From assembly GCF_001753165.1 (NCBI RefSeq), contig NZ_CP017448.1, positions 1,506,462 through 1,570,461 on the forward strand: a DNA stretch of 64,000 nt. Direction: 5' to 3'. This document shows positions 1 through 64,000 of the stretch, in pieces (position 1 is the first letter of the stretch; each line of letters opens with the position of its first letter). The notes under the pieces were generated by a model that saw only the letters and a list, made by a program, of their open reading frames with translations, was not told the origin of the DNA and ran no database searches. The DNA is from Acidihalobacter aeolianus (GTDB taxonomy: Bacteria > Pseudomonadota > Gammaproteobacteria > DSM-5130 > Acidihalobacteraceae). Both the position numbers and the translations under genes were made by a program.

Positions 1-246
1 CAGAAACCACTGCACCAGAGGCCAATGGGTCGAGTGAAAGAGCGTGCCGGCGGTCACCGAGGTCTGATGTCGACAACGTCCACATTGGTAGACCTTGCGG
101 GTAGCTACCCACTGGCCATGATCATGGCCACATTTCGGGCATTGAAAGCCATTGGGCCATCGCTGTTGCTTCAAGGCTTCCGCGCAGGCCTCTTCCGTAC
201 CAAACCGCTCCTGCCATTGCAGCAAATTCATCGCTTCGGCTTTCAT
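1..246 (-). CDS. IS1595-family transposase, N-terminal part (runs off window)
   Basis: The minus strand reads without a stop from an ATG at 246 to the window edge, giving the first 82 residues. A zinc ribbon is visible: CPKCGH, then CGRCRH about 20 residues later, followed by TSVTAGTLFHSTHWPL. This is the typical start of IS1595/ISXO2-type transposases; the catalytic part lies outside the window. A good ribosome binding site (AGAGGTGAC) precedes the ATG. The element appears to interrupt the truncated IS4-type copy that ends at 316. I see no clear terminal repeat, so the IS end is only inferred near 315. Confidence 0.85.
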   Translation of the reverse strand, partial: MKAEAMNLLQWQERFGTEEACAEALKQQRWPNGFQCPKCGHDHGQWVATRKVYQCGRCRHQTSVTAGTLFHSTHWPLVQWFL

Positions 247-315
247 CTTGTCACCTCTAACTCTATGACGGACAAGGAATTAGGCATTGCGTTCTGAGAA
301 TAGTTCATAGGCATG

Positions 316-808
316 TAAATCAATCGTTGAAGCATCCAGTGAAGCGGGTTGCGGAAACGAAAGTTATGACCAGGCACCACACCCTGGCAGCGACTCAACA
401 GCTTCCCAAACAAAGCTTCGTACAGCGCATAGGGTTTAGCGTCATTGATTCGGGATAAATTTGAGCGCGACAACTTTGTACTGCCAAGATGATAAAGGCG
501 GTGCACTTGTGCTGAGATATTCTCAACAATATCACGCAAGCTGTTTCGGCCCGCCAACTGCGCCATTGCCATGCTCACAAACTGTGACCATCTCGAGGCG
601 GTTCGAAAAGAGCGGCCTGTATGGTGTTGTTTTGCAAGGGTCTCGAATTCATGTCTCGGTATCATTTTCAGAAGTTGTGAAAACACAGTATTATGGTGAC
701 TCAAGGCCTGATTTCCTTTCTATTTTACAATGACTTGTGGTGATTTCATTGTATCAAAATAAACAGGTTTTCAGGCCTTCTTATTCACTCCTTAACGGGA
801 CAGCAGTG
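316..808 (-). mobile_element. Truncated IS4-family insertion sequence (left copy)
   Basis: This matches the first 497 bases of the complete element at 4898-6173, in the opposite orientation. The terminal repeat CACTGCTGTCCCGTTAA lies at its 808 end. The match stops at 316, next to the IS1595 end. A 4-base deletion (TTAT in the full copy near 5364) shifts the frame, so the transposase reads correctly for about 121 residues and then goes out of frame; only its N-terminus could be made. The shared part looks otherwise identical to the full copy, so the two are recent relatives. Its insertion cut off the 5' end of the FkbM gene. Confidence 0.9.
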
Positions 809-1397
809 AAATCAAGACTTATTTGTGTTGTGTGAACTTGATTTTATGCGTGGCGGATATTTTGTCGAATTCGGCGCTACAAATGGTATAGAGCTTTCCA
901 ATCCATTTCTTTTGGAAAAAAAATATAATTGGCGTGGCATTCTGGTTGAGCCTGCTCGCGTTTGGCATAATGGCCTGAGTATAAATAGGGGCTGCTTGGT
1001 TGATACTAGATGTGTGTGGGCAGAGTCAGGTCTTCATCTGCAGTTTAATGAGGTGCATGGCTTGTCAACCCTAGATACTTTTTCAAACTCAGACATGCAT
1101 TCCGCTTTTCGGCAAGCGGGGACTAGATATCAAGTTGAGACAATATCGTTACTTGATTAATTAGAAGAACATGGTGCACCAAGTGTAATAGATTATCTGT
1201 CTATAGATACTGAAGGTAGTGAATATGAGATACTAAAAAACTTTGATTTCAGAAAATATAAATATAAAGTGATTACATGCGAACACAATTTTACAGAAAA
1301 CAGAGAAAGAATATATGATCTGCTAACAAAAAACGGTTATATCAGAAAATATATGAGTGTCTCTAAAGTAGATGACTGGTATGTATGCGATGTATGA
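809..1397 (+). pseudogene. FkbM-family methyltransferase, 5'-truncated and with an internal stop
   Basis: The frame reads QDLFVLCELDF, then GGYFVEFGATNGIELSN, the conserved SAM-binding start of FkbM-type methyltransferases, which usually methylate sugars or exopolysaccharide parts. The frame continues past an in-frame TAA at 1158-1160 into LSIDTEGSEYEILKNF, a second FkbM hallmark, and ends at a TGA at 1395-1397. The N-terminal residues before QDLF are missing because the IS4-type element ends exactly there (808). The gene is therefore broken twice: truncated by an insertion and interrupted by a nonsense codon. A GTG at 825 could still start a peptide of 111 residues, but it would lack the C-terminal half. 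Confidence 0.85.
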
Positions 1398-1485
1398 TTG
1401 AACTTTGGATAACTACTTCGGCTTCTGCATTGTTGAGAGACAGCGACAGCGAATTCATTTTCCGAGATCTGGAATGGTTAAACTA

Positions 1486-3078
1486 TCAATTTCGGACCAT
1501 AATTTTTTTAACTTGATTTAATAAATCTACTTCGGGTGAGTTATATTTATTAGGAGAAAAGAACCATAGTATGGAAATAACTCCAATATAGATGGCAGAA
1601 CCTATTGCTATTGTAATACCTAATTTATAAGCTGCACTGAGATTGCTAGCAATATGTGATGATTCATGTGTCCAGCCTAAGTTCATCATGTATAGGATGA
1701 TCGACATGATTAGGCATCCAATTACGCTTCTCCATACCATGGAGAGCGTTTTGCTAATGCTTATATGCAAGCTATACGATACAATGCTGTAGAAACAAAA
1801 CTGAATAATTGTTTCTGCGGATGCCACAGATAGTGCTATACCATATAGCCCATAATTGGGTATTAGAAATACTAATAGTATAATTTGGATGATTCCTCCG
1901 ATTGCATTGATGGATACAATGGTTTTCATCCATCCATGCACTGAAAAATACGTAGTGCTAATCACGCCTAGTATTGTAAGTGACCTTGTGATTGCTAAAA
2001 TTTCAATAATCGGAACCGCATTTAACCATTTGCTACCAAGCGCTAGTTGTACAATAGGATACGATATTAATGATATTCCTACTCCGGCAGGGAATGTGAC
2101 TAACGCCATAATACCTATCACTCTAGGAATCATTTCTGAGGCATCTTTCCCCGCTTTCCTTAGTTCCGCGAAACCTGGAAACAGAGCCCGTGAGAACGCA
2201 CCTGCTAACTCAGACGTTGTAAGTGACGCAAAATCAATGCCCACTTCATAGATGCCCACACTGGCGATCCCTGATATTTTACCAATGATTGACTTGGTAC
2301 CAAATCCACCAGCTAGCCCAATTAAATTAGAAAACCACAACATCGTCGAGTATGAAGCCATTCTACGCCATGCTTGCAAGGTGAGTCGCGGACGGTATGG
2401 ATGAAGGACGTAACTCATCGCTAATGTAATAATTTGATTTACTAAAATAGCAATGATAAGTGCCCAGAAATTGCGCAAGATAAATGCCAGTAAAATCGCC
2501 GTGACGGCAGATATGATGCGCGGAATGATTTTTAATTTAAATTCGTAGTTGAACGCCATGAAGCGCCTGAAATCGACGATACCGATGTTTTCAAATCCGT
2601 TCAGGAAACTGATGAGTGCTGCGAGCCAAACAACCTGCTCAAAATGCGGGCTGTGAAAGAACTCCGCGGCTGGGGCAGCCAGAATGAATATCAATAGTGC
2701 AACCAGAGATCCTCTTATAAGGTTGATGGTGAACCCGGTGTCATAAATTGCTCGGTCATGTTTCTCATCGCGGATAATGGCGTTCTCCGTTCCAAGTTCG
2801 GAAAGCTGGTTCAGACTTTGCATAAAACCCATAGCAAGAGCCACGATACCGAAGTCACTGGGAGAGAGCAGGCGTGCGAGAAACAGGGTGCTAATGAAAC
2901 CCAGCGCTCTATTCGCCAGCCGCCATCCTATTAGCCAGCTTGTTCCATGAGCCGTTCTGGCGAGGACGGAGCCGGAATGCTTGAGCTTGTGGAGGCCAAC
3001 GTCTTCTTCTGGGTTTTGTTCTATATTAGTCACTGATCCATGTCCTGAGGCCGTAAGCGTGGCGGATTGTACACGCAC
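1486..3078 (-). CDS. Wzx/WzxC-like polysaccharide flippase
   Basis: A 530-residue polytopic inner-membrane protein of the polysaccharide transporter (MOP) superfamily, which flips lipid-linked oligosaccharide across the membrane. WLIGWRLANRALGFISTLFLARLL and SPSDFGIVALA near residues 48-80 are typical of the first helices of WzxC-type flippases; hydrophobic segments follow along the chain. The called start is a GTG at 3078; the first 40 or so residues are polar and unlike the family, so a later start is possible. It sits downstream of a glycosyltransferase on the same strand and is flanked by the two IS4-type copies. Substrate specificity cannot be read from sequence. Confidence 0.85.
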   Translation of the reverse strand: MRVQSATLTASGHGSVTNIEQNPEEDVGLHKLKHSGSVLARTAHGTSWLIGWRLANRALGFISTLFLARLLSPSDFGIVALAMGFMQSLNQLSELGTENAIIRDEKHDRAIYDTGFTINLIRGSLVALLIFILAAPAAEFFHSPHFEQVVWLAALISFLNGFENIGIVDFRRFMAFNYEFKLKIIPRIISAVTAILLAFILRNFWALIIAILVNQIITLAMSYVLHPYRPRLTLQAWRRMASYSTMLWFSNLIGLAGGFGTKSIIGKISGIASVGIYEVGIDFASLTTSELAGAFSRALFPGFAELRKAGKDASEMIPRVIGIMALVTFPAGVGISLISYPIVQLALGSKWLNAVPIIEILAITRSLTILGVISTTYFSVHGWMKTIVSINAIGGIIQIILLVFLIPNYGLYGIALSVASAETIIQFCFYSIVSYSLHISISKTLSMVWRSVIGCLIMSIILYMMNLGWTHESSHIASNLSAAYKLGITIAIGSAIYIGVISILWFFSPNKYNSPEVDLLNQVKKIMVRN

Positions 3079-3227
3079 TATGATGTTATGTGTATGAATT
3101 ACAAATTGTTTGGTGTAGATACATCTATAGTCTGGTCAAAAAAAGTAGGGTTTTTTTAGTGTAAGTAACTGAAAACGCATTGAAAACATAAGATTGACTT
3201 TGAGCTTTATACTGCCTTCGGCATGGA

Positions 3228-4232
3228 TTAGAAGCGATCCTTGAATGAGGATTTCGCTATGGTAAATATTACAGAAATTAACCCTCTAATTAGTTCCGTA
3301 GACGCTGGATCGTATGATAATCCAAGGAACATCTTTCTAATACCTAGTAGGGGCTTTCCCATTTTATATATATTATATCCGCATTCCCAGAAAATAAATC
3401 TTGAGATATGTTTTTTTAGGGCTTGATGTATACCTTTATCACTGTAATCAGTTGAATGTATAGATTTGTGTAGCTTTACAATTTCATCGATCTGCCTCAA
3501 TTTTTTTATATAATCCTTATTATCTGACGATGAGCACAAGTTGTTATCATGAATAAAGTATTTGTGGTTAATTCTGTTTATGAATGCTAATGCATAGCCC
3601 GCCAATATCGCATCATATCTTAACTTCCAGTCCTCAAACATTTGAAGGCTTTCATCAAAACACAAAGTTCTGAAAATATAACGTCTAACAATAGACGTAT
3701 GCAAACCGGGAGCTTTTTCAAACTTGATATGCTCTAATAGTTGACTTTTTTTGTCGATGATATGTAAATTTCCTTCTTTGTATGTAGTTAAATTGTCAAG
3801 CACACTATTTGACTTGAATACTGATTCTACAACTAATGAGCTTCCTTTAACTCTGCAAAAATCGGCATATATCCAATCTACTTGAGGATGTTCCTGGAAT
3901 TCATTCATTATGCTTTCAAGATGGTGCGGTTCATATTGGTCATCGCTATCTATAAAAGCTATAAAATTACCTTTAGACTTTTCTATTCCACAATTGCGGG
4001 CACCAGAAACTCCTTTTGTTCTAGTGTTTCTTAAGATTTGTATTCTTGGGTCTTCTAGCGCAATTTCTTTTATGACATCTATCGATCTATCTGTGCTATG
4101 GTCATCCACGCATATTATTTCAAAGTTTCTGTATGTCTGTTTTAAACATGAAATAATCGTCTTCTTGACTAACGTCTCGCGATTGAATACTGGAATTATA
4201 ATGGACACCAGTTCTTCGTCTTGAATATTCAT
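3228..4232 (-). CDS. Family-2 glycosyltransferase
   Basis: A 334-residue GT-A fold glycosyltransferase. It opens with VSIIIPVFNRE, has CVDDHSTD for nucleotide binding and FIDSDD (about residue 95) as the metal-binding DxD region, and GVSGARNCGI between them. It should transfer a sugar from a nucleotide donor to a growing lipid-linked glycan on the cytoplasmic side. The ATG at 4232 follows a weak AGGTAA binding site. Base composition is AT-rich, like the rest of this locus and unlike the right end of the window. Donor and acceptor are unknown. Confidence 0.9.
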   Translation of the reverse strand: MNIQDEELVSIIIPVFNRETLVKKTIISCLKQTYRNFEIICVDDHSTDRSIDVIKEIALEDPRIQILRNTRTKGVSGARNCGIEKSKGNFIAFIDSDDQYEPHHLESIMNEFQEHPQVDWIYADFCRVKGSSLVVESVFKSNSVLDNLTTYKEGNLHIIDKKSQLLEHIKFEKAPGLHTSIVRRYIFRTLCFDESLQMFEDWKLRYDAILAGYALAFINRINHKYFIHDNNLCSSSDNKDYIKKLRQIDEIVKLHKSIHSTDYSDKGIHQALKKHISRFIFWECGYNIYKMGKPLLGIRKMFLGLSYDPASTELIRGLISVIFTIAKSSFKDRF

Positions 4233-4589
4233 TATTATTTACCTGTTTGATGATTGGGACCTGATCTGCCCTGGGAAATTGGATGTCATGATGAGTTATT
4301 TGCTGTGTTAAGGCGTATTCAAGCATCGGATATGTAATGCACGCAGTCGTGTGAGGCATGGTCAACTGTGGGGTGTGGTCTTTACGTTGTAGACTATTCA
4401 ATATTGACTCAGTGATACGCTATTATAAGCTTTGCTATCGTAAGATCTGAACACATAGGCTTCTCCTTCTTAGCGGTAGAGTGTAGATGCGCGAGTGACA
4501 CCTTGCTGAGCAACAGAACTTTCCAGTCCATGCTAATGCGGATGCAAACCTGTGGACTTTTCAAGGTAGCAAGACACCTTGGACACTCA
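4233..4589. other. Intergenic stretch without a supported gene
   Basis: AT-rich DNA between the glycosyltransferase start and the IS3 relic. Short open frames on both strands show no recognisable domain. It probably holds the promoter for the minus-strand glycosyltransferase/flippase pair, but I see no convincing -35/-10 pair. Confidence 0.4.
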
Positions 4590-4890
4590 CTAAAAGGCAT
4601 TCTCGAATGCCTCGTGGCTCAAACATGCGAGATAAAGGTGTCAAAGTTTGCGATTGTAGAACACCTCGATGTAGTTGAAGATGTCAGTGTTGGTAGTTCA
4701 TGAGTATTGTTCGTGCGCTTTTGATGTGAATTTTTTTCAGGCTGGTCAAGGATGATTCGGCTACGGCATTAGCCCAGCAGTTGCCGCGCAGACCCAAACT
4801 CAGTCTCAGATTATGGGCTATGACAAAGCGGCATGAGTCATCGCTGCCATTTTGTGGGTGCAAATCTAAGTGCTTAACACAGTGTTGCAT
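4590..4890 (-). pseudogene. IS3-family transposase relic (OrfB C-terminus)
   Basis: The minus strand encodes LHPQNGSDD and then GNCWANAVAESSLTSLKK, the well-known C-terminal block of IS3-family OrfB integrases. After a stop the match continues in another frame as DIFNYIEVFYNRK, then HEAFENAF, ending at a TAG at 4590-4592. One frameshift and an internal stop break it. Its upstream part was cut away where the IS4-type element inserted. No terminal repeats of the IS3 element could be seen. Confidence 0.8.
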
Positions 4891-4897
4891 ACCGAAT

Positions 4898-6173
4898 CAC
4901 TGCTGTCCCGTTAAGGAGTGAATAAGAAGGCCTGAAAACCTGTTTATTTTGATACAATGAAATCACCACAAGTCATTGTAAAATAGAAAGGAAATCAGGC
5001 CTTGAGTCACCATAATACTGTGTTTTCACAACTTCTGAAAATGATACCGAGACATGAATTCGAGACCCTTGCAAAACAACACCATACAGGCCGCTCTTTT
5101 CGAACCGCCTCGAGATGGTCACAGTTTGTGAGCATGGCAATGGCGCAGTTGGCGGGCCGAAACAGCTTGCGTGATATTGTTGAGAATATCTCAGCACAAG
5201 TGCACCGCCTTTATCATCTTGGCAGTACAAAGTTGTCGCGCTCAAATTTATCCCGAATCAATGACGCTAAACCCTATGCGCTGTACGAAGCTTTGTTTGG
5301 GAAGCTGTTGAGTCGCTGCCAGGGTGTGGTGCCTGGTCATAACTTTCGTTTCCGCAACCCGCTTTATTCACTGGATGCTTCAACGATTGATTTATGTCTG
5401 TCCGTTTTCCCTTGGGCAGATTTTCGAACCACCAAGGGGGCGATAAAACTTCATGTCGGACTGAACCATGCAGGCTACTTGCCTGAGTTTGTGACGGTGA
5501 CCGAAGGCAAGAACCATGATGTGATTGTGGGTCGTACGCTGGCATTTCCCAAGGAAAGTATCGTGGTGATAGACAAAGGTTACAACGACTACACCTGGTA
5601 TAAGCAACTGACTGAAAGGGGAATATTTTTTGTTACACGCCTCAAAACCAATGCAAAATATCGCATTGTGAGCCGTCGTCCAGTGCTGAAAGGCAGGGGA
5701 TTGATCTGCGATCAAACCATCGAGTTCGGCGGGCCGCAGACAGCAAAGAAGTGTCCTGTTCAGTTACGTCGCATCGCTTACCGGGATTCAGAAATCGGAA
5801 AGCGCTATGTGTTTTTGACCAACAATTTCAAGCTTGCTGCCAAAACCATTGCGGATATTTACAAGGCAAGATGGCAGGTCGAGCTGTTCTTTAAATGGAT
5901 CAAACAAAACCTGAAGATTAAATCTTTTGTGGGTACCAGTAAGAATGCGGTGAGGACCCAGATATGGATCGCACTCTGTATGTATTTGCTTCTGGCCTTT
6001 CTCAAGTTCCAGTCGAAGTTGCAGAAAAGCACGCAACAAATCTTACGGTTGTTGCAGATGAATCTGTTCGAAAAAAGGGATCTGATGGCGCTGCTGAGAG
6101 GCGACCCACCTGGCGACAAGCAACCCAATATCAATCAGATGATTTTGCTGTGAAAGTTAACGGGACAGCAGTG
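4898..6173 (+). mobile_element. Complete IS4-family insertion sequence
   Basis: A 1276-base element bounded by perfect inverted repeats beginning CACTGCTGTCCCGTTAA on both ends. It is flanked by a 9-base direct repeat, ATACCGAAT, at 4889-4897 and 6174-6182, which is the target-site duplication. A 9-base duplication fits IS4-family transposition. It carries one intact transposase gene. A second, truncated copy lies inverted at 316-808. Confidence 0.95.
5002..6153 (+). CDS. IS4-family DDE transposase
   Basis: A 383-residue transposase, complete. The catalytic aspartates are seen in LDASTIDLCL and VVIDKGYNDY, and the IS4 signature Y-x2-R-x3-E-x6-K in YKARWQVELFFKWIK near residue 295. The N-terminus RHEFETLAKQHHTGR is also usual for this group. 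The likely start is a TTG at 5002, preceded by AAGGAAAT. Because the element has intact ends, a clean target duplication and an open gene, it is probably still mobile. The truncated sister copy could be acted on only at its remaining end. Confidence 0.93.
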   Translation: MSHHNTVFSQLLKMIPRHEFETLAKQHHTGRSFRTASRWSQFVSMAMAQLAGRNSLRDIVENISAQVHRLYHLGSTKLSRSNLSRINDAKPYALYEALFGKLLSRCQGVVPGHNFRFRNPLYSLDASTIDLCLSVFPWADFRTTKGAIKLHVGLNHAGYLPEFVTVTEGKNHDVIVGRTLAFPKESIVVIDKGYNDYTWYKQLTERGIFFVTRLKTNAKYRIVSRRPVLKGRGLICDQTIEFGGPQTAKKCPVQLRRIAYRDSEIGKRYVFLTNNFKLAAKTIADIYKARWQVELFFKWIKQNLKIKSFVGTSKNAVRTQIWIALCMYLLLAFLKFQSKLQKSTQQILRLLQMNLFEKRDLMALLRGDPPGDKQPNINQMILL

Positions 6174-6282
6174 ATACCGAATGAAAAACTCATTCAAACT
6201 ATGAGTGGTAAACACCGGAAGCTTAGAACTTACGTGCTATAAAGACGTGAAGAAATTGTACAAATGTAGTCTGGAGACGAAT

Positions 6283-7062
6283 GTGATTGTTATTGGACTA
6301 GGTACCGGGCGTTCTGGTACGGCATCTCTCGCTAAGCTATTAAACGCTCAGCAAGATGCCTTGTGTTTCCATGAGATGAACCCATCCAGCGTTCGCTTTG
6401 CCGGAACTCCGAGGCCTTTCATAAATGCGATAGACGAATATCAAACCATTCTTGATGGTGGTGATCCGTCCATGCTGACTGTCGATTTGAGTCGCCAGGT
6501 AGTCGTCAAGGCTTATGACGAACTATGCAAGATGAATCAGGTAAGGTTAATCGGTGATATCGCATTCTACTACCTTACATATGTAGAAATGCTTGCCGCG
6601 CGTAACCCAAATATCCGCTTTCTGTGTTTAAGGCGTGATATCGAAGCGACCGTAGCAAGTTGGATGCACAAATCAAGTATACCGAGATGGCGCTCAAAAT
6701 ATTTGGCTGATCGTCTGGGTGCTATGATTACACGATCTCCATTTCATGAGTCACGGAATTTCTGGATGAACCACAACGGTGAGTATTGGGAGCCGGATCC
6801 AGTATGGGACAAATGCTTCCCGAAGTTTGAAGCGAAATCAAAACCAGAGGCTATACGTAAGTATTGCGAATACTATTATGAAAAGGCAGACGGAATTGCA
6901 CCTAAGTTGGCTGGGGTGTTTAGATACGTCGATGCTGAATATATGAATGATATTGATTATCAGAAGGAGATACTGAGCTTTGTCGGAATACCTTCAGATC
7001 AACATGTTTTTACTGATGCACATATACATAGGTCTGATTATCGTAAAAAGATGCCTAGATGA
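6283..7062 (+). CDS. PAPS-dependent sulfotransferase
   Basis: A soluble enzyme that would move a sulfuryl group from PAPS to a sugar or other acceptor. The 5'-phosphosulfate loop is GLGTGRSGTASLAKLL right at the N-terminus, and LCLRRDIEATVASW near residue 118 resembles the 3'-phosphate binding segment. I chose the GTG at 6283 because GGAG lies six bases upstream and sulfotransferases begin just before this loop; an in-frame GTG at 6205 would add 26 residues without family support. It follows the IS4-type element directly. PAPS can be supplied by the CysD/CysNC pair at 38.2-41.6 kb. The acceptor is unknown, but neighbours suggest a polysaccharide. Confidence 0.87.
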   Translation: MIVIGLGTGRSGTASLAKLLNAQQDALCFHEMNPSSVRFAGTPRPFINAIDEYQTILDGGDPSMLTVDLSRQVVVKAYDELCKMNQVRLIGDIAFYYLTYVEMLAARNPNIRFLCLRRDIEATVASWMHKSSIPRWRSKYLADRLGAMITRSPFHESRNFWMNHNGEYWEPDPVWDKCFPKFEAKSKPEAIRKYCEYYYEKADGIAPKLAGVFRYVDAEYMNDIDYQKEILSFVGIPSDQHVFTDAHIHRSDYRKKMPR

Positions 7063-7091
7063 TTTATACATCATAATCGGAGTCGCTAAGC

Positions 7092-8069
7092 GTGCCGCAT
7101 TTTTCCGTAATTGTCGCTACGCGTAATAGACCATATCAATTTGCGGAAGCGTTAAAATCAATAATGGCTCAAACGTGTGCTTCAAAAGAAATAATTGTGG
7201 TAAATGATGGATCAGATGACGATGCTGTCTCAATATATCAAACTCTGATAGAGCAAGCGGGACCAGAAGTTACTTTGCATTCATTAATCAAAAGGCCTAA
7301 TGGACATGGTCCTTCATTTTCTCGCAACTATGGATTCTCTGTTTCGAAGGGAGAGTACTTGTGTTTCCTGGATGATGATGATTCATGGACGGATGACGAT
7401 TATCTCACACGGGTACAAACAGCAATATCAAAATTGGAGATCAAGCCAGAATTGATTCTCAGTAATCAGTTTGCATATATGGATGGTATAAAGAATAATG
7501 GAGACATCTGGCTTGAAGGATTGATCATAGAACTTGTACGACGTGATGCTGCGAACTACATAGATGAATTCTACCGTGTTAATACAAACGACTTGTTGAA
7601 ATACGGTGGATTATGCCATCTCAATACATTGATTGTGCGACGCGATCTGTATGAATCGGTAGATGGTATGGATGAATGTATAAGGTGGGAAGAGGATCGC
7701 GATATATTCCTGCGGTTGGTTGATAGTGCGAAGTTGATAATATTTTCACCACATTACGTGTCGCGGCATAATATCCCAAAGCGTGAATGCGCGTTGAATG
7801 CATCTACGTCTCTGAATGAGTATAGAAAAAGGCAATATCAGCTTTATTTGTTCGACAAGTCGATCATACAATCAAAACAATCAGTAATTGTAAAATACGC
7901 AAAAAAGCAAAAAGGATATGTGCTTAAGCATATAGCTTTACTTTGTGCTAAAAACAAGAATTATATAAATGCAGCATTTTACGCTAAACAAGCTTTAGTG
8001 GTACTTCCTAGCATAAAGTGGTTGCTGTATACAGGATATTTGATAGCTAGATCTTTGACCTCAAAATGA
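7092..8069 (+). CDS. Family-2 glycosyltransferase
   Basis: A 325-residue GT-A glycosyltransferase: FSVIVATRNRP at the start, IIVVNDGSDDDAV, and CFLDDDDSW near residue 95 as the metal-binding site. PSFSRNYGFSVSKGEY matches the conserved segment between them. RWEEDRDIFLRL around residue 200 resembles the catalytic ED region. The start is a GTG at 7092, 29 bases after the sulfotransferase, so the two are probably cotranscribed. The specific linkage made cannot be inferred. Confidence 0.9.
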   Translation: MPHFSVIVATRNRPYQFAEALKSIMAQTCASKEIIVVNDGSDDDAVSIYQTLIEQAGPEVTLHSLIKRPNGHGPSFSRNYGFSVSKGEYLCFLDDDDSWTDDDYLTRVQTAISKLEIKPELILSNQFAYMDGIKNNGDIWLEGLIIELVRRDAANYIDEFYRVNTNDLLKYGGLCHLNTLIVRRDLYESVDGMDECIRWEEDRDIFLRLVDSAKLIIFSPHYVSRHNIPKRECALNASTSLNEYRKRQYQLYLFDKSIIQSKQSVIVKYAKKQKGYVLKHIALLCAKNKNYINAAFYAKQALVVLPSIKWLLYTGYLIARSLTSK

Positions 8070-8178
8070 ACTATAAAGCTGCCCCATGTGGTGGTGTACT
8101 AAATACCGTGGTATTAAAGCAGGGTGCATTTACACGATTTGTCAATAAGAGCATTCAGCTAATTCTATTGATCATCCG

Positions 8179-9477
8179 ATGAACAAGTACATGATGTACA
8201 TAAAAGACTTTTGGACAATATTTCAGTCTAAACTGTTTCAGCATCGAGCATATGCCCGGGTGTATTGGGGCAAGAAGAATTGGTACATGCTTTCGTTATT
8301 ACATTATGTGTTAAGAGGAGAGAAGAAAGGGTATATACCCTGCCCATTCTTCGATCCCGACCATAAACAATTTAATGAGAACAATAACGGATGTACTAAC
8401 AAATTCGCGGAATTCATACGCGGTGGATGCAATGGAGACCCCTCTGATATTTTTGATGCCGCATATGTACAGAGTAATTTACACACGCGTGGTATTTCAC
8501 ATAATACTAAAATGGCAACCCAATCAATCTGGCTTAGGTATGTGACTATCCCGTACCAGGATCGTCCTGACCCTGCTGAAAAAATATCATTATCCTTTGT
8601 TACTGGTACTGAATTCGGCTGGCCCCAACCGGACTCATCAGTGGAATTCTCGCGTAGAATAATGGAGTACATGCAGCATAAAAAACAATCTTTATGCGCA
8701 AATTTCGCTAAAAATACTACTGAATATCATGATAATATTGAAAATTATCATAATTCTAGAGTAACAACGTTTTCGCAAATGACTCAGGTAAGAAAACATG
8801 ATTATTTGCTTTATATACAGACAAACGGCAATCATAATCGTGAAATGCATCATGTAAATAGAAACTACGATATATTATTGGCTTTTTATGAGGGATGTTG
8901 TGATGGAGCTGATTCGGAGTATTGTGTAGAACACAAAGGCACTAAAATTACGGCAATTAGCGCTATATTGAAAGCTAATGGCGATCTAATTTACAGATAC
9001 AAATACGTATTGTTTCTTGATGATGATGTGTTCCTATCGCATTTTGATATAAATAATTTATTTGAAATTGCAGATAAAAACAGTTTAAAACTGTGTCAGG
9101 CTTCCTTGAGCAAGGATTCACATACCGGGTTGAAAGTCTTGTACCACGTGGATGAGTCACCATATGCATTTAGATTCGTATCAGGGGTTGAAATAATGAT
9201 GCCACTATTTTCAACAGACGCACTTAAGTGCGTCGAACCGCTATTTGCAAATAGTATCAGCGGTTGGGGGTTGGATATTCGGGTTGGAATCACTATCCGT
9301 GATCTCTATGGTGAGACGGTTGCTGTTGTTGATTCTGTGCAGGCTGTTCATAAGGGAGTGCCAAATTTATACCATGGTGCATATTATAAATTACTGTATA
9401 GCGCTGGAATAATGCCCAAGATGGAGCTTATGTATCACGTCGGCTCAGAGCGCCCGACTATATATGAAATCCATTGA
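8179..9477 (+). CDS. DUF707-like putative glycosyltransferase with N-terminal FD-repeat segment
   Basis: A 432-residue protein. The C-terminal half carries VLFLDDDVFLSHFDINNLF (about residue 275), then CQASL and NSISGWGLDIRVG, which resembles DUF707 proteins, a poorly characterised glycosyltransferase-like group with a DDD metal site. The N-terminal part has LLHYVLRGEKKGYIPCPFFD and DPSDIFDAAYVQSNL, similar to the short repeats found beside glycosyltransferase domains in large surface-glycan proteins. No signal peptide is apparent. It stands 109 bases after the previous gene. The family assignment is from memory of motifs, so activity is inference. Confidence 0.6.
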   Translation: MNKYMMYIKDFWTIFQSKLFQHRAYARVYWGKKNWYMLSLLHYVLRGEKKGYIPCPFFDPDHKQFNENNNGCTNKFAEFIRGGCNGDPSDIFDAAYVQSNLHTRGISHNTKMATQSIWLRYVTIPYQDRPDPAEKISLSFVTGTEFGWPQPDSSVEFSRRIMEYMQHKKQSLCANFAKNTTEYHDNIENYHNSRVTTFSQMTQVRKHDYLLYIQTNGNHNREMHHVNRNYDILLAFYEGCCDGADSEYCVEHKGTKITAISAILKANGDLIYRYKYVLFLDDDVFLSHFDINNLFEIADKNSLKLCQASLSKDSHTGLKVLYHVDESPYAFRFVSGVEIMMPLFSTDALKCVEPLFANSISGWGLDIRVGITIRDLYGETVAVVDSVQAVHKGVPNLYHGAYYKLLYSAGIMPKMELMYHVGSERPTIYEIH

Positions 9478-9559
9478 CTTACTACCCTGTAGTATTCCTG
9501 TGTCGACGGACGGCATGAGTTATATATTTATTAATATTCATCAGATGGTGTTCGTTTAA

Positions 9560-10525
9560 ATGGATACTGAAGTTGCCGTCGCTGTTGTTATGCCGGTATA
9601 TAACGCTGAATCAACTCTAAAAGAAGCACTTGACTCTGTTCTTGCGCAAACATTTAGTAATTATATTCTTGTTGCTGTTAATGATGGTAGTCGTGATAAA
9701 TCAGGGGTGATACTTAACGATTATGCTTCGCGGTCTGATAAGATAATTATTTTGAATCAGGCCAATGAGGGGGCGGGATCTAGTAGAAACAATGGAATTA
9801 CAAAAGCGCTAAATTTAGGGGTTAAATTTATAGCATTTCTCGATGCGGATGATATGTATTCTAAATACAAATTAGAAGCACAGTATGATTTACTAGTCAA
9901 TGATAATGATTTAGGCATCGCTGTTGTTAGACAGGAGGACGTCGGAAACGTTGCATCTTTTGACGGCAATAATTATCAACCAGATCGAGAGTTGCCGGTT
10001 ATTGAGGTAAATAACTTTCTTAACATGTTGTGCACTAATGATTTCTTCTTTCATCCAGCATCTGTTATGATTCGTGCGGACTTATTTAATCCAGAGTATG
10101 GGTATTCGACTTCAAAAAGTGGGGAGGACTTTCAACCATTCTTGTATTTCTCAATTATAAATACAAAAGTTAAGATAATAGATAAAAAACTCTATTATCA
10201 GAGGGTCCTTCCTAACTCACTTCAGCGCTCAATCTTTGCCACCTATCATGGATATAAGGCAAGAGTGGATGCTATTAGCAGAGTCATGGCAGATACTTCT
10301 CTTTCAGTAAATATAAATGATGAATCTAAAAATATTCTGCTTAGTGCAAGAGATAGATTCTTGACCAGCATGCTTTATGGCGCCAGACTTGACTTTGGCT
10401 ATTTATATACACTCAGTATTCTTTTTGATTCTTATGGTTTATTTAAATACAAATCATTTTTTGTTAAAGAATTTATTAAAACGGTTGTATATCCTTTGGC
10501 TAGGCTCATGAGAAGAGTTGTCTGA
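9560..10525 (+). CDS. Family-2 glycosyltransferase
   Basis: A 321-residue GT-A enzyme starting AVVMPVYNAESTL with a DSVLAQTF segment, VAVNDGSRD for nucleotide binding and FLDADDMY near residue 96 as the DxD site. GAGSSRNNGI is the conserved loop between. The C-terminus is basic and hydrophobic (YPLARLMRRV), so peripheral membrane contact is likely. It is the last plus-strand gene of this run and faces the minus-strand gene ending at 10590. No hairpin terminator is seen in the 64 bases between. Confidence 0.9.
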   Translation: MDTEVAVAVVMPVYNAESTLKEALDSVLAQTFSNYILVAVNDGSRDKSGVILNDYASRSDKIIILNQANEGAGSSRNNGITKALNLGVKFIAFLDADDMYSKYKLEAQYDLLVNDNDLGIAVVRQEDVGNVASFDGNNYQPDRELPVIEVNNFLNMLCTNDFFFHPASVMIRADLFNPEYGYSTSKSGEDFQPFLYFSIINTKVKIIDKKLYYQRVLPNSLQRSIFATYHGYKARVDAISRVMADTSLSVNINDESKNILLSARDRFLTSMLYGARLDFGYLYTLSILFDSYGLFKYKSFFVKEFIKTVVYPLARLMRRVV

Positions 10526-10589
10526 TGAGGTAAATTCCTTCTCTGTTTCTTTAACTATCTCAGATCCATTTGCATTAGTTCGTTAATGG

Positions 10590-11528
10590 TCAATTACTGT
10601 CCTTGTAAAATTTCTTGATGAAATCACGGGCAGCGAGTCTGTAGGTGGCGTCACTATGCCTATGGCTTCCTATAAAATGTAGTAGAGATCTTTGTGATGG
10701 CCTGAGGTGAGGCTCATGGCATGCATATAAATCTATAGGGAGAACTTCAGAATTATCGGCATTAGATAACATATAATTTGAGGCAATTTGTTCGCTCCCC
10801 CATTCGAACCATCTATCACCAAGTATCTTGTACATACAATCTGAAAAATCTTTAAGAAGTTTTATGCTAAATTGTTTTTTACCAAACCCGGCGAATCCAG
10901 AAGATCCGTGCACGTAGTTGTTCGGCATGGTCTGAGGAATGGAATCAAGGCTCGCCTCCGCAAGAAGACCCGAGCTAATCTTTTGCGTTTTTGTTGATGC
11001 AATCCATCCCTGAGCTAGGCTGGCTGTGTAAGATGCATGATTTACCTGTTGCCCAGAATAAGTACCGAGTATAAATGATTTATTAAGGTTGATGAAATTT
11101 GTTACATGATCTAATGAGCCGATGGCCAACACATCCGCGTCAAACTGAATTACATAGTTATCATGTGTTAATTCAATAATTCTAATGAGTCTCTCCCAGG
11201 TCCCCCCACTGGGTAGCCCCGTTGTGTCTATAGTATTGATATTGATTATTTCAAGTATTGGAATATGGTGCTGAAGTATCGAAATATCATCTTCTGTCAG
11301 AGATCCGTCATTGACAATTTTGAAACGCCCTTTGCCGATTTCGAAATATAATGATTTAGCAGCCAACAAGTATGGAGCAACATCTCGATGACATAATTGA
11401 CTAAGAAGCACGGGACCATCATCAGACATTTTTAAAGGTCTTGTCATATAGATTTTCGATATGACACGATCGAAGCGATACTTTTCTAATTTGATCTTGA
11501 TGTCGGACAGAATGCTCATCTTTGTCAT
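10590..11528 (-). CDS. Putative nucleotide-sugar transferase (unassigned family)
   Basis: A 312-residue protein of unknown family. The stretch NYVIQFDADVLAIGSLD around residue 133 looks like the DxD metal-binding strand of GT-A enzymes (GT8-like) and GTWERLIRIIEL precedes it. NNYVHGSSGFAGFGKKQF and FEWGSEQIASNYML are plausible acceptor-site segments. There is no signal peptide or membrane helix. Position among glycosyltransferases supports a role in glycan assembly, but donor, acceptor and even activity are unproven. It is followed, on the same strand, by no further gene before the convergent glycosyltransferase. Confidence 0.55.
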   Translation of the reverse strand: MTKMSILSDIKIKLEKYRFDRVISKIYMTRPLKMSDDGPVLLSQLCHRDVAPYLLAAKSLYFEIGKGRFKIVNDGSLTEDDISILQHHIPILEIININTIDTTGLPSGGTWERLIRIIELTHDNYVIQFDADVLAIGSLDHVTNFINLNKSFILGTYSGQQVNHASYTASLAQGWIASTKTQKISSGLLAEASLDSIPQTMPNNYVHGSSGFAGFGKKQFSIKLLKDFSDCMYKILGDRWFEWGSEQIASNYMLSNADNSEVLPIDLYACHEPHLRPSQRSLLHFIGSHRHSDATYRLAARDFIKKFYKDSN

Positions 11529-11767
11529 CTTTTGTCGTTGTGCATCATCGGTGATGACGCGCCATGTTGTTTCGCCATTGGTGAAAACTCACTTTGACTA
11601 TGCTTGGTATTTCCGACCAAACATGAGCGGACTTTCTCGTACATGGTCCTTGGCGGAAATGATAGAGAATTCTAGCATCGACTTGGTAACTACACATCAG
11701 AATGGAGTTTTGATCTATGATATTAATCCATGTAGATGTTCTTGTAAGCCTGATAAGTGATTTATTA

Positions 11768-13351
11768 CTATGAACCGTGAGTACTTGTAACATACTTGCT
11801 GTCTTGACCAGAGCACCTAACAATAACGACCCCGCGATATCGCTTGATATACATTTGTTGATACATAGGGCAGTTATTGACATTTTCCAAGAGGGAGTTA
11901 TTCCCAACTAACCACATACCACGTTTAGCTAGGCTCTTGGGTAACGGACTGTAACCTATCCACATAGTCCCGTTAGGGGTGTCAAGGTGCCTAGTCTGAG
12001 GTACCAAGCCAAGAATCTGTAACCACTTGTACCCTAACTGATGGTATATTTTTCTCCATATTACGGAATGATCAGGTCTTTTGGGGTCCTGTATTTTAAG
12101 TATACTACCCCAATTGGGGCCATCTAGATAGCGAGCAATACCCCAAAATGTCTTGTTGTTGGGGATATAAATCGGAAGTTTATGAACATTGTTTGCTGCG
12201 ATATATCGTGCTGCAGAACGGTACTGCATCTTCCATGGTGTGCGATTTTGCAGCAGCCCTAGTATCATGAGTAATACGCACGTTAATGTAATAACTGTAG
12301 TCGTTAGTCGCCTCTTCGTATGGCTATAATTAAATGAGAAAACGGACTTTGTTAGCATAAATGTCAGAGATAATGAATAAAATGGCGCGCAAAATGCAAA
12401 TAATCTAGGTATCCATATGGGTCTTATTATAAACGATATTGCTGAAGCAAAAAGTATCGGCCAGATAACAAACGATATGAGTATGAGCTTGGTTCTTCTA
12501 TCACCATAAACCAGACCTAGTATAGCGCTGATTGCAATTATACCTACCAAGATCAGTCTAAGCGCTTCAGGGTATACAATGGCCCCATAGCCAAGAATCC
12601 ATCCTGACAATGTATCAACTACGGCATTAACTGAAGGGTATGTTGTTTGACCTACTGATCTAAGCGACGCATTAATTAACCAAGGTAATAAAAATATCCC
12701 AGTCGGAACAATAATGCGCCATGTTATTAAAGCGCTCTTCAGGCAGTCACGAAGAACTAAGCTGATGACAATGTACAATAATATTGATGATATAGCCACG
12801 ACGGCAGCGCTGTGAGTTGCTGCAAGCATGGCTGTTATAGTTACTAGCCAGAAAGTGTTTTTATTAGATGGCTTCTGTAACCAGATTTCTGATCTGATCC
12901 AGCCAATTATTGCCAAGCAAGAAAGCATTGAATACATTCTTACTTCGTAAGAATAATATATTTCACTTCCCAAAAATGCGCTAAATGCAGCGGCAAGTAA
13001 AGCCGCTTTTATTCCAGAGATACGGTAGGCGCCATAGGTGCAAGCTACAATAGTTCCCAAGCTCCACGTTATGCTATTCAAAAGTAGCCAGGCATCACTG
13101 TGGGAAGGGATTCCCCAGAGCTTGAGTTGTAGATAGTATAGTGGTGGTTGTACGTCGAATCTCAGCACTGCCACTATGAGCTTTAATGGGTTTAAGTTGA
13201 TATAGCTTGCGCCATAGATTTCATCTAACCAAAGACCAGATACGCCTATGGCAGATAACCTGACTGCTGCGGCTGACATGATTATTATTACTATCAATAA
13301 TAGATACTTTGTGTAATTATTATATATTTTTTGGTTTGAATTATTATTCAT
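11768..13351 (-). CDS. GT39/ArnT-like membrane glycosyltransferase
   Basis: A 527-residue polytopic membrane protein. Near the N-terminus, after the first helix, is SGLWLDEIYGASY followed by FDVQPPLYYLQLKLWG. This acidic motif plus QPPLYY is the signature of GT-C enzymes of the PMT/ArnT type, which use polyprenyl-phosphate sugars on the periplasmic side. About ten hydrophobic segments follow, then a soluble C-terminal domain from about residue 390. The gene reads toward 10590 and lies 82 bases after the methyltransferase at 13434-14273. The acceptor is unknown. Confidence 0.8.
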   Translation of the reverse strand: MNNNSNQKIYNNYTKYLLLIVIIIMSAAAVRLSAIGVSGLWLDEIYGASYINLNPLKLIVAVLRFDVQPPLYYLQLKLWGIPSHSDAWLLLNSITWSLGTIVACTYGAYRISGIKAALLAAAFSAFLGSEIYYSYEVRMYSMLSCLAIIGWIRSEIWLQKPSNKNTFWLVTITAMLAATHSAAVVAISSILLYIVISLVLRDCLKSALITWRIIVPTGIFLLPWLINASLRSVGQTTYPSVNAVVDTLSGWILGYGAIVYPEALRLILVGIIAISAILGLVYGDRRTKLILISFVIWPILFASAISFIIRPIWIPRLFAFCAPFYSLSLTFMLTKSVFSFNYSHTKRRLTTTVITLTCVLLMILGLLQNRTPWKMQYRSAARYIAANNVHKLPIYIPNNKTFWGIARYLDGPNWGSILKIQDPKRPDHSVIWRKIYHQLGYKWLQILGLVPQTRHLDTPNGTMWIGYSPLPKSLAKRGMWLVGNNSLLENVNNCPMYQQMYIKRYRGVVIVRCSGQDSKYVTSTHGS

Positions 13352-13433
13352 GAGTATTCCTGGTGCGCATTTACTAATGTGAGTGTTCTCAATAAATGCA
13401 GTATATCTGGATGGTTGTTAACGTAATAATTAA

Positions 13434-14273
13434 TCATTCTTTTCTTAACCAAACGCTCGCTAGATTCGGGTTAATTAGGTAGGCTTTCTTGCCGAATACG
13501 GTAGATGTTAACCAAAGGAGTGCGAACAAGGCTGGATGAGGCTTTTTTTTCCACATCCCTCCAGAATATGGACTATAAAATGGATAATGATTTTTCCAGT
13601 CTTCAATATTCTTGAATGTAAGCACCTTGGATATTTGATTAAAACGTTTTTGAAATACAGATAAATCACTTGGGGTTAGAAAATGATTATGTGCTTTGTA
13701 TTCCCTTTTAAATATGCGTAAATATGTATCACGCCATCTTATGGGTAACCAATGTGCGAATGGGACAACAGAGTCATGACTCACAACGGGGAAGATTCTA
13801 TTGGGTGTTGTAATAATTATCATTTTCTTTGTGAGTCTGTTGATGGTGTTTATGCACGCCTTAACATTATCGCTTCCAACATGCTCAAGTGTTTCGATAC
13901 TGGCAAATATGTCGATTGACTTATCTGTTAAGGGAATATCTTGCATATATTGATGATAGAATTCACATTTGTCTGACAGGCCGAGAATATCTGCGAATGA
14001 ACGTATTGCGTTTAATTTCATCGTAACTGGCTCTACGAAGACTACTTTTCCCCCACCACAAAGCAGAAATGTGAGCCCTAGCCATCCATATCCTGCTGCG
14101 CAATCGCAAAGTACGGCTGATGATATATCAATGTGCAGCATCATTTGATTGACGTATAGTGCTTTCATGTATTCAAGTGTGGCCTGGATGTCCAGGTTGC
14201 AATAGTCAGAATTCCTGGAAAAATCGGGAATGTTCCTTATGCTTTCAATTTCAAATTCTGTTAGCTGTTTCAA
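13434..14273 (-). CDS. Class I SAM-dependent methyltransferase
   Basis: A 279-residue Rossmann-fold methyltransferase. The SAM-binding strand and loop are VLCDCAAGYGWLGLTF near residue 58, followed by VVFVEPVTMKLN and DIFASIETLEHVGSDN, which fits motif post-II/III of UbiE/Methyltransf_11 proteins. It sits upstream of the GT39-like gene and probably shares its transcript. A sugar or lipid-linked glycan is the likely acceptor by context only. The start ATG at 14273 has no strong binding site. Confidence 0.8.
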   Translation of the reverse strand: MKQLTEFEIESIRNIPDFSRNSDYCNLDIQATLEYMKALYVNQMMLHIDISSAVLCDCAAGYGWLGLTFLLCGGGKVVFVEPVTMKLNAIRSFADILGLSDKCEFYHQYMQDIPLTDKSIDIFASIETLEHVGSDNVKACINTINRLTKKMIIITTPNRIFPVVSHDSVVPFAHWLPIRWRDTYLRIFKREYKAHNHFLTPSDLSVFQKRFNQISKVLTFKNIEDWKNHYPFYSPYSGGMWKKKPHPALFALLWLTSTVFGKKAYLINPNLASVWLRKE

Positions 14274-14454
14274 AGAATTATCCGTCCATTCAAAGTTAAT
14301 GTATTATTACTCATGCGTTGTTAGTTGCTTGGAGTTGTATGGGATGCGGTTTTTAAAAGATATCCCGCTGGGAGTTTGCTTAAAATATATTTACTTAAAA
14401 TCATTATATGGAATGATTTATTGATGCTGGCGTGCTTCTGTCTGCTTGGCATAA

Positions 14455-15474
14455 TTATTTTGTTACTTTGATTAATGCGTTTTTTATTTCGGTAATACTT
14501 AATGTGCTGCCGTTACATCTATTCAAAAAATAGTCAAAATAAGCATCAAGTTTACTAAGAAAACGGATTCTGTCCTTTTCATCATGCACATAATTGGTTG
14601 CGCCGGGGAGCAGGGTAGAGCTATGGTAACTCAACATAAAATATTTATGTCCTTGATCGAGTGCCCAGCGGGTTTGCCGTTTCATGTCATTTAGACTATG
14701 TCCTTCTGGGGATAATCGCAGCCTTTCAAGGCCATGTACTTTGGCTGCGATACTTCCTAGGTTTAATGTTTTAGATATTTTGCTTGACAGTATAGGATAT
14801 AGGGTCGGACCTACACGAGCTAGAATTCCTAAAAAGTCTACTGTGTGAGGCAACTCTATAATGTCATGACTGGCTATGAATGGCTGGTCTGGAAAGGAAG
14901 TGAAATCAGGACCTTGTATCTTTGAGAAGTCTGTGTGCGGAACAATACTGGTATCAACTTGATAACCGAGTTTGTTCAATATCCTATAAGTAGACTCGCC
15001 TACACCGTATCTTCCTGCTTTGTATATCGTAGGTCTTGAGCCAAATGATTTCTCAATTTGATTTGTTAGTTGAGTTAGTTTTTGTTCTTCAATTCCTTTT
15101 GGAAGGTTGCCTGGGTATGAATGAAGTTCATTGATAACCTCCCCATAGGGCGGATTCACCCATGGGTGCAAGTGAGCCCCAATTTCACAGCGACCCTCAG
15201 AGTGTATTTCTCGTAATACTTCGACTGACTCTGGTGTGTTTGCAACCGGATAGTCAACTACGTATGTGGGTACGATGCCATATCGGTCCATGACTTCTTG
15301 TGCGAATGGTTGCGAGAGAATATTGGTTATGGACCTAGATTCCGGATTGAAGCTGGAATTCCAGTCAAACTCTTCCTCAGTGTCCACGACTACGCATAAA
15401 GTAGGTGGGTAGTCCTTGGGTAATGTTAACATCTGCCACGCGGGGTCAGGCTTGAGCACGGTTCGGGTATCCAT
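14455..15474 (-). CDS. Polysaccharide deacetylase-family protein (WalW-like)
   Basis: A 339-residue NodB-like fold protein. The metal-binding start is TLCVVVDTEEEFDW, the histidine motif is CEIGAHLHPWVNPP near residue 98, YKAGRYGVGEST near 155 supplies the conserved arginine, and YFMLSYHSSTLLPG near 283 the last histidine. This is the pattern of the deacetylase relatives named WalW found in exopolysaccharide clusters. Its start at 15474 overlaps the end of the ATP-grasp/phosphatase gene by 29 bases, so the two are co-translated. It has no signal peptide, which suggests cytoplasmic action on a precursor. Confidence 0.82.
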   Translation of the reverse strand: MDTRTVLKPDPAWQMLTLPKDYPPTLCVVVDTEEEFDWNSSFNPESRSITNILSQPFAQEVMDRYGIVPTYVVDYPVANTPESVEVLREIHSEGRCEIGAHLHPWVNPPYGEVINELHSYPGNLPKGIEEQKLTQLTNQIEKSFGSRPTIYKAGRYGVGESTYRILNKLGYQVDTSIVPHTDFSKIQGPDFTSFPDQPFIASHDIIELPHTVDFLGILARVGPTLYPILSSKISKTLNLGSIAAKVHGLERLRLSPEGHSLNDMKRQTRWALDQGHKYFMLSYHSSTLLPGATNYVHDEKDRIRFLSKLDAYFDYFLNRCNGSTLSITEIKNALIKVTK

Positions 15475-17170
15475 CGGAGAGTAATCTTGCGAGATTATCA
15501 GTAGCTTCCTTGATTATTTGGTATGTGGCAGTAAACAAGGCTTGATCACCGCCATCGGGATCTTTGATGATCGTATCGTGAGTACCGAAGCTTCCCAAAA
15601 ATACAATTGGGGTCTTAATCTCTGGATATCTGTTTTGTATCCATCGTTTGTTAATTTCATCGAATACAATAATCAGTTGTGCACTAGTCGCAGCATCGTG
15701 AGAGAAATGCCTGGAGCTATGATTAAGAAGATCTATACCAAATGATTTTGCGACGTGGATTGCGTTAGGAGGAGATTTATAACCTTCTCTTGGCAGATTT
15801 CCATATGATTCCACGCTCACGTGTTGCAATGAGTTGTTTGATAAATATGATTTGAGCAGTTTTTCAGTGAAAGGACTCCGGCAAATATTCCCTTGACATA
15901 CAATGGCAATTCTGGTAATTGCTTTATTCTTTATACTCCTTTTTGCGCGATTGCTCTCATAATTAGAATTTAAGATCTTAATTTTTGAGCGTATTCGATT
16001 TTGTGTGTCATATAGCAGAATACGAATTTCATTGTAAAAAGGAGTGGGGTCATCTAGCACTAACACATCATGAATTTCTCGCCCAATGAAAATACGGAAA
16101 TACTCTGGGATTGTTTTCAGGAGAAAACTTGTAAATTCTATTGGTTTTTTTGCGAATGACTGCAAATGATACAGCACAAGGCGTGTGTCTGGGATTAAAT
16201 TACGTCCGTATATACCTGTGCGGTAATCATGAGGCTCTCCTTCGATGTCTTTGCAAAGCAATTGATACCAATTAAATGGAAAGTCGACACCAAGGCCAAC
16301 CGGAAGGGGGAGAGAACCCCATGGCCTCGCATTGATTTCCAACAAAATCCATTGGTTGCTGTTTTTATCCAGGCGGAATTCAATCATTGCCACTCCTGTA
16401 TACTCGGTGGCAAACATAATCTTTTCAACAGCGCCAATGAGACTAGGTGTCAGTGGAGAGCTCACCCTGTAGTAACTTGATCCTTCAAACTCATGTTCAC
16501 GATGATGTTCGAACGCTTGTAAGATCCGTCCGCGGTGCGCTAGGACCGATATACCACAGCCTTTCCCACTGAAGAATCCTTCATAAATGCATGATTCATG
16601 ATAGAGCGTTCTCAGTGTGACTTCCAAGGTGTTTTTGTCGCGTGCTATCGTGACCTTGTGTCGATCGTACAATCTTTCTGCTGTGTATGATGATGATGCT
16701 TTGATCGCTATTGGTAGTCCTACTTCTGAGATTAGATGGTCAGCATCGTGCTCAGGCAGTAGCCTTCCCCCTTTGGCAATTGGAATATTTAGGGAAGCTG
16801 CAAGCATTCGTGTTTCATGTTTGTTGAAGAAATACTTGATGCATTGCTCTGAGGGGATTGCGAGCTTGGATAATTTTTCAAGTTTGGCCCTGTGCCAATT
16901 TAAGGGAAGGAGCGTGCGTTCATCGCATGGAATTACAAGGTCAAATAACACACACTTTAATAAGTGGCTAATGGCTTCCATCCATTCATTTCCGTTACCC
17001 AAATAATACGGTAGCCAGTGTACCTTGGTGATGTAGCGTGATTTGAGGGCAGGGGCTCTAAAATTGAATGGGGCTACATGCACTTCCAATCCCTGACGCC
17101 CGAGTGACCGTACTGTGCTCAGGAAGCTACGCGTGTCATCACCCAGTACTAGTACTTTCCCAAGTGTCAT
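15446..17170 (-). CDS. ATP-grasp / low-molecular-weight tyrosine phosphatase fusion
   Basis: A 574-residue two-domain protein. Residues 1-350 form an ATP-grasp ligase: Rossmann start KVLVLGDDTRSFLSTVRSLG, IPCDERTLLPLN, and the magnesium-binding ends EFRLD and LLEINARPWGSLPLP. From about residue 420 the chain is a low-molecular-weight protein-tyrosine phosphatase with the catalytic loop IVCQGNICRSP (Cys-x5-Arg-Ser) and the general-acid loop KDPDGGD. Wzb-type phosphatases of this fold control Wzc kinases in polysaccharide export; no Wzc-like kinase is in the window. The start ATG at 17170 overlaps the stop of a 46-residue ORF (ATGA), and the 3' end overlaps the deacetylase gene. The ligase substrate is unknown. 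Confidence 0.88.
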   Translation of the reverse strand: MTLGKVLVLGDDTRSFLSTVRSLGRQGLEVHVAPFNFRAPALKSRYITKVHWLPYYLGNGNEWMEAISHLLKCVLFDLVIPCDERTLLPLNWHRAKLEKLSKLAIPSEQCIKYFFNKHETRMLAASLNIPIAKGGRLLPEHDADHLISEVGLPIAIKASSSYTAERLYDRHKVTIARDKNTLEVTLRTLYHESCIYEGFFSGKGCGISVLAHRGRILQAFEHHREHEFEGSSYYRVSSPLTPSLIGAVEKIMFATEYTGVAMIEFRLDKNSNQWILLEINARPWGSLPLPVGLGVDFPFNWYQLLCKDIEGEPHDYRTGIYGRNLIPDTRLVLYHLQSFAKKPIEFTSFLLKTIPEYFRIFIGREIHDVLVLDDPTPFYNEIRILLYDTQNRIRSKIKILNSNYESNRAKRSIKNKAITRIAIVCQGNICRSPFTEKLLKSYLSNNSLQHVSVESYGNLPREGYKSPPNAIHVAKSFGIDLLNHSSRHFSHDAATSAQLIIVFDEINKRWIQNRYPEIKTPIVFLGSFGTHDTIIKDPDGGDQALFTATYQIIKEATDNLARLLSDGYPNRAQA

Positions 17171-17307
17171 CGCTTGATCATTGTTGTGGTGGTTAATGTA
17201 TTAGCAAGCACAGGCTCATACGGACGATCTGCATTCATCAACTGGTCGACAAGTCCGTGAACTGGTTCAACATTGTGACATTGGGCACACTGCTTAGTGA
17301 GATTCAT
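17167..17307 (-). CDS. 46-residue peptide with CxxCH motif, coupled to the ATP-grasp gene
   Basis: A short ORF starting MNLTKQCAQCHNVEPVHGL and ending TTTTMIKR. Its TGA overlaps the ATG of the ATP-grasp/phosphatase gene in an ATGA junction, and GAAGGAC lies just before its own ATG. CAQCH is a heme c or metal-binding type motif, but there is no export signal within the ORF, so cytochrome function is doubtful; zinc binding or a decayed fragment of a larger protein are alternatives. The tight overlap is what argues for a real gene. I do not recognise a family. Confidence 0.4.
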   Translation of the reverse strand: MNLTKQCAQCHNVEPVHGLVDQLMNADRPYEPVLANTLTTTTMIKR

Positions 17308-17774
17308 GTCCTTCGGCTGATGTTCATCCGCTAGGAGAGGTAATTATCACTGATTTCACCCGAGTCGCGCCACATCTCCTTGGTAACCCGCTCACCAGTT
17401 GAATCAATTCCGAAACATAGTAGTGCTTCACTTCAAAGTTTTTGATTAGATGACTCGGGTTGACATCGACCTCGGCATTACAACTGGGTGCGTTTTACAT
17501 GAGTCAGATGCACCTATGGCGTTTGCTGTCGAAGGCGAGGTATGGATGTTAGATGTGGATCCTATGAGTGGGATGGAGGAGATAAGCTTCCAGTTTTCAT
17601 GAAAAGCGGAGATTCAGATTAACCAGGCTATGGTCGAGGATTTAATCGCTATTACTGTGTCACCTGGATATGATACACAAAATGTGCCTTGTTGATGTGA
17701 TTCATCATGCGTGCGTATTCGCACGCATATGGAAGAGAATTCATTCTTCCGATTCTGAAGATATCAGTTGATGT
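17308..17774. other. Gene-poor gap, possibly decayed coding DNA
   Basis: About 470 bases without a convincing gene. The minus strand contains GIDSTGERVTKEMWRDSG in one frame before a stop, and the plus strand has a 50-codon frame at 17450-17602 (starting MTRVDIDLGITTGCV). Both look protein-like but match no family I know, so this may be the wreck of an older gene. Confidence 0.3.
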
Positions 17775-18680
17775 TTATTGTCTAATTCCAACAACGCGGG
17801 AATTCAATATTCCGCGGAATAACGAGCTCTTAGCCATCATTTTTCCTATCTTAGTAGGCATGGCATCTAAAACCTTTTCCACAATATAAATCATCCTTAT
17901 GGGGATTTTGATCTGCCTTCCCTTGATCAGCGCGTATAAATCAACACGTGTAAATCCGACATTTAAAAACAGCGATGTTAACTCAGATATGGAGTACTCT
18001 TTTAGATGGAAACCTGATGCCACATTATCAAAGTACATCGATATATCATGTGGTCCGGTTAGCCTATTGGGTGTTACGCATACGTAGCACCCTCCGGCAT
18101 TTAGCGCGCCATATATGTTATTCAACTGTTCAAGCGCATCATCAGGGTGCAAGTGTTCCATGAGTTGATTGCTGTAGATTACATTCGCCTTAATTGAGGT
18201 ATTTAAAATACTGCACCCATCCGAAAGAATAAGCTGAAAATTGGGAGGGGAATCTTCGGAACGAGTAACTTCTTCCGACACATCGATTGCATATACCCAC
18301 TTTACTTGTTTAGCTACCTCAAAAGAGAGTGCGCAATCGCCAGCGCCTACTTCAACAAATATGGAGTCTTTCGTCAAAAACTGGGAAAGAAATTTTAACT
18401 GTCTATCTATTGCGCGCTGAGTCTCTGCTGGTGATGTTTTGCGAATAAGTTGTGGATGGTGGCTGACCCGTTTGTATAGTTCGTCATAAAGTGATGCGTA
18501 AAGATGGCGTCGTTCAGATTTGCTGGCGCCCATCAATTGCTTGGCCAGATCCTTTTCAATCTCATAATGCTCTCGTATTTGCTCGTGCGTCCTATCTGTC
18601 GCGTCATTTGATGAGCGGCCCATAATGTACTCCATACACATCGTGTTCCTAATATTTCGGTTTAGGAGGTCTTTTGGCAT
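17775..18680 (-). CDS. Class I SAM-dependent methyltransferase
   Basis: A 301-residue methyltransferase. The SAM motif is SIFVEVGAGDCALSFEVAKQ near residue 108, followed by VYAIDVSEE, a QLILSDG strand and NVIYSNQLMEHLHPDDALEQL, which matches Methyltransf_11/23 proteins. The first 15 residues (MPKDLLNRNIRNTMC) look unlike a usual start, and an ATG at residue 16 is a good alternative. It is transcribed away from the psd-like gene and may begin the AT-rich minus-strand polysaccharide run that continues to 10.6 kb, although 470 bases separate it from the next gene. Confidence 0.8.
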   Translation of the reverse strand: MPKDLLNRNIRNTMCMEYIMGRSSNDATDRTHEQIREHYEIEKDLAKQLMGASKSERRHLYASLYDELYKRVSHHPQLIRKTSPAETQRAIDRQLKFLSQFLTKDSIFVEVGAGDCALSFEVAKQVKWVYAIDVSEEVTRSEDSPPNFQLILSDGCSILNTSIKANVIYSNQLMEHLHPDDALEQLNNIYGALNAGGCYVCVTPNRLTGPHDISMYFDNVASGFHLKEYSISELTSLFLNVGFTRVDLYALIKGRQIKIPIRMIYIVEKVLDAMPTKIGKMMAKSSLFRGILNSRVVGIRQ

Positions 18681-19172
18681 TCAGGGTCAAACAAGGTAAT
18701 GTATTTTCAACTATGTAAAGCGCTTCGTTGGTCTTCATCTCTACAATCGGTGTTCATGGTGGTTAGTCAACTTGCCGATTTATTCGCTTAGTTACGATAT
18801 TCACATCCCGTGAGTACTTTGTGTTGGCATTTTACACTTGTACCTAATATGATTCGATCATATTAGGTTTCTAGTTTCTTGCTATCTGTTCCTCGGGGCA
18901 GAGTAATCTCATGCATCTTTACTGGATTCTTTAATACGATCCTGAAAATGCGCCCCCTTGGTTGGAAAGCATGGGGTCTACGTGCTTAAATGTGTTACAC
19001 CTGAGTATCTACGTGTATGTGTCTCCCTGTCTACATTGGTGCGAGTTGTACAGGATCATCGGATGCTTGTAGAACCAGAAGGTTATAGCTTTTAAGTCTA
19101 TCATGTCTCACATGATTCAACTGCCGTCATGATCCTCTCGTTCACATCCTGTATAGCGCTAGGCGAGGGTTC
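18681..19172. other. Divergent intergenic region
   Basis: Nearly 500 bases between the minus-strand methyltransferase and the plus-strand psd-like gene. It is the boundary where AT-rich sequence gives way to less AT-rich sequence. Apart from the perfect palindrome at 18842-18868 I see no gene or RNA structure. Confidence 0.5.
18842..18868. promoter_or_regulatory. Perfect 12-bp dyad in the divergent region
   Basis: ACCTAATATGAT, spacer TCG, then the exact reverse complement ATCATATTAGGT. The sequence is AT-rich and not followed by a T run, so an operator for a dimeric regulator is more likely than a terminator. The regulator is unknown. Confidence 0.5.
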
Positions 19173-19856
19173 ATGACTGTTGACCTGATTGACTGGGTTG
19201 TTATCACTGTCTGCGTGGCGGTCATCGTTCTCTGGGTCAAGGCTTTTCCCTATCCATCGATCTTGATTCGTTGGCTGTTACCCCCGAAAAAGCGCTGGCC
19301 TGAGGCTCAGATCCGTGGATGGTTATTGAAGGGTTCTCCTCCTTCCTCGTATTTGAGTTTCTTTAATCGGGATCCAGAACGTATAGCGCCGGCTGGGCAT
19401 GGTCTGGTCGCTCCTGCTGATGGTTTGGTAACCTCGCTGGAGTGTCGCAATGGCATCCGATATGTTGTGATTGCCCTGACATTTTGGGACGTGCACGTGC
19501 AGCGATCTCCCGAAGCAGGGCGAGTTTCAGAAATCAGTACCATGGGTTCTGAGTTCATGGATGGTGAAGGGCGAGACTTTGCATTCTTGGCTACAAAGGC
19601 CTCTCCAGTACAGATGCGCATCGTTGTACAAACTGCCTTTGGTCAGATCGCCATTAGACTGATAACAAGTTTCGCTGCTCGTCGACTTGAATCATTCGTC
19701 ATGGTCGGTGAAAGCGTGGTGCGTGGCCAACGTATAGGGAAAATAATGTTGGGTAGCACCGTCGTTTTAGAAATTCCTGAACGCTGGTCAGTATTGGTGC
19801 GAGAGGGCGGTCGTGTTAGAGCCGGGGAAACACTAGTTACGATGGATTTATCGTGA
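19173..19856 (+). CDS. Phosphatidylserine decarboxylase-like protein
   Basis: A 227-residue protein with one N-terminal membrane helix (residues 8-25). FFNRDPERIAP and LVAPADGLV, then FWDVHVQRSPEAGRV and GKIMLGSTVVLEIPE near residue 190, match phosphatidylserine decarboxylase proenzymes of the short Psd type; LGST is the self-cleavage site that makes the pyruvoyl group. It would act at the inner membrane on a phosphatidylserine-like lipid. No phosphatidylserine synthase gene is in the window, and the location inside a polysaccharide locus is unusual for the housekeeping enzyme. Its stop overlaps the start of a 52-residue membrane protein (TGATG). Confidence 0.82.
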   Translation: MTVDLIDWVVITVCVAVIVLWVKAFPYPSILIRWLLPPKKRWPEAQIRGWLLKGSPPSSYLSFFNRDPERIAPAGHGLVAPADGLVTSLECRNGIRYVVIALTFWDVHVQRSPEAGRVSEISTMGSEFMDGEGRDFAFLATKASPVQMRIVVQTAFGQIAIRLITSFAARRLESFVMVGESVVRGQRIGKIMLGSTVVLEIPERWSVLVREGGRVRAGETLVTMDLS

Positions 19857-20014
19857 TGAGTCGTGCAGCATTACTGTTACTCGTATCGACAGTGATTCTC
19901 TTGTTGCTCGATTATGTATGGCGCGTGACATCACTTTCCGTGCGAATGCTGCTGCCCATCGCGATATCGCTTTGGATGGTCATCTCAGTGTTCATATGGT
20001 ACTGGATGGCTTGA
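19856..20014 (+). CDS. Small membrane protein (52 residues)
   Basis: The ATG at 19856 overlaps the stop of the psd-like gene (TGATG), indicating translational coupling. The peptide has two hydrophobic stretches, ALLLLVSTVILLLL and MLLPIAISLWMVISVFIW, so it should be a two-helix inner-membrane protein. I know no family for it. It may be an accessory subunit of the decarboxylase-like protein, or a remnant of a larger membrane enzyme; the tight coupling favours the first. Confidence 0.5.
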   Translation: MSRAALLLLVSTVILLLLDYVWRVTSLSVRMLLPIAISLWMVISVFIWYWMA

Positions 20015-20151
20015 GTAATGCGTGTATGAGTTCCCAATTTAGAAGCGCTAGTGCATGCTGAGGATCAAGTTCGGGTTAAGCTTGAAACGGTATGCTTACA
20101 TTCATTCACTGCCTTGATGTGCCAATACAATAAAGCAGGGGAGTAGAGTCT

Positions 20152-21411
20152 TTGTCAACAAGCGTTCTCATGGTCGCGTACCACTTCCCGCCATGCTCAG
20201 AAGTCAGTGGTACGCTGAGAACCCTGTCCATGGCTGAAGGACTGGCGGAAGCCGATTACGAGCCAATCATTTTGACGACGAAGCCACTGGCTTACCCGAA
20301 ACTGTTTTCGACGTCTTCGCAGTTGTCAGAACCATTTGAAATCCACAGGACATTTTCATTAGATGCCGCACGCCATATGGCGCTGTTTGGACGTTACCCT
20401 GAATTTCTGGCACAACCAGACCGGTGGGTCTCCTGGTGGCTCAGTGCGGTGCCTCATGGCCTGTCATTGATCCGTCGGCGGAAGCCAAAGGTCATTTGGT
20501 CCACTTATCCGATTGCGACATCCCATTTGATTGCTTCTACCTTACATCGACTTACCGGTATTCCATGGATTGCCGATTTTCGAGATCCCATGGTACTTCC
20601 GGCATATCCCACTCCGGGGGCAACCTTGGCCACGCGACAACGCCTTGAACAATCAACCGTTACGAGAGCGCACACGTGTGTATTCGTGACTCAACGCTCG
20701 TTGGATATGTGTGCTGAACGGTACATGGGAGTCGAACATGCACATTTCGAATTGATTCCAAATGGGTATGACGAACAAGCATTTTCTTCGCTCTTTAATG
20801 ATAAACAGATTCCATCAGAATTGAATGAAGGTATTCAAAAGCCTTTAACGTTGGTGCATAGCGGGCTTTTGTACTCATGCGGCCGAAACCCGCAAGCATT
20901 TCTTGAGGCTATCGCCAATTTGCTAAAGCAAGGTAAGCTGACGCGTGATGCGTTGCACATTATTCTACGTGCAAGTGGCTCAGAAGGACATTATGAGTCT
21001 ATGGTAGCCCGATACGAGCTACATGATATCGTGGAGATAGCGCCTATGCTGGAAAGGCAAGATGCCCTAGTTGAACAGCATCGTGCCGATGGTGTGTTGC
21101 TGTTCCAGGGGGCTGAATTCAATGCCCAAGTGCCAGCTAAACTATATGAGTACTTTCGAAATGGTAAGCCTATACTTGCCTTGGTAGACGGGGCTGGAGA
21201 AACTGCAGATATCGTATTACGCGAGAATGCTGGGCTGGTGGTGGATATGAACAATGTGTTAGCCATCGAGACTGGCTTGCTTGAATTCATTGATAAATTG
21301 AAACGGCGGGTCATTACACCAGTTGACGGGGATGCATTGCAGAAATATTCGCGGCGTGTCGGTGCCCAAAAATTGGTGTCCATAATTGACAAGCTTGTGG
21401 GAAGCCGCTAA
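20152..21411 (+). CDS. Family-4 (GT-B) glycosyltransferase
   Basis: A 419-residue GT-B glycosyltransferase. SVLMVAYHFPPCSEVSGTLRTLSMAEGL at the start is typical of the group, with WIADFRDPMVLP near residue 143 and a C-terminal nucleotide-sugar region containing VPAKLYEYFRNGKPILALVDGAGETADI. The called start is a TTG at 20152 behind GGGGAG; an ATG six codons downstream is possible. It follows the small membrane protein by 137 bases and precedes the WecB-type epimerase, so the two may prepare and transfer a ManNAc-type sugar, which is inference. Confidence 0.85.
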   Translation: MSTSVLMVAYHFPPCSEVSGTLRTLSMAEGLAEADYEPIILTTKPLAYPKLFSTSSQLSEPFEIHRTFSLDAARHMALFGRYPEFLAQPDRWVSWWLSAVPHGLSLIRRRKPKVIWSTYPIATSHLIASTLHRLTGIPWIADFRDPMVLPAYPTPGATLATRQRLEQSTVTRAHTCVFVTQRSLDMCAERYMGVEHAHFELIPNGYDEQAFSSLFNDKQIPSELNEGIQKPLTLVHSGLLYSCGRNPQAFLEAIANLLKQGKLTRDALHIILRASGSEGHYESMVARYELHDIVEIAPMLERQDALVEQHRADGVLLFQGAEFNAQVPAKLYEYFRNGKPILALVDGAGETADIVLRENAGLVVDMNNVLAIETGLLEFIDKLKRRVITPVDGDALQKYSRRVGAQKLVSIIDKLVGSR

Positions 21412-21529
21412 GCGTCTCCAACACCAAGAAGCAAGCTTGATTAATAAAGCATCCAGTCATCTCGTGTTTTGACATATTTTAGTATCAACCCCGTATGCCC
21501 GCCGTTTCTTGATTCGGTTAGATATTCCA

Positions 21530-22642
21530 ATGCGCAAAATGACCGTAGATCTGATTGCCGCAGCTCGCCCCAACTACATGAAAATTGCGCCTCTTTACCA
21601 TGCGCTGAAGCATGTGGCGTGGTGCGACGTACGTGTAGTACACACTGGCCAGCATTATGACAAAAATATGTTCGATGTGTTTTTCGCCGATTTTGATTTG
21701 CCTAGGCCCCATGTGTCGTTAGGTATTGGCAGTGGCACACATGCAGAACAAACGGCTGGTGTGATGTTGGGGTATGAGAAACACTGCCTATCTTCTCGGC
21801 CTGATTGGATTATCACGGTTGGTGATGTTAATGCCACTTTGTCGTGCGCACTTGTCGGGGCCAAGTTAGGTATACACGTAGCTCATCTTGAGGCCGGCTT
21901 GCGTAGTCATGATCGCACAATGCCTGAAGAGATCAATCGCGTCCTTACCGATAGCCTTGCAGACCTTTTGTGGACGCCTTCTACTGATGCGGACGATAAT
22001 CTCCGAGCAGAAGGTATTCCATCAAATCGCATTACTTGTGTGGGTAACATAATGATTGATGCATTTGAAATGCTGCGCATCAAGATAGAGGGTGAAAGCA
22101 CGCGTGTTAAGTTTGGTGTGGAAAAAAGCAAATACGCTGTGCTCACCTTGCATCGACCATCTAATGTCGATGTGCCTGGCGTGCTTAAGTCTATTGTGTG
22201 CGCTTTGATGCTCATCGCTAGACGTATACCGATCGTGTTCCCCGTCCACCCAAGAACTCGACATCGTTTGGTTACAAGCGGTTTATGGGATCAGCTATCA
22301 ACAAATGGTTCGATACGGCTGCTTGAGCCTTTGAGTTACATCCAATTCATGAATCTGGTGATTGGCGCGGCGGCAGTTATCACTGATTCTGGTGGCCTCC
22401 AAGAAGAAACGACTTACTTGGGTATCCCCTGTTTAACCTTGCGTGAAAATACGGAACGTCCTATTACCCTGACTCAGGGTACCAACAGGCTCGTGAGTCC
22501 AGACGTACTCCCATTCGCTGTGGAACAACTGAGCGACTTTATGCGGCGTCCCCCTCCAGCCTTGTGGGATGGGCATACAGCAGAACGCGTGGTGGCAAGC
22601 CTGAAGGAGTGTTCAGACATACGTGGCATGCTGCACGATTGA
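21530..22642 (+). CDS. wecB: UDP-N-acetylglucosamine 2-epimerase (non-hydrolysing)
   Basis: A 370-residue enzyme that interconverts UDP-GlcNAc and UDP-ManNAc, giving precursor for capsule and exopolysaccharide. Conserved segments are DLIAAARPNYMKIAPL, RVVHTGQHYDKNMFD, ITVGDVNATLSCALVGAKLG, HLEAGLRSHDRTMPEEINR, TLHRPSNVD and, near the end, ITDSGGLQEETTYLGIPCLTLRENTERPIT. All are hallmarks of WecB/MnaA. I chose the ATG at 21530; a TTG at 21509 would add seven residues. There is no strong binding site for either. It probably acts with the preceding glycosyltransferase. Confidence 0.93.
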   Translation: MRKMTVDLIAAARPNYMKIAPLYHALKHVAWCDVRVVHTGQHYDKNMFDVFFADFDLPRPHVSLGIGSGTHAEQTAGVMLGYEKHCLSSRPDWIITVGDVNATLSCALVGAKLGIHVAHLEAGLRSHDRTMPEEINRVLTDSLADLLWTPSTDADDNLRAEGIPSNRITCVGNIMIDAFEMLRIKIEGESTRVKFGVEKSKYAVLTLHRPSNVDVPGVLKSIVCALMLIARRIPIVFPVHPRTRHRLVTSGLWDQLSTNGSIRLLEPLSYIQFMNLVIGAAAVITDSGGLQEETTYLGIPCLTLRENTERPITLTQGTNRLVSPDVLPFAVEQLSDFMRRPPPALWDGHTAERVVASLKECSDIRGMLHD

Positions 22643-22726
22643 GTCGTTGGGATTTTGGGGTAACTCACCATACTGTTTCCGCGAGAGAGTGCGCGGTGGT
22701 ACACATTACAAACGTGACCAATAAGC

Positions 22727-23914
22727 ATGGGAGACAGCGATTTGGATTCAACCCGGTTTGCACGCGAAGTCCGCAGACTGGACTTCATCGCTCGTCGTGC
22801 CTGGCCCATCCTCAGACCGGCGTTGCGTGGTTATCTGGGCACACGTTGTCGGCGTTGCGCGTTGCCGTCAGCCTATGCCGCGCTCGACGCAAATGGGATG
22901 TGCGAGGCCTGCGCTCGTCCGGAGATTCAGACCTCGATAGATGAAACTGTGGCGTATGAACATCTGAATTCCGAAATAGGGGATATTCTCGGGAGAGCGC
23001 ATGGGGTTGGTGGCACTTACGACGCCGTGATGCTTTTCAGCGGCGGCAAGGACAGCTGTTGGTTGCTGCGCCGCCTCCAGAACGATTTCCCTCAATTGCG
23101 TCTCCTGACCCTCTTGGTGGACAACGGATTCATGAGCCCGATCGCTCTGGAGAATGCGGCATGGGCGATCAAACAATTTGGTGTGGATTTCCTGGTATTC
23201 AAGCCTGACACCGGTTTCGTTCGTAAGGCGTTCCGGTTGGCGTTTCAACAGATCCCGCATCAAGCCGGATACAGCATCGTGGACGCCGTCGACGGACAGA
23301 TCACATTCGATACGGCGCGCAATTTCGCGGCAGGTTACGGTATCCCGCTGGTCATCAGTGGGCTGGGGCGTACGCAGGTTCGCAATATTTTCGGCGAGGC
23401 ACGTATCGAAATGACCGAGGAGGACGAACAGAATCCGCTCGTACGGCGTCACGGCCTCTCGCTCGCCGCTCATTTCTCGAAGCCGGAAATGAGCCACTGG
23501 TTCGACCGCGCCCGCTGGCCTGTCGAGAGGGTTCCGCGAGTCATCTCGCCGCTGGTGGCCTGGAATCCTCCGGAGCGTGAAATCGTTGACGAATTGGTGG
23601 CTGTGGGATTGTTGCGGCCCGGGAGCAGCAGCCCATTGCTCACCAACAATGCCTTCATTCCGCTGATCGCGGTCAGCGAAGTTGCTCGTTTCGGCTATAA
23701 CACGTTCGAAGTCGAATTTTCGTCTCTGATTCGCGAGGGACGCATCGAGCGGGATTATTGGATGAACTTGTTTCAGATGGTCGAATACTCCGCGCGAACC
23801 GGCCGGTTTATTGGACCGGCTCAACGAGAGGCCCTGCGAACGCTCGATCTGTCGATGTCTGATCTGGGCTTGCCGGCGTCGAAGGTTCGTCACAACGGGT
23901 GGATGCAGTCATGA
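22727..23914 (+). CDS. PP-loop ATPase of the N-acetyl-sugar amidotransferase type
   Basis: A 395-residue protein. A small zinc-binding head CRRCALP...GMCEAC (about residues 41-63) is followed by the PP-loop AVMLFSGGKDSCWLLRRLQ near residue 100, then LLTLLVDNGF. This arrangement is that of WbpG/PseA-like enzymes, which adenylate a substrate carbonyl and add an amide. The rest (VISGLGRTQVRNIF, ISPLVAWNPPEREIVDEL) also fits adenine-nucleotide alpha-hydrolases. Its stop overlaps the ATG of the SDR gene (ATGA). No partner glutaminase (HisH-like) is nearby, so the nitrogen source and the substrate are unclear. It is GC-richer than the glycosyltransferase region. Confidence 0.8.
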   Translation: MGDSDLDSTRFAREVRRLDFIARRAWPILRPALRGYLGTRCRRCALPSAYAALDANGMCEACARPEIQTSIDETVAYEHLNSEIGDILGRAHGVGGTYDAVMLFSGGKDSCWLLRRLQNDFPQLRLLTLLVDNGFMSPIALENAAWAIKQFGVDFLVFKPDTGFVRKAFRLAFQQIPHQAGYSIVDAVDGQITFDTARNFAAGYGIPLVISGLGRTQVRNIFGEARIEMTEEDEQNPLVRRHGLSLAAHFSKPEMSHWFDRARWPVERVPRVISPLVAWNPPEREIVDELVAVGLLRPGSSSPLLTNNAFIPLIAVSEVARFGYNTFEVEFSSLIREGRIERDYWMNLFQMVEYSARTGRFIGPAQREALRTLDLSMSDLGLPASKVRHNGWMQS

Positions 23915-24876
23915 AGCACGCCTATATCACCGGCGCTACGGGATGTGTGGGACGCAATCTGGTCGACGTCCTGCTTGAGGACGGCTGGCGGATTACGGTA
24001 TTGCACAGGCCATCGTCCGATTTGAGCCGCCTCGATGGCTGCGACGTCGCCTTTCAGCCGGTAGATCTTCATGACAGCGATTCGGTGATGAGTGCCTTTC
24101 AGTCTGGGATCGATGCGGTGTTCCATGCCGCCGGGAATATGTCGCACTGGTCGGCCGATGCGGATAGACAGTGGCGCGATAACGTATTGGCCACGCGAAA
24201 TCTGGTCGATGCGAGTCTCCGGCACGGTGCTGGCCGGTTCGTTTTCACATCGACCGGCGCCGTGACGCTGTATGGCGAGACCGACGAAGCGGCAGCCGCC
24301 CGCATCAAGCAGGGCTATATCAGAACCAAGCGACTCTCCGAACTGGAAGTTCTGAAGGGCGTCGAGCGTGGGCTGGATGCCTTGATTGTCAGGCCCATCA
24401 TCGTCGTCGGGAAATACGACTACAACAATTACGCACGGATCTTTCAACTGATCAAATCCGGCCGTGAGCGCAGGAGCTTGCCTGGACGGATCGCCTTCTG
24501 TCACGCGGCCGATGTGGCCAGAGGGCAACTGTCGGCCTATGAAAAAGGACGCACGGGTGAGCGCTATATGCTGGCGGGGCCCTATGCGAGCTGGCAGACC
24601 TTTTTCCAGTTGGCGGCAGACTGCATGGGCGTCGATGTCCGGATCAAGGCAGTGCCCAGGTCATTGTTCGTGGCTCTGGCCTATACACAGGACTTCATCT
24701 CCCGGTTCACGCACAAGGAGCCTGAGTTGACGCCTGATCTCGCCTTTCTTCTTCAGGATGTTCCTGAATCCTTTTTTGACCCGCAGCATATGGCCGAGCA
24801 GGAACTTGGATACCATTCGGCATCGCTCCCGCATATGATCGAGGGTGCTATAAATGGCCAAACAGTCCGGAACTAG
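23911..24876 (+). CDS. NAD-dependent epimerase/dehydratase (extended SDR)
   Basis: A 321-residue Rossmann oxidoreductase. The nucleotide-binding loop is YITGATGCVGRNLVDVLL, the NAD-contact AAGN segment is VFHAAGNMSHW, the serine is in VFTSTGAVTLYG, and the catalytic pair in QGYIRTKRLSE (Tyr-x3-Lys). VRPIIVVGKYD follows as in extended SDRs. It would modify a nucleotide-sugar or similar small molecule. The ATG at 23911 overlaps the stop of the PP-loop gene, so the two work together. It resembles dihydroflavonol-4-reductase-type proteins as much as sugar epimerases, so the substrate is open. Confidence 0.85.
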   Translation: MKHAYITGATGCVGRNLVDVLLEDGWRITVLHRPSSDLSRLDGCDVAFQPVDLHDSDSVMSAFQSGIDAVFHAAGNMSHWSADADRQWRDNVLATRNLVDASLRHGAGRFVFTSTGAVTLYGETDEAAAARIKQGYIRTKRLSELEVLKGVERGLDALIVRPIIVVGKYDYNNYARIFQLIKSGRERRSLPGRIAFCHAADVARGQLSAYEKGRTGERYMLAGPYASWQTFFQLAADCMGVDVRIKAVPRSLFVALAYTQDFISRFTHKEPELTPDLAFLLQDVPESFFDPQHMAEQELGYHSASLPHMIEGAINGQTVRN

Positions 24877-24971
24877 TCTAGTATGATCCTGCTAAGTTCA
24901 GTGTACGAACGATACCAGCCCTTCACCTGCCTAGCTGGACGGCTAAAAACTAATGCAAGGCGGCTGTCATA

Positions 24972-26078
24972 ATGACTCATCCGGACCTGCTGGCGATATT
25001 GGACCTCGCCCGATGGGCGCCGAGTGGAGACAACACGCAATGCTGGCGTTTCGAGATCGTTGACGAGACACGATTCGCGATCCATGGTTGGGACACGCGC
25101 GATTGGTGCGTGTACGACCTCGACGGACATGCCAGTCAGATAGCGATCGGAGCGTTGCTCGAAACGATCGCGATTGGCGCTTCTGTTCAGGGATTTCGCG
25201 CTGAATTCACGCGCTGTGTCGATTGCCCTGAATCGCGTCCGACGATTGATGTCACCTTGATCGAGGCGCCGGAAATGCTTCCCGACCCGCTTGCGGAGGT
25301 GATCGAGCGCAGGGTAACGCAACGTCGCCCGCTAAGCACGACGCCTTTGTCGGAGGCTCAAAAGCATGCACTTGAGGCCAGCGTGGGGTCAAATTTTCGT
25401 GTTCTCTGGCTCGAGGGTGCCTTAAATCGTTGGCGGATGGCTAAGTTGTTGTTCCTAAGCGCCAGGATACGATTGACTATCCCTGAAGCATACGAGGTAC
25501 ACCGGCGTGTGATCGAATGGCATGCGCGTTACAGCGAGGACAAGATCCCAGATCAAGCGATTGGGATGGATCGCATGGGCATGAGGCTGATGCGGTGGGC
25601 GATGCAGAGTTGGGGGCGAGTTCTGTTTCTCAACCGTTGGGTGGCTGGCACTTGGCTACCACGCCTGCAACTTGATCTTCTGCCTGGTTATTACTGTGGT
25701 GCTCATGCATTAATTGCTAGCAACGCTCAGCTCGACGGCACTGATGCTTATATTGCCGCTGGGCGTGCAGTTCAGCGCTTCTGGTTGACTGCAACTGTTC
25801 AGGGGCTTCAATTCCAACCCGAAATGACGCCACTTATCTTCAGCCATTACGCCCGTGAAGAGCGGCGCTTCAGTATTATAGAGTCCGCCGTGCGTGAAGC
25901 GAGTAGCGTCTATAGTCGTATGTGTGCATTGTTCCCACACGACGCAGTGTGTGCGGGGGTATTCATTTGCCGAATCGGGGGGGGGGATACCCCTTTATCA
26001 CGTTCGATACGATTACCGCTAGAACGACTCATCGATAATGAACTTCCCACGGTAAATGTAGATACATCAGGTCTATGA
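24972..26078 (+). CDS. Nitroreductase-like flavoprotein
   Basis: A 368-residue protein beginning LDLARWAPSGDNTQCWRFEIV, the FMN-binding start of nitroreductase-family enzymes, with RRVTQRRPLSTTPLS near residue 113 and RAVQRFWLTATVQGLQFQP near 265 from the second half of the fold. Between them is a helical insert, so it is longer than the 200-residue norm. Related enzymes in this superfamily oxidise azolines in peptide modification or act on flavin-dependent dehydrogenations; the reaction here is unknown. A run of ten G bases (25977-25986) lies in the coding region; the present length keeps the frame open into SRSIRLPLERLI, which looks like a native C-terminus. Confidence 0.78.
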   Translation: MTHPDLLAILDLARWAPSGDNTQCWRFEIVDETRFAIHGWDTRDWCVYDLDGHASQIAIGALLETIAIGASVQGFRAEFTRCVDCPESRPTIDVTLIEAPEMLPDPLAEVIERRVTQRRPLSTTPLSEAQKHALEASVGSNFRVLWLEGALNRWRMAKLLFLSARIRLTIPEAYEVHRRVIEWHARYSEDKIPDQAIGMDRMGMRLMRWAMQSWGRVLFLNRWVAGTWLPRLQLDLLPGYYCGAHALIASNAQLDGTDAYIAAGRAVQRFWLTATVQGLQFQPEMTPLIFSHYAREERRFSIIESAVREASSVYSRMCALFPHDAVCAGVFICRIGGGDTPLSRSIRLPLERLIDNELPTVNVDTSGL

Positions 26079-26247
26079 AGCTTGGCAACAAGAACGCCAA
26101 GGCACGGAGCTGCTCGCCGCGAAGAGCCTTATCATCAACCTGCGCGCCCGATTGCGGTGGACCGAAGATGCGCGCGAACACCTAAAAATTGGCTGGTCGG
26201 TACTTTCTCATCATCCCGATAGAAATTCCGCTTCATTTGTGAACAGT

Positions 26248-26271
26248 GTCAGCAGTTCGAGGGGGGCTGAC
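26248..26271. promoter_or_regulatory. Candidate enhancer-binding site upstream of the sigma-54 promoter
   Basis: GTCAGC and GCTGAC form an inverted repeat separated by 12 bases, about 140 bases upstream of the sigma-54 elements. That is the usual distance for a bacterial enhancer-binding protein such as PrsR. Only six bases per arm match, so chance is possible. Confidence 0.3.
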
Positions 26272-26408
26272 GCGACTTGCTAGCGTCGGAATATTTTACA
26301 ACTTTAGCTGGGGTGTAGATCGCCCTAATTGTGACCCTTGACTTGAACCCGGTGACTTTTTTCCTAATAACAAAGAGTTAGCGCTTAATCTGCTCTGCGA
26401 TCCGACAA

Positions 26409-26427
26409 TTGGCTCAGTAATTGCTTT
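26409..26427 (+). promoter_or_regulatory. Sigma-54 promoter of the PEP-CTERM gene
   Basis: TTGGCTCAGTAATTGCTTT has the GG and GC doublets at the -24/-12 spacing and matches TTGGCACG-N4-TTGCW except for two positions in the first element. The expected transcript start is about 12 bases after the GC, leaving a leader of roughly 55 bases before the ATG. PrsR in this locus is a sigma-54 activator, so the match is meaningful. Confidence 0.75.
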
Positions 26428-26492
26428 ACAACATTCCGAGATCCGGCTTTCGGCGTGGCCGAAATTTAAATTGTCTTGAGGAGGGAAGATCG

Positions 26493-27350
26493 ATGACTAG
26501 TCTTGGTGGTAAGTGTGCGATTATCGGTGGTTTAGTGCTGATAGGTGGGCTAAGTGTTCAGTCCGCTTCTGCTAACATTATTGAACCGGGTGGCGCAGGC
26601 ATTTTGGTACAAACCGGACCTGGGGGCTATTCAACGAATGTTTTTGAGAATATAGCCAGTAATGGTTCGATTACAGGCTACGGTTATGCATATGCCTTTG
26701 GCCCTTTCAACTCACCAGATACAACTTCTGGCCCTAGCTACTGTGCCTCCGGTTCGACATGCGCACTGACATTTCAGTTGGGTGGTTTAGATGTGACCTC
26801 ATCGACCACAACCTCAAGCACGAGCGGCAACTTCACTTACTATTACACGAATAATTCTTACACGACTGGCTTTCTCACGATGTACTCGACGACATCAGGA
26901 GCAACTCCCACTAATACTACCTATGCGTTTGGTACCACTCCATATGATTCGAATTACACTGCGGCTGCAAATGGTATCGACTGGTTAGATTTGTCTATTC
27001 AGGGTTTGACGAGTACAACTACTACAACCGTTAATACTTCTTTAGGTACAACGAGTTCGCAAACCATATTTAGTGGCGGTCTTGATGTGACCTCGGGTCC
27101 GGGTGTTGCCAATTACACTTTTGCGACCAAGTCGCTTTCGGGATTCTTTAATGACCTGACTTATCAGGGTTCTGGTCCTAATACTTCGGCTCAAAACCCA
27201 ACTAATAGCAAATATTCTTGGGTTGGTAATGCGGGTGGTAATTATTACGCTGTGCCAGAACCAAGTGACCTCGGCATGATGGGTTTGGGCCTCCTGATGG
27301 TGGGTATGCTGGGTCTGCGTATGCGCCAGTCCCGGTTCCGCCGCGATTGA
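26493..27350 (+). CDS. PEP-CTERM sorting-domain protein
   Basis: A 285-residue exported protein. The N-terminus has a signal peptide (CAIIGGLVLIGGLSVQSASA), the middle is rich in Ser, Thr, Asn, Gly and Tyr with almost no charge, and the C-terminus is VPEPSDLGMMGLGLLMVGML followed by arginines: the PEP motif, a single helix and a basic tail recognised by exosortase. Such proteins are cut by XrtA-type exosortase and released or anchored in the exopolysaccharide. The ATG at 26493 is chosen because GAGGAGGGA lies eight bases upstream; an earlier in-frame start would destroy the signal peptide. It is followed by a strong terminator, so it is a single-gene unit under sigma-54 control. Confidence 0.92.
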   Translation: MTSLGGKCAIIGGLVLIGGLSVQSASANIIEPGGAGILVQTGPGGYSTNVFENIASNGSITGYGYAYAFGPFNSPDTTSGPSYCASGSTCALTFQLGGLDVTSSTTTSSTSGNFTYYYTNNSYTTGFLTMYSTTSGATPTNTTYAFGTTPYDSNYTAAANGIDWLDLSIQGLTSTTTTTVNTSLGTTSSQTIFSGGLDVTSGPGVANYTFATKSLSGFFNDLTYQGSGPNTSAQNPTNSKYSWVGNAGGNYYAVPEPSDLGMMGLGLLMVGMLGLRMRQSRFRRD

Positions 27351-27385
27351 TCCCGACTGTACGAAGTCGGGAAAAAGTTTGAGTT

Positions 27386-27416
27386 CTGAGGCGCCTCTAT
27401 GGCGCCTCAGTTTTTT
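27386..27416 (+). terminator. Rho-independent terminator of the PEP-CTERM gene
   Basis: A perfect stem CTGAGGCGCC / GGCGCCTCAG with a five-base loop, followed by six T. It starts 36 bases after the stop of the PEP-CTERM gene. Confidence 0.95.
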
Positions 27417-27463
27417 GTGGTCCATGATCGGTCGTATGTGAGCGGAAACAGGGATTGGGCCGC

Positions 27464-28348
27464 ATGACGACATTCAGCTACGAAGAAGCTTTTTCACGCA
27501 CGCTGGGATGGATTACCGAATCCGAGCGCGATGTCATTAGACAGAAACGGGTTGCTGTGGCTGGCTTAGGCGGTGTCGGCGGATCCCACGTCATTACATT
27601 GGCGCGACTGGGGCTGCAGCACTTTCACCTTGCCGACATGGATACGTTTGCGCTGGTCAATATGAACCGCCAAGCCGGTGCGTTTTGTTCGACACTGGGA
27701 CAAGCCAAGCTCGATGTCATTTCACGACTTGCGTGTGACATCAACCCCGAAGCCGATGTCATCGGGTTTCCTGACGGCGTTTCGAATGACAACCTTGAAC
27801 GTTTTTTGGATGGCGTCGATCTCTACGTTGACGGCTTGGATTTCTTCGAAATGTCGATCAGGCGGGCAGTTTTCTCGGCCTGCTATGCGCGTGGCATTCC
27901 AGCGATTACGGCGGCGCCGTTAGGCGTCGGTGTTGGTCTCTTGGTTTTCGATCCGAACGGTATGAGTTTTGACGAATACTTTCAGCTTGAGAACCAACCC
28001 TATGAGGAACAACTATTGCGTTTTCTAGTCGGCTTGGCCCCCAGAATACTGCATCAAGGCTATCTCGCTGATCCATCCACGGTCGATTTTAAATCGCATC
28101 GCGGACCTTCGACGCCGATGGCATGCGAACTCTGCGCAGGCGTTGCGGGCGCAACGGCAATGAAATTGCTGCTGAAACGCGGGCCGATTGTCGCTGCTCC
28201 TAGAGGGCTGCAATTTGACGCTTATCGTCAGCGCTTGGCCAAGACGTGGCGCCCCTGGGGTAACGCAAATCCGTTACAGAAACTGATACTTAGTATAGCC
28301 AGGCGAAAGATGAAAAAAATGGGGGGTATACAGAAGGATGGGGGATGA
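27464..28348 (+). CDS. ThiF/E1-like adenylyltransferase
   Basis: A 294-residue Rossmann protein of the E1/ThiF/MoeB superfamily, which adenylate the C-terminus of a small protein or peptide. VAVAGLGGVGGSHVITLARLG is the nucleotide loop, DMDTFALVNMNRQ carries the aspartate and arginine that bind ATP, and VDLYVDGLDFFEMSIRR and PAITAAPLGVGVGLLVF follow as in the family. The usual pair of CxxC zinc motifs is absent; only CELC near residue 220 remains. No ubiquitin-like protein gene is apparent nearby. I chose the ATG at 27464 rather than a TTG three codons earlier. Between the terminator and this gene a separate promoter must exist. Confidence 0.82.
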   Translation: MTTFSYEEAFSRTLGWITESERDVIRQKRVAVAGLGGVGGSHVITLARLGLQHFHLADMDTFALVNMNRQAGAFCSTLGQAKLDVISRLACDINPEADVIGFPDGVSNDNLERFLDGVDLYVDGLDFFEMSIRRAVFSACYARGIPAITAAPLGVGVGLLVFDPNGMSFDEYFQLENQPYEEQLLRFLVGLAPRILHQGYLADPSTVDFKSHRGPSTPMACELCAGVAGATAMKLLLKRGPIVAAPRGLQFDAYRQRLAKTWRPWGNANPLQKLILSIARRKMKKMGGIQKDGG

Positions 28349-29245
28349 GGGTAAGCTCATGTCCACCAAGTGGGGGATTAATGGATTTAACGCATCCAGC
28401 GCATGGCTTGTGCTGATAGCGCATATGTGCAGGCAGAGGGCGGTTTGTGACGTCGCTCGTGCAATGGCCTTATGGGGGGGGGGGTCTCTTTGAAGCCTAT
28501 AAGCTTCTTCAGGAAGGCGACGATTCGATAGTACCCAAGCAGTATCCAATCATGGTGATAAACATCAAAGTCTAAGTGAATATCTAGTCTGGGATAAGCG
28601 TTGGAATTCCTGGACACGAACCGTTCCATATAGTGGTAGTGTGTGATGAATAACCCATGAACCTTGTCATAGTATCTAGGGTAGACCATCCATCCCTTCC
28701 TAGGTTGATTACATTTTGGAGAATCATGCAAATACTATGCACATAATCATCGCGTCAGGTGGAATTTTCTGAACAATGATAGATGTAGTTCCCGAGTTAT
28801 TGATATATAGAGATAATTTAACCTAAATGTCTGAGTGATGATGACATGGTTTATGTGTTATCAAACTGGTCCCTTAACAGAGAGTCTATTAGTTTACCTG
28901 GTCGTAAAGAAATCCGACGCAATATCAGCAAGTGAGTTTGGGTGTGACCGCGCGATGGCACGAAATGCTTCAAGCCTATGTAATATGACTTATCGGCCAA
29001 CCACATAATTTCTTTAGCCAAACCATGAATCGTGATCTAGTGCTATATCGCTGTAGTAATGCTCCGCACGCTAATGTTCCCTTGGCAATGAATAGCAAAC
29101 GGAGTAGTAATGGTGCTGTCAACGGGCATCGCGCACGCGATGCGTGGCAGGTATTGTAGTTACGCTCAATTCTATCGGTTAGTAAATCCGATCAAATGCC
29201 GCAGTGTAAACAGTAGTTGGCACCGGTACATAATGTGAGGAAGGG
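28349..29245. other. Gene-poor region with an 11-base G tract
   Basis: Nearly 900 bases between the ThiF-like and acyltransferase genes. It holds one doubtful minus-strand ORF (28387-28731) that contains the G tract at 28474-28484. Upstream of that ORF (28732-29245) I see no coding sequence, only AT-rich DNA, and GAGGAAGGG as the binding site for the next gene. Confidence 0.4.
28387..28731 (-). CDS. Hypothetical ORF crossed by a poly-C tract
   Basis: A 114-residue frame starting MHDSPKCNQPRKGWMVYP. The first 80 residues (VHGLFITHYHYMERF, RLDIHLDFDVYHHDW, YRIVAFLKKLIGFKE) look protein-like: rich in aromatic residues and histidine. They run into ETPPP encoded by eleven C bases on this strand. 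With ten C the frame would stop right after PPP; with twelve it would switch to another long tail. This may be a fragment of a larger lost gene or a contingency locus. No family is recognised and no binding site is clear. Confidence 0.3.
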   Translation of the reverse strand: MHDSPKCNQPRKGWMVYPRYYDKVHGLFITHYHYMERFVSRNSNAYPRLDIHLDFDVYHHDWILLGYYRIVAFLKKLIGFKETPPPIRPLHERRHKPPSACTYALSAQAMRWMR

Positions 29246-29998
29246 ATGTCAAATCTGTTGGATTACTTCGAACTCCATATTGCGAAAACTCCTATGGAGA
29301 TAGACCAACTGCAGCATCTTCGATGGGCCGTCTATTGCAAGGAATTTCACTACGAACGAGAAGAAGATTGCCCTGGCGAGCGCGAACGCGATTCTTTCGA
29401 CGCCAAGTCGATCCATCTGTTCATCGTACATAAGTCGAGCGGCCATATCGCGGGGTGCGTACGGATCATATGTGCCGGGACTTTAGGTCAGGGTTCTCTG
29501 TTGCCACTCGAATCCGCCTACCAGGGCTACAAGACCGCACCAGATTTTTCACATGTTTCGCGTGACAAAATGATCGAAATATCGCGCTTGGCGGTTGCTT
29601 CCGAATTTCGGCGCCGATCGGGAGAGCGGGGTTCCCCGATCGGTTTGATGGATGTCAAAGATTTGGCTTCTGCGGCACGTACTTTTCCGATACTGCCATT
29701 GAGCCTATACCTTTCCATCGCTGCGTACGGCGAGCTGTGCGGGCTGCACGATACCTATGGCTATGCCATGATGGAGCCGCGGTTGGTCAGGTTGCTGAAA
29801 AGATTCGGCATCTGTTTCAAGCAGATTGCGCCAGCGATTGAATATCATGGCAAACGAGCCGCTTACAGCATTACGCTTGACGAAGTGTTCGACGGACTTA
29901 AAGAGGATATGCGTCAACTTTATTCTGACCTGCGTCACTCACTGGAAAACGAATTGCGTGAGATGCCGATTGGGTCAAATTCGGCGTGCAAACGCTAA
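29246..29998 (+). CDS. PEP-CTERM/exosortase-associated acyltransferase
   Basis: A 250-residue GNAT-like/autoinducer-synthase-like protein of the type found next to XrtA loci. FELHIAKTPMEIDQLQHLRWAVYCKEFHYE is the family's start; SFDAKSIHLFIVHKSSGHIAGCVRII and MIEISRLAVASEFRRR supply the acyltransferase core with the acetyl-CoA-type R-R-x motif. It should move an acyl group to an unknown acceptor. The ATG at 29246 follows GAGGAAGGG. It is convergent with prsT (stops 23 bases apart) and near the ThiF-like gene. Confidence 0.87.
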   Translation: MSNLLDYFELHIAKTPMEIDQLQHLRWAVYCKEFHYEREEDCPGERERDSFDAKSIHLFIVHKSSGHIAGCVRIICAGTLGQGSLLPLESAYQGYKTAPDFSHVSRDKMIEISRLAVASEFRRRSGERGSPIGLMDVKDLASAARTFPILPLSLYLSIAAYGELCGLHDTYGYAMMEPRLVRLLKRFGICFKQIAPAIEYHGKRAAYSITLDEVFDGLKEDMRQLYSDLRHSLENELREMPIGSNSACKR

Positions 29999-30020
29999 CT
30001 AAATAAATCTGGAAGTGGCA

Positions 30021-32825
30021 TCAGTCGGTACTTTTCAATAATCTCTGCAGCAGTTTCTCTGCCTCAGACCTTTCCTTGAAGGTGTTTTTTGTTCCCAACA
30101 CTTTCTGCAACACACTTACGGACTGGTGTTCGTGTCCGGTTTGCGAGAGTGCGGCTGCGTAATGGTACTGCACATCACCTAAATCAGGTTTTTTCTCAGC
30201 CGCTAATTTCAGTAATGGCAGCCCAGCATCAGCTTTGCCATTGTGAACCAGTATCCATCCTAGGGTATCCGCTATTGCGGGGTTTTCTGGTAATAGGTTA
30301 TGTGCTTTTTCTGCGTAGGGCAGTGATTTGGTGAGATTATTCTGTGACACGATCCAAGCAAGGTTGTTCAGTACGAGGGGATTGTTAGGCATCTGCTTGG
30401 CCACCAGACGATACTGGATCTCTGAATCCTTCAGATTGCCGCTGTTAAGGTAATAGAGTGCCAAAACGTTTCTCAAAGTAGCGTCATCGGGATGCGTATG
30501 TAACCAGTCCAACAACGTATTACCAGGATGTCCTATATGTCCTGCGGATTCAGCTGTATATATCCTCAGGACGATATCTCGGGAGGGTAATTGGGAGTAG
30601 GCGATGCGATATTGCTGCAATGCGGCCGTGTAATCCTTGTTCAGTAGATCCAGGTCCCCGGTAAGAACCGCGCTTTGTATGTGACCCTGTTCTCCCTGGT
30701 CGACCTTCGTCGCCGTAGCAAAGGCGGCTTTTTTCTCTCCGTTACGCCACTGAGTCATGGCTAGGGCGCGAAACGCTGGATAATAGTCCGGGTGCTTGCT
30801 GGTGATTGATTCAAGTGTGGATTGTGCCCCTTTCATGTTCTTCAGCAGGGTTTGCATGGCGGCCAGGTTCATCCCGTAATAGGGATTACTTGGATCCAGT
30901 TTGGCCACGTTGCGGAATGTCTCCAGGGCGGCATCCTTCGCGCCATTTGCCAATTGGGTCTTGGCGAGTAAGGTCAGTATGGCTGGATTACCGGGGACAA
31001 GGGCTACTGCTTGCTGGATGTCATTAAGGGCATTGGAAGGTTGTTTAATGGCCAGGTGGTATTGAGCCAGCGCCACCAAAGGTTCAGGAGCCTTCGGATG
31101 ATCTGTCTTGGCTTTTTCTAGCCAGCCAAGCGCGGCTCTGCTGTCGCCTCGGATAGCCGAGATACGTGCAAGTGACATGATTGCAATCAGGTTTTTGGGG
31201 TCATGCTGAAGAGCAGAGCGATAATATCCTTCTGCCTTTTCGACATGCCCATGCTTCAGCGCCAGGCTGGCCAACAAGGTTGTAACTTGAGTATCGTCAG
31301 GCTTTAGTGCATGTGCCTTTTGCAGTGTGGATCTAGCCAGGTTGTCCTCGTTGGCGGCGGCATAGATGACGGCTGCCAGCGTTAGAGCCGTCGCGTTTTG
31401 TGGGTCATCGCTTGATATCTGGTGTGCAACGTCAATAGCTTTCGCCGTTTGATGTGCCTGCAGATAGGCCGCGGCCTTGAGTCTGAGTTGATTCAGCTGG
31501 GTATCGCCGCCGCCGCTGATCTCATTCAAAACTGAGAGCGCCTGTTGCTGTTTGGCACTCATGAGCAGCGCCTGCGCAAGTGCGAGCTTGACCGCATCGC
31601 CATGTGTGCCTCCGTGGTTTTGGGCTCGGATAGCACTGAGGGTCTTGATCGCCGCATCGGGAGAGGTAAATAGCGAGAGGATCTCGCCTGCGTTGGCGCT
31701 GCCCGTTTTGTCGCCAAGTAAGGTCTGTATTGCGCGTTCGTCTTCACCGCTCTTGAGCTGCAGAGCAGCCATGAGTTGGCGTGCCTGCGGGTTTTGTGGG
31801 TCTTGGGCCAGCGCACCGGAAAGGTGATTCATGGCCAGGACATCCTGACCCTGCTGCGCTTCGGCGCTTGCAAGCAGAGTCAGCGCCTGTACGTTGTAGG
31901 GATCCGAGTTCAGAGACGTCTGCAGGTATTGTGCGGCATTGGCATAGTGTTTGTTTTCGTATGCGATCAGGCCGCGTAGGTAGTTGGGGTAGGGCTGTTT
32001 GGGTGATTGCGCCAGCATCGCATTCACATTTCTCAGTGCTTGATCTCGCTGACCGAGAGCCAGCTCGGTTTGAGCCAATCGTCCTCGTGCCAGAAATATT
32101 TGGCCAGGCGACAGGTCCGGTGGGCCATATTTCAGAGCCTGTTCGATATAGGTGGACGCATTTTGTATTTCATGTTGTGCAAAAGCAGCGTAACCCTTGG
32201 CTAACCAGGCGGTAGCGTCCTTGGGCGCGATCTGAATGGCCATATCCGCTTTCTGTAGGGCGAGGTGGGGTTTGGAGGCCATCAGCGCAATCATCGATTG
32301 GCCCACAAGGGCTCTGGCTGAGTGCGGGTTTTTCGCTAAAGCGGCTGCGAATGCCTTGGCTGCTTTCGCCGTTTCTTTCTTGCTTAGCGCAATTTCGCCC
32401 TGGAATGCGATCTGTTCGGCTTTCTGAGAGGGGGCGGTCGTCTTGATAGCATCCAATGCTTTGGTGGCATTATCCAGATTGCCGATCTGGATCAATGACT
32501 GAACCAATTGGAATCTGGCACTGATCGGGATGTCGCCCAGTTGGCTGGCTTGCTGTAGTTGTGCAGCTGCCGCACCAGGGTCTCCCAGTTTGAATAGAAG
32601 CGATCCCAGGAGCAGGCGTCCCTGCGCGTCTTTAGGATGTTGTTTGACCAGGCTTCGTAAATCCACCAAGGCCGCGCGGTTTTTGCCGGCGGCGATCTCC
32701 TGACGCGCCTTGCTGAGCAAGGCTTGCTGGCTGTTCCCGGAGCAGGCGGAGAGCGTCAAAACGGACAGGGCCAATGCCACGGCAACGCGGAGAGGAGTGT
32801 GTGGATTCCGAAGTAACATGGGCAT
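30021..32825 (-). CDS. prsT: XrtA/PEP-CTERM TPR-repeat lipoprotein PrsT
   Basis: A 934-residue protein. The N-terminus ALALSVLTLSACSG is a lipoprotein signal with cleavage before the cysteine near residue 28, so it is anchored in a membrane facing the periplasm. The rest is a long array of tetratricopeptide repeats (for example AAAQLQQASQLGD, AAQYLQTSLNSDPYNVQALTLLASAEAQQG, SEIQYRLVAKQMPNNPLVLNNLAW), more than twenty. PrsT proteins of this length accompany PrsK/PrsR in PEP-CTERM loci and are thought to help glycan assembly or secretion. It follows prsR by 22 bases and shares its transcript. Confidence 0.92.
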   Translation of the reverse strand: MPMLLRNPHTPLRVAVALALSVLTLSACSGNSQQALLSKARQEIAAGKNRAALVDLRSLVKQHPKDAQGRLLLGSLLFKLGDPGAAAAQLQQASQLGDIPISARFQLVQSLIQIGNLDNATKALDAIKTTAPSQKAEQIAFQGEIALSKKETAKAAKAFAAALAKNPHSARALVGQSMIALMASKPHLALQKADMAIQIAPKDATAWLAKGYAAFAQHEIQNASTYIEQALKYGPPDLSPGQIFLARGRLAQTELALGQRDQALRNVNAMLAQSPKQPYPNYLRGLIAYENKHYANAAQYLQTSLNSDPYNVQALTLLASAEAQQGQDVLAMNHLSGALAQDPQNPQARQLMAALQLKSGEDERAIQTLLGDKTGSANAGEILSLFTSPDAAIKTLSAIRAQNHGGTHGDAVKLALAQALLMSAKQQQALSVLNEISGGGDTQLNQLRLKAAAYLQAHQTAKAIDVAHQISSDDPQNATALTLAAVIYAAANEDNLARSTLQKAHALKPDDTQVTTLLASLALKHGHVEKAEGYYRSALQHDPKNLIAIMSLARISAIRGDSRAALGWLEKAKTDHPKAPEPLVALAQYHLAIKQPSNALNDIQQAVALVPGNPAILTLLAKTQLANGAKDAALETFRNVAKLDPSNPYYGMNLAAMQTLLKNMKGAQSTLESITSKHPDYYPAFRALAMTQWRNGEKKAAFATATKVDQGEQGHIQSAVLTGDLDLLNKDYTAALQQYRIAYSQLPSRDIVLRIYTAESAGHIGHPGNTLLDWLHTHPDDATLRNVLALYYLNSGNLKDSEIQYRLVAKQMPNNPLVLNNLAWIVSQNNLTKSLPYAEKAHNLLPENPAIADTLGWILVHNGKADAGLPLLKLAAEKKPDLGDVQYHYAAALSQTGHEHQSVSVLQKVLGTKNTFKERSEAEKLLQRLLKSTD

Positions 32826-32847
32826 AGATCTCTCAGAAGGGATGCGT

Positions 32848-34209
32848 CTAGTTTGCAGACAGATTATGGCGTTTTAGGAGGTCGTATAAAGTAGGACGTG
32901 AGATGCCAAGGAGTTCGGCTACACGCGTCAGATTACCTGATGATATCGCCAGTGTGCGCTCCAGTGCCTCACGTTCGGCTTTTTCACGAACATCCTTGAG
33001 AGTTGGCAGCGCCGGCTCATCATCCTCCGTCATCGACGGAAGATTCAGGTCATCGCAATCGAGCATATTGTTTTCGCACATAATCACGGCGCGATTGATA
33101 CGGTTCTCCAGTTCTCGGACGTTGCCTGGCCAGAGATAGCGCTCTATGGCGAGTATGGCTTCGTGGGTGAATCCGCGGATGGCGCGTTTGTGTGCATGCG
33201 ATGCGCGCCTGAGCAAGACTTGTGCGATGGGCACCGCGTCACCATTGCGCGCCCGCAGGGGAGGCACCTCAATGACGATTTCACTGATCCTATAGTAAAG
33301 ATCTTCGCGGAATAGGCCAGAGCGGATTCGTTCCTGTAAATCTTGATGCGTGGCGCAAAGAATCCGAACATCCACAGAGATTTCCTTTCTTCCACCCAGG
33401 CGTTCCACAACCCGCTCCTGAAGGAACCTGAGAAGTTTGGCCTGTAATTCCATCGGCATGTCACCGATCTCATCCAGGAATAGCGTGCCTTTGTCTGCGG
33501 TTTCGATTTTACCTGGCGTTTGTTTGACTGCCCCTGTAAATGCGCCTTTTTCGTAGCCGAACAGTTCGCTTTCCAGAAGATTTTCGGGAATAGATGCGCA
33601 GTTAATCGCAACGAATCTGCCTTCCTGTCGACCGCTCAGGGCGTGCAGCGAACGCGCGATTATTTCCTTGCCAGTGCCCGTCTCTCCAAGAATGAGTGTG
33701 GTTGCATTTGTTGGAGCGACACGCTCAATCAGTCTAATGATCTTGAGCATGTTCTGGCTGCTGGCAATCAGGCCGTCGAGAGGTGAGGTGCTCCGTAATT
33801 GCTGAGCTTTGTTCTCCTGTTCAAGATTCCAGACGTTGAATGCACGGTCGATGATGATTTCAAGTATGTTCATGTCGAGTGGCTTGGGATAGAAATCCCA
33901 AGCTCCCAAACCAACCGCACGAACTGCACTGTTTTGGTCACCGTTGCCTGTGACGACAATGATCTTGGTGTCTTGCTCGAGCGAAAGCAGGTCACGCAAG
34001 GTTGCCATGCCTTCTTCGGTGCCATTGGGATCGGGCGGAAGACCGAGATCCTGCAGGACAACTGGTGTAGCGTGCGCTCTCATTTGGTCAAGCGCTTCCT
34101 TGCGCGTCCCGGCAAAGTAGGTGTCGTACTTTTCCAGCGCCCAACGCAGCTGTCTGATCAATCCAGCATCATCCTCCACCACTAGCAGTGATGGGCGATC
34201 AGATTTCAT
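32848..34209 (-). CDS. prsR: Sigma-54 response regulator PrsR
   Basis: A 453-residue transcription activator. Residues 1-125 are a receiver ([14 protein letters not shown], phospho-Asp in [20 protein letters not shown]). Residues 145-385 are the AAA+ sigma-54 domain with Walker [19 protein letters not shown], the sigma-54 loop [14 protein letters not shown] and Walker [13 protein letters not shown]. The C-terminus is a Fis-type helix-turn-helix ([23 protein letters not shown]). It should activate PEP-CTERM genes from sigma-54 promoters, and one stands at 26409. The ATG at 34209 overlaps the prsK stop (ATGA); a longer frame exists but adds an unlikely 17 residues. Confidence 0.94.
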
Positions 34210-36335
34210 GTTGATACCTCCGATGAGGTCATCGATGTTTCGTCGGCCTCTGGGAGCCACAGATGGAAGCGGGTTCCATAGCCAGGTACGCTTTCAACCT
34301 CTACATCCCCCCCATACTGTCTGGCAAAACTTTGCGCCTGATAGGCACCAATTCCCATGCCTTTTGCAGACTTGGTGGTATCGAAAGGTTTGAACAAGCG
34401 TTCACGAATGAATTGAGGGGTCATGCCGACACCGTTGTCAATTACGCTGATGGTGATCCGGTTCTTCTTTGCAACCAGTTTTACCCGAATAGAGCCAGTA
34501 TCCGGCGTTGCGTCCTGCGCGTTACGGATCATATGCACGAGTACGTTAACCAGGGCAAGAGGGTCGCACATTACACTTAAGCTGGATGCAGTGCCTATCT
34601 GCTTGCGATCCAATTCCAAGACAGGCGAGGGTTGGCGATCTTCGCAGTTTTTCACGGCTTTGTTCACAAACTCATACACGAGAACTCTGCGCTTTAAACC
34701 CACCGTTTCCCTGCCCTGTAGCTGCCCTAGCGTTTGTGTCATCCTTTGTACGGAGTCTTCGATGGTAGCAATCATATCGTCAATAAAGGCCGGGTTATGC
34801 TTATGTTTAGCCGCATTGCTGACAAGAAGAGATTGTTGAGCGATCAGGTTCTTCAAATCGTGCATGAGGAAAATACTGAGCTGGTGAACTGCTTGGAATT
34901 GGCGTGACTGTGACAATGATTGGTTGGCCTCATACTGAGAAAGATAAGCCGCCAGTTGTTGACCTACTGTTTTTAGTAAGTCCCAATCTTCCCAGGTAAG
35001 AGAACGTGGAATCCTAGGACGTGCCAGTATCAGAATGCCAACAAGATCTGGTTTGAGGACTAGAGGAATGATCAACCACCAGTTCTGTACGTGTTTTAAC
35101 CACGCAGGTGGCTTGCCGGCGGGATGTTTACCGTGGTCAGATCGGCTCGAATCTGCAGTGATTATCCAGTCGCCTGAAGTCATGAATGCGATGAAGCTTG
35201 TATCAAAGGATGCGCCATCTTGATCTGGAATGTGGAGATTGCTCGATGCAACCAGCCTATATGACGGCGGAGAGCCTTGCAGGGTCCACAAGGCGCCCCC
35301 CACACTATCAACGATCTCTGCCGCGGCTTGGATAACACGCTCATAAGGCAGGCCATTAGTACTTGAGTGACGATACAGTAGATTAGTCAAACGGTTCCAT
35401 TCTTCTCGATAATCATACTTGTAAGTAAAAAAGTTTTTGGATAGAAATACTCGGATGCGCGCCCGAATCTGCTCGGAGACCATGAGTGACAAGAGCAGGA
35501 TTGAGGCGGCGGCAATGAACAATGTTTCCCAGAAACTAGCCCAACTACCACCAAAGTCGCGGATGTAAAACCCGCCACCGGCAACGATTAATAAGTATGC
35601 TCCGGCTGCAATTAAAGTGGCAGAATGGAAGGCGATGCGACGTGAAATTAGCAAGCTGCCGGGCCACTTCTTGTTCCTGAAAAATGAGATCAAGAGCAAC
35701 GGAACTGTGAGTGCGAATACGGCCCCTCTGGCACCCCAGAGGATGGAATTGATGTCATGGTAGAGCATCGCTTCCGAGTAGAGCAGGAGGTTATAGGTTA
35801 ATTGGACGCCGATTCCTATGCAGAGGTACTTTAAGGACCACCTGTCTTCTGGTACAACATTTCGCCAAATCTGCTCGAGCATAACAAGCCCGATAATGGC
35901 TAATGTGAGGCCTCCGGGGATGAATGTCTCTTGAGCATTGACAAAGATGCTAGTCGTGTTGATTGATGGCGAGGAATAAATCGTCGCGATTGTTGCCAGA
36001 AACCATATTAAAGGAGCCGCGATAGCAACCCAAACAGGAGTTTGTCGCCAGGGGGATTGAGACTTGTATCCGACCAGTAAGCGCCCAATGAGGAAAAGCC
36101 AGGCTGAATTGGACAGTGCTTCGGCGGCGGTTACGATGTAGAGAGGGGTGTGCGGATGGTGAGGCCAGTATGCCAGCAAGAGCATCCATATTGCACTAGT
36201 TAAACTCGCCCACAACAGGAGTGAACCTAGAGGATGATCCTTGCGGTTGGCAATTATCAGTACCCCACCGAAAACCAGGAAAGTAATTCCTCCAATGCCG
36301 TAGCTCGTTGTGGTGATCCAGTCAGTGGCGTGCAT
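34206..36335 (-). CDS. prsK: XrtA/PEP-CTERM histidine kinase PrsK
   Basis: A 709-residue membrane sensor kinase. About eight helices fill residues 1-300 (for example FLVFGGVLIIANR, LIWFLATIATIYSS, YLLIVAGGGFYI). A GAF-like region follows at 320-470. The kinase part has the histidine in IFLMHDLKNLIAQQSLLV, the N box NVLVHMIRNAQDATP and G boxes VIDNGVGM and GMGIGAYQAQSFARQYGG. It should phosphorylate PrsR. Its stop overlaps the prsR start, so the two are made together. The signal sensed is unknown. Confidence 0.93.
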   Translation of the reverse strand: MHATDWITTTSYGIGGITFLVFGGVLIIANRKDHPLGSLLLWASLTSAIWMLLLAYWPHHPHTPLYIVTAAEALSNSAWLFLIGRLLVGYKSQSPWRQTPVWVAIAAPLIWFLATIATIYSSPSINTTSIFVNAQETFIPGGLTLAIIGLVMLEQIWRNVVPEDRWSLKYLCIGIGVQLTYNLLLYSEAMLYHDINSILWGARGAVFALTVPLLLISFFRNKKWPGSLLISRRIAFHSATLIAAGAYLLIVAGGGFYIRDFGGSWASFWETLFIAAASILLLSLMVSEQIRARIRVFLSKNFFTYKYDYREEWNRLTNLLYRHSSTNGLPYERVIQAAAEIVDSVGGALWTLQGSPPSYRLVASSNLHIPDQDGASFDTSFIAFMTSGDWIITADSSRSDHGKHPAGKPPAWLKHVQNWWLIIPLVLKPDLVGILILARPRIPRSLTWEDWDLLKTVGQQLAAYLSQYEANQSLSQSRQFQAVHQLSIFLMHDLKNLIAQQSLLVSNAAKHKHNPAFIDDMIATIEDSVQRMTQTLGQLQGRETVGLKRRVLVYEFVNKAVKNCEDRQPSPVLELDRKQIGTASSLSVMCDPLALVNVLVHMIRNAQDATPDTGSIRVKLVAKKNRITISVIDNGVGMTPQFIRERLFKPFDTTKSAKGMGIGAYQAQSFARQYGGDVEVESVPGYGTRFHLWLPEADETSMTSSEVST

Positions 36336-36407
36336 CGGCAGTTAGTATTTCAAAGAATGATCAGGCGCTGTCCGTGAATGGAGGCGTTTTGATGTTGGCC
36401 CGCCTAA

Positions 36408-37814
36408 TCATCGACCACCCTTGCCCAAGAGAATCACTTCAACAGTGCCTATAAGAATATAGATGTCAAGAACCAGGTTGGCATTCTTTACGTAATAAAG
36501 ATCGAACTGAAGTTTCTCCATCGCATCCCGCTCATTTGCACCATAGGGATACGATAGCTGAGCCCATCCGGTGATTCCCGGTCTGACACGATGCCTTAAG
36601 TCGTAGTAATTGATCAGTTTACGCAGATCCTCAACAAATTCTGGGCGTTCAGGGCGGGGCCCAACTAAGCTCATGTCTTCCCTTATAACATTGATCAGTT
36701 GGGGTAGTTCATCGATGCGGTATTTTCTTAGGAAAGAGCCTACGCGGGTTACACGGCTATCTTTTGTTCCTGCCCACTTTGCCTTGCCGTCGGCTTCCGC
36801 ATCAACGCGCATACTGCGAAGTTTGATGATCTTGAAGGGTTGGCCGTATAAACCGATCCTGGTTTGTCGGTAAAACACAGGTGCGCCCAATCCCTCTTCA
36901 ACCCAAATGGCGATGGCTGCAAGAATGAGCAAGGGCCACGCTACGATTAGCATCGCCAGACTGAGTCCAAGATCAATGATTCTTTTGGGAACCTCGTTGT
37001 AGCGATTTTGATCGAAACCCTCGGAGAATATGATCGAAGAGGGGCTCATCAAATCCGTTTTCAGTTTACCCATGTACCGTTCATAAAAAGATAAAGCGTC
37101 TGACGTTTGGATGCCGTCAAGGCGAAGATTGAGGAAAGCATCCAAAGGTAGTTTTAGCCGGCGCTCATCGGGTATTACTACAATTTCGTCAACGTGCTGG
37201 GTATGGCATAAATCCTCAAGATCGGCGGGCGTGGTTTCTAGCAATGGCTCACCAATAACTTTTATGGGTTCATTGGGTACTGGTATGCAGCCTACTATAT
37301 GAAATAGCCTGCGATCGGCCTTACGTTGCATTCTTTCAAGTAAACTTTGTGCACTTTCCCCTGCGCCATAGAAGAGGATCCTTCGTTTAAAAAAAGTTTG
37401 ATCCAAGGCGGAGATAAAAATAATGTGTGTGACAGAAATTCCAATGAATGCGAGCAAGTCTGCCAAGGCCATAACCCCTCGCGTGATATCAAGGGGAGGG
37501 AAGAAATAGTAAAGTACTGATAGGACTATCGACGCGAGACCCATTCCGACCAATATTTGCAGGATGATCTGATCCATCGTCCCGCGAAGTTGATTTCGAT
37601 ATAGCCCAATTGCAAAGAGACTCAGTATGATCACCGCAGTGAAGACCAATGCATGCGGAGGTAGCGTGCTGTATGTCGTTACATGGGTGGCGTCAAGTTT
37701 GGAAAGTGTGAAATCTGATAGATAAACTGAGCCGAAAGAGATTGCCATCTGAAACAGAATCAGAAGCACCACGCCTCTGGAGAGGTGGTTGCCAAAATTC
37801 TTTCTTCTTATCAT
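36408..37814 (-). CDS. XrtA-associated undecaprenyl-phosphate sugar transferase
   Basis: A 468-residue polyprenyl-phosphate glycosyl-1-phosphate transferase of the PEP-CTERM type (TIGR03013-like). Four N-terminal helices (to about residue 140) are followed by a nucleotide-binding-like domain (RILFYGAGESAQSLLER, EIVVIPDERR) and the bacterial sugar-transferase domain from residue 280: RIIDLGLSLAMLIVAWPLL, FYRQTRIGLYGQPFKIIKLRSM, RIDELPQLINVIREDMSLVGPRPERPEF, RPGITGWAQLSY. It begins exopolysaccharide repeat assembly by putting the first sugar phosphate on the lipid carrier. It heads the minus-strand run prsK-prsR-prsT. Confidence 0.93.
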   Translation of the reverse strand: MIRRKNFGNHLSRGVVLLILFQMAISFGSVYLSDFTLSKLDATHVTTYSTLPPHALVFTAVIILSLFAIGLYRNQLRGTMDQIILQILVGMGLASIVLSVLYYFFPPLDITRGVMALADLLAFIGISVTHIIFISALDQTFFKRRILFYGAGESAQSLLERMQRKADRRLFHIVGCIPVPNEPIKVIGEPLLETTPADLEDLCHTQHVDEIVVIPDERRLKLPLDAFLNLRLDGIQTSDALSFYERYMGKLKTDLMSPSSIIFSEGFDQNRYNEVPKRIIDLGLSLAMLIVAWPLLILAAIAIWVEEGLGAPVFYRQTRIGLYGQPFKIIKLRSMRVDAEADGKAKWAGTKDSRVTRVGSFLRKYRIDELPQLINVIREDMSLVGPRPERPEFVEDLRKLINYYDLRHRVRPGITGWAQLSYPYGANERDAMEKLQFDLYYVKNANLVLDIYILIGTVEVILLGKGGR

Positions 37815-38248
37815 TAGTCGCCTGGTTTCCTAGCTACCGTGCTGTTGCAGAAGTCCATTTCCTTCGCGTAGTTGCCGTATTGCTGAGGTGTTGAGGTCAG
37901 AGCAATGGTGGGACAGCATATCTAGCATCCTTTCCATTCGAGTGGAAACTTAGCGTAATACCCATACCACTACATGGTTGATGCGGTAATTGCAAGATAG
38001 GCGAGCGTTCACTCTTCAAGATGCCGTGGTGGTGCAACTTAACGCATTCACGTGACCTACGCGTGAAAAGTAGACAGCATCTGGACAAGGCTTGTCTAGT
38101 CTTAAATTTTAGCAAGCGGCTCTTGTACCGAAGAAATGGGCATCCTTATTGACATGCCACGCAGTTGTGTCGTATTAATTCAATTGTCGCGCATCGCAAG
38201 TGATTATGCGCGGTATGTGCTTTCATATACATAGCGGATGGCGATATA
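37815..38248. other. Divergent intergenic region
   Basis: About 430 bases between the sugar transferase and cysD genes, which point apart. Promoters for both must lie here. I looked for sigma-54 -24/-12 elements on both strands and found none, and see no hairpin or small RNA. Confidence 0.5.
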
Positions 38249-39691
38249 ATGCAAATCGCGACAGAGTTGTACGGCCTGGATGCTTGTCGGGTTTGGGATA
38301 CACATCTCGCTTATCAGTCCCTTAAATCGCAGGGATTGGCGGATACCAAACGCACCGCAGAGCGCCGGCTTAATAGCTTATGCATGCTGCCTACTCTGTT
38401 GTTGCCCGAGGATCTCGCGGATTCATGTGGTGCAAAACCCACGCGCTCTGTATTGAGTTGGGAAATTGAGAAGGTTCGTAAGGCGCGCAAACGCGTACTT
38501 TTTGTACAACTTGCCAAACTGCCTGGAGGCAATGCTTGTCTGCATGTGAATGATGCTAGAGGAGGGCGTTACTGGATGCCATTTAACGGTCCCAGTCCGG
38601 CAAATGGTGATGTATTCAGAGCCCTGGAATCATTGAGGGTGCATATCGGGAAGGAACTCGCCCTTTTCCCACATGGTGAGCTTATAGATTTGTTCCAATC
38701 AATGGATACCTTACCGGATGGGGTATCTACCCATTTACTATCTTATCCCCCGCGCCCACTGAATTTTCCTTCACAAAAGCCTGGTGTTCGGACCATGACA
38801 CCCCACTTGCGTCGCCTTGAGTCAGAAAGCATACATATCATACGTGAGGCTGTTGCGGGTGCTGAACGCCCTGTCATGCTTTACTCTCTAGGTAAAGACA
38901 GTTGTGTCATGCTACATCTTGCACGCAAAGCATTTTATCCCTCGAAACCCCCATTTCCACTGCTGCATGTGGATACACGATGGAAGTTTCGTGAGATGTA
39001 TATGTTTCGTGAATGGATGGCTAAACAAAGTGGCATGCAGCTGCTGTTGCATATCAATCCGGAAGCAATCGCTAAAAATATAAACCCATTCGATCATGGG
39101 GCGACCCTGCATACGACCATTACTAAAACGGAGGGTCTTAAACAGGCATTGGACGAGCATCGTTTCGATATTGTGTTTGGCGGTGCGCGTCGTGATGAGG
39201 AAAAATCACGTGCGAAAGAAAGAATATTTTCTTTTCGTACATCCAAACATAGATGGGATCCTAAAAATCAGCGACCTGAATTATGGAATGTATATAACAC
39301 TCGAAAGCGATCTGGGGAGAGCATTCGGGTATTCCCCTTGTCTAACTGGACTGAGTTGGATATTTGGCAATACATTTATCAGCAGGATATACCTGTGGTT
39401 CCATTGTATTTTGCGAAGCCGAGGCCAGTCATTCGACGTGATGGTCTAATTGTTGTCATCGATGATGACCGCATGCCCATCTTGCCCAGTGAATCGATCG
39501 AGCAAATGACTGTCAGGTTCCGTAGCCTGGGCTGTTATCCCTTAACTGGTGCGATTGAGTCTGAGGCGACCTCTGTACCAGAAATCATACTAGAGTTACT
39601 ACATGCGAATCAGTCCGAGCGCCAGGGACGTGCTATCGACAGCGAAGCATCTGCGAGTATGGAGATCAAGAAGCAAGAAGGATACTTCTAA
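38249..39691 (+). CDS. cysD: Sulfate adenylyltransferase subunit 2 (CysD) with N-terminal extension
   Basis: The C-terminal 300 residues are Cys[17 protein letters not shown], the PP-loop [55 protein letters not shown] and [12 protein letters not shown]. It makes APS from sulfate and ATP together with CysN. CysD is normally about 300 residues and starts at MTPHLRRLE, here an ATG at 38795. The 182 residues before it run in the same frame with no stop ([20 protein letters not shown] at the start) and no good binding site is seen at 38795, so a fusion is likely. The extension is not recognised. The next gene starts in the stop codon (TAATG). Confidence 0.87.
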
Positions 39692-41616
39692 TGGCAAGGT
39701 CACGACGTAAGGAAGCTGCATCCCAATCAGCTAGTCAGTTAACAGAACAGCGCGAGACTCTGGAGGATTTTCTGAACCGAGAAAATTCTCAGGATCTCCT
39801 GCGGTTTATTACCTGTGGAAGCGTGGATGATGGTAAAAGCACGCTGATTGGTCGTTTGCTGTGGGAGTCTCAGCTCTTATTTGAAGATCAGTTGGCTGCT
39901 TTGCGAGTCGAATCGAATCGCTTCGGAACTCAGGATCAAGGTATAGACTTTGCTCTCCTGGTTGATGGGCTGGCGGCCGAGCGGGAACAAGGCATCACGA
40001 TAGACGTCGCTTACCGGTTCTTCGCTACCAAGCGGCGCAAGTTCATCGTTGCAGACACGCCCGGTCACGAACAGTACACACGTAATATGATAACGGGTGC
40101 CTCTACCGCGGATGTTGCTTTGTTACTGGTCGATGCACGTCATGGCGTGCAAGTTCAAACTAGACGCCACGCGTATCTTGCTTCACTGATGGGAATACGT
40201 CAGGTTGTTCTGGTTGTAAACAAACTGGATCTGCTCGACTTCGATCAGCAGGTATTCTTGAAAATTAGTGATGAATTCAGGAAATTCTCAACAAAGCTCG
40301 CGTTTGATACGGTTACACCTATTCCTATCAGTGCATTGCAGGGCGATAACATCGTAGCCCGTTCTCCAAGAACGCCCTGGTACGTGGGTCCAACCCTCAT
40401 GGGATATCTTGAAACGGTTGATCATCTGGCGAACGCGCAATCTGACCGATTTGTGTTTCCCGTGCAGTGGGTAAATAGACCGGACTTAAACTTTCGCGGA
40501 TTCAGTGGAACCGTGGTTGAAGGACGCGTGTCGATTGGAGATGAAATTCGACTGCCACGTAATGGGCAGATGGCGACTATTAAAGATATTGTAACTTTTG
40601 ATGGTGCGCTAGCGGAAGCCGGCACTGGTGATGCCATTACTTTGGTCCTGGACAGGGAAATTGACATTTCGAGAGGAGATGTGATTTCTGAAAGCCATCA
40701 CCCGATAGAGACAACGGATCAGTTTGAGGCGACATTGGTATGGTTGGCCGAAGAACCGGGGCTAATTGGTAGAAACTATGAAATCAAACTGGCTACTCAA
40801 ACTGCAGCAGCTTCGATAACTGCAATAAAATACAAGCTGGATGTTAATACGCTTGCACATGAAGCTTCTACACAATTGTCACTAAATGATATTTGCAGCT
40901 GTAACTTATCGCTGGGCAAGCCCTTAGCCTATGACGCATACCTGGCATCAAAGACGCTAGGGGGATTCATCCTGATCGACCGGTTCAGTAATGCAACGGT
41001 GGCGGCCGGCATGATCAAACATTCTCTCCGCCGATCCCAAAACATTCATCGCCAGGACCTTGCAGTAACCATCGCGGAGCGTGAACGACTTAATGGGCAT
41101 AAGGCCCAAGTTATTTGGTTTACTGGCCTGTCTGGTTCAGGCAAATCTACGTTGGCCAATGCTTTGGAGGTGGCCTTGCATGCACAAGGTCTACGAACGT
41201 ATATCCTGGATGGTGACAACATCCGTCATGGCCTGAACAAGGATCTCGGCTTCACCGATGCCGATCGCGTGGAGAACATCCGTAGGGTCGCTGAGGTCGC
41301 AAAATTAATGGTAGATGCCGGCCTTATTGTGATGACGGCATTCATTTCTCCTTTCAGGCAAGAACGCGAGATGGCTCGCGAGTTGATTGGTGAGGATCGA
41401 TTTATCGAGGTCTTTGTAGACACGCCTCTGGAAATCTGTGAACAGCGCGATCCTAAGGGCTTGTATAAGAAAGCGAGGCTCGGCCAAATACCCAATATGA
41501 CGGGTATTAATAGTGTCTATGAAACTCCGGTTTCACCAAATATCGTAATTGGCCACCAAGATAACAAACCGCTATCCGAAGCAGTCGGCGATTTGGTAAG
41601 GGCCCTGGAATCCTAG
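39691..41616 (+). CDS. cysNC: Bifunctional CysN-CysC: ATP sulfurylase GTPase subunit and APS kinase
   Basis: A 641-residue NodQ-like protein. The first 420 residues are an EF-Tu-type GTPase: [39 protein letters not shown]. The last 190 residues are APS kinase with [39 protein letters not shown] and [14 protein letters not shown]. With CysD it turns sulfate into PAPS. Since no PAPS reductase is near and a sulfotransferase is at 6.3 kb, the pathway may serve sulfation of a polysaccharide rather than cysteine synthesis; this is inference. It overlaps cysD by one base. Confidence 0.95.
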
Positions 41617-41706
41617 CCGCTCTAAGACGACAGTCAACGGATTGATGGCCGCCCTGACCCTAACTTACGCACTTTGTCAAAAGCTGATTGTTGACCGCTG
41701 CCCATA

Positions 41707-43239
<1,533 letters not shown>

Positions 43240-44241
43240 TCATAGGGGCAGTCGTAAAGCGAGATCCAGCATGCGTCGAGCGTAAGCTGCCTCATTGTCA
43301 TACCAGCACTGAAGTTTAACCATGCGTTCACCCACTACACGGGTCGATTGCGCATGCAATATGCTGGAGTGGAGATCGCCAATGATGTCGCTGGATACTA
43401 GGTCATCCTCGCTGTAACCGAGAATGCCTGCCAACGGACCGGCCGCAGCCTCGCGGAATGTGCTATTCAGCGATTCCGCCGTGGCTGGTTTCTTGAGAAG
43501 GGCAGTGATGTCCGTGATGGCACCGTCGATCACAGGCGCACGAATCGCCAGTGCACGCAGGCGGCCCTCGAGTTCCGGCAGGACCTGCACGGTGGCGATA
43601 TCGGAGCCGGTACTGGTCGGAATGAGGTTCACTGCGGCAGCGCGACCACGGATCTTCTTCTTGGCTGGGCGATCCACGGTACCTTGCGTGGCGGTGTACG
43701 CATGTACGGTGGTGACCATCGCCATCTCAACGCCGAAATGGTCGAGGAGGACTTTCATCGGTGGCACCAAGGAGTTTGTGGTGCACGATGCGTTCGAAAT
43801 GATCTGATGGCGCGCCGGATCGAATACCCGTTCGTTCACGCCGACGATGACGGTCATGTCCGCATCCTTGGAAGGTGCGCCGATGACGACACGGCGAGCC
43901 CCGGCAGCAAGATGGGCAGCAGCAGCATCCCGTGCTGTAAATAGACCCGTGCATTCGTAGACCACGTCTACCCCCAGATCCTTCCAGGGAAGTTGGGCTG
44001 GGTCCTTGATGGCGCTAATCATGATCTCCCGACCATTGAGCTTCAGGCTCTCCGGCGCGGCTTCCACGACGAAAGGGGCCCGACCATGGGCCGAATCGTA
44101 GCGGATGAGGTAAGCGAGATCGTCTGTGGGTACGAGGTCATTGGCCGCGACGATTTCGACCTGGCCATCGCTCAGGTCCATGTAATGACGCAGGATCAGG
44201 CGGCCGATGCGGCCAAGTCCGTTGATGGCAATACGTTTCAT
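43240..44241 (-). CDS. gap: Glyceraldehyde-3-phosphate dehydrogenase
   Basis: A 333-residue enzyme of glycolysis/Calvin cycle. RIAINGLGRIGRLILRHY at the start binds NAD(P), the catalytic cysteine is in ISNASCTTNSLVPPMKV near residue 150, and TVHAYTATQGTVD, RGRAAAVNLIPTSTGSD and VKLQCWYDNEAAYARRM complete the family pattern. The ATG at 44241 is set by GGAGGTTGCC just before it; an in-frame ATG 16 codons earlier has no support. The gene lies 85 bases after the dihydrolipoamide-dehydrogenase-like gene on the same strand and may be cotranscribed. Cofactor preference (NAD or NADP) is unproven. Confidence 0.94.
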   Translation of the reverse strand: MKRIAINGLGRIGRLILRHYMDLSDGQVEIVAANDLVPTDDLAYLIRYDSAHGRAPFVVEAAPESLKLNGREIMISAIKDPAQLPWKDLGVDVVYECTGLFTARDAAAAHLAAGARRVVIGAPSKDADMTVIVGVNERVFDPARHQIISNASCTTNSLVPPMKVLLDHFGVEMAMVTTVHAYTATQGTVDRPAKKKIRGRAAAVNLIPTSTGSDIATVQVLPELEGRLRALAIRAPVIDGAITDITALLKKPATAESLNSTFREAAAGPLAGILGYSEDDLVSSDIIGDLHSSILHAQSTRVVGERMVKLQCWYDNEAAYARRMLDLALRLPL

Positions 44242-44326
44242 GGCAACCTCCATGGGCTGGTTGGGCAATGCGGCCGGGATGCTCCGCAATGGATTTGAAC
44301 CGCATCCATGCGCTACGAGGTGTGAT

Positions 44327-45706
44327 TCAGAACAATCGACGGGCTGCTTTCGAGATACCTTCGCTGGCCATCGGGTGCTGGTCGCAGAACGCCGCCAGGT
44401 CGCGTGCGGTCAATCCCTTGGACACGGCCAACCCGATCTGCCCGATCAGCTGACCGGCGTCGATCCCGAGCACCCATCCACCCATCAGGCGCAGGCTGCC
44501 TGGCTCGAAAAACAGACGCAGTTCACCATCCGGCTCGTCGTATATCTGCGCGCGCGAGTCCTCAGCGAAGACATATGCTGCTTCAATGGCCTCGCGTCCC
44601 ATAGCCTGTAGTGCGGCGCGTGTCCGCCCCACATAGGCAGCGGCGGGGAGGGTGAAGATCGTTGTCGGTACACTGTTGAAATCGAAATAATCCATCGGGG
44701 CCCTGTCGCCGCCAAGGATGTTGCGCGCTGCGGTCAAGGACTGTCCGACCGCGGCATGAAACAGAGGAACTCGACCATTGACATCACCGCAGGCATAGAT
44801 ATGCGGTACCGAGGTGCGCAGAGTGGAGTCCACCATGATCCGGCCTCGCTCGACCTGAACGCCCAGGGCTTCGAGCCCCTCGGGAATGACCGGATGCCTC
44901 CCTGCGGCCATCAGCACGGCATCTGCGGCAAGTACCTCGTCACCCTCAGTAGTACGGAAGCTCACTTTCAGAACGGCGGCTGTCGTGGGCTCGATCGAGG
45001 CGACCTCCGCGCCGGTGATCATGCGGATCGTCGGGTCCAGAAGCGGCGTCAACCCAGCGACGAAGTCGGGGTCGATCCCAGGAAGCAGCTGCTGTTGCTG
45101 TTCGAGCAGCGTGACCTCGCTACCCAGTGCATGGAGGATGCTGGCGGTTTCTAGGCCGATATAACCACCGCCAATGATAATGAGGCGACGAGGCAGTGAC
45201 TGCATGGTCGGATTCAGCGCGAACAAGTCCCGCGAGGTCATGCAGTGCTCTGCCCCAGGGATAGGGGGCACGAAGATATCGGCCCCAGTTGCGATGATGA
45301 TGTGCTCGGCACGATAGCTCTTCGTGCCACTGTCGTTCTCGACCACGACCGTATTCGCGTCCTGGAATCGTGCCCGCCCTTGGATCAGGCTTAACTTGGC
45401 GGATAATTTTTCAAGTTCGGCGGCGTGTTGGGTATAGCGCGTACGCTGAACTCGATCCTTGTGCGTCATGATGTGTGCCAGATCGATTTCGGTGCTCCTC
45501 CCCAAACCGAAACGACTGGCCTGCCGGCTGAGCTCCGCATATTCGCGCACCGCCTTGGATGGTACGCAGCCTTCAGCCAGGCAGTTGCCGCTCATCACTC
45601 CCTTTGGATCGACCATCAGTACCTGACGCCCGGCTCGGGCAAGCCGGAAGGCCGCGGGATAGGCGCCACCACCGGCGCCCAGGGTGATTACGTCGACCTG
45701 CTGCAC
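44327..45706 (-). CDS. Dihydrolipoamide dehydrogenase-like disulfide oxidoreductase
   Basis: A 459-residue FAD enzyme of the pyridine nucleotide-disulfide class. FAD loop ITLGAGGGAYPAAFRLARAG, redox pair GNCLAEGCVPSKAV (Cys-x4-Cys), NAD loop IIIGGGYIGLETASIL, IYACGDVNGRVPLFHAA and the C-terminal DQHPMASEGISKA holding the catalytic His-Glu. That is the full catalytic set of lipoamide dehydrogenase, but no 2-oxoacid dehydrogenase partner is in the window, so it could instead serve a glycine-cleavage system, mercuric reductase-like role or another lipoyl protein. It lies directly upstream of gap. Confidence 0.87.
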   Translation of the reverse strand: MQQVDVITLGAGGGAYPAAFRLARAGRQVLMVDPKGVMSGNCLAEGCVPSKAVREYAELSRQASRFGLGRSTEIDLAHIMTHKDRVQRTRYTQHAAELEKLSAKLSLIQGRARFQDANTVVVENDSGTKSYRAEHIIIATGADIFVPPIPGAEHCMTSRDLFALNPTMQSLPRRLIIIGGGYIGLETASILHALGSEVTLLEQQQQLLPGIDPDFVAGLTPLLDPTIRMITGAEVASIEPTTAAVLKVSFRTTEGDEVLAADAVLMAAGRHPVIPEGLEALGVQVERGRIMVDSTLRTSVPHIYACGDVNGRVPLFHAAVGQSLTAARNILGGDRAPMDYFDFNSVPTTIFTLPAAAYVGRTRAALQAMGREAIEAAYVFAEDSRAQIYDEPDGELRLFFEPGSLRLMGGWVLGIDAGQLIGQIGLAVSKGLTARDLAAFCDQHPMASEGISKAARRLF

Positions 45707-45869
45707 GTTTGTCTCCTCTCATGATAGAAAACCGTTAGATTGGGGAAAAAGGAAGAGCGATTAACCGCATCGGAAGTCGCTAAGCGCCGTGAATACGGCG
45801 GCACTTCATGCAATCAATTGAACAAATCCTTTTATATGCAGATCATCAAAAGACGGTTGGATCTGTGCA

Positions 45870-45899
45870 GCGCCCGCCGCCGTTGTTTGCGGCGGGCGC
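45870..45899. terminator. GC-rich hairpin after the membrane-protein gene
   Basis: GCGCCCGCCGC and its exact complement with an eight-base loop, 30 bases past the stop of the minus-strand gene at 45929. No T run follows on either strand, so it may act as a terminator or mRNA end only. Confidence 0.5.
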
Positions 45900-45928
45900 G
45901 CCTGTTACTTGTTACATGCGTCAATCGT

Positions 45929-46582
45929 CTAACCCTTGATGGCACCGAATAGACGACCACCAATGGCTGAACCGCTTAGGCCGAGAGATGCACCGATAGC
46001 CAGGAAGGCCACTAGGGTCAGCACCATGCTGTCGACCCCAATAAGACCCAAGATACCGAGTACTACGGCAGCCATACCGACCAAAACCTGAGTCATGGCT
46101 GATCCATTAACCAGTTCGCGAGCCACATGCAATGCCGTACCCTCAAACTCCTCGGTTGCTGCGGCGATGCGCAGCGCGTTGAGACGTTGCGTGGTAGCGC
46201 TGCTCAGAATGAGCGCCGTGCCAACGACCACCGCCGCCGCAGGCATCAACACGGTGGCATCAAGCCCCAATACCGAAAGGATGCCAAGCACGACAGCCGT
46301 CAGACCACCAATCAGTTCTACACTCATGCCCATGTCGATGTTGATCTGCTGCAACTTATCCGGGGCGATGCGTGCAATCAGTTTTTTGTGTTCCGCACTG
46401 ATAGCTGCACCCTCAAACAACAAGCCAACGCCGACAGCCAATCCAGATATAGCAAGCAGCAGCTCCGGGAACACATGGGCAAGGCCTATGATCGTAAGAA
46501 CCACAGCACCAATGCCACTGATCGCCTCGACACCCGCTCCGGCGACCAGACCTTCTTTCATATGTAAATCCATCTGGTTCAT
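45929..46582 (-). CDS. Polytopic membrane protein of unknown function
   Basis: A 217-residue protein with six likely helices, for example GVEAISGIGAVVLTIIGLAHVF, LLLAISGLAVGVGLLFEGAA, LIGGLTAVVLGILSVLGL, VLMPAAAVVVGTALIL, MTQVLVGMAAVVLGILGLIGV and LTLVAFLAIGASLGLSG. Two halves appear related (GxxAVVLGILxxxGxD occurs twice), suggesting an internal duplication. The ATG at 46582 follows GGAGGATTAAATC. No family is recognised and no neighbour hints at a role; transport or stress roles are only guesses. Confidence 0.75.
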   Translation of the reverse strand: MNQMDLHMKEGLVAGAGVEAISGIGAVVLTIIGLAHVFPELLLAISGLAVGVGLLFEGAAISAEHKKLIARIAPDKLQQINIDMGMSVELIGGLTAVVLGILSVLGLDATVLMPAAAVVVGTALILSSATTQRLNALRIAAATEEFEGTALHVARELVNGSAMTQVLVGMAAVVLGILGLIGVDSMVLTLVAFLAIGASLGLSGSAIGGRLFGAIKG

Positions 46583-46956
46583 GATTTAATCCTCCGAGTG
46601 GTCATGCATTTGTGATGCGTGACTACTCTTGTCCTTGTTCATAAAATTAGTGTGACAAACGGAGCGCGTGTTTCCTTATTCGCGACCCTATTTTGCTTTA
46701 GGTCATTATTGCGCGGAGTTGTCCATCAAAACACCGAAACACGCGCGTCGACAAGACTTGCACATGGCGACTCCATGAGCTGTAACTTGCGTTATAAGCA
46801 GGGATTTCTTATGTCTTGGACAAATACATTGATAAGTGACCGCTGTGTTTTAACGGCATTTAAAATGCATGGTAATTAAGTAGGCACAAGCTTATTTATC
46901 AAAGCCATCTGACTCACGGGTTTGTGTTGTTCCTGGTGTTAAGGTCTAGCCGTTGC
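46583..46956. other. Intergenic stretch before hicAB
   Basis: About 370 bases, AT-rich towards hicA. A plus-strand frame of 86 codons (46619-46879) shows no domain. Nothing else is seen apart from the operator dyad that begins at 46957. Confidence 0.4.
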
Positions 46957-46980
46957 TTATCGGACGTTATTGTCCGATAA
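46957..46980 (+). promoter_or_regulatory. hicAB operator dyad
   Basis: TTATCGGAC, six-base spacer, GTCCGATAA: a perfect inverted repeat ending eight bases before the chosen hicA ATG. HicB antitoxins bind such sites to repress their own operon. Confidence 0.6.
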
Positions 46981-46987
46981 TGCCTCG

Positions 46988-47200
46988 ATGAAAGGAAACG
47001 AGTTCATCCGCAGGGTCAAAGCCCTTGGGAAGAAGAACGGTTTTGAGGTTTCCGTGGATGCCGGTCGCGGTAAGGGGAGTCATCAGACGCTCTACTACGG
47101 CAGCACGTTCACCATCGTTCGCAACCCAAAGGATGAACTCAAGACAGGGACGTTCCGGGCCATGTGCGCCCAGCTTGGTATCGATCCCCGTGATCTGTGA
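46988..47200 (+). CDS. hicA: HicA-family mRNA interferase toxin
   Basis: A 70-residue toxin. The dsRNA-binding-like fold is seen in GNEFIRRVKALGKKNGFEVS, the catalytic histidine in GRGKGSHQTLYYG, and TGTFRAMCAQLGIDP closes the domain, all as in HicA. HicA cuts mRNA and is held by HicB. I chose the ATG at 46988; a TTG at 46970 would overlap the operator. The antitoxin starts eight bases after the stop. The pair is intact, so it should be functional. Confidence 0.85.
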   Translation: MKGNEFIRRVKALGKKNGFEVSVDAGRGKGSHQTLYYGSTFTIVRNPKDELKTGTFRAMCAQLGIDPRDL

Positions 47201-47207
47201 GGTCAAC

Positions 47208-47693
47208 ATGAATACATTTGAATATGCAGTGGCATTGACGCCCGATGAAGAGGGCGGGTTCGTCGTGACCTGCCGCGATCTGCCGCAGTTGGTGACGCAA
47301 GGCGAAGATGTGGCCGATGCGCTGCGAGAAGCCGCTGACGCGATGGATGAGGTGTTCGCCGCTTATATGAAGGGGCGTCTATCTTTCCCTATCCCCTCGC
47401 GTGTGCGCGCTGGTGAGTACCCGGTGTCACCCCCGGCGGAGACCGTTGCCAAGGCCGCGCTCTATGTCGCCATGCGCGAGGCCGACATCAGTAACGTGCA
47501 GCTCGCAGCCCGCTTGGGCGTGGACGAAAAAGAGGTCCGCCGTCTGCTCGACCCGCACTATGCATCGAAGCTGCCGCGCATCGCGCAGGCCGTCGCTGCG
47601 CTGGGTAAACGGCTCGTCATCAGCCTCGATGCGGCTACGTTGGAATCAGCAAAACCACCAGTATCAAAGGCCCGTCGTGTTGTCAGGGTTTAA
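47208..47693 (+). CDS. hicB: HicB-family antitoxin
   Basis: A 161-residue antitoxin. The N-terminal partial RNase H-like fold begins FEYAVALTPDEEGGFVVTCRDLPQLVTQGED and continues ALREAADAMDEVFAAYM; this part neutralises HicA. The C-terminal half has a helix-turn-helix (NVQLAARLGVDEKEVRRLLDP) for operator binding. GTGAGGTCAAC precedes the ATG at 47208. It is the second gene of the operon behind the dyad at 46957. Confidence 0.88.
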   Translation: MNTFEYAVALTPDEEGGFVVTCRDLPQLVTQGEDVADALREAADAMDEVFAAYMKGRLSFPIPSRVRAGEYPVSPPAETVAKAALYVAMREADISNVQLAARLGVDEKEVRRLLDPHYASKLPRIAQAVAALGKRLVISLDAATLESAKPPVSKARRVVRV

Positions 47694-47709
47694 TGGCATG
47701 CGCTTTCAC

Positions 47710-47729
47710 CACCCCACGAACGTGGGGTG
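47710..47729. repeat. Short perfect hairpin after hicB
   Basis: CACCCCACG, AA, CGTGGGGTG. It lies 17 bases past the hicB stop and has no T run. It could limit read-through or be a lone mobile repeat; only one copy is seen in the window. Confidence 0.4.
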
Positions 47730-47765
47730 CATCCTGCGGGCTCGCTGACGGCATGAACGCTTTTG

Positions 47766-47814
47766 CTCTGCGCATCTGTTTGCCGTACAATGTACGGCAA
47801 ACAGATGCGCAGAG
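47766..47814 (+). promoter_or_regulatory. Perfect 23-bp palindrome before the RHH/GNAT toxin-antitoxin pair
   Basis: Two 23-base arms, exact complements, with a three-base spacer (AAT), centred on CCGTACAATGTACGG and ending nine bases before the antitoxin ATG. It is far longer than most RHH operators. It may bind the antitoxin-toxin complex, and if transcribed would fold into a strong hairpin just ahead of the binding site AGAGGA. Confidence 0.65.
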
Positions 47815-47823
47815 GACTTCGCC

Positions 47824-48102
47824 ATGACGGCAGCAGCTACGAAAGATCGGATGGAAATCCGCGTGCTTCGTTCCGAGAAGGAGCTGGTCACTCTCGCCGC
47901 CGAACTAGAAGGCATCAAGGTCAGCCGATTCGTGTGGGATTACGCCATCAAGCGTGCCCGCAAGATCGTCGCGCGGGCTCAGCGGATTACCACGACCGAG
48001 GAAGGTTATCGGCAGATCCTCGACGCGCTGGAAAACCCGCCGGAGCCGAACACGGAGCTGAAGAACGCCATGAGCCAGTATCTAAGCAATAAAGCCAAGT
48101 GA
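47824..48102 (+). CDS. DUF1778 (TacA-like) RHH antitoxin
   Basis: A 92-residue ribbon-helix-helix protein: DRMEIRVLRSEKELVTLAAELEGIKVSRFVWDYAIKRARKI is the DNA-binding half found in TacA antitoxins, and the C-terminal tail (TTTEEGYRQILDALENPP) wraps around the acetyltransferase toxin. AGAGGACTTCGCC precedes the ATG. Its stop overlaps the start of the toxin (GTGA). Together with the palindrome upstream it forms an autoregulated unit. Confidence 0.85.
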   Translation: MTAAATKDRMEIRVLRSEKELVTLAAELEGIKVSRFVWDYAIKRARKIVARAQRITTTEEGYRQILDALENPPEPNTELKNAMSQYLSNKAK

Positions 48103-48626
48103 GTCTTCAGTTCACCACGCTCGATCGGCTGGAACACGACCGAAGGAGCTTCGATGCTGGGACGGGCGATGGCAGGGAAACGCTGACTGATTATTTGCGC
48201 ACTAAAGCGGCCAAGCATCAAGACCAGCACGTATGCCGTGTCTTCGTCCTGACGGATGATACTGCCCCAAAACGCATAATCGGCTACTACACGCTAAGCA
48301 ACGGCGAAATAGCGTGGGACTCACTGAGCGAAGACGAAGCCCCCAAGCTCCCTCGTCATCCCCTTGGTGTAATCGTCCTTGGACGGCTGGCCGTAGACCA
48401 CACCGAACAACGCAGGGGGTACGGGCCGCAACTGCTCATGGATGCCTTGTGGCGCACTGCGCGGGTATCCGAACACAGTTCCGTCTATGCGATGGTTACA
48501 GATCCACTCAACGAGAGCGCCGCCGGGTTCTACAGGAAATATGGATTCATGCCGCTGCCGGGCAATCCGGGCCGGCTTTACATCCCCATAGCTACGGTCC
48601 TTAAGTCCATCCCCCCAACAACGTGA
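48099..48626 (+). CDS. GNAT-type toxin (TacT-like acetyltransferase)
   Basis: A 175-residue GNAT acetyltransferase. HQDQHVCRVFVLTDDTAPKRIIGYYTLSNGEIA and LPRHPLGVIVLGRLAVDHTEQRRGYGPQLLMDAL, with the acetyl-CoA loop QRRGYG, then EHSSVYAMVTDPLNESAAGFYRKYGFMPLPG. TacT-type toxins acetylate charged tRNA and stop translation. The GTG start at 48099 overlaps the antitoxin stop. The gene is intact. Confidence 0.85.
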   Translation: MSLQFTTLDRLEHDRRSFDAGTGDGRETLTDYLRTKAAKHQDQHVCRVFVLTDDTAPKRIIGYYTLSNGEIAWDSLSEDEAPKLPRHPLGVIVLGRLAVDHTEQRRGYGPQLLMDALWRTARVSEHSSVYAMVTDPLNESAAGFYRKYGFMPLPGNPGRLYIPIATVLKSIPPTT

Positions 48627-49076
48627 ATAAGCGATTCAGCAATGAAATCGAACTGCGGTTTCTTTTGTGACTATGTTTAACTGTCTGCATCCACACCGTG
48701 AACTGACGTCAGCATTATTGGTCTACATTTTGCTGTGTCTAGAACATCGTTGTTGATTCACTACAACTTCAAGCACACTGAGGGACTCGGCGACTCGAGC
48801 AGATATACGCGATGTGACCGCCCATCTCGGGAAACTGAGTGAGGTCGTCTGGCTTCTCGAAGTGCAGGGGCGTCATGCTGACTTGCTAGGTGAGGTGAGG
48901 TAATTCAGGTGGGGTGTTATGAATCTCCCGCTGCCAACAGCGGGCGCTGATCTTGCGTGCGATCACGTTATTAGGGCGTCTGCCCCAAAATTGCGTAACA
49001 GTCATATCAGTAGAAACCATCTGCGCCTCGAAACTGGACCTTCCCCTTTAATGGGATTTGCCCGGTTTCCGGAATG
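48627..49076. other. Non-coding gap with a C-terminal gene relic
   Basis: About 450 bases. One plus frame reads RADIRDVTAHLGKLSEVVWL and on to LLGEVR before a stop near 48902; this looks like the helical tail of a lost mobilisation or antitoxin protein. No start or domain is left. The end of the gap meets the terminator at 49077. Confidence 0.35.
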
Positions 49077-49121
49077 CCACAAATAAAAGCCCTCCTTGTC
49101 ATGGAGGGCTTTTATTTGTGG
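49077..49121. terminator. Bidirectional terminator
   Basis: A perfect 19-base stem containing AAAAGCCCTCC and its complement, loop TTGTCAT, with A-rich and T-rich flanks inside the stem. It can end transcription in both directions and sits between the toxin-antitoxin operon and the minus-strand gene at 49200. Confidence 0.88.
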
Positions 49122-49199
49122 CGGTCGATTATCCCGTTCAAGGATACCGGGTAGGTCTCAGCCAGCACGGCACTCGCTGTTTACCCGTTCTGGTAGCGC

Positions 49200-49547
49200 C
49201 TACCAGTCATCGAAGCTGGAAGAGGAACTGCTCCAGTCGCTGTCGAAACTGCTTGAACTCGACCAGTCGTTGTCGAAGCTGCTGCCGGTACTGAAGGAGT
49301 CAGCACTACTGGAGAACGGCGAGGCACTATCGTGGATGCCGGAAGGGTCGGACAGGTCCGTGCCGTAGGGATTGCCGCCGACATCGACGCCCGCACAGCT
49401 GTTATCCATCATGGGCAGGCCGGTTGCAGGATTGATGGTACAGCCGCTGCTGGAATCGCCCGTTAGACTGCTGCCGGTTGCAGGGTCGATGCCCATGCCG
49501 CTGTTGTCGCCGCTTAGCCAGTCGCGCATCCATCCGAAAAGTCCCAT
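49200..49547 (-). CDS. Low-complexity Ser/Asp/Trp-rich protein
   Basis: A 115-residue protein. The start MGLFGWMRDWLSGDNSGMG is followed by IDPATGSSLTG and INPATGLPMM, a duplicated (I)xPATG segment. The C-terminus is a run of SSFDNDWSSSSSFDSDWSSSSS-type repeats ending SFDDW. It is acidic, has no membrane helix and is unlike the enzymes around it. The ATG at 49547 is fixed by GGAGGAGACAG. I know similar small proteins from mobile islands only by look; function unknown. Confidence 0.7.
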   Translation of the reverse strand: MGLFGWMRDWLSGDNSGMGIDPATGSSLTGDSSSGCTINPATGLPMMDNSCAGVDVGGNPYGTDLSDPSGIHDSASPFSSSADSFSTGSSFDNDWSSSSSFDSDWSSSSSSFDDW

Positions 49548-49713
49548 GTCTGTCTCCTCCTTAAATGATTGAGTGCCGGCGAGGCCCTGATGTCTGTCAG
49601 GCATGGATACTGGCCGGCTGTTGGAAGACACAATACTGCTAAATGAAGATTATCCTGACACTGGCAAGCTTGCTGCTCGAACGACTCGATACGGCCAGCA
49701 GGCAGGTGGATGC

Positions 49714-50579
49714 TTACCCGCGACGAGCCGATCGCCGGTTTTCGCGCAGCTTGCGGCGGACCAGTGGTTCACCGAGGAAATGCACCATATCCGCGTGGGC
49801 CACGCGCGTCTTGCGTGGGTGTAGTGTGAGGCCGAGCTTGCGCAATCTTTTGTGGGTGTATTCAAGCGCTGCATTGGCCTGGTCCTCGGTTTTGTGGCGA
49901 ACAGCAGGAAGTCGTCTGCGTAGCGCACGAAGGGAATGTTTGACGCCGCCCATGCGCGGTCCAGTGGATCGAGATACAGGTTGCACAGAAGTGGCGAAAT
50001 GACCGCACCTTGCAATAACCCGCGCCTGCGGCTGAGGAAGCCCTGCGTATGCGGGCCAAGCGCCAGCCATGTGTGGACGATGGCGCGAAGCTGCCGATCA
50101 GGCACTTTACGTTTCAATACTCTGGACAGCAGCGCATGCGGCACGGCATCGAAAAAGGTTGCGATGTCGGCGTCGACCGTCCAGCTCCAACCGGTGTTGA
50201 CGCGCTCTCTGGCGCACGCCAGAGCGTCGTTTACGCCACGTCCCGGTCTATATGCATAGGAATTTGCATGGAAGGTGCTTTCCGTGAGCGGCTCCAGTGC
50301 CTGCACGGCGAGGCGTTGAGCGAATTTGTCACGCAGATAATAGACCGAAAGTACCCGTTTGCCACCATCCGGTTTGTTGATCATGAACTGTCTCACCGGT
50401 ATAGGGTGGTAATGCCCTGTTTGCAGTTCGCGGGCAAGACTCAGCAGGTGCAATGGCAAGTTGTGGCGCAGCGCGTCGGAATCGATTCTGGACGACCAGG
50501 GCGCCTTGTCATAGCGCAAATGTCGCCAGGCCCGATTCATGTTCTCCGGGGCGACCATTTCCGCAATCAAGTGTCCCAC
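49714..50579 (-). pseudogene. Cas1-associated reverse transcriptase, frameshifted
   Basis: A reverse transcriptase of about 288 residues. Motifs: FMINKPDGGKRVLSVYYLRDKFAQRL, the RT-2 region, WTVDADIATFFDAVPH (RT-3 aspartates), GLLQGAVISPLLCNLYLDPLD (RT-4) and VRYADDFLLFA (catalytic YADD). After YADD the frame breaks at about 49890, at a run of four A on this strand; the right continuation is in the other frame (KTEDQANAALEYTHKRLRKLGL, TRVAHADMVHFLGE, ending RRSARRG at 49714). QG..SP in RT-4 is unlike diversity-generating RTs and fits group II/CRISPR-type enzymes. Its start overlaps the end of cas1, so both were translated together. A single missing base, real or a sequencing slip, decides if it works. 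Confidence 0.82.
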
Positions 50580-51294
50580 GGCTGTATTTCCGGCAGTGTG
50601 GAGCGCAAGCGGCGCACTGCGGTCCGCGCAGCTCCCGCCAGCGACGCAGTGGGCGGGCCGGCCTGATCGTCACGCGATTCATCCATCTCCCGGGCCTCCT
50701 GTTCGGCTGCAAAAAGGCCACCGAAATCCTGTGCGGATGCAGCGGACCACAAGGCGTAGAATCGCCCTCTGGCGGCCTTGGAGAGACGGAAGCCCTCGTC
50801 CCGCGACGAGGTGAAATCCTGTGGTTTGAATTCGTCGAGCATGTTCACGATGATGCAATCCACCGCGACACGAAGCGGCTCAAGCGCGTCGAGCGCCATG
50901 CCGTCGCGTGCTGGCGCGGGCATGTGTAGAAAACCCAGGGCGGGATCCAGACCCTGGATCAGGACCTGTTTGCGTGCTTCACCCAGTGCCAGCGTGTAAC
51001 CCAGCGACAGCAATGCGTTGACCGGGTCGCGCGGTGGCCTGCGGTTGCGTCCGGGGAATGGCCACTGCGGATCGAGGTTAGCTGCCAATGCTGAAAACCA
51101 TTGCGCGGCCGCGGCTCCCTCCAGACCGCGGAGCGCTTCCGCTTTGTCCGCTGTTTCCAGATTGGCCAGTGCGACTTCAAGGGAAGCGGCCACGGGCTGA
51201 CTTGCCTTGGCGAGATGTGGATCTCGTCGGAGATACGCTTCGAGCTTCAGCCTGAGCACGCAGCGCGCCATTTCCAGTCGGGAATCCTGTCTTA
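50567..51294 (-). pseudogene. cas1: Cas1 CRISPR integrase, 5' end removed by an IS element
   Basis: The alpha-helical catalytic domain of Cas1 is clear: ALRGLEGAAAAQWFSAL, then FPGRNRRPPRDPVNALLSLGYTLALGEARKQV, GLDPALGFLHMPAPARDGMALDALEPLRVAVD. The three metal ligands are present (Glu in LALGEA, His in GFLHM, Asp in MALDALE). The N-terminal beta domain, some 80-90 residues, is missing: the reading frame enters the IS5-family element at 51294. An ATG at 51271 could start the remaining 234 residues. It overlaps the reverse transcriptase gene. No cas2 and no repeats are seen, so the system is a relic of an RT-associated CRISPR adaptation module. Confidence 0.82.
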
Positions 51295-52102
51295 GGGCCT
51301 GTTCACACTAATTCCGTTATAATAGCTGCATGGAAATCACATCGCAGCAATACAAAATCATTGAACCCTTGTTACCCATTCCTCGGGGCAACCTTAAAAT
51401 ATCCAATTTACAGGTACTTAATGCGATCCTGTATGTCGCAGAGCACGGTTGCAAGTGGCGCGGTCTGCCAGCCCGTTTCGGTCGCTGGCACAGCATCTAT
51501 ATGCGCGCCAATCGCTGGGCCAAACAGGGCGTGCTGGATCGAGTCTTCCTGGCCTTGCAAGAAAATGATGTGATCAATATCCAGGTCGATCACGTCTCGC
51601 TCGATTCCACAGCGGTCAAGGTTCATCCCGACGGCACCGGCGCACAAAAAAAAACGGTCCTCAATCTATCGGCAAGTCCCGCGCCGGATGGACAACCAAG
51701 ATTCACTTGGTCGCCGCCGGAGCCAACCGAGCCGTAGCTTTTCGCCTGTCCCCGGGACAGGCCGGAGATGCGCCAGAAGGTAGGAAACTGCTCAAAAGCC
51801 TGGAGCACTGCGGCTGGGAAGGCACCTCGGTCATCATGGACCGAGCCTATGAGGGTGACGAAACGCGCCAGCTCGCACTGGAACTGGGTATGACCCCAGT
51901 GGTGCCGCCCAAGCGCAATCGCCTCACACCTTGGGAATACGATCGCGAGCTCTACAAGAAACGCAATGAGATCGAACGCCTTTTTCGACGGCTCAAGGGT
52001 TTCCGGCGCATCTTCTCAAGATTCGATAAACTCGACGTGGTATTCACTTTCTTCATCCACTTCGCGCTTATCGTCAACACCCTCTTTAGTGTGAACAGGC
52101 CC
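51295..52102 (+). mobile_element. IS5-family (IS427-group type) insertion sequence
   Basis: An 808-base element with inverted repeats GGGCCTGTTCACACTAA at both ends, flanked by a TA duplication (51293-51294 and 52103-52104). Size, ends and the two-frame transposase fit the IS427 group of IS5. Insertion removed the 5' portion of cas1 from its coding sequence; I could not find that portion on the far side. Confidence 0.9.
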
Positions 52103-52105
52103 TAA
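51330..52105 (+). CDS. IS5-family transposase in two frames (programmed -1 frameshift)
   Basis: The first frame starts MEITSQQYKIIEPLLPIPRG and gives the N-terminal domain with LNAILYVAEHGCKWRGLPARFG and the first aspartate in DHVSLDSTAVKVHPDG. The rest is in the -1 frame: QSIGKSRAGWTTKIHLVAAGA, VIMDRAYEGDETR, the RNEIERLFRRLKGFRRIFSRFDKLD end with the catalytic glutamate. The change occurs at nine A bases (51646-51654), a classic slippery run, so the full protein of about 257 residues is probably made by ribosomal frameshifting. The stop uses the flanking TA. Both parts are otherwise intact. Confidence 0.88.
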
Positions 52106-52415
52106 ATAATTAGTGACCACGATGGCATGCAAAAGTTCCTTGTAGGATGCGCGGCTGAACTGTCTTCATGAGGCCGGCCCATCTGAAACGCGGGCGGCGG
52201 GTTGTGGCAGATGAGCGCTTGTTCGATTTGGCGATTCTTGCGCCGGGTAATGCCCGCCCTCTCACGCCACTGCGATGGACTCTATTGCCAGGTCATCGGG
52301 TAGCCCGTAAAAGCCGAGCGGCAAGATTGCAGATGCCGCTGGCCCCAGCCATTCGGAATTAGTGTCCTCCTCCGCGCCAGTTGGCGATCAAGCGATCGGT
52401 ACGGGAGGAGGCAAC
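52106..52415. other. Gap without supported gene beyond the IS
   Basis: Here I looked for the missing 5' end of cas1 on the minus strand and did not find it. Plus frames (52168-52362) look like shadows. A strong binding site GGGAGGAGG at 52403-52411 belongs to the next small ORF. Confidence 0.4.
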
Positions 52416-52649
52416 GTGAACATCGGGAAATGGTTGCAGGGTCTCGTTGTCATCCTGAGCCTGCTGGCAGGTGCTTGGCTGGGCTATTGGCAACAGGAGC
52501 ATGTTGGGGATGCCCGTCGGCACATTGCCCGCGCAGACCGTCGCTCCTGCAGCTTGCCATCACCCGCGCAGGGAGTTCGGCATCAGGTGCAGGACACGAA
52601 AGCCCGGGATGATGATGGAGCGAAACTGCGAGAGTTCTTGGTCCACTGA
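52416..52649 (+). CDS. Small membrane-anchored hypothetical protein
   Basis: A GTG at 52416 follows GGAGGAGGCAAC. The 77-residue product starts NIGKWLQGLVVILSLLAGAW, one clear membrane helix, then a charged tail (HIARADRRS, DTKARDDDGAKLREF). It may be a decayed or frameshifted piece of a conjugation-type protein; another frame continues plausibly with MPVGTLPAQTVAP. No family is assigned. Confidence 0.35.
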   Translation: MNIGKWLQGLVVILSLLAGAWLGYWQQEHVGDARRHIARADRRSCSLPSPAQGVRHQVQDTKARDDDGAKLREFLVH

Positions 52650-52772
52650 TCAGTGCGACAAGCTTGCCGTAAGCGCGTGTTGATCCATTATCTTGCGATC
52701 ATGCCTGTATAGCGTGGCATCAGCTTGCGCACAGGTTTTGAAACCAGATACCCGACTCAATGGAGGTAAACG

Positions 52773-52970
52773 ATGGAACTGCTCAGGATCATGGAAAGGG
52801 CGCTGAAAGGGGCGCCGCTGGGCGCGGCCTTGATCGTGGCGTTGCCCGTGTGCGGACCCGTCGGCGTGGCGTCCGCCTGCGGCATAGCGGTCGGTTCGAC
52901 GGTCGGTGCGCTCGTGGGTGCAATTGAAGCACTGCTAGAAAACGATGAGGACGTGCGAGCGCGTGGCTGA
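52773..52970 (+). CDS. Glycine-zipper-like small protein
   Basis: A 65-residue protein with an excellent binding site, GGAGGTAAACG, before the ATG. GAPLGAALIVALPVCGPVGVASACGIAVGSTVGALVGAIEALL is one long Gly/Ala-rich hydrophobic stretch like glycine-zipper or holin-type small membrane proteins, and the tail (ENDEDVRARG) is charged. It has no recognised family. Being in a decaying island it may be a leftover of a mobile element, yet its start signals are intact. Confidence 0.5.
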   Translation: MELLRIMERALKGAPLGAALIVALPVCGPVGVASACGIAVGSTVGALVGAIEALLENDEDVRARG

Positions 52971-53019
52971 ACAGCTTTTCCAGTGCTGCAAAGGCCGCCC
53001 GTAGATGCGGACGCGGCTG

Positions 53020-53334
53020 CCCCATCAGCCCCGATGAAATCCGCAAGCAGGGCAGGATTCCAAAGAACGCCAATGTGTTCTTCACCATCTTCCAGACCTT
53101 CATGACGGGAGAAGGGCAGTTCACCTTCGAAGGCTATCCACCGGACTTCTTCGACTTCATCGTGATCGACGAATGTCACCGAGGCGGGGCTAAGGATGAA
53201 AGTACGTGGCGCGGCATCCTCGAATACTTCGCGCCTGCCGTGCAGCTCGGACTGACAGCCACACCCAAGCGCGACGTGAATGCCGACACCTACAAGTACT
53301 TCGGCGATCCGGTCTACACCTATGTATCGAGGCC
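53020..53334 (+). pseudogene. hsdR: Type I restriction HsdR fragment
   Basis: The frame reads DEIRKQGRIPKNANVFFTIF, then EGYPPDFFDFIVIDECHRGG, WRGILEYFAPAVQLGLTATPKR and YFGDPVYTY. These are helicase motifs Ia to III (DECH box, TATP) of HsdR. About 105 residues of a protein that is normally near 800-1000 remain; both ends are cut, and the sequence after VYTY is unrelated. It is a relic of a lost restriction system beside the tRNA-Leu gene. Confidence 0.85.
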
Positions 53335-53397
53335 GCTACGACCACGAGCACGGTCTCTGACCCTAACCGAGATTATTTGAGGGGTGGTTCTACAAAT

Positions 53398-53409
53398 GAG
53401 AATCGAACT
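53398..53409. repeat. 12-base copy of the tRNA-Leu T-arm
   Basis: GAGAATCGAACT is also present in the T-arm of the tRNA-Leu gene (53563-53574). A short partial duplicate just inside the island could be a worn attachment site, but 12 bases within a conserved tRNA arm may be chance. Confidence 0.25.
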
Positions 53410-53508
53410 ATGAACTGTTGCTGCTAGGGCAGTGGGGTAGGATTGGGACCACCGCTGTATTGGGTTTGCAACAATTAGCAAAAAAACACCAGCTAACTTA
53501 TTGATTCG

Positions 53509-53546
53509 ATTAGTTATTAAATCAACTAATTCATCAATTAAAAAAA
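53509..53546 (-). terminator. Probable end signal of the tRNA-Leu transcript
   Basis: Downstream of the tRNA 3' end on the minus strand there are seven T bases (53540-53546) and an AT-rich hairpin (ATTAGTT / AACTAAT). The hairpin follows rather than precedes the T run, so the assignment is weak. Confidence 0.3.
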
Positions 53547-53550
53547 CTAA

Positions 53551-53637
53551 TGGTGCCGGGAGCGAGAATCGAACTCGCACTCCCTTGCGGGAACCAGATT
53601 TTGAGTCTGGCGCGTCTACCAGTTCCGCCATCCCGGC
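53551..53637 (-). tRNA. tRNA-Leu (anticodon CAA)
   Basis: An 87-base tRNA with encoded CCA end. Acceptor GCCGGGA pairs with TCCCGGC; the D arm is CGGAACTGGTAGACGCG; the anticodon stem is CCAGA/TCTGG with loop CTCAAAA, so anticodon CAA reading UUG; a long variable arm TTCCCGCAAGGGAGT marks class II; the T arm is GCGAGTTCGATTCTCGC. All arms pair well. tRNA-Leu genes are common integration sites, and here the decayed mobile island ends exactly next to it while housekeeping genes lie on the other side. Confidence 0.97.
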
Positions 53638-53710
53638 ACGAGCGCGGCAGTTTACCCGAAATGCATGGACAGGCAAATCCGCCTTGCGAGGCGTGATACC
53701 ATCGCGCGCC

Positions 53711-55848
<2,138 letters not shown>

Positions 55849-55912
55849 TACGCGGCCTTTGCGGGGCGAGGGCTCCCCGCATTCGACGATGCCTGCAAAC
55901 GAGGAGCGAGCG

Positions 55913-56251
55913 ATGAGCTTTTTGATTCAGAACGCCTATGCCGAAGGGACCGGCGCTGCCGCCGCGCAACAGGGGGGCGGGCTCGACTTCATGATCCTGA
56001 TCGCGATCATGTTCGCGGTCATGTACTTCATGATCATCCGGCCGCAGAGCAAGCGCGCCAAGGAACAAAAACGCATGATCGAGGCGCTGAGCAAGGGCGA
56101 CGAGGTCGTGACCAATGGCGGTATCGTCGGCAAGGTCACGGCGGTAGGCGACAATTTCCTGCAGGTCGAGATTGCCGAAGGCGTCGAGGTCAAGCTGCAG
56201 AAGCAGGCGATAACCTCCGTATTGCCCAAGGGCACGATCAAGGGACTCTGA
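55913..56251 (+). CDS. yajC: Sec translocon accessory protein YajC
   Basis: A 112-residue inner-membrane protein with one helix (FMILIAIMFAVMYFMII) followed by RPQSKRAKEQKRMIEALSKGDEVVTNGGIVGKV, the YajC signature. It forms a complex with SecD and SecF, encoded next. GAGGAGCGAGCG precedes the ATG at 55913. The C-terminal tail QKQAITSVLPKGTIKGL is the usual end. Confidence 0.96.
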   Translation: MSFLIQNAYAEGTGAAAAQQGGGLDFMILIAIMFAVMYFMIIRPQSKRAKEQKRMIEALSKGDEVVTNGGIVGKVTAVGDNFLQVEIAEGVEVKLQKQAITSVLPKGTIKGL

Positions 56252-56275
56252 TCCGACATCAGGAAACACCGCAGG

Positions 56276-58129
56276 ATGAATCGCTACCCCCTCTGGAAAT
56301 ACCTGCTGATCGTCGCGGTCGTCGTAGTCGGTCTGCTTTATGCGCTGCCGAATCTGTATGGCGAAGACCCCGCCATACAGATCTCGCACCGCGACACACC
56401 GGTGAGCGACGCCCTCGGCGCCCAGCTCGGCTCGATCCTCGACAAGGAGCATATTCGTTACAAGCGCATCGAACATGAGAACAATACCTATCTGATCCGC
56501 TTCTACGACACTGAGGAGCAGCTCAAGGCGATCGATCCCCTCAAGTCATCGCTCGGTAACCGTTATATCGTCGCGGTCAATCTAGCGCCGTCCACGCCCA
56601 AGTGGCTGCGTGACCTTGGGGCTCAGCCCATGTATCTCGGACTCGACCTGCGCGGCGGCGTGCACTTCCTGCTGCAGATCGACATGGGAGCGGCGGTCGA
56701 ACAGGTACTGGATCGCGACGAAGCAGGTATTCGCCGCTATCTGATGTCGAAGCAGATCCGTTACACGGAGGTCAGCCGCAACAAGGAAGCGCTGTACATC
56801 GACTTCCCCAACACCGTACAACGCGACAAGGCCCAAGGCGTCCTCGGCAGCGAATACTCCGATCTGAGCTTCACGCCGGTACAGCATGCCGGCATGCCGG
56901 CACTGGCTGCGCACATGAGTCAGGCCGCGCTGGCGCAGACGCAGCGCTATGCCATGGAGCAGAACATCACCACCCTGCGTAACCGCGTCAACGAACTCGG
57001 CGTGGCCGAACCCGTGATCCAGCAGCAGGGCAAGGATCGCATCGTGGTCGAACTCCCGGGCGTACAGGATACGGCGCGTGCCAAGGATATCCTCGGCGCA
57101 ACGGCCGGCCTCGAATTCCGCCTGGTCTCGCGCCAGGGGGATGCTGCCCAGGCAGCCAGTACGGGCAACGTGCCGCCGAATACTCGCCTGTTCCACGAGC
57201 GAGATGGGCAGCCGATTCTACTGCAGCGCCATGTCATCCTGACCGGCGACTACGTGGTCAATGCGGCGTCCGGTTTCGCTCAGCAGAGCAATTCACCCGC
57301 GGTGTTCATCACCCTCAACGCCGAGGGCGCGCATCTAATGAGCGATGCGACGCGCAACAATGTCGGCAGGCTGATGGCGGTGGTCTACATCGAAAGCAAG
57401 CCGGTGACCGAGAAGATCAACGGCAAGTCGGTGGTGACGCACAAGAAGACTGAAGAGGTCATCAACGTAGCACGCATTCAGGAGCAGCTCGGCAAGCGCT
57501 TCCAGATTACCGGCTTGGACAGCCCGCAACAGGCACGCAATCTCGCGCTGCTGCTGCGTGCCGGTTCGCTCGCCGCGCCGATGACGATCATCGAAGAACG
57601 TACCGTCGGCCCGAGCCTCGGCAAGGAAAATATCCAACAGGGATTCAACTCGGCGGTGATAGGGTTCCTGCTGGTGGTGTTGTTCATGGCGGTTTACTAC
57701 CGCCTGTTCGGACTGGTCGCCAATCTGGCGCTGATCGCCAATGTGGTGCTGATCGTCGCGGTGATGTCGATGATCCAGGCAACTCTGACGTTGCCGGGCA
57801 TTGCAGGCATAACGCTCACGGTCGGTATGGCCGTGGACGCTAACGTGCTGATATTCGAGCGCATCCGCGAGGAACTTCGGCATGGCAATACCCCACAGGC
57901 GAGCATCCACGCCGGTTATGAGCGCGCCTTCGGAACTATCGCCGACTCGAACATCACGACGCTGATCGCGGCACTGATGTTGTTCGCCTTCGGTACCGGG
58001 CCCGTCAAAGGCTTCGCCGTGACGCTCTCCATTGGCATCGTGACCTCAATGTTCACGGCCATCATGGGTACTCGTGCGGTCGTCAACCTTGTGTACGGCC
58101 GCCGGCGCGTTAAGAGCCTGGCCATTTAG
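56276..58129 (+). CDS. secD: Protein translocase subunit SecD
   Basis: A 617-residue RND-type membrane protein that uses the proton gradient to complete protein export. The D1 motif LGLDLRGGVHFLLQIDM near residue 118, a large periplasmic domain (NRVNELGVAEPVIQQQGKDRIVVELPG), and six helices with the D5/D6 motifs TLTVGMAVDANVLIFERIREEL and SNITTLIAALMLFAFGTGPVKGFAVTLSIGI. Length is the family norm. It begins 24 bases after yajC. Confidence 0.97.
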   Translation: MNRYPLWKYLLIVAVVVVGLLYALPNLYGEDPAIQISHRDTPVSDALGAQLGSILDKEHIRYKRIEHENNTYLIRFYDTEEQLKAIDPLKSSLGNRYIVAVNLAPSTPKWLRDLGAQPMYLGLDLRGGVHFLLQIDMGAAVEQVLDRDEAGIRRYLMSKQIRYTEVSRNKEALYIDFPNTVQRDKAQGVLGSEYSDLSFTPVQHAGMPALAAHMSQAALAQTQRYAMEQNITTLRNRVNELGVAEPVIQQQGKDRIVVELPGVQDTARAKDILGATAGLEFRLVSRQGDAAQAASTGNVPPNTRLFHERDGQPILLQRHVILTGDYVVNAASGFAQQSNSPAVFITLNAEGAHLMSDATRNNVGRLMAVVYIESKPVTEKINGKSVVTHKKTEEVINVARIQEQLGKRFQITGLDSPQQARNLALLLRAGSLAAPMTIIEERTVGPSLGKENIQQGFNSAVIGFLLVVLFMAVYYRLFGLVANLALIANVVLIVAVMSMIQATLTLPGIAGITLTVGMAVDANVLIFERIREELRHGNTPQASIHAGYERAFGTIADSNITTLIAALMLFAFGTGPVKGFAVTLSIGIVTSMFTAIMGTRAVVNLVYGRRRVKSLAI

Positions 58130-58145
58130 AGAGCGCGGACAGATC

Positions 58146-59075
58146 ATGTTTCAGTTCAAGCAGACCAATATCAACTTCATGGGCAAGCGCCATTGGTGGA
58201 TGGCGATGTCCGCGGTTCTGGTGATCATATCGATCGCAGCGCTGGCCACTCGGGGGCTGAATTTCGGTATCGACTTTACCGGTGGCACGGTGGTTGAGGT
58301 GCATTACGCCAAATCCGTACCCCTGTCCAAGGTGCGAGAGACCCTGCATTCGCATGGGTTCAAGGATGCGCAGGCGACCAATATCGGCACGGCGCAGGAT
58401 GTGATGATCCGCGTTGCTCCCCACCCACACGAAGACCGTTCCAAGATCGGCGATGAGGTGCTGTCGGTACTGCAGCAGGCCGGTGACGGTCAGGTCATGC
58501 TGCGCAAGGTTGAATTCGTCGGCCCTGTGGTCGGCAAGGAGCTACGCCAGGACGGCAGTCTGGCACTGCTCTACACGATGATCGCCATCCTGATCTATGT
58601 GGCCTTCCGTTTCGAGTATCGTCTTGCGATAGGCGCGGTCATCGCCTCGATGCACGACATCATCGTGACGCTTGGTGTGTTCTCTCTGAGCGGCCTGGAA
58701 TTCAATCTCACGGTTTTGGCCGCGTTGCTGGCACTGCTGGGGTACTCGCTCAACGACACCATCGTGGTCTACGACCGAATCCGCGAGAATTTCCGCCGCA
58801 TGCGTAAGGGCACGCCTGTCGACGTGGTGAATACCGCCGTCAATCAGACCCTGTCGCGTACCGTGATGACCTCGTTTACCGTGGTACTGGTATTGCTGTC
58901 GCTGTTCTTCCTCGGCGGCAGCGTGATTCACAACTTCTCGCTGGCGTTGCTGGTCGGCGTGGTCTTCGGCACGTATTCATCGGTATACATTGCCAGTTCG
59001 CTCGCGCTGCTGCTTGGAATCAGCAAGGCCGACCTAATGCCGGCCAAGAAGGGTGAGGTCGACGACCGACCGTAA
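58146..59075 (+). CDS. secF: Protein translocase subunit SecF
   Basis: A 309-residue partner of SecD. First helix WMAMSAVLVIISIAAL, then GLNFGIDFTGGTVVEV (D1-like), LGYSLNDTIVVYDRIRENFR and TSFTVVLVLLSLFFLGGSVIHNF as in SecF. The ATG at 58146 is right after secD (17 bases). The chain is complete; a small charged tail ends it (AKKGEVDDRP). Confidence 0.96.
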   Translation: MFQFKQTNINFMGKRHWWMAMSAVLVIISIAALATRGLNFGIDFTGGTVVEVHYAKSVPLSKVRETLHSHGFKDAQATNIGTAQDVMIRVAPHPHEDRSKIGDEVLSVLQQAGDGQVMLRKVEFVGPVVGKELRQDGSLALLYTMIAILIYVAFRFEYRLAIGAVIASMHDIIVTLGVFSLSGLEFNLTVLAALLALLGYSLNDTIVVYDRIRENFRRMRKGTPVDVVNTAVNQTLSRTVMTSFTVVLVLLSLFFLGGSVIHNFSLALLVGVVFGTYSSVYIASSLALLLGISKADLMPAKKGEVDDRP

Positions 59076-59111
59076 GCGCAAGGGAGCCTCTCTAGGGTAG
59101 AAGGGGCGTCG

Positions 59112-59897
59112 TCAGCCTTTGGTGTTTTGGTGGATATTGCCGAGCATATGGCGCAACACTTTAGGTGTCGCTGCGACAATATCTCCGCTTTGCGCGTAAC
59201 CATCGCCACCGGAGAAGTCGCTCACCAGCCCGCCGGCTTCCATGACCAACAGCGCGCCGGCTGCAAGATCCCAAGGCATGAGTCCGGACTCCCAGTAACC
59301 GTCCAGCCGACCTGCCGCAACATAAGCGAGATCCAGCGCAGCGGAACCTGCGCGCCGGATGCCCGCAGGCTGCCCGATGAAGCTGCGCATGATGCGCAGA
59401 TACCCGTCGATGTCCTGGTGCTCGCGGAACGGAATGCCTGTGCCGAGCAGAGCGCCATCGAGACCAACGCGTGAACTGACACGGATGCGCCGGTTGTTCA
59501 GTGTTGCGCCGGCGCCGCGTGTAGCGGAGAACAGCTCGTCCTTGAACGGATCGTAGACCACACCTTGCTCCAAACGCCCGCGACAACGCAGGGCGATGGA
59601 CACCGCATACTGCGGGAAACCGTGCAGATAGTTCGTGGTGCCGTCCAGCGGGTCGATGACCCATTCGAACTCGTTGCCGTCACTGTGACCGCTTTCCTCG
59701 GCGAGGATGGCATGATCCGGATAGGCCTTGCGTAGGGTCCGTATAATGACCTCTTCGGCCTGGCGGTCCACTTCGCTGACGTAGTCGTTGCGCTGCTTAT
59801 TCTCGATGGTCAAGGAATCGATGCGCGCACTGTTACGCAGCAGCACGGTTCCGGCTGCGCGGGCGGCCTTGATGGCGGTATTGAGAAATGGATGCAT
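59112..59897 (-). CDS. suhB: Inositol-1-monophosphatase family protein
   Basis: A 261-residue phosphatase. The metal site is seen in ILAEESG, then WVIDPLDGTTNYLHGFPQYAVSIAL (residues 82-105), and the C-terminal GYWESGLMPWDLAAGALLVMEAGG. This is SuhB, which in gammaproteobacteria also helps rRNA antitermination. The ATG at 59897 gives MHPFLNTAIKAARAAG, the usual start. It is divergent from trmJ and convergent with secF. Confidence 0.94.
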   Translation of the reverse strand: MHPFLNTAIKAARAAGTVLLRNSARIDSLTIENKQRNDYVSEVDRQAEEVIIRTLRKAYPDHAILAEESGHSDGNEFEWVIDPLDGTTNYLHGFPQYAVSIALRCRGRLEQGVVYDPFKDELFSATRGAGATLNNRRIRVSSRVGLDGALLGTGIPFREHQDIDGYLRIMRSFIGQPAGIRRAGSAALDLAYVAAGRLDGYWESGLMPWDLAAGALLVMEAGGLVSDFSGGDGYAQSGDIVAATPKVLRHMLGNIHQNTKG

Positions 59898-59983
59898 GAT
59901 GCGGAATCGAATAAAGACGGGGGCGAAAGGATACCAGACTCGGCGACGGATTGATCTCGTCGACAGCAAAAGGAAACGCAGCC

Positions 59984-60739
59984 ATGCTTGATCTCTCGCG
60001 GATTCGCATCGTTCTCGTGGAACCATCGCACCCGGGCAACATCGGTGCCGCCGCTCGTGCCATGAAGACGATGGGACTGAGCCGGCTGTATCTCGTATCG
60101 CCGGAACAATACCCACACGCGGAGGCGACCGCCCGGGCATCTGGTGCGGATGACATTTTGGCCAGCGCCGTTGTCTGCAACGATCTCGATGCCGCCCTGA
60201 GCGGCACGACCCTGGTGTTCGGGACCAGTGCACGTGCGCGCAACCTAGAATGGCCGACGATTCCTCCGCGCGCCGCGGCCGAAGCCGTTACACATGAACC
60301 CGAAGGGGAGGTCGCGCTGTTGTTCGGACGCGAACGCAGCGGTTTGACCAATGAGGAACTGGAGCGCTGCCATTACCGAGTGCATATCCCGGCCAACCCG
60401 AATTACAGCTCGCTCAATCTGGCCTCCGCTGTGCAGATACTGTGTTACGAACTGGCGCTTGTTGCAGATCACGAGGTCGTCAATCCGCAGACCCGCGAAA
60501 CAACGAGCGAGGTTGGCGAATCGTTTGCAGACCAGATCGACGTCGAACGCTTCTATGCCCACCTGGAACAGGCATTGGTCGAGATAGACTTCCTCGACCC
60601 CGATAATCCGCGCCAACTCATGCGCCGGCTCAAGCGTTTATTCAATCGCACAAGGCTTCTACATACAGAGGTCAACTTGCTGCGTGGTATCCTGACCGCC
60701 GCCCAGCGCCAGGCACGCCTGGCTTCGGGCAAGAAATAA
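59984..60739 (+). CDS. trmJ: tRNA (cytidine/uridine-2'-O)-methyltransferase TrmJ
   Basis: A 251-residue SPOUT methyltransferase acting on tRNA position 32. [31 protein letters not shown] at the start and [42 protein letters not shown] are the SPOUT knot and SAM site. AAAGGAAACGCAGCC precedes the ATG. It lies 38 bases before cysE; the trmJ-cysE-iscR order is common in gammaproteobacteria. Confidence 0.95.
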
Positions 60740-60777
60740 GGGCTGACAGAAGCCGATTGCCGCAAGGAATAATACTT

Positions 60778-61584
60778 ATGTTCGAACGTCTGCGTGAGGA
60801 TATCCGGTGCGTTTTCGAACGCGACCCCGCCGCACGCACCACCTTCGAGATACTCACCACCTATCCGGGCGTGCATGCCGTGCTGTTACATCGCGCGAGC
60901 CACTGGCTGTGGCACAATGGCATGCGCTGGCCGGCTAGAGTCCTGTCAGCGTTCGCACGTTGGTGGACGGGCATAGAAATTCATCCTGGGGCTATCATCG
61001 GTCGTCGTTTTTTCATCGACCATGGTATGGGGGTGGTCATCGGCGAGACCGCCGAAATTGGCGACGACTGCACGCTCTATCATGGCGTCACCCTGGGTGG
61101 CACATCCTGGGAACCTGGCAAACGCCATCCGACACTGGGCAATAACGTGGTCATCGGCGCCGGTGCCAAGATTCTGGGGCCCTTGCGCCTGGGTGACGGC
61201 AGCCGTGTTGGCTCCAACGCTGTCGTCCTCAAGGACGTGCCTGAAAATGCGACCGCAGTGGGCATACCCGCGCATATTGTGCGGCGCGGCGAGGACGCCA
61301 ATGCCGAACGGCGCCAGGCCTTTGCCAGCAAACTCGGCTTCGACGCTTATGGCGTGACCCGCGATCTTCCGGATCCAGTCGCGCATGCCATAGATTGTCT
61401 GCTCGACCACACTCATCTCGTGGATGATCGGCTGGCCCAGCTTTGCCGTGCGGTGCGTGATCTGGGCGGAGAAATCGAAGCCGCCCAGCTCCCGCCCATC
61501 GCGCACTGCGAGCTCGATTCAAGCGTGGCGGAAGCGTCGGATGACAAGACGGATTCACCTCGCGAGAGGACGCGTAATAGTTGA
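60778..61584 (+). CDS. cysE: Serine O-acetyltransferase
   Basis: A 268-residue left-handed beta-helix acetyltransferase, the first step of cysteine synthesis. [31 protein letters not shown] begins it, [43 protein letters not shown] has the hexapeptide repeats and catalytic His, and [28 protein letters not shown] ends the helix. It supplies cysteine that IscS, encoded just after, uses as sulfur donor. The ATG at 60778 is supported by AAGGAATAAT; an in-frame TTG 21 bases earlier is possible. Confidence 0.95.
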
Positions 61585-61601
61585 CTAATTCGCTATGTTA
61601 T
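61577..61601 (+). promoter_or_regulatory. Candidate type-1 IscR binding site before iscR
   Basis: ATAGTTGACTAATTCGCTATG matches the left half of the Fe-S-IscR consensus (ATASYYGACTRWWWY) at every position; the right half is degenerate. It also contains a TTGACT -35 element with TAGTCT 18 bases on. It lies 37 bases before the iscR ATG, as expected for autoregulation. Confidence 0.55.
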
Positions 61602-61637
61602 TGCTAGTCTAGCGTCAAGGTTCGCAAGGGAGCAGCC

Positions 61638-62036
61638 ATGAAACTGACCACAAAGGGAAGATACGCCGTTACGGCCATGTTGGATATCGCCCTGCATAAT
61701 GAGGCAGGCCCGGTCACGCTGGCGGATGTATCTACGCGTCAGGGTATCTCATTATCCTATCTGGAGCAGCTGTTTGCGCGCTTGCGCAAATCCCAGCTCG
61801 TCGTCAGCACGCGTGGTCCTGGAGGTGGTTACAATCTTGCGCGCGATGCGGATGGTATCGCCGTGGGTGATGTCATCAGCGCAGTCGATGAAGTGATCGA
61901 CGCTACTCGATGCGGCGGCGACGGAGATTGCCAAAACCGTGAGCGTTGCCTGACCCACGATTTGTGGAGCGACCTCAGCGAACAGATACGCGAATTTCTG
62001 GGCTCCGTTAGCCTGGGTGAACTGATGCGTCGCTAG
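61638..62036 (+). CDS. iscR: Fe-S cluster regulator IscR
   Basis: A 132-residue Rrf2-family regulator. [18 protein letters not shown] opens the winged helix, [33 protein letters not shown] is the wing, and [13 protein letters not shown] has the three cysteines at the usual spacing that hold a 2Fe-2S cluster. It represses the isc genes when cluster supply is sufficient. The tail after the cysteines is short compared with E. coli IscR (162 residues). AAGGGAGCAGCC precedes the ATG. Confidence 0.95.
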
Positions 62037-62170
62037 GGTGTGCGCGAAGTGGCCGAACGCCAGATCGCACTGCATCAGCGTCAGCGCAACGAAGACGGAC
62101 TGAACATACAGGCCGTCGCATCGGCATCGCCGGTGCGCAACGGCATCTGAGTATGCGGAGAGGTATGGCG

Positions 62171-63394
62171 ATGGACGCGAAGGAGAGGCCGATTTATTTG
62201 GACTATGCGGCGACGACGCCGGTGGACGGGCGAGTTGCGCAGCTGATGTGCACGTATCTGACGCGTGAGGGCGTGTACGGCAATGCCGCATCGCGCAGCC
62301 ACGCCTTCGGCTGGGAGGCCGAGGCGGCGGTGGAGAACGCCCGTGCCGAGGTGGCCCGCCTGATCAACGCCGATCCCAAGGAGATCGTGTGGACCAGCGG
62401 CGCGACCGAGTCGGACAACCTCGCGATCAAGGGCGTGATGCACTTCTACGCCCGCAAGGGCCGGCACATGGTCACCAGCAAGACCGAGCACAAGGCGGTG
62501 CTGGACACCTGCCGGCAGCTTGAGCGCGAGGGCTGCGAGGTGACCTATCTCGATCCCGAGCCGAACGGCCTGATTGATCTGGGCAAGCTCGAGGCGGCGC
62601 TGCGCGAGGACACCGTGCTGGTCTCGCTGATGCACGTCAACAACGAGATCGGCGTGATCCAGGACCTCAAGGCGGTAAGCGCGCTGACCCGTGCGCGGGG
62701 CATCCTGCTGCATGTGGATGCCGCGCAGTCCGCCGGCAAGGTGCCGCTGGACGTGCAGGCTCTGGACATCGACCTGGCCAGCCTCTCGGGGCACAAGATG
62801 TACGGCCCCAAGGGCATCGGTGCGCTGTACGTGCGGCGCAAGCCGCGGGTGCGCCTGGAGGCGCAGATGCACGGCGGCGGGCACGAGCGCGGCATGCGCT
62901 CCGGCACCCTGGCGACGCACCAGATCGTCGGCATGGGCGAGGCCGCCCGGCTGGCGCGCGAGGAAATGGGGGCCGACCTCGAACGCATCCGCGGCCTGCG
63001 CGACCGGCTGTGGGCCGGGGTCAACGACCTCGAGGCCGTCTATCTCAACGGCGACCTGGCGCACGGCTACCCCGGGGTCCTCAACGTCAGCTTTGCCTAC
63101 GTGGAGGGCGAGAGCCTGCTGATGGCGCTCAAGGAACTGGCGGTCTCCTCTGGTTCGGCGTGCACCTCGGCGAGTCTCGAGCCGAGCTACGTGCTGCGCG
63201 CGCTGGGGCGCGACGACGAACTGGCGCATAGCTCCATCCGCTTCTCGATCGGCCGCTACACCACGGCCGAGGAGATCGACTATGCGGTCTCGCTCATCCG
63301 CACGGCGGTGAACAAGTTGCGTGAGCTCTCGCCGCTGTGGGAGATGTACCAGGCGGGCGTGGACCTCAAGAGCATTCAATGGGCCGCCCACTGA
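62171..63394 (+). CDS. iscS: Cysteine desulfurase IscS
   Basis: A 407-residue PLP enzyme supplying sulfur for Fe-S clusters and tRNA thiolation. [17 protein letters not shown] begins it; [30 protein letters not shown] and [21 protein letters not shown] (PLP lysine) form the core, and [21 protein letters not shown] holds the active-site cysteine loop of group I desulfurases. The ATG at 62171 is chosen for the GGAGAGG seven bases upstream. The tail KSIQWAAH is the normal IscS end that contacts IscU. Confidence 0.97.
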
Positions 63395-63425
63395 GGCGGT
63401 AGAACCCGATACGGAGGACCAGAAG

Positions 63426-63830
63426 ATGGCCTACAGCGACAAGGTGATCGACCACTACGAAAACCCCCGCAACGTGGGGAGCCTGGACCAGGTGGACACG
63501 AGCGTGGGCACCGGCATGGTGGGCGCCCCGGCCTGCGGCGACGTGATGAAGCTGCAGATCAAGGTCAACGCCGCGGGCGTGATCGAGGACGCCAAGTTCA
63601 AGACCTACGGCTGCGGCTCGGCGATCGCCAGCTCAAGCCTTCTGACCGAATGGGTCAAGGGCAAGACGCTGGCCGAGGCCGGCGAGATCAAGAACACCCA
63701 GATCGCCGAGGAACTGGCGCTGCCGCCGGTGAAGATCCACTGCTCGGTCCTCGCCGAGGACGCGATCAAGGCCGCCATCGCCGACTACCAGGGTAAACAA
63801 ATTACCCAAGATCACGCTCAGTCCGCCTGA
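63426..63830 (+). CDS. iscU: Fe-S cluster scaffold IscU
   Basis: A 134-residue scaffold. [15 protein letters not shown] starts it, the cluster ligands are in [30 protein letters not shown] and [16 protein letters not shown], and LPPVK is the HscA-binding segment. All three cysteines, the aspartate after the first, and the histidine before the last are present. A few extra residues ([11 protein letters not shown]) follow compared with the usual 128. It lies 31 bases after iscS. Confidence 0.97.
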
Positions 63831-63858
63831 GCTGTGTGACGGAGTGGAGGACCATGCC

Positions 63859-64000
63859 GTGTCGATAACCCTCACCGAATCCGCAGCCAACCGCATGCGA
63901 ACCTTCCTAGATAAACGCGGCAAGGGCGTAGGTGTGCGCCTCGGCGTGAAGACCACCGGATGCTCGGGTATGGCTTACGTGATGGAATTTGTTGACGCGA
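63859..64000 (+). CDS. iscA: Fe-S cluster assembly protein IscA, N-terminal part (runs off window)
   Basis: From a GTG at 63859 the frame reads [21 protein letters not shown] and [20 protein letters not shown], the A-type carrier start with the first ligand cysteine in TGCSG. The last two cysteines lie beyond the window. GGAGTGGAGGACC precedes the start. It follows iscU in the standard isc order. Confidence 0.93.

Follow-up and report, generated by a model that had tools for sequence, protein, structure and literature searches.

CRISPR systems studied so far for the acquisition of spacers from RNA are those with a reverse transcriptase (RT) fused to Cas1 (PMC11014452, PMC5513706). In these fusions, the uptake of spacers from RNA depends on the RT, which is also able to prime DNA synthesis on RNA (PMC10415136, PMC11014452). 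The RT part also has no canonical thumb (PMC8102632, PMC11014452). A second recognised architecture is the stand-alone CRISPR-associated RT (stand-alone CART), for which the operon of Maridesulfovibrio zosterae is a published example (PMC10415136). RTs that are not fused to Cas1 correspond to branch 7 of Silas 2017 (PMC5513706) and clade 13 of Toro 2018 (PMC6013744), and a functional link between RT and Cas1 as separate proteins has been proposed to predate the fusions (PMC11014452, PMC5513706). A gene order in which cas1 precedes the RT was not found stated in the published descriptions of stand-alone CRISPR RTs that were consulted, and the literature searched contained nothing on this order in Thioalkalivibrio or Chromatiales.

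The stretch of DNA analysed here, termed the window, comprises 64,000 nt of the Acidihalobacter aeolianus genome (bases 1506462-1570461 of a 3.36-Mb contig). It contains a cas1 fragment that overlaps the gene of a separate RT. The locus is very probably what remains, now inactivated, of an adaptation module of a type III CRISPR-Cas system, in which cas1 overlapped the gene of a stand-alone RT that is derived from group II RTs and has no thumb, and which formerly worked with Cas2 on a nearby array. An initial sequence-only reading had described a damaged cas1 and RT adaptation module, and this description is upheld by gene profiles, by the loss of the Cas1 N-terminus and by a frameshift in the RT.

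The cas1 fragment occupies 50567..51289 on the minus strand (open frame 50570-51289 plus the stop codon at 50567-50569). It matches both Pfam Cas_Cas1 (E = 4.2e-42, profile positions 109-282 of 283) and the PADLOC Cas1 profile (9e-43), thereby passing the profile searches that the initial reading had set as a test of its identity. The remaining part of the protein is the C-terminal helical/catalytic domain only; alignment with 16 relatives shows that the N-terminal ~100 residues are absent, so that a complete N-terminal beta domain is lacking. In the same in-frame alignment, 32 of the 34 residues that are invariant in the 16 relatives are kept. The active site is preserved, with the E of GLEG, the H of GFLH and the D/E of LDALE all present (E57, H122 and D134/E137 as numbered in the fragment). 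A Cas1 with all three catalytic ligands and a missing N-terminal domain was therefore read correctly from the letters. No second Cas1 was found elsewhere in the same genome.

The RT is encoded on the minus strand, and its whole first frame (49650-50579) matches RVT_1 (4.2e-28) and group_II_RT_mat (2.7e-60), the latter being the best curated profile match. The start codon is a GTG at 50577-50579 and the cas1 stop codon lies at 50567-50569, producing a 13-nt overlap with cas1 first and the two genes in separate frames. This overlap, together with the profile matches and the YADD motif, agrees with what had been noticed at the outset. Profiles and alignment place RT0 through YADD, representing the fingers and most of the palm, in the first frame (49887..50579). 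The conserved frame stops at ~49887 and picks up from 49893 in the frame of an ORF at 49714-50070, which carries RT motifs 6-7 and matches the later part of the same RT profile. The second part of the gene, from motifs 6-7 to the stop, spans 49714..49893 by RT profile and alignment, and ends 21 residues past the FLG of motif 7. As judged from the assembled sequence, the reading frame is broken by a single frameshift at 49887-49893, in line with the earlier placement at ~49890. This frameshift could be a sequencing error.

In order to find relatives of the module, a scan of 84,980 species genomes was combined with a class-wide search. Besides the window, 18 distinct members of the same RT clade were obtained from ~17 genomes, and most of them are apparently intact. 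In 13 of these 18 (L010, L012, L013 and L016-L025), cas1 is directly upstream of the RT, either with an overlap of a few bases or within ~200 nt; with the window counted, the RT is directly behind cas1 in 14 of 19 clade members. The initial reading is upheld here too, in that intact-looking relatives exist and have separate genes in the order cas1-then-RT. L015, L028 and L037 have no cas1 within the available stretch. In L026 and L029 the RT precedes cas1, and in L026 the two genes are separated by a cas2-like gene. L026 and L029, joined by L028 and L037 on the basis of their RTs, belong to a sister RT group from Chromatiaceae and Methylococcaceae, whose long arrays are built from another type of repeat.

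Most of the longer relative loci contain or adjoin CRISPR arrays. The L017 locus has the order array, cas2, cas1, RT, Cas10d, Cas5/Cas7 of type III-D, and Csx19. Type III-D effectors are also near cas1-RT in Thioalkalivibrio halophilus (L018), and type III-B effectors accompany L112 (same locus as L010) and L115 (same locus as L016). In L019, a Thioalkalivibrio locus from the same four-member RT group as the window, the array is downstream of the RT and has a GATTAAGAC end on the opposite strand.

A phylogenetic tree of 50 RT domains, including seven RTs fused to Cas1, placed 19 separate gammaproteobacterial CRISPR RTs in one clade (100/100), distinct from RTs that have no cas1. Within it, the window RT is paired with that of L017 (99/90), and these two form a clade of four with the RTs of two Thioalkalivibrio strains (99/98), nested within a group of 15 mostly cas1-then-RT members (100/98). 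The initial reading had named placement in a clade never linked to CRISPR as grounds for abandoning it; the clade is instead tied to cas1, arrays and type III genes. The Cas1 proteins that correspond to these RTs likewise group together (97/89), separate from the fused Cas1s; the matching clades indicate that RT and cas1 share a history at the clade level. Nested in the same Cas1 clade are the Cas1 proteins of two Allochromatium plasmids (L006 from A. vinosum and L007 from A. tepidum), which are 48-49% identical to the window fragment. Their genes are type III-B cas1 with arrays alongside, and no RT is annotated beside them. The RT was probably lost in Allochromatium, to judge from the position of these Cas1 sequences. 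This nesting counts against our main explanation, since the RT appears dispensable there.

The same trees bear on whether the locus could be a broken or split RT-Cas1 fusion, derived secondarily from the common fused form. Secondary fissions are on record (PMC5513706), and the window RT resembles the RT part of the fusions both in sequence and in its missing thumb. However, cas1-then-RT is the opposite of the order in RT-Cas1 fusions, and all seven sampled Cas1-fused RTs fall outside the 19-member clade, which is not nested among them, although the published clades, including those of the fusions, are thinly sampled, and three fused rows, as well as one separate row not in the clade, are on long branches. 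The Cas1 clade is separate as well, and we regard an origin by fission as quite improbable.

The damage to cas1 is located at an IS5-type insertion sequence on the plus strand (51292..52105), which is bounded by perfect 20-bp inverted repeats (51292-51311 and 52086-52105) and has two overlapping ORFs and a transposase with a DUF4096 domain. When the Cas1 N-terminus and cas2 were sought beyond the element, the best matches were at noise level. Because the N-terminus is not found beyond the element, we conclude that cas1 was shortened there by deletion or rearrangement and not by a plain insertion. The original idea that an IS5-family element truncated cas1 therefore stands insofar as the element adjoins the gene at 51292, but not as a simple interruption.

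No CRISPR array was found in the window by an exact-unit search, and none had been seen in the initial reading. This absence has to be revised, since a degenerate terminal repeat is present at 49036..49058 on the plus strand and the same repeat forms two arrays elsewhere in the genome. The terminal repeat, which is downstream of the RT and reads opposite to it, was identified by blastn against the genome's own CRISPR repeat (E = 3.5e-4, 23/24 columns), and no such match was obtained in 100 shuffles. Behind it is a terminator-like hairpin (49076..49122, plus strand), an inverted repeat with 23-nt arms that are 96% complementary. The window repeat and trailer align to the trailer end of the L145 array (74% over 84 columns), and the hairpin sits where that array's trailer has its own.

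The two arrays are in the same chromosome at 1635022-1637778 (L144:9022-11778) and 1840007-1840611 (L145:8007-8611), and were located by pattern matching to a type-III-like repeat end. Both have the repeat GTCCGAACGGACCTTCCCCGTTTAATGGGATTAAGAC, of which window positions 49036-49058 are a degenerate copy. Together they contain 15 readable spacers and have a near-identical shared leader with no cas genes alongside. KfrA_N and tyrosine integrase genes are found near the two arrays, along with Replic_Relax at the second, which suggests that the arrays are carried on integrated plasmid-like elements. One of the arrays is split by a 1310-bp transposase-element copy that is 99.8% identical to a second copy ~4 kb off. 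Arrays with this repeat-end pattern were not found in genus- and family-mates, and the 15 spacers had no matching protospacers in phage and plasmid collections.

These arrays raise the question of whether the fragment still functions, with the truncated Cas1, the RT expressed via the frameshift, or both, serving two distant arrays. Both frames are open but for one shift, the catalytic residues are kept, and same-repeat arrays persist in the genome. Against this, the N-terminal domain of Cas1 is gone, and neither a Cas2 (at Pfam sensitivity) nor a RAMP protein was found in the whole genome, extending the earlier remark that no cas2 is seen. We consider continued function most improbable and, with the searches for Cas2 and RAMP proteins both negative, infer that the system is presently inactive.

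The module is in a strain-specific region. Alignments of the genus-mates G001 and G002 to the window begin at 53551 and run rightwards, with none immediately to the left of that position. This border coincides exactly with the end of a tRNA-Leu(CAA) gene (53551..53637, minus strand, ARAGORN), where conserved DNA meets strain-specific DNA, and the cas1-RT module is on the left, strain-specific side. No attachment-site duplicate of the tRNA-Leu end was found within the window, so an island that targets tRNA-Leu is suggested by the border only. Two toxin-antitoxin gene pairs are in the same strain-specific stretch, one encoding the toxin HicA and a HicB-like protein (46970-47693), the other a TacA-like antitoxin and a toxin of the GNAT acetyltransferase type (47824-48626). 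A perfect 24-nt inverted repeat with 1 base between its arms (47766-47814) is directly before the TacA-like gene. Adjoining the tRNA-Leu border is a ResIII/DEAD helicase fragment (53075-53380), probably a decayed restriction or defence gene.

The architecture of the RT distinguishes the clade from group II RTs, which have a thumb. In complete clade RTs, the FLG of motif 7 is followed by 6-72 further residues, in most cases 6-23; the L021 RT runs off the end of its contig and was left out of these lengths. The genome's own unlinked RT (L003) runs 188 residues past the RT domain. An AlphaFold2 model of the L017 RT (pLDDT 92.7) has a palm-and-fingers fold that matches group II RT structures over these two regions, and the clade RTs are without a thumb/X domain. 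Missing thumbs were considered as a novelty of the clade and set aside, as fused CRISPR RTs are without one too (PMC8102632, PMC11014452). The PADLOC 'RT' profile PDLC01136 was likewise rejected as a clade marker, as group II RTs and fusions score about equally high. A search of the window at Rfam gathering scores returned one tRNA as its sole match and no group II intron RNA, and this result combined with the lack of a thumb favors a CRISPR RT over a stray intron. That an RT from a decayed group II intron landed beside cas1 by chance, with no role in CRISPR adaptation, is the least probable explanation of all, for although group_II_RT_mat is the best curated profile and group II RTs are the closest solved folds, intron RNA is not found in the window, the thumb/X domain is missing from the clade but not from L003, and the same pair in the same order recurs in 13 other loci whose clade is apart from RTs without cas1.

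A role in CRISPR adaptation being the preferred reading, the locus can be compared with the described classes. Like stand-alone CARTs, it has a group-II-derived RT that is unfused to Cas1, adjoins cas1, has neither a thumb/X domain nor intron RNA (domains V/VI of a group II intron are not found around the RT in the window), and is related to systems with cas1/cas2 nearby and a type III link. The link to an array, cas2 and type III effectors is present in intact relatives, while the window retains the terminal repeat only. The comparison with branch 7 and clade 13 was made by description as opposed to member sequences. RT-Cas1 and Cas6-RT-Cas1 fusions, such as the type III-B system of Marinomonas mediterranea (PMC11014452, PMC8102632), share the thumb-less palm-and-fingers RT and the association with Cas1 and type III, but are single polypeptides with the RT first. 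The window and its clade have separate proteins in overlapping frames, the reversed order, and separate RT and Cas1 clades. The Allochromatium III-B systems share the Cas1 clade but have no annotated RT.

The initial proposal that the intact form may be an undescribed variant is doubtful, because stand-alone CRISPR RTs have already been named as a class (PMC10415136), which corresponds to branch 7 and clade 13 (PMC5513706, PMC6013744). As the class is published, we file the window locus as a decayed stand-alone CRISPR RT. A broader proposal is that the cas1-then-RT modules found in Gammaproteobacteria, sulfur oxidisers among them, represent an undescribed CRISPR RT lineage, in which the RT would have been gained behind cas1 independently of the fusions and would work in trans with Cas1-Cas2 as a separate protein that has no thumb, with switching between III-B and III-D effectors and renewed loss of the RT in Allochromatium. 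We offer this only tentatively and think it rather unlikely as a whole.

By analogy with the fused enzymes, RNA-derived spacers, priming and a physical partnership between RT and Cas1 may be hypothesized for the intact relatives. The RT would probably copy short RNA or DNA fragments, on which it may self-prime, into prespacer DNA, and Cas1-Cas2 would then insert this DNA into an array that feeds a III-D or III-B effector. In the window, decay very probably involved loss of the Cas1 N-terminal domain at the IS5-type element, loss of cas2, the effectors and nearly all of the array, and frameshifting of the RT. Cas-less arrays with the same repeat persist elsewhere in the chromosome. We know of no assay of the stand-alone RTs of the 19-member clade.

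The clade presents the separate state of RT and Cas1 in cultured hosts, namely two Thioalkalivibrio strains, with the RT-less Allochromatium Cas1 available for comparison. The supply of spacers from RNA by a free thumb-less RT therefore becomes directly testable in this clade. As a fossil, the window locus contributes no more than an example of decay, one where arrays devoid of cas genes have outlasted the adaptation module.
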